From positions 1 to 22,684 of the IMG/VR virus record IMGVR_UViG_3300023180_000430: DNA of 22,684 nt, one strand, 5' to 3'. The notes below the pieces were generated by a model. It made no database searches. It was not told the DNA's origin and was given only the letters and a program-made list of their open reading frames with translations. This document shows positions 1-22,684 of the stretch, piece after piece. Numbering within the stretch: the stretch's first letter is position 1; each line of letters opens with the position of its first letter. Source of the DNA: a virus. The position numbers and the translations under genes were made by a program.

Positions 1-1
1 C

Positions 2-1630
2 CCAAGCCGGATCATGCGCGTGGCTGGCACAGTCTCATGGCCCAACCAAAAGAAACAAGCCAAAGGATACATTCCAGAGCTTGTCACAATGCGTACGCAA
101 TTCAGTACGGATCGTGACCCCGTGCCGTTTGAACGGCTCATGCGAGCATTCCCCAAGAAAGAGCAGCCAGCTAGCAGCATAGACATAGATCTAGGGCAGC
201 AAGCAATGGACAGGCAACTGGCAGTGCAGAACGTGCTAGCCGGTGACGATTGGCACATAAATATGGTCAGGCTTGTCGGCTCATACGTTACAAAAGGTTT
301 ATCAGACGAAGAGATCCACGCCATAACAGATAGCCTCACGCTAGCAGGTTACACGGTAGACGACACAAGAGCAGAGGTTCAACGCGCAATAGATGGGGCC
401 AGAAACAAAGGCTGGACACCGCCACCTGATCCCGTGCAGCAACGCATAGAGCAACAGAACGAGGCGCTGAGTGCCGAAACGCAGGAAACGTGGCCTACCC
501 CCTATAAAACATTTGATGCGCTCACGCTGCCGCGCAGGGAGTGGGTGTACGGATACGATTACATCAAGAAGTATATCAGTGTGACTGCATCGGCAGGTGG
601 CATTGGTAAGACAAGTGCAATCATTGTCGAAGCCATAGCAATATCAACAGGCAAAGACCTGCTCGGCGTACAAGTCAAAGAACAAACAAACGTATGGATC
701 ATCAACCTTGAAGATCCAATATCCGAAATGCAAATGCGAACCATAGCAGCCATGCAGCACTATGGCATAACGCCGGAGGATGTACGCGGCAAGCTCTTCA
801 TGGACGGCGAGGACACCATGCAGATCACACTCGCGGCAGAAAGCAGAGATGGGCTAATCACAAATGATGCGCTGCTTGAACACATCACACGCAAAGTCAA
901 AGAAAACAACATCGGCGTTATTATTATTGACCCGTTTGTGTCAGCGCATCTGGTCAACGAGAATAACAACGGAAGCATCCAAGCAGTCGTTGCCATGCTG
1001 CGCAAGCTGGCCCGTGATACAAACAGCTCAGTCCAGCTCGTCCACCACATCAGAAAAGGCAACGGAGACGATGCCACAATCGACAGTGTGCGCGGCGCAG
1101 GAAGCCTAATCGGAGCAGCCAGAGCCGCCAGAGTAATCAACAGAATAACCCCTGACGATGCAATGGCGCTCGGCGTAGACGAACATGACGCGCTCGGCAT
1201 CTTCGCAATGGACGATGGAAAAGCAAACCTCGCACCGCCAAGCGACAAGCGTATATACAGACGTATGCTCTCAGTCGAAATCGCAAACGGCGAGCATATC
1301 GGGGTTGCAATAGAGTTCAAGCTGCCGGACCTGTTTGATGGCGTCACAACACAAAACGCCAGAAACGTGCAAGCAGTCGTGGCAGAAGCAGAAGCCAACC
1401 AAACACCGTTTAAAGTAAACGTGCAAGCCAAGCACTATGTCGGACAAGCAGTCGCAGATGAGTTGAAGCTAGACCTTGAAAAACCCGGCGACAAGGCAAA
1501 GGTCAAATCAATCGTCAAACAATGGATCAAAACCAACATGCTGAAGCAAGCTGAGATGTACGACAAACGGCAAGGCAGAGACGTGCAATGTGTGGTCGTG
1601 GGCGAGATGATTAAGTGGGATGAAGTGTGA
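2..1630 (+). CDS. Primase-helicase (RepA-like ATPase), C-terminal part, 5' end outside window
   Basis: Predicted replicative ATPase that uses ATP hydrolysis to unwind or load at phage DNA. Numbering from the Met at base 14, the P-loop GGIGKT is at about residues 195-200 (Lys199). The Walker B strand VIIID ends in Asp306, and an LVHHIRKG segment with His344/His345 follows, as in RepA/AAA_25 type RecA-fold helicases. The frame is open to the window edge. The residues before and after that Met (PSRIMRVAGTVSWPN) look like the end of an archaeo-eukaryotic primase-polymerase domain (R-x-x-GT-x-x-x-PN). The true start is therefore probably upstream, and the Met at 14 is internal. The last ~100 residues resemble a DNA-binding tail. 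The stop overlaps the next gene by one base, suggesting coupled translation. The ATPase call is strong; the primase fusion is inferred from a short stretch. Confidence 0.85.
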   Translation, partial: PSRIMRVAGTVSWPNQKKQAKGYIPELVTMRTQFSTDRDPVPFERLMRAFPKKEQPASSIDIDLGQQAMDRQLAVQNVLAGDDWHINMVRLVGSYVTKGLSDEEIHAITDSLTLAGYTVDDTRAEVQRAIDGARNKGWTPPPDPVQQRIEQQNEALSAETQETWPTPYKTFDALTLPRREWVYGYDYIKKYISVTASAGGIGKTSAIIVEAIAISTGKDLLGVQVKEQTNVWIINLEDPISEMQMRTIAAMQHYGITPEDVRGKLFMDGEDTMQITLAAESRDGLITNDALLEHITRKVKENNIGVIIIDPFVSAHLVNENNNGSIQAVVAMLRKLARDTNSSVQLVHHIRKGNGDDATIDSVRGAGSLIGAARAARVINRITPDDAMALGVDEHDALGIFAMDDGKANLAPPSDKRIYRRMLSVEIANGEHIGVAIEFKLPDLFDGVTTQNARNVQAVVAEAEANQTPFKVNVQAKHYVGQAVADELKLDLEKPGDKAKVKSIVKQWIKTNMLKQAEMYDKRQGRDVQCVVVGEMIKWDEV

Positions 1631-2436
1631 TGGACGCATACATATTACCAGAAGGAAACGTGTTAATTAGCTTCTCTGGCGGCAGAACGTCAGGCTACAT
1701 GCTGCACCAAATCTTAGAGGCAAACAATGGTCTGCCAGACAGAGCAAAAGTCACATTCGCAAACACTGGCAGAGAAATGCCAGAAACGCTAGACTTTGTG
1801 CAGGAGTGTTCAGACAGATGGAACGTGTCGATTACTTGGTTGGAGTACACAAAGGCAAAGCCAAAGTTCAAAACAGTTAGTCATAACTTAGCAGCTAGAA
1901 ACGGTGAACCGTTTGAGGAATGCATCAACAGCGTTACGAAGAATAGATACTTGCCAAATCAAGCACAGCGTTTCTGCACACAGCAAATGAAGGTTCTAAC
2001 AATCAAACGCTACCTCGTTAGACAAGGTTGGAAGCAATGGACGAATACTGTCGGCATCCGAGCAGACGAAGCGCGAAGAGTTAAGCCGTCAAAAGACAAG
2101 AGATGGATAAACTGGTTCCCGCTGAATGATGCGAAAGTGTCTGTGCAAGACGTAAACAAGTTTTGGAAGGCGCAGAAGTTTGACTTGCGCGTGATGAAAG
2201 GCGGCGGGAATTGTGATGGATGCTTTCTAAAGTCCGAAGCAACACTTGCAGCCATGTGGCGTGAGCAGCCAAGCAGAATGCAATGGTGGGCAGATATGGA
2301 AGCCAAGACAGGCGGTCAGTTTCACAAGAGCAGAAACTATGAAAAACTTGGCAACTTTGTCAGCCGCCAAGGCGATTGGATATTTGATGACGAGGCATTC
2401 TTATGTCAAGCAGACGATGGAGAATGTACTGGCTAA
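1630..2436 (+). CDS. PP-loop ATPase, PAPS reductase family
   Basis: A 268-residue adenine nucleotide alpha-hydrolase of the phosphoadenosine phosphosulfate reductase family. Counted from the ATG at 1630, the PP-loop SGGRTS is at residues 16-21, followed by NTGREMPETL near 60, RFCTQQMK with Cys116, GIRADEARR, and a CDGC pair (Cys195, Cys198). The tail holds Cys259 and Cys266. Classical PAPS reductases use one C-terminal catalytic Cys. The extra cysteines here recall family members that hold a metal or Fe-S cluster, such as DndC-type and tRNA-thiolation enzymes. The substrate cannot be read from sequence: sulfate activation, nucleic acid sulfur modification or another adenylation are all possible. 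An alternative GTG start at 1627 adds one residue; the ATG in a TGATG overlap with the helicase is preferred. Neighbouring replication genes favour a nucleic acid role, but weakly. Confidence 0.85.
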   Translation: MDAYILPEGNVLISFSGGRTSGYMLHQILEANNGLPDRAKVTFANTGREMPETLDFVQECSDRWNVSITWLEYTKAKPKFKTVSHNLAARNGEPFEECINSVTKNRYLPNQAQRFCTQQMKVLTIKRYLVRQGWKQWTNTVGIRADEARRVKPSKDKRWINWFPLNDAKVSVQDVNKFWKAQKFDLRVMKGGGNCDGCFLKSEATLAAMWREQPSRMQWWADMEAKTGGQFHKSRNYEKLGNFVSRQGDWIFDDEAFLCQADDGECTG

Positions 2437-2437
2437 A

Positions 2438-2582
2438 TCCTCACTTCCTCACCTTGAAATGCCAAGGTGAGGAAAGGTGAGGAAGTGAGGAAAAAAGCGC
2501 CCAAAATTCTTCCTCCTCACCTCTCCTATGTATTACATAGGAGGTGAGGAGGTGAAGTGAGGGCTTCGATACAAGGTGAGGA
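2438..2582 (+). repeat. GGTGAGGA repeat array with two inverted-repeat hairpins
   Basis: Exact GGTGAGGA copies lie on + at 2466, 2476, 2543 and 2575, and on - at 2446-2453 and 2514-2521. Near copies (AGTGAGGA/G) are at 2438-2445 (-), 2484-2491 (+) and 2556-2563 (+). They form two hairpins. In the first, arm 2439-2456 pairs with 2463-2490, whose right arm carries an extra 10-base unit. In the second, 2512-2532 pairs with 2534-2552 around an 8-9 bp core with a TC bulge. Neither hairpin is followed by a T run on the + strand, so these are not ordinary terminators. Position directly after the replication genes suits an iteron-type origin or a repressor/operator array, but no function is proven. 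Confidence 0.8.
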
Positions 2583-2595
2583 GGATTGGTTGATG
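2512..2595 (+). promoter_or_regulatory. Possible ribosome-binding-site switch for the 2593 gene
   Basis: The ribosome binding site of the next gene, AGGAGG at 2579-2584, sits 8 bases before ATG 2593 and is part of a GGTGAGGAGG 10-mer at 2575-2584. The same 10-mer forms the right arm of the upstream hairpin at 2543-2552. The left arm CCTCCTCACC at 2512-2521 can therefore pair with either copy. The earlier left arm at 2446-2456 can also pair with CAAGGTGAGGA at 2572-2582. Pairing with the downstream copy would hide the ribosome site. This is a structural possibility seen in the sequence; regulation is inferred. Confidence 0.4.
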
Positions 2596-3171
2596 AAGAC
2601 AAGTGTGCAGCGGGGGAAGAGACAAAAGAAATCGGACAGGATCTTGTCCAGCAATCAGAACAAGAATGCAATCATGTGTGATTTTGCTTTGGGGCCAGTA
2701 GACAGGCTGGCAATCGAGATGGATGATAAGTGGGGGATTGATGTGCTGCCGGAGTTGGTGAGCGTCGAGACGGCGCAGAAGTATGGCAGCGCGGTTGCCA
2801 AGATGAACGCGGCAGTTTGGGAAGAAGATGTGGAAGAGACTAGGACGCGCTGTGAGATCGTTATTCGAGGGCTGAGGGCTATGGATGCGGAAGCGGAGCG
2901 TTTGGGCGCTCAGAGAGCCTCTACGGAGGTCTGGGAGGTGGAAATAGATGGCAAGCTGTTTGGCGTTATGAAAGATGGAAGGTCGTGGCGAACGATAAAG
3001 GAGCAGAGGCCAGAGCTAGAGTTGCTGACGCTGCGGGAAGTCGGGCTGGCATACCAAGCGTTTCAAGAAAGTAAGGCAGGGGAATTTGAACGGGCAGTGA
3101 AGCAATCGTTTGAAGGGGCAGAAATTACATATATCAAGGCAAAAGAGTTTGATGATCCGATACCGTTCTGA
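2593..3171 (+). CDS. Hypothetical phage protein, 192 residues
   Basis: I do not recognise a named family. The start at ATG 2593 is chosen because a perfect AGGAGG lies 8 bases upstream. A GTG at 2557 is open in the same frame but would place that Shine-Dalgarno sequence inside the gene. The first ~28 residues are basic (KTSVQRGKRQKKSDR) and may be a poorly ordered tail. A second candidate start is the Met of MCDFALG near base 2677. The rest is a mixed, Glu/Arg-rich soluble domain with likely helices (SVETAQKYGSAVAKMNAAVW, VEETRTRCEIVIRGLRAMDAEAERL) and a small beta segment (VWEVEIDGKLFGVMKDG). There is no signal peptide or membrane segment. It sits between the repeat array and a terminator, at the end of the early/replication block. 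Function unknown. Confidence 0.75.
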   Translation: MKTSVQRGKRQKKSDRILSSNQNKNAIMCDFALGPVDRLAIEMDDKWGIDVLPELVSVETAQKYGSAVAKMNAAVWEEDVEETRTRCEIVIRGLRAMDAEAERLGAQRASTEVWEVEIDGKLFGVMKDGRSWRTIKEQRPELELLTLREVGLAYQAFQESKAGEFERAVKQSFEGAEITYIKAKEFDDPIPF

Positions 3172-3222
3172 TAAGTTGACCATGCTGCATTGGGACTCAT
3201 TCCACCCAATTGCCTCACAAAC

Positions 3223-3252
3223 TGGCTCAGCATTGCGCTGGGCCAATTTTTT
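3223..3252 (+). terminator. Rho-independent terminator after the 2593 gene
   Basis: GGCTCAGC (3224-3231) pairs with GCTGGGCC (3237-3244), with one G-U pair and a five-base loop; a closing T-A at 3223/3245 gives nine pairs. Six Ts follow at 3247-3252. This is a textbook intrinsic terminator for + strand transcription, 50 bases after the 3171 stop and before the small terminase gene. A weaker upstream hairpin (ATTGGG 3189-3194 with CCCAAT 3205-3210, ten-base loop) lies in the same gap. Confidence 0.8.
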
Positions 3253-3287
3253 ATGTATCTTGTGTTTGAAGCTGTAAGAGGTGAGAG

Positions 3288-3749
3288 ATGGGCAAAAGCA
3301 GAACAGTCAGCATAGCCATCATGGAAAAAATTGTTGACCGCTTAGCGCACGGCGAAACATTAGTTGACATTACCAAAGACGAGAAGATGCCAACATACCG
3401 GGCAGTGACAAGAGCAGTCGCTGGGGATGATGAGATGTGGGAGTTGTATCGCAAGGGTCGTATCTTGCAAGCGGAGTATTATGCGGACCGCTTGAACGGA
3501 TTGGCAATGGAGCCGCTGCCAAAAGGTTTAGATGTTCGGGAGCTAAACGCAGAGGTGAACAGGCGTAGGCTTGAAATTGACACGCTGAAGTGGACGACTG
3601 CTCGGAACCAACCGTTCGGTATTCGAGACAAGAAGGAGGATCAACCGCAAGCTCAGACGTTTACAATTAGCTGGGCTGGCAATGATGTAGAGGTAACGGC
3701 AACGCCGGAGAAGCAGCAAGAAGATAGGCAGCATGTTGTTAAGCATTAG
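3288..3749 (+). CDS. terS: Terminase small subunit
   Basis: A 153-residue DNA-recognition subunit of the packaging motor, expected to bind the concatemer packaging site and deliver it to the large subunit. Residues 1-50 fit a helix-turn-helix (EKIVDRLAHGETLVDITKDEKMPTYRAVTRAVAG). Helical segments follow (ILQAEYYADRLNGLAM), then the stretch VNRRRLEIDTLKWTTARNQPFGIRDKKED. That last stretch matches the R-x-x-x-D-x-x-KW...P-x-x-[FY]G-x-(R)D(K) signature common to phage small terminases. The length is normal for the family. The start is supported by AGGTGAG at 3279-3285, close to the ATG. It follows an intrinsic terminator and is separated from the large subunit by a 268-base control gap and a small ORF, which is unusual because the two subunits are normally adjacent. 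Confidence 0.85.
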   Translation: MGKSRTVSIAIMEKIVDRLAHGETLVDITKDEKMPTYRAVTRAVAGDDEMWELYRKGRILQAEYYADRLNGLAMEPLPKGLDVRELNAEVNRRRLEIDTLKWTTARNQPFGIRDKKEDQPQAQTFTISWAGNDVEVTATPEKQQEDRQHVVKH

Positions 3750-3802
3750 GCCAAAACGTGTGTATACCACACATCCTGTGCGTCCGATCTACGCGCGTGA
3801 AG

Positions 3803-3838
3803 CAGAGGGCGGGGCAACCCCGTCTGTTTTAAATTTTT
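3803..3838 (+). terminator. Possible intrinsic terminator after terS
   Basis: CGGGG (3810-3814) pairs with CCCCG (3818-3822) around a CAA loop. An outer CAGA (3803-3806) pairs with TCTG (3823-3826) across a GGG bulge. The run TTTTAAATTTTT follows at 3827-3838. The stem is strong and the tail is T-rich but interrupted by AAA. The site lies 54 bases after the terS stop. Just upstream, GTGTG (3758-3762) and CACAC (3768-3772) could form a second small hairpin around TATAC. Confidence 0.55.
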
Positions 3839-3890
3839 CAACTTATGCGGGAAAAAGCAAATTCACGGCAAGAGGCGGTTTGCTAAGTGC

Positions 3891-3921
3891 TTGATTTTAT
3901 TGATGTCCTAAAACGTATAAT
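3891..3921 (+). promoter_or_regulatory. Candidate sigma70-like promoter for the structural gene block
   Basis: A perfect TATAAT is at 3916-3921 with TTGATT at 3891-3896, a 19-base gap that is longer than the ideal 17. A second -10-like TATTAT is at 3925-3930 with TTGATG at 3900-3905, also 19 bases apart. The site follows the terS terminator-like hairpin and precedes the small ORF, terL and all head genes, the expected place for a late promoter read by host RNA polymerase. Proposed from consensus match only. Confidence 0.45.
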
Positions 3922-3950
3922 AGGTATTATGTTAATTATTTGCCGAGCGG

Positions 3951-3981
3951 CACCCCCCACCCCCCGCCGAGCCGCCCGCCC
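3951..3981 (-). other. C-rich tract, G-quadruplex-capable on the - strand
   Basis: The + strand carries C runs of six (3953-3958), six (3960-3965), three (3975-3977) and three (3979-3981). The opposite strand therefore has four G runs of three or more, with one nine-base loop. It lies in the gap between terS and the terL operon, just downstream of the candidate promoter. Nothing else in the window looks like it. A role in transcription, packaging-site recognition or replication pausing is conjecture. Confidence 0.5.
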
Positions 3982-3986
3982 TCTTT

Positions 3987-3998
3987 ATATACGTATAT
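3987..3998. repeat. Perfect 12-base AT-rich palindrome
   Basis: ATATACGTATAT is its own reverse complement. It lies between the C-rich tract and the GTG start of the small ORF at 4018, downstream of the candidate promoter, where a dimeric regulator or the small terminase could bind. Short AT-rich palindromes also occur by chance, so this is a weak functional call. Confidence 0.35.
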
Positions 3999-4017
3999 CA
4001 CCCTTGGAGATGGGACC

Positions 4018-4191
4018 GTGACTGACACTGGCCTCTTCAACCACATCACACAATTGCGCCACCTTGTGGTCAACGCAGAAAGCGCCACGGCTCAATATGA
4101 AGCAGCGGTCTTGCTTTTAGATCTATATGAAACCATACTAGAGCAAAACGGGCTGCTTCGATTTTCGAACGAAAGGTATACCCAGCATTGA
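4018..4191 (+). CDS. Small hypothetical protein, 57 residues, GTG start
   Basis: I do not recognise the family. The start is GTG 4018, with GGAG at 4006-4009 eight bases upstream. The frame is open farther back to a TTG at 3940, but that stretch translates the C-rich and palindromic control DNA into a Pro-rich string and is unlikely to be coding. The protein is acidic and mostly helical by eye (FNHITQLRHLVVNAES, AQYEAAVLLLDLYETILEQNGLL), consistent with a small helical hairpin or bundle. The stop TGA overlaps the TTG start of the large terminase gene, so the two are probably translationally coupled. It sits where some phages keep a small packaging accessory protein between the terminase subunits, but no role can be assigned. 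Confidence 0.6.
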   Translation: MTDTGLFNHITQLRHLVVNAESATAQYEAAVLLLDLYETILEQNGLLRFSNERYTQH

Positions 4192-5465
4192 CGCATATTG
4201 AGATACCATATGATCCACGTCCATTGCAGATGGAGCTTCACAATGAAATGCAGGTGAAGCGTTGGGGTGTTGTTGTGTGTCATCGTCGGTTTGGCAAAAC
4301 TGTCTGGGCAATCAATCATATTTTGCGGGATGCGTTATTATCTGCCAAGCCGAACCCCCGGTATGCGTACATGGCACCCACCTATCGTCAGGCGAAGAAT
4401 GTAGCTTGGGATTATATAAAACAGTTTGCGGGTGGGATACCGAATGTGAAGTTCCATGAGACTGAATTGCGGTGTGATTTGCCTACGGGTGCGAGGATTT
4501 CGTTGCTTGGTGCTGAGAACCCTGACAGTTTGCGCGGTATATATCTTGATGGCTGTGTGATGGACGAGGTTGCTGACATGCCGGAGACTGTGTTTCCCGA
4601 GGTTATTCGTCCTGCATTGTCTGATCGGAAGGGTTGGTGTGTATTTGTTGGGACGCCTAAAGGTCATAATGCGTTTTATGATGTGTATGAGCAGAGCGCT
4701 GCAAATGATGATTGGTTGACTGCGATTTACAAGGCGAGCGAGACGGGGATTTTAGACGGCGAGGAATTGTCGGCTGCGCGGCAGATGATGTCTGATGATC
4801 AGTATGCGCAGGAATTTGAGTGTAGTTGGAATGCAAATGTTCCGGGTGCGATATATGGAAAGGAGTTGGAGGATGCTACGGTTTCGGGTCGTGTGACGAA
4901 TGTGCCGTATGATCCTTCGAAAAAGGTGGACACTTGGTGGGATTTGGGTGTTGGGGATAGCACGGCGATCTGGTTTACGCAGAGTATTGGTCGTGCTGTT
5001 CATGTGATTGATTTTTATGAGAACAGAAATCAGGGTTTGCCGCATTATTGTCAGATATTGAACCAGCGGAATTATTTGTATGGGACGCATAATGCGCCGC
5101 ATGACATTGAGGTGCGTGAGTTGGGGTCTGGGAAGTCTAGGCGGGAGACGGCTTGGGATTTGGGATTGAATTTTCGCGTTGTGCCTAAGCTGCCGTTAGA
5201 GGATGGGATACATGCGGCGCAGATGGTGCTGCCGAGGTGTTGGTTTGATCGGGAGAAATGCAAGCAGGGATTGGAGGCTTTGCGTCAATATCATAGGTCA
5301 TATAATGATAGGACTAGAAGTTTTCGTGCAAATCCTGTACATGATTGGAGTAGCCATGCTGCGGATGCGTGGAGGTATTTTGCGGTTGGGTTGCGTGAAA
5401 CGGGTGATCGGATGAGGCCACCCCAGAAACAGGCGGTTATGGAATATGATCCATTTGCGGCATAG
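4188..5465 (+). CDS. terL: Terminase large subunit
   Basis: ATP-driven DNA translocase and nuclease that fills the procapsid and cuts the concatemer. The ATPase domain has CHRRFGKT at residues 31-38 (Lys37), Walker B VMDE with Asp126/Glu127, and coupling motif GTPKGHN at 155-161. The RNase H-like nuclease follows, with WWDLGVGDS (Asp252, Asp257) and HDWSSHAADAW (Asp386, Asp393) as likely metal ligands. At 425 residues it is much shorter than T7 gp19 (586), so the packaging motor is not a close T7 copy. The start is TTG at 4188, in a TTGA overlap with the previous stop and preceded by GAAAGG (4171-4176). The first Met codon would begin at residue 15 or 21 and remove the conserved PRPLQ segment before the P-loop. 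An in-frame stop at 4128 limits any upstream extension. Confidence 0.93.
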   Translation: MTHIEIPYDPRPLQMELHNEMQVKRWGVVVCHRRFGKTVWAINHILRDALLSAKPNPRYAYMAPTYRQAKNVAWDYIKQFAGGIPNVKFHETELRCDLPTGARISLLGAENPDSLRGIYLDGCVMDEVADMPETVFPEVIRPALSDRKGWCVFVGTPKGHNAFYDVYEQSAANDDWLTAIYKASETGILDGEELSAARQMMSDDQYAQEFECSWNANVPGAIYGKELEDATVSGRVTNVPYDPSKKVDTWWDLGVGDSTAIWFTQSIGRAVHVIDFYENRNQGLPHYCQILNQRNYLYGTHNAPHDIEVRELGSGKSRRETAWDLGLNFRVVPKLPLEDGIHAAQMVLPRCWFDREKCKQGLEALRQYHRSYNDRTRSFRANPVHDWSSHAADAWRYFAVGLRETGDRMRPPQKQAVMEYDPFAA

Positions 5466-5477
5466 AGGAGATTAGCT

Positions 5478-5878
<401 letters not shown>

Positions 5879-5879
<1 letters not shown>

Positions 5880-6076
5880 TGATGTATCGTTCTCCTCAGA
5901 ACATTGCAGGTGAGATGGGGCGCAAGTCGTCTCAACCTGCAAAGCGCCGTTTTGATATGACTGTAGATCCTTTGGAGCGGTTAAATCAAAAGATGGCTGG
6001 TCGTATGCAGGGCGGCGCTGTTGAGGGTAAGGATAAGAAGAAGCAATCTCTGATAAATAGTATTGGAATGATGTGA
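5879..6076 (+). CDS. Small hypothetical protein, 65 residues
   Basis: Not recognised. The start is ATG 5879, in TAATG overlap with the previous stop; ATG 5882 is the next codon and an equal alternative. The protein is basic and hydrophilic (Lys/Arg/Gln rich) with no obvious hydrophobic core. It contains SSQPAKRRFDMTVDPLERLNQKM and an Asp/Lys-rich GKDKKK run, suggesting a disordered or nucleic-acid/protein-binding peptide. Its stop TGA at 6074-6076 overlaps the portal ATG by one base. The tight coupling on both sides supports it as a real gene of the head operon. Confidence 0.65.
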
Positions 6077-7668
6077 TGGCTCAAGTGTCTCCTTTGATAG
6101 TGCAGTTGGATCGCAGATATAAGACGTTGCAGTCGCAGCGGTCTAATTGGGAGAGGCATTGGCAGGAGCTTGCGGATTATATGCTGCCACGCAAGGCTGA
6201 CATTACGAAGAAGCGGACGCAGGGTGATAAGCGGACTGAGTTGATTTATGATGGCACGGCAATTCATTCTGTTGAATTGTTGTCTAGTTCTTTGCATGGG
6301 ATGCTGACGTCACCGAGTACGCCTTGGTTTTCGATGCGGTATCGTGAGCCTTCATTGCAAAATAATGATTTGGCGAATGAGTGGTTGGAGCTTTGCTTGG
6401 ATCAGATGTATCAGCATTTTAACAGATCCAACTTTCAGCAAGAGATCCATGAGCTTTATTATGATTTAGTGGTGTTTGGCACGGCTGTTTTGTATATAGA
6501 GGGCGATGCTGAGGGCTTGCGTTTTTCTTCAAGACACATTGCGGAGATTTGCATATCTGAGGATGCGAATGGCAAGGTTGATACAGTGTATCGCAAGTTT
6601 AAGATGTCTGCCCGTGCCATGATGCAACGTTTTGGCGAAAGCAATGTTCCAGCACAGGTTGTTAAGGACATCAAGGGTGATCCATACAAGGAGCATGAGA
6701 TTGTTCATGCGATATACCCCCGCTCTGAGACAAAAGGTCGCATGGCAAAGGATAAGCCGATTGCATCGGTGTATTATCATGCGGATACGAGGATGTTGCT
6801 TTCCGAGGGTGGGTTTGACGATTTTCCGTTTATGGTACCGCGTTTTGTTAAAGACAGTGTAAGTACATATGGTCGGTCACCTGCGATGAATGCGTTGCCT
6901 GATGTTAAGATGTTAAACAAGATGTCAGAGGTGACTATTCGCGCTGCTCAGAAGCAGATTGATCCTCCTTTGATGGTTCCTGATGATGGGTTTATGCTGC
7001 CTGTTCGGACAACGCCGGGGTCTTTGAATTTCTACCGCTCTGGGACGAGAGACAGGTTGGAGCCTTTAAATATTGGTGCGAATAATCCGCTGGGTCTTAA
7101 TATGGAGGAGCAGCGGAGAAATTCTATCAGACAAGCGTTTTATGTAGATCAATTGCTGATGTCTCAAGGTCCGGCAATGACTGCTACAGAAGTATTGCAG
7201 CGCAATGAAGAAAAGATGCGACTTCTTGGACCTGTTCTTGGTAGGCTCCAGTCTGAGTTGTTACAGCCTCTTATTTCCCGATCATTTGCGTTGCTGCTCA
7301 GGAATGGCCTTCTCCCTGCCGCTCCTGAGCAATTACAAGGTCAGGATATAGATATTGAGTATGTATCTCCGTTGGCGAAAGCGCAGCGCCTGACAGACTT
7401 GCAGTCTATGCTGCGTGGGTTTGAGGTAATGATGCAAGTTGCAGAGATTGCGCCTGTTATGGATTATTTAGATAGCGACAAGCTGGTGCAGTATTTGGTT
7501 GAGGTTACGGGCATTCCTGCGCGTGTTATTCGCGGCGATCAAGAAGTAGCGCGTATTCGTAGGCAGCAAGCAGAGGCGCAAGCGCAACAAATGGAAATGG
7601 CTGAAAATGCTATGGCTGCGGAGCAAGCGGGACAAATTGCACCATTGATTAAGGCGGCTCAAGGATGA
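6076..7668 (+). CDS. Portal (head-to-tail connector) protein, T7 gp8-like
   Basis: Forms the dodecameric ring at the capsid vertex through which DNA enters and leaves. The N terminus LDRRYKTLQSQRSNWERHWQ ELADYMLPRKAD and the following TELIYDGTAIHSVELLSSSL HGMLTSP segment are characteristic of podovirus head-tail connector proteins. The later segment MTATEVLQRNEEKMRLLGPV, common in the wing/stem part of this family, is also present. At 530 residues it matches T7 gp8 (536). The last ~40 residues are a Gln/Ala-rich helix (RRQQAEAQAQQMEMAENAMAA) expected at the barrel end. The start is ATG 6076 in TGATG overlap; a GTG at 6073 would add one residue. It overlaps the next gene by four bases. Confidence 0.93.
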   Translation: MAQVSPLIVQLDRRYKTLQSQRSNWERHWQELADYMLPRKADITKKRTQGDKRTELIYDGTAIHSVELLSSSLHGMLTSPSTPWFSMRYREPSLQNNDLANEWLELCLDQMYQHFNRSNFQQEIHELYYDLVVFGTAVLYIEGDAEGLRFSSRHIAEICISEDANGKVDTVYRKFKMSARAMMQRFGESNVPAQVVKDIKGDPYKEHEIVHAIYPRSETKGRMAKDKPIASVYYHADTRMLLSEGGFDDFPFMVPRFVKDSVSTYGRSPAMNALPDVKMLNKMSEVTIRAAQKQIDPPLMVPDDGFMLPVRTTPGSLNFYRSGTRDRLEPLNIGANNPLGLNMEEQRRNSIRQAFYVDQLLMSQGPAMTATEVLQRNEEKMRLLGPVLGRLQSELLQPLISRSFALLLRNGLLPAAPEQLQGQDIDIEYVSPLAKAQRLTDLQSMLRGFEVMMQVAEIAPVMDYLDSDKLVQYLVEVTGIPARVIRGDQEVARIRRQQAEAQAQQMEMAENAMAAEQAGQIAPLIKAAQG

Positions 7669-7874
7669 AAGAGCTTGAAGAGTTAAAGCTTGCGTATCGA
7701 CGCACGTTTAACACTGACGATGGTGAAAGAGTATTGAGTGATCTCAAAACACGGTTTGGTTTTGAGACAACCACATTTTCGGACAATCCTTATCAATCTG
7801 CATTTAATGAAGGTCAGCGAGCGGCTGTGCTGCTGATTGTCCGAATGCTGACCGAGAGGAAGGAACCCCAATGA
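7665..7874 (+). CDS. Bbp19-like phage structural protein
   Basis: A 69-residue protein between portal and scaffold. The pattern LKLAYRRTFNTDDGERVLSD L, then TRFGF...NPYQSAFNEGQR AAVLLIVRML resembles the Bbp19 family of small structural-region proteins. That family is typically Y-x-x-x-F...dG-x-x-VL-x-DL, then an EG-x-R segment and a hydrophobic helix. The family occurs at this position in Bordetella BPP-1-like and many marine podoviruses. Its molecular role is not established. ATGA overlaps at both ends tie it to portal and scaffold translation. The assignment is from remembered motif shape, not a search. Confidence 0.72.
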   Translation: MKELEELKLAYRRTFNTDDGERVLSDLKTRFGFETTTFSDNPYQSAFNEGQRAAVLLIVRMLTERKEPQ

Positions 7875-8674
7875 GCGAAGAGGCAATCCAAGATACTGGA
7901 TCTCAAGAGGCTGTGGCAGCGGAAGCGGCTCCAGTTAGCTTTTTAGAAAGTTTACCAGAAGAGTTGCGCAATGAGCCAAGCTTGCGCACCTTTACAGACC
8001 CAGGGGCGTTGGCCAAATCTTATGTTAGTGCTCAACGTATGATTGGCGCAGACAAAGTGGCTATACCCGGAAAGTCTGCTACGTTTGACGAATGGCGTGA
8101 AGTTTATACAAAGCTTGGCGCTCCAACTGAGGCTGGCTCATATGAGTTCAGCAAAAGCGATGTTGCTGTTGCTGATGAGACTGTAAGTGCATTGCGTGAG
8201 GCGGCATATAACGCCGGACTGAGCAATGCGCAAGCAGAGCAGATGATGGGCTTTGTTCGCAATACTGTTCAAGGTATGCAGGGCGCTTATGATGAGATGG
8301 CTGAGAAATCACGCTATGAAGGTGAGCAAGAGTTGCGGCAGGAGTATGGTCAGGCGTTTGAGCAGAAGCTTGAGATGGCGCGTTTGGCGGCAACGCAGCT
8401 TCTTGGTGGCACTGAGATCTTTGATGAAATTACCTTATCAGATGGGCGTATGTTGGGGGATCATCCGGCGATTGTTCGCATGTTCAGCAACCTTGCTGCT
8501 CAAATAGGTGAGGACAATCTTGAGGGTGCGCCGACAGAGATGGTAATGACCCCGCAAGAGGCTTCTCGGCAAATTGCAGAGATGACTAGACGAGATGGCC
8601 CCTATTTTGATAGAATGCATCCTGAGCATAGCAATTACGTTGAAGAAGTGTTGCGGCTCAGAGAATATGTATAG
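7871..8674 (+). CDS. Capsid assembly scaffolding protein, T7 gp9-like
   Basis: Guides shell assembly and is removed before or during packaging. At 267 residues it is close to T7 gp9 (307). The N-terminal motif LPEELRNEPSLRTFTDPGAL AKSYVSAQRMIGADKVAIPG is the signature of podovirus scaffolds; W94-region EWREVYTKLGAPTEAGSYEF follows. The middle is strongly helical and charged (AYDEMAEKSRYEGEQELRQE), as expected for an elongated scaffold. The C terminus (FDRMHPEHSNYVEEVLRLRE) would contact the capsid protein. The ATG at 7871 follows a purine-rich GAGAGGAAGGAA. There is an ATGA overlap with the Bbp19-like gene upstream and a 128-base untranslated gap to the capsid gene downstream. Confidence 0.9.
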   Translation: MSEEAIQDTGSQEAVAAEAAPVSFLESLPEELRNEPSLRTFTDPGALAKSYVSAQRMIGADKVAIPGKSATFDEWREVYTKLGAPTEAGSYEFSKSDVAVADETVSALREAAYNAGLSNAQAEQMMGFVRNTVQGMQGAYDEMAEKSRYEGEQELRQEYGQAFEQKLEMARLAATQLLGGTEIFDEITLSDGRMLGDHPAIVRMFSNLAAQIGEDNLEGAPTEMVMTPQEASRQIAEMTRRDGPYFDRMHPEHSNYVEEVLRLREYV

Positions 8675-8802
8675 TGGACAACCGCAAGGCCCACGAGTAA
8701 GCTTGTAGTCAAGCGGAGTAGCTGCCCTAAGCAGTAGCACGGCCTCGCAAGAGACAACCTAGCGCAGTAAACCAAAAACTGAAACATTGTAGGAGAGGCA
8801 AG
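8675..8802 (+). promoter_or_regulatory. Structured leader upstream of the major capsid gene
   Basis: A 128-base gap, the second longest in the window. It can fold into a branched RNA. A closing helix joins GCAAGGCC (8684-8691) to GGCCTCGC (8741-8748) with one mismatch. Inside it, GCTTG/CAAGC (8701-8705/8710-8714) forms a hairpin with loop TAGT, and GCTGC/GCAGT (8721-8725/8731-8735, one G-U) forms another. There is no T run, so it is not a terminator. The capsid ribosome site AGGAGAGG lies just before ATG 8803. It may stabilise or regulate the most abundant late mRNA, be an RNA processing site, or hide a phage promoter. All of these are inference. Confidence 0.45.
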
Positions 8803-9663
8803 ATGTCTACTCAAATTACTACAGCTTTCGTTAATCAGTTTTCTGCAAATATCCAAATGCTTTCGCAGCAAATGGGTTCTATCCTGCGAGCAGCGGTAGA
8901 TGTGGAAAGCGTGAATGGCGAGAAAGCTTTCTTTGATCAAGTGGGAGAAGCTGCGGCTGTCCTACGTACATCACGCCACGCGGACACACCGTTGATTGAC
9001 ACACCACATTCACGGCGCATGGTAACGATGTCTGACTATGAGTATGCGGATCTGATCGACGATCAGGACAAAGTCCGTTTGCTTGTAGACCCAACATCAA
9101 CGTACAGCCGTGCGGCTGCGGCTGCGATGGGTCGTGCAATGGATGATGTAATCATTGCGGCTGCTCTGGGTACTGCTCAGACAGGCAAAGATGGTTCTAC
9201 ATCTACAGCATTACCATCTGCTCAAAAGATTGCGGTTGCATCCGCTGGCTTGACGATTGCCAAGCTGGTGTCTGCAAAAGAAATCTTGGACAGTGGAAAT
9301 GTTGATCCATCTATTCCGCGTCATATTGTTGTTTCACCTAAGCAGGTTTCTGACCTGTTGAACAACACGACTGTAACGTCAAGCGACTACAACACTGTAA
9401 AAGCGTTGGCGATGGGCGAAATCAACACCTTTGTTGGCTTCCAGTTCCACGTCAGCAACCGCTTGGGTACAGATGGCTCCGGTGATCGTCAGGTCATCGC
9501 ATTTGCTGGTGACGGCATCAAGCTTGCGATTGGTAAAGAGCCAGCCGCACGTATTGATGAGCGTGCTGACAAATCATACGCAACACAGGTTTACTACTGT
9601 CAGTCAATCGGTGCAACGCGCATGGAAGAGTCAAAAGTCGTTGAAATCGCCTGTTCAGAATAA
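8803..9663 (+). CDS. Major capsid protein
   Basis: Main shell subunit, expected to have an HK97-like fold. It is 286 residues and follows the scaffold exactly as T7 gp10 follows gp9. The N terminus (MSTQITTAFVNQFSANIQML SQQMGS) and the block FDQVGEAAAVLRTSRHADTP with MVTMSDYEYADLIDDQDKVR are typical of this podovirus capsid family. A helix with AAAAAMGRAMDDVIIAAALG is the likely spine. The segment GFQFHVSNRLGTDGSGDRQV and the closing IDERADKSYATQVYYCQSIG ATRMEESKVV are typical domain strands. A strong ribosome site (AGGAGAGG) and a structured leader suit high expression. No frameshifted second form, as in T7 10B, is apparent. Confidence 0.92.
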   Translation: MSTQITTAFVNQFSANIQMLSQQMGSILRAAVDVESVNGEKAFFDQVGEAAAVLRTSRHADTPLIDTPHSRRMVTMSDYEYADLIDDQDKVRLLVDPTSTYSRAAAAAMGRAMDDVIIAAALGTAQTGKDGSTSTALPSAQKIAVASAGLTIAKLVSAKEILDSGNVDPSIPRHIVVSPKQVSDLLNNTTVTSSDYNTVKALAMGEINTFVGFQFHVSNRLGTDGSGDRQVIAFAGDGIKLAIGKEPAARIDERADKSYATQVYYCQSIGATRMEESKVVEIACSE

Positions 9664-9675
9664 GGAGACTAATCA

Positions 9676-10137
9676 ATGGCTACTGTATATTCAGCACAAC
9701 GCACAAACACACGGGCAACCCCCGCTGTGATGAACAAAGCCAATGAGCTTGGTGGACGTGTCCGCGTGGCTCATGGCACATACGAAGCATCTTCCTTGGC
9801 ATCCGGCGATGTTATTGAGATGTTTATTCTTCCTGATGGCGCAAGATTGCTTGAAGGTTCTTTGGCGCATGATGCGCTGGGAGCTTCAACAACTTTGTCA
9901 GTCGGCTACGCTGCGCATACGAATGCTGCGGGTACTGCGGTATCTGCCGCTGCTGCTGCGTACAAAGCTGCGGCTGCATCGACATCTGCTCAGAAGGTAG
10001 ACGTACTTGCAACTCTGGCTCTTGGCTCAGGCACAGAGACAGACACCAATGAAGATGGTGTTGTGATCACAGTGACAATGGGCGGTGCCGCTGGCACTGG
10101 CACTATTGAGCTAACCATGAAGTATGTGGTTGACTAA
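9676..10137 (+). CDS. Candidate capsid cement (decoration) protein
   Basis: A 153-residue protein directly after the major capsid gene, with AAGGAG 8 bases before its ATG. The N-terminal half is beta-rich (GGRVRVAHGTYEASSLASGD, VIEMFILPDGARLLEGSL), followed by an Ala-rich loop (AVSAAAAAYKAAAAS). It ends in alternating beta strands (DVLATLALGSG, VVITVTMGGAAGTGTIELTM KYVVD). This resembles small Ala/Gly/Thr-rich beta proteins that sit in this slot in marine podoviruses and are found as structural or head-stabilising proteins. A cement role is inferred from position, size and composition. There are no cysteines and no signal peptide. A strong hairpin begins 7 bases after its stop, so head-gene mRNA may end or be processed here. 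Confidence 0.65.
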   Translation: MATVYSAQRTNTRATPAVMNKANELGGRVRVAHGTYEASSLASGDVIEMFILPDGARLLEGSLAHDALGASTTLSVGYAAHTNAAGTAVSAAAAAYKAAAASTSAQKVDVLATLALGSGTETDTNEDGVVITVTMGGAAGTGTIELTMKYVVD

Positions 10138-10143
10138 TAGGGC

Positions 10144-10161
10144 GGGGCGGGAAACCGCCCC
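10144..10161 (+). terminator. GC-rich hairpin after the capsid genes
   Basis: GGGGCGG (10144-10150) pairs perfectly with CCGCCCC (10155-10161) around a GAAA loop. The following bases are CTCTCACTT, a poor T run, so termination would be partial. T7 has its Tphi terminator in the equivalent place after the capsid gene. The hairpin could equally protect the 3' end of capsid mRNA. Confidence 0.6.
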
Positions 10162-10183
10162 CTCTCACTTATGGAGATAGCAG

Positions 10184-10789
10184 ATGACAAGTAACGTCGA
10201 TATTGCCAACTATGCGCTTAACATGCTGGGTGCTTCAAACATTTCTGCGTTTGATGAAAACAGCAAGGCGGCAAGGCTTGTCAATCAAAGATACGATGGG
10301 GTTAGAGATGCGGTGTTTCGCTCTCATCCTTGGAACAGTTTAATACGCAGAGCGGCATTGGCTCAAGAAGTGGATGCTCCTGCATTCGGATATTCCAAGC
10401 AATATGCGCTGCCTACAGATCCGTATTGCTTGCGTGTGTTGGAATTTAACAATGGATCTTTGGCATATCCTCAAGACAATATGACCAGCAACACGGGCGA
10501 TAGTGTTTTTGTTATTGAAGGGCGCAAGTTGCTGACTGATGAAGGCACGGCAAAAATTAAGTACATAGCAAGAATTACTGACCCACAGCAATATGATGCA
10601 GGGTTGATTGAAGCTTTGGCGTCCCGCCTTGCTGTTGAGCTTTGTTACGCAATTACGGGATCGAATAGCTTGCTGGGTACTGTGACTGCATTGCATGAGG
10701 CTAAACTAAAAGAGGCAAGGTATGTTGATGCAACTGAGGGCGCTCCGCAACGCATAGAGGCGAGTGACTTTATTGAAGCGAGGCTCTAA
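10184..10789 (+). CDS. Tail tubular protein A (T7 gp11-like adaptor)
   Basis: Forms the adaptor ring under the portal that closes the head and receives the nozzle. It is 201 residues, against 196 in T7 gp11. The N terminus VDIANYALNMLGASNISAFD with SKAARLVNQRYDGVRDAVFR SHPWN is the family signature. The central YSKQYALPTDPYCLRVLEFN and the C-terminal DAGLIEALASRLAVELCYAI TGS also fit. The start ATG 10184 has GGAG at 10173-10176. The stop overlaps the next gene (TAATG), so it is coupled to the nozzle protein, its direct partner in the tail. Confidence 0.92.
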   Translation: MTSNVDIANYALNMLGASNISAFDENSKAARLVNQRYDGVRDAVFRSHPWNSLIRRAALAQEVDAPAFGYSKQYALPTDPYCLRVLEFNNGSLAYPQDNMTSNTGDSVFVIEGRKLLTDEGTAKIKYIARITDPQQYDAGLIEALASRLAVELCYAITGSNSLLGTVTALHEAKLKEARYVDATEGAPQRIEASDFIEARL

Positions 10790-12792
10790 TGGCACGATCC
10801 GCTCCAGCCTTTAGTTCTTTTACTGCGGGTGAAATATCGCCACGCCTTGAAGGTCGCATAAACATTGAGAAGTATCGTGAGGGTTTGTCTGATTTGACGA
10901 ACATGGTTGTTATGCCTCATGGGGGTGTAACGCGCAGACCGGGTACAGAGTTTCTTGGCGCTACGGCAGATAGTTCTGTAAAGTCTCGTTTAATTCCGTT
11001 TCAGTTTAAAACCTCAGACACATACATCTTAGAGTTTGGCAATCAAACGATGCGGGTGTATCGCAATGATTTGCAGGTTCTTAATGCTTCTGCAAAAACA
11101 ATTACTGCCATTACTAAAGCAAACCCCGGCATTGTAACAAGTGCAAGTCATGGGTTTGGCAACGGCGATGAAGTTTATGTTGACAGTATTGGCGGCATGA
11201 CTGAGCTAAATGGCAGAAATTACCTTGTTGCAAATGCCTCAACTAACACGTTTACGCTGCAAGATTTGTTTGGCAATAATATAGATACGACAAGTTTTAC
11301 AACATATACGTCAGGCGGCACGGCAACAGAGATTTATGAAATTGCCACCCCATACGCTGAAGCTGATTTGTTTGACCTGCGGTTCGCTCAAAGTGCTGAT
11401 ACCATGTATATCGTGCATCCGAGCTACGATGTGCGAACCTTGACGCGCACTGATCACAATGCTTGGACTTTTGCCACACCTACGTTTTCGGGTTCTCCTT
11501 CCCCCGGATTGTCGGGGTCTGATAATCGTCCAAGTGTTGTGACATTCTTTGAGCAGCGTCTTGTGTTTGCTAATAGCAACAATAATCCACAAACTGTTTG
11601 GTTTAGTAAGAACGGCGATTATACAAACTTCACTGTCGGCACGGCTGATGATGACGCATTGATCTATACGATTGCATCTAATCAAGTGAATGCGGTGCGC
11701 TTTCTATCTGCAACGCGGGTTTTGACCATCGGAACAAGTGGCGGTGAGTATGTGCTAACGGCGACGAATGACGGTCCTGTGACGCCTACAACAACGCTTA
11801 TTCGCAAATATAGTAATTATGGATCTTCAACTGTGGAGCCTGTGCAGGTTGCTGATGTAACTTTGTTTGCCCAGCGCGGTGGCAGAAAGGTCAGAGAGTT
11901 TCGATATGCTGGCGAAGTGAATACTGCGGGGTATCAGGCTCCCGATATGACCATACTGGCAGAGCATATCACTGAGGGCGGCATAAATCAGTTTGCATAC
12001 CAGCAAGAGCCGGATAGCATTATCTGGGCTGTACGAGCAGATGGAACGCTCTTAGGGCTGACATATCGCAGAGAAGAAGAAGTTGTTGCATGGCACAAGC
12101 ATGTTATTGGCGGTGCATTCGGCGGCGGTCAGGCAGTGGTTGAAAGCATTGCTACTTTGCCTACAGACACGGGCGAAGACGAATTGTTTATGGTTGTAAA
12201 GCGCACGATCCAAAGCGTAACGCGCAGATATGTTGAAAAAATGAAGTTGTTTGATTTTGGGAATGATACAACTACAGCGTTTTTTGTAGATAGCGGGTTG
12301 TCTTATAGTGGCGGCGCAACATCTTCTCTTAGCGGATTATATCACTTGGAAGGTGAAAGCGTAGCGATTTTGGCAAATGGCGCAAGCCATCCAGATAAGA
12401 CCGTAAGCTCTGCGGCAGTGGCTTTAGACTTTTCGTCTACGAGTGCGGTGGCGGGTTATAACTTTGTAAGTAACTTGCAAACGCTGCGCATTGAAAGCGG
12501 ATCTGTGGATGGCACAAGTCAGGGCAAACCCAAGCGTATCCATGGGATTACTTTACGACTGTATGAAACTGTTGGAATTGAGGTTGGCAATGACAGTGGT
12601 GAGATAGATCGCATACCATTTAGGGATAGCTCAATGGCTATGGACGAGGCTGTGCCTTTGTTTACTGGCGACAAAAACATTGAGTTTGAGGGCGGTTTTG
12701 ATGATGATGACCGGATTTATGTAAGACAGAACCAGCCTTTGCCGATTTCTGTACTTGCGTTCTTCCCAAGAATGAACACGTTTGACATATGA
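10789..12792 (+). CDS. Tail tubular protein B (T7 gp12-like nozzle)
   Basis: Builds the hexameric tail nozzle that attaches to the adaptor and holds the fibres. It is 667 residues, shorter than T7 gp12 (794). Diagnostic N-terminal segment: FTAGEISPRLEGRINIEKYR, then LSDLTNMVVMPHGGVTRRPG TEFL. The next part is beta-rich with a platform-like insertion (AITKANPGIVTSASHGFGNG DEVYV). NRPSVVTFFEQRLVFANSNN NPQTVWFSKNGDYTNF and FAQRGGRKVREF are also conserved in these proteins. The C terminus (YVRQNQPLPISVLAFFPRMN) is typical for the family. It overlaps the next gene by ATGA. Confidence 0.93.
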   Translation: MARSAPAFSSFTAGEISPRLEGRINIEKYREGLSDLTNMVVMPHGGVTRRPGTEFLGATADSSVKSRLIPFQFKTSDTYILEFGNQTMRVYRNDLQVLNASAKTITAITKANPGIVTSASHGFGNGDEVYVDSIGGMTELNGRNYLVANASTNTFTLQDLFGNNIDTTSFTTYTSGGTATEIYEIATPYAEADLFDLRFAQSADTMYIVHPSYDVRTLTRTDHNAWTFATPTFSGSPSPGLSGSDNRPSVVTFFEQRLVFANSNNNPQTVWFSKNGDYTNFTVGTADDDALIYTIASNQVNAVRFLSATRVLTIGTSGGEYVLTATNDGPVTPTTTLIRKYSNYGSSTVEPVQVADVTLFAQRGGRKVREFRYAGEVNTAGYQAPDMTILAEHITEGGINQFAYQQEPDSIIWAVRADGTLLGLTYRREEEVVAWHKHVIGGAFGGGQAVVESIATLPTDTGEDELFMVVKRTIQSVTRRYVEKMKLFDFGNDTTTAFFVDSGLSYSGGATSSLSGLYHLEGESVAILANGASHPDKTVSSAAVALDFSSTSAVAGYNFVSNLQTLRIESGSVDGTSQGKPKRIHGITLRLYETVGIEVGNDSGEIDRIPFRDSSMAMDEAVPLFTGDKNIEFEGGFDDDDRIYVRQNQPLPISVLAFFPRMNTFDI

Positions 12793-13244
12793 TTGAGTAC
12801 TCAAAAGAAAGCTTCATGGAAGCAAAAGAAGAGCTAGAGCCAATGTTTGTTGATCATTACAATGAGATTGCTCTTAGTAAGGACAAGATTGAGCTTGGCC
12901 CAGATTGGGATATGTACCAAGCATTAGAGGATGCAAACTTGCTGCATTTCTATACCATGCGAGAGAGCGGATTTTTGGCTGGCTACTTTGCCATGATTGT
13001 AATGCGTGACTTACACTATAAAGACCATATCTTTGCCCTTAATGATCTGATATATATAAATCCTAAGAGCCGGAAAGGGTTTAACGCTTGGCGGCTAATT
13101 AAGTTTGCCGAGCGCGATTTAAAAGATGTTGGTGTTTCTGTGATGCACATAAATGTAAAAACGCACAAACCGTTTGATAGGCTTCTAGTACGTTTAGGTT
13201 TTGAGCATTCCGAAAACATTTTCCGAAAGTACATAGGGGGCTGA
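12789..13244 (+). CDS. GNAT-like protein in the internal virion protein A slot
   Basis: A 151-residue protein with a GNAT acyltransferase layout: helices at the N terminus (SFMEAKEELEPMFVDHYNEI), then strands FYTMRESGFLAGYFAMIVM and HIFALNDLIYINPKSRKGFN A, whose RKGFNA turn sits where the acetyl-CoA pyrophosphate loop should be. A helix and INVKTHKPFDRLLVRLGFEH follow, a common GNAT ending. The loop is a poor match to R/Q-x-x-G-x-G/A, so cofactor binding is uncertain. It lies between the nozzle gene and the gp14-like gene, where T7 has gp13 (138 residues). It may be a virion-assembly protein that reuses the fold. There is an ATGA overlap with the nozzle gene. Confidence 0.72.
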   Translation: MIEYSKESFMEAKEELEPMFVDHYNEIALSKDKIELGPDWDMYQALEDANLLHFYTMRESGFLAGYFAMIVMRDLHYKDHIFALNDLIYINPKSRKGFNAWRLIKFAERDLKDVGVSVMHINVKTHKPFDRLLVRLGFEHSENIFRKYIGG

Positions 13245-13245
13245 T

Positions 13246-13779
13246 ATGGGTGTTCAAGCTGCATTAGCCGCTGTTCAAATCGGAACAACATTATACCAAG
13301 GCGTACAAGCAAAAAAATCTAGTGACAAGGCAGCACGGGCTGCGAAACGCGCTGGTGAATTTAACGCAAAGATTATTGAGCGCGATATTGATTTATTTGA
13401 AAAACAGCGCAAAATTGTAAATGCGCAATTTGCCGTTGATCAAAAACGGTCAAGAGACATCTTTGAAAGAGATGTGCAGGGAGCGGTTCGATCTGGATTT
13501 GCATTTGCTGGTGTGGACATGAGTATGGGAACGCCAATAAATGTTTTGCGTCAAAATGCGCGAGAGTTTGATTATGAGCAAAAAGTTGCTGCATTTAATA
13601 ATGAAGTTGCGAATATGCAAATAAATGATGCTCAAGAAGAAGCTAGGTTAAATGCAGAGCTTTCTCGCATGGAAGGTGGTATGGCGGCTGCTTCAGCAAG
13701 AGCGAAGGGAACTGCTTCGCTTATTTCAAGCGTTGGAAGAGCGGCTGGGACTGCTTATGAAACTGGGTTTTTTGCGTAA
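13246..13779 (+). CDS. Internal virion protein B (T7 gp14-like)
   Basis: Ejected inner-core protein expected to form the pore in the host outer membrane. It is 177 residues, against 196 in T7 gp14. The N terminus VQAALAAVQIGTTLYQGVQA KK is a short hydrophobic/amphipathic helix. A long coiled-coil stretch follows (SDKAARAAKRAGEFNAKIIE, KQRKIVNAQFAVDQKRSRDI). The block GAVRSGFAFAGVDMSMGTPI NVLRQNAREFDYE is the recognisable family segment (gv-x-x-x-x-GS/TP). Another helix ends the protein in an Ala/Gly-rich tail. The ribosome site is AGGGGG before ATG 13246, with a one-base gap after the previous stop. Confidence 0.85.
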   Translation: MGVQAALAAVQIGTTLYQGVQAKKSSDKAARAAKRAGEFNAKIIERDIDLFEKQRKIVNAQFAVDQKRSRDIFERDVQGAVRSGFAFAGVDMSMGTPINVLRQNAREFDYEQKVAAFNNEVANMQINDAQEEARLNAELSRMEGGMAAASARAKGTASLISSVGRAAGTAYETGFFA

Positions 13780-13794
13780 AATGGGAATAATTTA

Positions 13795-15678
13795 ATGAGA
13801 ATACCAGTTTACACAACTAGGATTAGACCAGCCCAAGAAGCGCCGGGGCGCTCTATTCGTGCGCGTCAAAGCGTTCAGCAAGCCGTTGCATTTGAAGAAG
13901 CGAAGGCTGCTCCTGCTCTTGCATTTGCCGAGGCTGTGGGTGAGTACGCAAAAACAAGATATAAGATTGAAGTTGAAACCAAACGTAACGAGGCAATTGC
14001 CGGAGCCAAAGAAGAGCTTATGGATTTGCAGCGAAAGCTGGAAAGTTCACCGCGCATTTTTGATGTGTTCAAAGAAGATGGCACAGGCGTTTGGGATACA
14101 TCTGTTGCATCAATAAAAGATCGTTTACGTGATACTATTGGCGGCAATGTCTACGCATTGCAAGATTTTGATAGCGCATTTAATCAGGCTGAAATGACGT
14201 TGAGGTTTAGCTTGAAAGACGCAATTGAAAGAAAAGTTGAAGCTAGACGTAAGGCAGCATTACAACAAAGAAACGATCAGATTGTTGCCACATACAGCAA
14301 TCCTTATGGAAACTTCACGGGCGAAGATCTTGTATTTGCTGAAGCAGAACTTAATTCAATGTGGGAGAACGCAGTTAAAAATGGCGGCGTTAATCCTGAC
14401 TTTGTGTCTGCTCTTGGCGCAAAGAATACATTAACTATAGCTGAGAACGTAACTATGGGATATGCAGGACGTGATCCCAATTTAGTGTTTGGTTTAGCCG
14501 AAACTTTAAATATACTTGATAAACTTCAAACTGGCGAGATTGATGAAGAGACTGCACAATTAGAATTAGAGCAGATTGATCTTCCTAATTCTTCTTGGGC
14601 AATTACTACTTTAAGTTCTATCCCTCGCGCTAAAGCTAATGAAATTCTTTCTAACACTTTAACGGATGCAAATAAGTTTGCAAAAGCAAGGCGCGAAGAA
14701 GAAGCGGCAAGGGTAGCCGAAGTAAAAGTTTCCGGCGATAAACTAAAACTTTTCGCTTTTTCAGATCGTATGGATAGTAGCGAAAGAATACCAATTAATG
14801 AAATATTTGACGAATATTTTCATGTGCCGGGAATTGCTCAAAGCTTTTTACCGGGATTAAGTGTAGGTGTTTATGAAGAGCTAAAAGCTCAAGGTAAGTT
14901 TAAAACTATTACTGATGCGGATGGCAATGAGATTGAAACAATTTCTCCTAAAGATGCCAGAGTAATTATTGCCGAAATATTGCAAAAGCAGGGAATACTT
15001 ACACTCACTGAGCAAGATCGGTTGGAAAATATTATTGAAGCAGAAGAAGAAGGGCGCAGCTATGCGCCCACCGTTAGCAATGAATTGGTAAAATTAAATC
15101 TTACTCAATTGATGGCAAACAATCAACTGACAGAAAAAGATGTTCAACAAGAGATATCTCAACTAACCGCAGAAGATTATTCTAGTTTTATGACAACCGC
15201 TAGAAACATAGCTGGCGCAAAACAAACTGAGTTAGATCAAGAATTAGCAGATGAGCTTGCCATTCTAAAGAACGAGCTTTTTGTTGTTGATCGTGATGTT
15301 CTCAATCCAGAAGATATTATTGCCAATCAGACTTTTGCATCAATAAATGCGGCGCTATCCAAAGAAGTGAACAGGGGCGACATTAAAACAGTTGTAGAAT
15401 TAAGAAGAAGATCTGATGAATTATTAAATCAAGAGCGTCAAAAATATAAAATCAGATTGCGTCAGCCATATTTAAACATGTTGAAAGTAAACGTGAAGGG
15501 GCCATTTTATGGTGCAATTGATATTTCAAGCAACACTCCTTTAGACGATTTAACCGCACGTTGGGATGCCATAAAAGCAGATCCTAAAAATGCACCTAAT
15601 TTAATTTTTTTAGAACAAGATTATTTAAAGATTTACGCAGATATTGAACGATATGTTAGAAGAGGAATATTCCAATGA
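13795..15678 (+). CDS. Internal virion protein C candidate (T7 gp15 position)
   Basis: A 627-residue, highly helical, charged protein. I recognise it by position rather than motif: it follows the gp14-like gene as T7 gp15 (747 residues) does. The N-terminal ~35 residues (RIPVYTTRIRPAQEAPGRSI RAR) resemble the start of ejection proteins. A long helical region (ALAFAEAVGEYAKTRYKIEV ETKRNEAIAGAKEELMDLQR) and repeated Glu/Lys/Leu-rich helices then continue to the end. The expected role is part of the tube across the periplasm during DNA entry. No enzymatic motif is visible, including no lytic transglycosylase signature. The ribosome site is weak (GGGA at 13782-13785, 9 bases before the ATG). Third positions become more A/T-rich from here onward. 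It overlaps the next gene by ATGA. Confidence 0.7.
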   Translation: MRIPVYTTRIRPAQEAPGRSIRARQSVQQAVAFEEAKAAPALAFAEAVGEYAKTRYKIEVETKRNEAIAGAKEELMDLQRKLESSPRIFDVFKEDGTGVWDTSVASIKDRLRDTIGGNVYALQDFDSAFNQAEMTLRFSLKDAIERKVEARRKAALQQRNDQIVATYSNPYGNFTGEDLVFAEAELNSMWENAVKNGGVNPDFVSALGAKNTLTIAENVTMGYAGRDPNLVFGLAETLNILDKLQTGEIDEETAQLELEQIDLPNSSWAITTLSSIPRAKANEILSNTLTDANKFAKARREEEAARVAEVKVSGDKLKLFAFSDRMDSSERIPINEIFDEYFHVPGIAQSFLPGLSVGVYEELKAQGKFKTITDADGNEIETISPKDARVIIAEILQKQGILTLTEQDRLENIIEAEEEGRSYAPTVSNELVKLNLTQLMANNQLTEKDVQQEISQLTAEDYSSFMTTARNIAGAKQTELDQELADELAILKNELFVVDRDVLNPEDIIANQTFASINAALSKEVNRGDIKTVVELRRRSDELLNQERQKYKIRLRQPYLNMLKVNVKGPFYGAIDISSNTPLDDLTARWDAIKADPKNAPNLIFLEQDYLKIYADIERYVRRGIFQ

Positions 15679-18140
15679 CAAATTTAAATTCAGAAAATGC
15701 TGATGTTGAATTTGAACGCTACATAGATGCGTATAATCTTTCGCAAGCAAGCCTTCCAGTTGATAACCTGCTAAACAAGCAGAAGCGGTTTAATCCCGTA
15801 AGCGGACGCAATGACGTTGTGTTTCGCATGGGAAACGGCGGTTATATAAAAATTGGTGAAGAAGATCTGCCTTCACCGCTTCAACCTGTTGTTGAAGAAA
15901 CACCTGCGCAACCTCCACAGATGATGACTGAGGCGATGCAGCAACCAGAGGTGGCAACTGAGTTGCCAGTTAGTGATATTGAAATACAAGGTGCGCAGCA
16001 ATTTAATGAAGAGCAAAGGCGCATAGGAAACATTCCCACGCTTGAGGATTTTGATGCGGCAGGATACTCAAAAGAAATTGTTGAGGCGGCTGGTTTAGAG
16101 CAACCCGAAACGATTGAACCTCTTACGCAAGAGCAAATTCAGCAAAGGCTTGAGACGGGCGGCATTGAGATTGCTACAACTGATCCAACTATTCGCGAAA
16201 ACGCCGCAAACAAAATGAGCCGTTATTTAACAGACATAGCTTTGCAAGATTTACGCGAAGAATTACAAGCACAAGGCGCAAGCGAGCGTACTATTCAAGA
16301 GACATTGAGAACCAGAGAAAACGAATTGTTTGGTGAGGCTGAGGTTATTACCAATGCAATCTGGGGCCATAAGTCCGGCATTGGCGTAGCTGATTTTGCT
16401 ACGGCTGGCATCTTGGACATACAAGAAGGTTATCGCTTGTATGAGCAGAGCTTATATACAGGCAACAACACAGACAGAGTATTTGGCTTGCTGCTTATGG
16501 CGGCTGGCGTTGGCGGTTTGGGTGGAGTTGCCAAGGCTGTTAAACGTAAGTTGCCAGCAATTAGAGAAAGGCTGAACCAACCCGGACCAATGCCAACAAC
16601 AAGTATGTTTGGCGCGGGGGAGATTGATCGTGGGTTGGCGGCGGCGGGTAGGTTTTTAGATGCACCAAGGGCAAGAAGCGTTGATGAATTTGCAGAGCTT
16701 GCTGCTAGTGGTAAATTGCGCCAAGCGCGTACAACAGAGCAAGACATTTCTGATATTACAGAAAAGAAAATGCCTGCTACAGTAATAAACTTGCAGGGAG
16801 CAGATGACGAGTTGTCAATTGCTTATGAAAGTGGAGAAATTACTGATCAGCTTACGAACGCAGGGCTGTTTGTTGATGACGATCAAATGGGAACCATTTA
16901 TGTTGGCACCACACAAGAAAACCTAGACGCGATAAAATTGGCTGAAAACCCAGCCGAAATTGGCAAGCTGTCAGGATATTCAGACGCTGATATAGCTGCA
17001 TTTTATTTGAAGCGCAGAGGTGGCGATAAAAAGGCAGCGTTTCAAGAATACAGGTCTGACTTAGCGGATGCGCGAGCTAAAGAGCGGGATCAAATCGGCG
17101 CAAGGGAGATTGACGATATACGAGTAGACAGAGTTGAAGCGCCAACAGAAGAAAAGCCGGGTATTATTGCATTCCACGGATCAGGCGCTGACTTTGATGA
17201 GTTTAAGCTAGACAAAATTAATACTGGCGAAGGTGCGCAAGCATTTGGTTATGGTTTATATTTTACAGACAGTAAGGACATTGCGCTGTTTTACAAATCG
17301 GCTGTAAGGCAAGCTAAAGATTTAAGAGAAGGTTATGACGTTACTTATAAGGGTCAACCTTTTAAAAACTTAGGAGACACGCCAGAAGCTGAGGTGCAAG
17401 GGGAAGAATATTTTGCAGTTAATGCAATCATTGATAGCCTCAATAAAGTTACAACAATAAGAACAAGAGATCTTCCACAGCCTGAGTTGTTGCAATTAGC
17501 TAAAGAAAAAGCAATTGAACAAGTAGAGCAGCAAATAAAATCATTTGGTGATGATATTTCAGAAATACGATTAAATCACCTAAATGAAAGCTTGGATACA
17601 TTAAAATCTGTTGATGTAAATGATGTGTCATTTTCTAAAGGTAAAACGTATCAAGTAAAATTGGATGTAACGCCAGACGAATTACTTGATTATGACAAGC
17701 CATTTAACGAGCAGTCTCTTTTTGCGCAGCAAGCAATTCTTAAAACTTTAGATGAAATGACGTTAGATGACGCAGTTAATATGGGTGTTGATCTTTATGG
17801 ACCGCCTTACAATGGAAAGATTAATAAAAATACAGAACAGATGGCAATTCAAGAGGCGCAAAATCTTATGTTAAAAGATTTTTCGGTAGTGCGCTTTTTA
17901 AATGATTGGTCTGTTTTGCGTGGAGCCAAAAACTCTGGCGAGGAATTGCTTGAGAAAAATGGCATCAAGGGAATTAAATATAAAGCAAACAGAGGTCCGG
18001 GGGCAAGAAATGTCCCAGAGACAGGATCAGACAACTATGTTATTTTTGACGATAAGCTGATACAAATTATGAAAAAGTACGGTATAGTTGGACCAATTGC
18101 TGTAACAGCAATGAAGCCTAAAGAGCAAGAAGAGATATAG
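15675..18140 (+). CDS. Ejection-type virion protein with ADP-ribosyltransferase-like domain
   Basis: An 821-residue protein with AGAGGA at 15661-15666 before its ATG. Residues 1-260 are acidic, Gln/Glu/Pro-rich and probably extended. A Gly/Ala-rich hydrophobic stretch (VFGLLLMAAGVGGLGGVAKA) starts near residue 269. From about residue 498 to the end there is a domain opening with IIAFHGSGADFDEFKLDKIN (His501), then GAQAFGYGLYFTDS (523-533, Tyr529). It closes with GIKGIKYK and NYVIFDDKLIQIMKKYGI near 787. This order, HG-S/T..., GyGlYFtds, ...NYV-x-FDd-x-x-I, is that of ART-PolyVal domains, ADP-ribosyltransferase-like domains in large injected phage and plasmid proteins. The third catalytic residue (usually Glu) cannot be placed confidently. 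It would be packaged, injected and possibly modify a host target. It lies between gp15-like and giant ejection genes. Confidence 0.78.
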   Translation: MTNLNSENADVEFERYIDAYNLSQASLPVDNLLNKQKRFNPVSGRNDVVFRMGNGGYIKIGEEDLPSPLQPVVEETPAQPPQMMTEAMQQPEVATELPVSDIEIQGAQQFNEEQRRIGNIPTLEDFDAAGYSKEIVEAAGLEQPETIEPLTQEQIQQRLETGGIEIATTDPTIRENAANKMSRYLTDIALQDLREELQAQGASERTIQETLRTRENELFGEAEVITNAIWGHKSGIGVADFATAGILDIQEGYRLYEQSLYTGNNTDRVFGLLLMAAGVGGLGGVAKAVKRKLPAIRERLNQPGPMPTTSMFGAGEIDRGLAAAGRFLDAPRARSVDEFAELAASGKLRQARTTEQDISDITEKKMPATVINLQGADDELSIAYESGEITDQLTNAGLFVDDDQMGTIYVGTTQENLDAIKLAENPAEIGKLSGYSDADIAAFYLKRRGGDKKAAFQEYRSDLADARAKERDQIGAREIDDIRVDRVEAPTEEKPGIIAFHGSGADFDEFKLDKINTGEGAQAFGYGLYFTDSKDIALFYKSAVRQAKDLREGYDVTYKGQPFKNLGDTPEAEVQGEEYFAVNAIIDSLNKVTTIRTRDLPQPELLQLAKEKAIEQVEQQIKSFGDDISEIRLNHLNESLDTLKSVDVNDVSFSKGKTYQVKLDVTPDELLDYDKPFNEQSLFAQQAILKTLDEMTLDDAVNMGVDLYGPPYNGKINKNTEQMAIQEAQNLMLKDFSVVRFLNDWSVLRGAKNSGEELLEKNGIKGIKYKANRGPGARNVPETGSDNYVIFDDKLIQIMKKYGIVGPIAVTAMKPKEQEEI

Positions 18141-18141
18141 C

Positions 18142-21100
18142 ATGGCAATAGATCCAGCCGAATTAGCAGAAGAGCAAGAGCAGCGTCAACGCATCAACGT
18201 AGCTGGCGCACCTACTGAGTTTGCCAAGGGGCCAGAGCGCGAAGGTGTTGAGGTTGCAGGGCTGGGGCCTTTGCTTGATTTGTTTAGGTCTATGCCCACT
18301 ACTACAAAGCCAACGGTAAAAGTTGACCCAGAGGCTGCTATACCACCAACAGGTCGTGCAGAGGTAATACCGCAAAGACCGCCTACGCTTGCAGAGGAAC
18401 GCGCTGCTAAAGAGCTTACGCCGGATTATAGATACCAAGAAGTGCAACGTGCAGTTGCTCCTTCTGTGCTTCAACCTCCCGCGTTACAAGAATTTGAAAG
18501 ACGTGGCTTTCAAGCCTTTCCTAGCGATGATGAAACAATCTTACAAACTGCGCAACAGATTGCAAAGGAAGAAGCAGAGAATGCAAAAAAGACAACTGAA
18601 ACTGTAATAAATCAGGCTCAAAAAGTTGTTACCAAAGAAAGCGCAGGTAGACCTATCAATGTAAGTGATTTGCTTGCGGCTGATAGAACGCAAAGTGTCC
18701 TTGAGCGTCTTGAAGAAATTAAAAGGGATGCTTCAGCGGTAGCCAAAACGAACACATTTAACACTGATCGTATATTAACGGGCGAGGATTTGCATCTTGC
18801 CTTGGAAGTTATTTCAGAGGATTTTGCTGATGCCATTGAGTTGCAGCGCCGAGGCGTCATTTCAAATGAGCAGACAGTTGATGAGGCTGCGCAAATCCTT
18901 GCAACAAATGAGCTTGGATTTACTGAAGAGCTTTTAAAAAGAAAAATTGGAGATGGTTCGTTTAACGCTGCAAAAACACTGGCAGCGCGGCAGTTGCTTG
19001 TTATTAACATGGAGCGTCTTTTAAATATCAAAGACAAAATTATGGCAGATGTTGCCGCTGGAAACAAACCTGATCCAAATGACTTGCTAGAGTTTCGTCG
19101 CAAATTAACAATGCAAGCGGCGATACAAATACAAACTATAGGCAATCGAACAGAAGCTGGACGAACATTGCAAATTTTTAACGTGCCAGTTTCGGGCGAA
19201 GAGGAAGCTTTACAAGGTGCTGTTAATGCCAAGCGTCTTTTAAATGAAGCTGGCGGTGAAGAAGTTGCTATGGAACTGGTCAACCGCTTGTCTGAAATTT
19301 CCAAAAGCGAAGATGCAATTGCTGGCATAAATAGATTTTCTTTGAAGGCATATGCGGCAAAAGGCAAAGAATTAATACACCAAGCATATATGGCTGGTTT
19401 GCTTTCCAATCCAGCAACGCAAGTTAAAAATATCTTAGGCACTGCTTCATACATGTTATATCAAATCCCCTCCGAGTTAATGGCTGGGGCGTATGGGTCT
19501 GCCATTCGCAGGACGCAAGCATTGCGTGGCGTTGATATTGATCCTGAGCAAGTGTATATGCGCGATGCGTTGTTGCGCATGAAAGGATGGTCTGATAGTT
19601 TTAAAGATGCGTGGCAAGCTGGGGCTTTGGCATTCCGCACTGAACTGCCTAGCGGCTCGCGCAATCGGTATGACTTGGAAGTGTACAATCCAGTTGGCGA
19701 AGCAGAAGAAACCTTTTTCTCAAAAAGCTTGTCATATGCTGGTAAAGGTATCCGCTTACCATTCCGGCTTCTTCTTGGAGCAGATGAGTTTTTCAAGGTT
19801 ATGTCGCAGCGTGGCGAGCTATATACAGCGGTAAGCCGCAGATATGGCGATTTAATTCTTCAAGGTAAAAGCGATGAAGAAGCATTGGCTGAGGCTGGAA
19901 TGCTCTTGCTTGATCCAAAAGCTGTTAGCGAAGTTCTGGAAGAAAAAGGATTGTATGACACAATGCAATCTGATCTAGGTGCGCTGGGCAAACTAACAGG
20001 TCCAATACAGAATAACTTTTTTGGTAGATTTATTTTGCCGTTTGCAACTGCTCCGGCAAACTCCATGATGCGGGTAGCGGAGCATACTCCTTTGGGGTAT
20101 TACAAAACTTTTGGTCCAAAAGGATTTGGCGGGGGAGCTACGCCAAAAGAAAGACAGATTGCTTTTGGCAGAGCTACTCTTGGATCTGCAACAATGTTAA
20201 TGTTTTCTCAATATGCTGCGGAAGGGCGGATTACTGGATCACGCCCACGCGACAAAGCTGCGCGGGAAGCATTGCCACCTAACTGGCAACCATATAGTTT
20301 TGTCGTAAGAGACGAAGGATTTCCAGAAGGGATGCCATTATATGATATGTATGGCAATCCAAATGGGCCATTAAAGTATATCCCGTATTCGGGGTTTGAG
20401 CCAGTTGGCGCTATAATTGGTTTGTCTGCGGATTATGCGCAACGCGCCTCTGAGCTTCCTCCCAGCGAAAGCACTTTAAAATTATTAGCAGATCATGCTG
20501 GTCTTGGCACATCGGTAGTTGCTGATTATATGTCCGAGCTTCCCATGCTTAAAGGGATTTCAGATGTTGCTGATGCTTTAAGCGGTAATGGTTTAGAAAA
20601 CTTACTGCGCAGCTATCCGCAAAGCGCAAGTGCGGCGGGTGTTCCAAATATCTTTAGTGGGCTGCAAAGGGCGGCATATGATCTAAACGATCCTAGACTT
20701 GTCAAACCACGCAAAGATGTCACGTATTACACAGAAGAAGATGTACTGCGCACTGATGAAAACGGAAACTTTCTTCTTGGCTCTACACCTTCCGGCAAGC
20801 CAAGGTATGATTTGGTCGGCGTAGCAAAAGACACAACAGCGGAAAAATTATTGTCTGCCGTTCATTCATACTTTGATCAAGACACTTTCTTCCCCGGCAA
20901 AAGCCAATATGATCTAAATGCAATTGTGTATGACACAATGGGCAATCCATTGACTTCATCCGAATTGAGTTTGGCAAACCGTCCAGTTCGCGCAATTATC
21001 AACCGTGTTTTGGGATTGCGCGTTGAGCCGGGGCGTGAGCCAACTGATGTAGAAAAGACTTTGGTTGCAATTTATGGCGAAACAGGCAAATGGCCTTTAA

Positions 21101-21495
21101 AGAATAAAGAAAGTCTTGAAGGGGTTGGTTTGAGTTTTGGCGCTCAATCAGATTGGACTTACTTGGCTAAAAGCCCAGAAGCGGAAACAAGAGTGTCTGT
21201 TCCATCTATGGGGTATTTAAGGTTGACGTTCCAAGAAGCTTTAGAGCTTATGACAACAGGATCTGCAAATATTAATGGTGCTGTAATTACTGATGTTTAT
21301 ACTCGCTTCAATACCAAAAGCCGTAAGGAGCAAGCTAGCCTTATATCGCAATTGAATGATACTTTCTATGATGCTACAATAGAGCAGCTTTTTGAAATGA
21401 AAGATGAAGATGGCAATTTAAGGTATGAAAACCTGCGCTCTGCTTATCAGGATGTGCAGACAATCAAAGAGCGAGAGGCTGCGTTAAACAGATGA
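18142..21495 (+). CDS. Large internal virion protein (T7 gp16 position; polyvalent-protein-like)
   Basis: A 1117-residue protein in the slot of T7 gp16 (1318), the last ejection protein before the fibre. The N-terminal 130 residues are Pro/Glu-rich and low complexity, followed by long helices. Two segments recall large polyvalent injected phage proteins: AYMAGLLSNPATQVKNILGT at about 415-434, followed by a hydrophobic stretch (ASYMLYQIPSELMAGAYGSA), and NNFFGRFILPFATAPANSMM at 624-643. The latter resembles the F-PF-x-x-TP-x-N motif of that group. The similarity to an LPD38-like region is from memory and unsearched. No N-terminal transglycosylase motif like that of T7 gp16 is seen. The probable role is the inner part of the ejection conduit. 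The ribosome site is weak; it starts one base after the previous stop and overlaps the fibre gene by ATGA. Confidence 0.72.
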   Translation: MAIDPAELAEEQEQRQRINVAGAPTEFAKGPEREGVEVAGLGPLLDLFRSMPTTTKPTVKVDPEAAIPPTGRAEVIPQRPPTLAEERAAKELTPDYRYQEVQRAVAPSVLQPPALQEFERRGFQAFPSDDETILQTAQQIAKEEAENAKKTTETVINQAQKVVTKESAGRPINVSDLLAADRTQSVLERLEEIKRDASAVAKTNTFNTDRILTGEDLHLALEVISEDFADAIELQRRGVISNEQTVDEAAQILATNELGFTEELLKRKIGDGSFNAAKTLAARQLLVINMERLLNIKDKIMADVAAGNKPDPNDLLEFRRKLTMQAAIQIQTIGNRTEAGRTLQIFNVPVSGEEEALQGAVNAKRLLNEAGGEEVAMELVNRLSEISKSEDAIAGINRFSLKAYAAKGKELIHQAYMAGLLSNPATQVKNILGTASYMLYQIPSELMAGAYGSAIRRTQALRGVDIDPEQVYMRDALLRMKGWSDSFKDAWQAGALAFRTELPSGSRNRYDLEVYNPVGEAEETFFSKSLSYAGKGIRLPFRLLLGADEFFKVMSQRGELYTAVSRRYGDLILQGKSDEEALAEAGMLLLDPKAVSEVLEEKGLYDTMQSDLGALGKLTGPIQNNFFGRFILPFATAPANSMMRVAEHTPLGYYKTFGPKGFGGGATPKERQIAFGRATLGSATMLMFSQYAAEGRITGSRPRDKAAREALPPNWQPYSFVVRDEGFPEGMPLYDMYGNPNGPLKYIPYSGFEPVGAIIGLSADYAQRASELPPSESTLKLLADHAGLGTSVVADYMSELPMLKGISDVADALSGNGLENLLRSYPQSASAAGVPNIFSGLQRAAYDLNDPRLVKPRKDVTYYTEEDVLRTDENGNFLLGSTPSGKPRYDLVGVAKDTTAEKLLSAVHSYFDQDTFFPGKSQYDLNAIVYDTMGNPLTSSELSLANRPVRAIINRVLGLRVEPGREPTDVEKTLVAIYGETGKWPLKNKESLEGVGLSFGAQSDWTYLAKSPEAETRVSVPSMGYLRLTFQEALELMTTGSANINGAVITDVYTRFNTKSRKEQASLISQLNDTFYDATIEQLFEMKDEDGNLRYENLRSAYQDVQTIKEREAALNR

Positions 21496-22684
21496 CAGTA
21501 ACCAGTAGTACAAACAAAGTAAGCTTTAACGGAGATAGCTCTACAACTGTCTTTGCGTATAGCTTTAAGATCTTTGATGAAGATGATCTGACAGTCATTT
21601 TGCGGAGCAGCACGGGTACAGAAACCACCCAAACCATTACAACGCATTACACTGTGTCGGGGGTTGGCAGCGCAGGTGGTGGCAATGTAACAATGGTGAC
21701 TGCTCCTGCTACTGGTGAAACTCTAACGATCTTGCGTGAGCAGCCATTGACGCAAGGTTTGGATCTTGTGCCAAACGATCCTTTTCCTGCGGAAAGTATG
21801 GAAGAAGCTTTAGACAAGCTGACGTTTATGGTGCAGACGCACAGCGAGGAGCTTGATCGGGCAATCAAAGCGTCAAAGACAAATACGATTACATCGACAG
21901 AGTTTACTGTATCTGCGGCAGATCGTGCAAATAAAGTGTTTGCTTTTGATGGCAGCGGAGACATTTCTGTTACGCAAGAGATTGGCACATTTCGCGGCAA
22001 TTGGGCTACAGCAACTGCATATCAACCGCGCGACTTAGTTAAAGACACAAGCACTAGTAATGTCTTCATTGTAAATACAGCGCATACATCTAGCGGATCG
22101 GAGCCGCTAACAACAAACGCCAACAGCGCGAAGTATGATTTGATTGTTGACGCTGCATCTGTGTCTACATCTGCATCTGCGGCAGCGGCAAGCGCAACGG
22201 CTGCGGCATCCAGCGCAACGGCTGCGGCGGCGAGCGAAAGCAATGCGGCTACATCTGAAAGCAATGCCGCAACAAGCGCAACAACTGCGTCCACTCAGGC
22301 AACCAATGCGGCAAGCTCTGCCACGGCTGCGGCTGCATCTGAGGGCAATGCCTCAACGTCTGAGACAAATGCTGCTTCATCGGCAACGGCTGCGGCAGCA
22401 AGTGAGACGGCTGCGGCTGCATCTGAAAGCGCTGCCGCAACATCGGAAACAAACGCGGCAACGTCTGCATCTTCTGCATCTACATCTGCCACGACTGCAT
22501 CGACTGCCGCGACAACTGCAACAACTCAAGCGTCTGCGGCGGCAACGTCTGCAACTAACGCTGCAACGTCAGAAACAAATGCGTCTACCAGTGAAACAAA
22601 TGCGGCAACATCGGCAACAAATGCAGCGACTTCTGCATCGGCTGCGGCAGCATCACAGACTGCGGCGGCTGCTTCGGCTGCATC
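21492..22684 (+). CDS. Tail fibre, N-terminal part (3' end outside window)
   Basis: Open for at least 397 codons without a stop. Residues 1-130 match the T7 gp17-type attachment domain (TVTSSTNKVSFNGDSSTTVF AYSFKIFDEDDLTVIL, then ETLTILREQPLTQGLDLVPN DPFPAESMEEALDKLTFMVQ). That domain plugs the fibre trimer onto the tail. A short linker (TNTITSTEFTVSAADRANKV) leads to FRGNWATATAYQPRDLV...FIVNTAHTSSGSEP (about 167-207; Trp171, Tyr177). This looks like a CBM5/12-type carbohydrate-binding module. From residue 221 the protein is Ala/Ser/Thr-rich; from residue 233 there are regular heptads. Fibres are trimers that recognise host surface glycans; the tip that sets host range is outside the window. 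The ATG at 21492 overlaps the previous stop (ATGA). Confidence 0.88.
   Translation, partial: MTVTSSTNKVSFNGDSSTTVFAYSFKIFDEDDLTVILRSSTGTETTQTITTHYTVSGVGSAGGGNVTMVTAPATGETLTILREQPLTQGLDLVPNDPFPAESMEEALDKLTFMVQTHSEELDRAIKASKTNTITSTEFTVSAADRANKVFAFDGSGDISVTQEIGTFRGNWATATAYQPRDLVKDTSTSNVFIVNTAHTSSGSEPLTTNANSAKYDLIVDAASVSTSASAAAASATAAASSATAAAASESNAATSESNAATSATTASTQATNAASSATAAAASEGNASTSETNAASSATAAAASETAAAASESAAATSETNAATSASSASTSATTASTAATTATTQASAAATSATNAATSETNASTSETNAATSATNAATSASAAAASQTAAAASAA
22188..22684 (+). repeat. 21-base (heptad) tandem repeats in the tail fibre
   Basis: At least 23 consecutive degenerate 21-base units encode heptads such as TSETNAA, TSESNAA, SSATAAA and ASETAAA, running to the window edge. 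At the DNA level they share GCAACATCTGAAACAAATGC-like units, so unequal recombination could change shaft length. The repeats are like the Ala/Ser/Thr/Asn heptads of lambda-type side fibres and suit a trimeric coiled coil. Confidence 0.85.

What the first reader, a model, noticed from the sequence alone, without database searches (positions are those of the whole stretch)
15675..18140. ADP-ribosyltransferase-like domain inside a predicted ejected virion protein
The C-terminal ~320 residues carry the HG...GYGLYFTDS...NYVIFDD order of ART-PolyVal domains. Located among internal virion genes, the enzyme would be delivered with the DNA, before any phage gene is expressed, making it a candidate early anti-defence or host-takeover effector. 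T4 Alt gives a precedent for injected ARTs, but the T7-like internal core is not known for it.
Basis: partly seen in the sequence, partly recalled or inferred. Interest (0 to 1): 0.85.

Follow-up and report, generated by a model that had tools for sequence, protein, structure and literature searches.

The report
Swappable enzyme in phage ejection core
A marine short-tailed phage carries, among the proteins it most likely ejects into its host, a protein whose tail end is an ADP-ribosyltransferase-type enzyme, and relatives keep the front half while swapping that enzyme for many others, as if the phage core had a socket for interchangeable weapons.

Summary
ORF 15675-18140 (821 aa) ends in an ART-PolyVal-type ADP-ribosyltransferase domain (aa ~486-817). 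Pfam E is 1e-5, below the curated cut-off, but the same domain recurs in 60 non-redundant relatives with His501 in 58/60, Tyr529 in 60/60 and Asp792 in 59/59. This is the H-Y-D triad that Iyer et al. 2017 describe for ARTs of phage 'polyvalent' proteins. A model of a compact homologue matches phage ART-PolyVal structures; matches to solved ARTs were not significant. The gene lies directly between gp15-like and gp16-like ejection-protein genes, as in 65 of 65 loci where both sides could be read. The first ~310 residues are shared in this position (58 of 75 proteins), while the C-terminus is exchanged among at least 12 classes: ART-PolyVal, a second ART-like family (motif only), GNAT+ART, DUF7178 and unknowns, or nothing. 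Pairs with 84-86% identical N-termini have unrelated C-termini, and one internal cassette is 96% identical to that of a phage with unrelated flanks. Best reading: a core-docking N-domain carrying interchangeable ejected effectors, here an ART. Virion location, ejection, activity and target are inferred. It resembles MuF and polyvalent effectors, on a new carrier in a new genomic position.

The parts
15675..18140 (+). slot protein, 821 aa: constant N-domain, middle cassette, C-terminal ART
15675..16604 (+). constant N-terminal domain (aa 1-310), presumed core-docking domain; shared by 58 of 75 slot proteins
   Evidence: alignment; no Pfam or PHROG match; not a detectable relative of gp14, gp15 or gp16
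16626..17095 (+). exchanged middle cassette (about aa 318-474), function unknown; 96% identical protein in L079 with abrupt DNA edges
17130..18125 (+). ART-PolyVal-type ADP-ribosyltransferase domain (aa 486-817)
17175..17177 (+). codon of His501, predicted NAD-binding His of strand 1
   Evidence: 58 of 60 homologues
17259..17261 (+). codon of Tyr529, predicted NAD-binding Tyr of strand 2
   Evidence: 60 of 60 homologues
18048..18050 (+). codon of Asp792, predicted third residue of the H-Y-D triad
   Evidence: 59 of 59 (the scan pattern included this motif)
13246..13779 (+). gp14-like internal virion protein
   Evidence: PF24072 E=3e-4, phrog_418 E=1e-6
13795..15678 (+). gp15-position protein (627 aa), overlaps the slot gene by 4 nt
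   Evidence: position; gp15-like family directly upstream of the slot in 65 of 65 loci
18142..21495 (+). gp16-like internal virion protein (1117 aa)
   Evidence: phrog_6651 E=2.6e-18; matches 'internal virion protein D' of isolates
12789..13244 (+). acetyltransferase-fold gp13-position protein
   Evidence: phrog_1249 E=8e-9

Best explanation
The gene encodes a fourth, modular protein of a T7/P22-type ejection core. Its constant N-terminal domain holds it in the gp14-gp15-gp16 core or in the head. Its C-terminal ART-PolyVal domain is a cargo enzyme that leaves the head with the core proteins, reaches the host cytoplasm where NAD+ is, and mono-ADP-ribosylates a host macromolecule (most likely a protein) before phage genes are expressed. 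Relatives keep the N-domain and the gene position and exchange the cargo by recombination, as expected if host targets or defences differ. Shown here: homology, conserved catalytic residues, fixed gene position, cargo swapping. Inferred: core docking, ejection, catalysis, target, benefit.
For: ART: Pfam hit; H/Y/D conserved across 60 relatives; compact-homologue model matches phage ART-PolyVal structures, and the non-significant PDB list is led by PARP2 and includes a diphtheria-toxin homologue and a streptococcal NADase. Position: gp15-like gene directly upstream in 65 of 65 readable loci, gp16-like directly downstream. Loci found through the ART alone, without regard to context: 28 of 60 lie directly upstream of gp16, 25 directly upstream of a large terminase, 5 at contig ends, 2 other. 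The ART is always at the extreme C-terminus (median 11 residues after it in 91 proteins). Swapping: N-termini 84-86% identical with unrelated C-termini (L050/L038/L037, L007/L085, L046/L054). On a gp16 tree of 74 loci the 13 states need 36 changes (12 would be the least) and ART alone 10, of which well-supported branches force 9. L042 and L043 are the N-domain alone (307 aa). The same two cargo types (ART, DUF7178-type) sit in one 3100-aa protein of Rhodobacteraceae phage LS06-2018-MD07 directly after the gp14- and gp15-position genes, and separately between portal and coat or scaffold genes in phiGT1 and CRP-738.
Against: No proteomics was available; phiGT1 mass-spectrometry data exist only in a supplement I could not open. 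The N-domain has no detectable relation to gp14, gp15 or gp16 (hhalign probability <1%), so docking is inference. The window's own ART model was poor. Pfam scores stay below the curated cut-off in the members checked. Two homologues have Ser for His. Some relatives lie next to terminase, which is not a virion component.
Confidence: 0.62

Rival explanations
1. The ART is a true enzyme but acts after synthesis in the infected cell (late host modification or exclusion of competing phages), not by ejection; it is a cargo gene parked in the late operon.
For: No virion data; 25 of 60 ART relatives lie next to the terminase, whose products are not packaged; half of 16 near-full-length relatives carry an integrase, so lysogenic uses are possible.
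Against: Strict gp15-slot-gp16 position (65 of 65), a constant N-domain that persists without cargo (L042, L043), and occurrence of the same module in giant core-position proteins and beside portal genes.
Confidence: 0.2
2. Polymorphic toxin in the MuF sense: the ejected C-terminal domain poisons competitors or already infected hosts rather than helping the infecting phage.
For: Same design: constant structural N-domain with swapped C-terminal enzymes, including ARTs, as for MuF toxins (PMC5576092).
Against: No room for an immunity gene: the gap to gp16 is 1 nt here, median 63 and at most 208 nt in 75 loci, whereas 89% of MuF toxin genes are followed by a small ORF (PMC5576092). Eight of 16 near-full-length relatives show no integrase.
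Confidence: 0.1
3. The ART-like domain is catalytically dead and serves as a binding or packing module of the core.
For: His to Ser in L098 and L162; low-confidence model of the NAD pocket.
Against: Triad kept in the window and nearly all relatives across 34-72% identity; replacement by other, partly enzymatic domains such as GNAT.
Confidence: 0.06

Closest known systems
ART-PolyVal (PF18760; Tox-ART-HYD2-related ARTs of polyvalent proteins, PMC5512222)
   Same: H-Y-D residues in the same order; E 1e-3 to 1e-6 for relatives scanned singly; two Bacteroidales giant multidomain proteins share FHGSGADF...NYVIFDE
   Different: Scores under the curated cut-off; long helical insert between the Tyr and Asp motifs; lies in an 821-aa core-position protein with one carrier domain rather than a giant multidomain protein
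T4 Alt
   Same: An ART expected to enter the cell with the DNA
   Different: R-S-E clade (Alt/VIP2) in a myovirus head; Alt is proven in virions and on host RNA polymerase, this one is not
MuF polymorphic toxins (PMC5576092)
   Same: Virion-linked N-domain with exchangeable C-terminal enzymes including ARTs
   Different: Unrelated N-domain, different gene position (gp15-gp16), no immunity gene space
T7 gp14/gp15/gp16 ejectosome (PMC8954989)
   Same: gp14-like and gp16-like neighbours in the same order; domain swapping among ejection proteins is known (lysozyme domain in gp15 or gp16)
   Different: T7-type relatives have gp15 directly followed by gp16 (ProddE, HTVC025P); here an extra cargo gene sits between them; no T7-type RNA polymerase in 16 near-full-length relatives (positive controls)

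Membership tests
ART-PolyVal (PF18760) | Profile score over the curated gathering cut-off (31.2 bits) | tested here: not met
   26.8 bits, E=1e-5; the relatives checked fall below it too
ART-PolyVal (PF18760) | H (strand 1), Y (strand 2), D (strand 5) active site | tested here: met
   H501, Y529, D792; 58/60, 60/60, 59/59; strands at E12-16, E44-47, E185-189 of the compact model
ART-PolyVal (PF18760) | ART fold | tested here: inconclusive
   Compact homologue matches predicted phage ART-PolyVal structures (E to 1e-6); PDB ART hits not significant; window model unusable
ART-PolyVal (PF18760) | NAD+-dependent transferase activity | not testable with these tools
   Needs biochemistry
Polyvalent protein (Iyer 2017) | Several distinct effector domains in one polypeptide | tested here: inconclusive
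   Window protein: one recognised enzyme plus an unassigned middle cassette; relatives L002 and L026 have GNAT+ART
T7/P22-type ejection core protein | Gene within the gp14-gp15-gp16 cluster | tested here: met
T7/P22-type ejection core protein | Presence in virion and ejection | not testable with these tools
   Needs proteomics of an isolate
MuF polymorphic toxin | Downstream immunity ORF | tested here: not met
   1-nt gap to gp16
MuF polymorphic toxin | MuF N-terminal domain | tested here: not met
   No Pfam match in aa 1-310
T4 Alt family | R-S-E active site | tested here: not met
   H-Y-D instead

The most novel reading that the evidence does not exclude
Podoviruses with a gp14/15/16-type core have a dedicated, interchangeable effector position: one constant core-docking domain that delivers at least a dozen alternative C-terminal enzymes (ART-PolyVal, a second ART-like family, GNAT, DUF7178 and several unknown families) into the host at the moment of DNA entry. 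It would be a counterpart, in the ejection core, of MuF and of secretion-system polymorphic effectors.
Probability: 0.55. Interest if true: 0.78.

Novelty: new variant of a known kind. Interest (0 to 1): 0.62.

Why it matters
If right, the internal core of common marine short-tailed phages is a delivery platform with a constant carrier and swappable payloads that act before any phage gene is expressed. That would give a list of unknown domains (DUF7178 and others) a testable role as early anti-defence or host-takeover effectors, and would explain why this core gene varies so fast. The constant N-domain is also a concrete handle for finding new ejected effectors by sequence alone.

Tried and rejected
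Sequence search of solved structures with the ART and with the DUF7178-type profile gave nothing useful. Fold search with the window's own ART model gave only unrelated helical proteins; I used a compact homologue instead. The idea that in vir555 and LS06-2018-MD07 the ART is fused to gp16 was tested and not met: no gp16 match in those giant proteins, only the position fits. The idea that the N-domain is a diverged gp14, gp15 or gp16 was not met. DUF7178-type modules looked like DNA glycosylases by one motif (VDTH/VDVxxxR), but nothing supports it; left as a lead. The genome-contig scan found only two distant relatives, both in Bacteroidales giant proteins. No PF18760 member over the cut-off was found for a profile-profile test.

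Full report
What is there. The window is a 22.7-kb fragment of an uncultivated short-tailed phage (G000 is a virus record). Its portal is about 59% identical to HTVC010P-type pelagiphages. Gene order from 10184: tail tubular A and B, an acetyltransferase-like gp13-position gene, gp14-like, gp15-position, the 821-aa gene of the finding, gp16-like, tail fibre.

The ART. Pfam finds ART-PolyVal at aa 498-565 with E=1e-5, under the curated cut-off. Confidence comes from the family. A scan of IMG/VR with an 11-sequence alignment returned 410 relatives, of which the best 80 were kept. In 60 non-redundant domains His501 is kept in 58, Gly502 and Ser503 in 60, Tyr529 in 60, Asn787 and Asp792 in 59 of 59. 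The NYVIFDD conservation is partly built in, because it was a scan pattern; the His and Tyr motifs were not used. H-Y-D is the active site described for ARTs of polyvalent proteins, which Iyer et al. relate to PARPs and diphtheria/cholix toxins (PMC5512222). Two Bacteroidales giant multidomain proteins carry the same motifs. Structure: the window's domain has long helical inserts and its NAD-pocket strand was predicted at pLDDT <50, so its fold search is uninformative. A 220-aa homologue without the insert (L162, 54% identical to the window domain) modelled at pTM 0.74. It matched 36 predicted viral structures at E<=1e-3, several named ART-PolyVal. Its best PDB matches, not significant, were PARP2, with a diphtheria-toxin homologue and a streptococcal NADase further down.

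The position. A scan with a gp16 alignment gave 80 loci, and for 75 proteins the ORF immediately upstream of gp16 could be read (the window is one of them). In 65 of 65 with a complete 5' side a gp15-like gene lies directly upstream. Loci found through the ART alone, without regard to context, put it directly before gp16 in 28 of 60 cases and between terminase genes in 25 (small and large terminase identified). T7-type isolates with a related gp16 (ProddE, HTVC025P) have no gene between gp15 and gp16. Sixteen near-full-length relatives have no T7-type RNA polymerase, while the search rings in ProddE and HTVC025P. These phages therefore probably rely on host RNA polymerase, which makes an Alt-like role possible but does not show it.

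The swap. An HMM of aa 1-315 matches 58 of 75 slot proteins; the ART model matches only 11. C-termini fall into at least 12 classes: ART-PolyVal; a second ART-like family judged by motif only (L079, L025, L027, L035, L062, L090); L038 (weak ART-PolyVal); DUF7178-type; several large unknown families; GNAT modules beside an ART. L042 and L043 end after the N-domain (307 aa). L050, L038 and L037 share N-termini at 84% with unrelated C-termini; so do L007/L085 (86%) and L046/L054 (85%). On a gp16 tree the 13 states need 36 changes, and ART alone 10 for 10 rows, at least 9 forced by well-supported branches (a quick tree with some long branches, so counts are approximate). The window protein is itself a three-part mosaic. 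Aa ~318-474 are 96% identical to L079, whose N-domain is 25% identical and whose C-terminus is unrelated, with abrupt DNA edges near 16626 and 17095. The ART is 89% identical to L001, whose N-domain is 28% and gp15 29% identical, with DNA similarity starting near 17117.

How it most likely works. The constant N-domain ties the protein to the core; the C-terminal enzyme is the payload. T7-type core proteins are expelled from the head on infection, and gp16 is placed partly in the cytoplasm (PMC8954989). An enzyme travelling with them could use host NAD+ at once. I take modification of a host protein, for host takeover or against a defence, as most likely, following the argument for polyvalent ARTs in PMC5512222. 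Target and benefit are unknown. Frequent exchange of the payload fits an arms race but is not proof.

Known and new. Membership: the ART belongs with ART-PolyVal by residues and relatives but fails the Pfam cut-off, so I call it a divergent branch. Head-packaged ARTs, MuF-ART fusions and virion-linked effectors are established ideas (PMC9503650, PMC5576092, PMC5512222). Podoviruses with ARTs are said to be few (about 3%, PMC9503650). What I did not find described is a dedicated gp15-gp16 position with one carrier domain and many payloads (an open-access library only, so absence is weak evidence). Unlike MuF toxins there is no space for an immunity gene.

Limits. No virion proteomics, no activity data, no isolate of this exact group. 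N-domain docking is inferred from position and constancy alone. Selection of loci by gp16 similarity fixes the downstream neighbour by design.

Noticed in passing
window 16626-17095: A middle cassette shared almost identically with L079 but with no other locus fetched and no Pfam or phage-collection DNA match; its function is unknown and it may be a second effector.
   Followed up: partly
L079:9334-9885, L025, L027, L035, L062, L090: A different C-terminal family (VTIYRAVP...GDFVTLSPTYA...EFGYFPEE) with ART-like motif spacing and no Pfam match; found also in mycobacteriophages and Vibrio phages with genomes near 247 kb as hypothetical proteins.
   Followed up: partly
L036:8513-9790 and relatives; L023 aa 1954-2317: DUF7178-type module, the commonest alternative cargo (16 of 53 proteins hit PF23802); also in Roseobacter phage CRP-738 gp40 between portal and coat genes.
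   Followed up: partly
L162 and L098: ART domains with Ser in place of the catalytic His: natural inactive or altered variants.
   Followed up: no
L001:10126-10174: In the closest relative (89% identical ART) the reading frame is broken between the His and Tyr motifs; assembly error or inactivation, not resolved.
   Followed up: partly
L003-L006, L105-L108, L112 and others: The same ART family sits between small and large terminase genes in another phage group, with about 150-350 aa of unrelated N-terminus.
   Followed up: partly
window 1627-2436: PAPS-reductase-family gene (PF01507 E=1e-8) in the replication-side genes.
   Followed up: no
window 10789-12792: Tail tubular B with a hit to Pfam E1_FCCH (E=1e-11) at aa 112-182; this stretch aligns in separate pieces in several relatives.
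   Followed up: no
window 21492-22684: Tail fibre gene running off the end with long Ala/Ser/Thr-rich repeats (AASETNAATS type).
   Followed up: no
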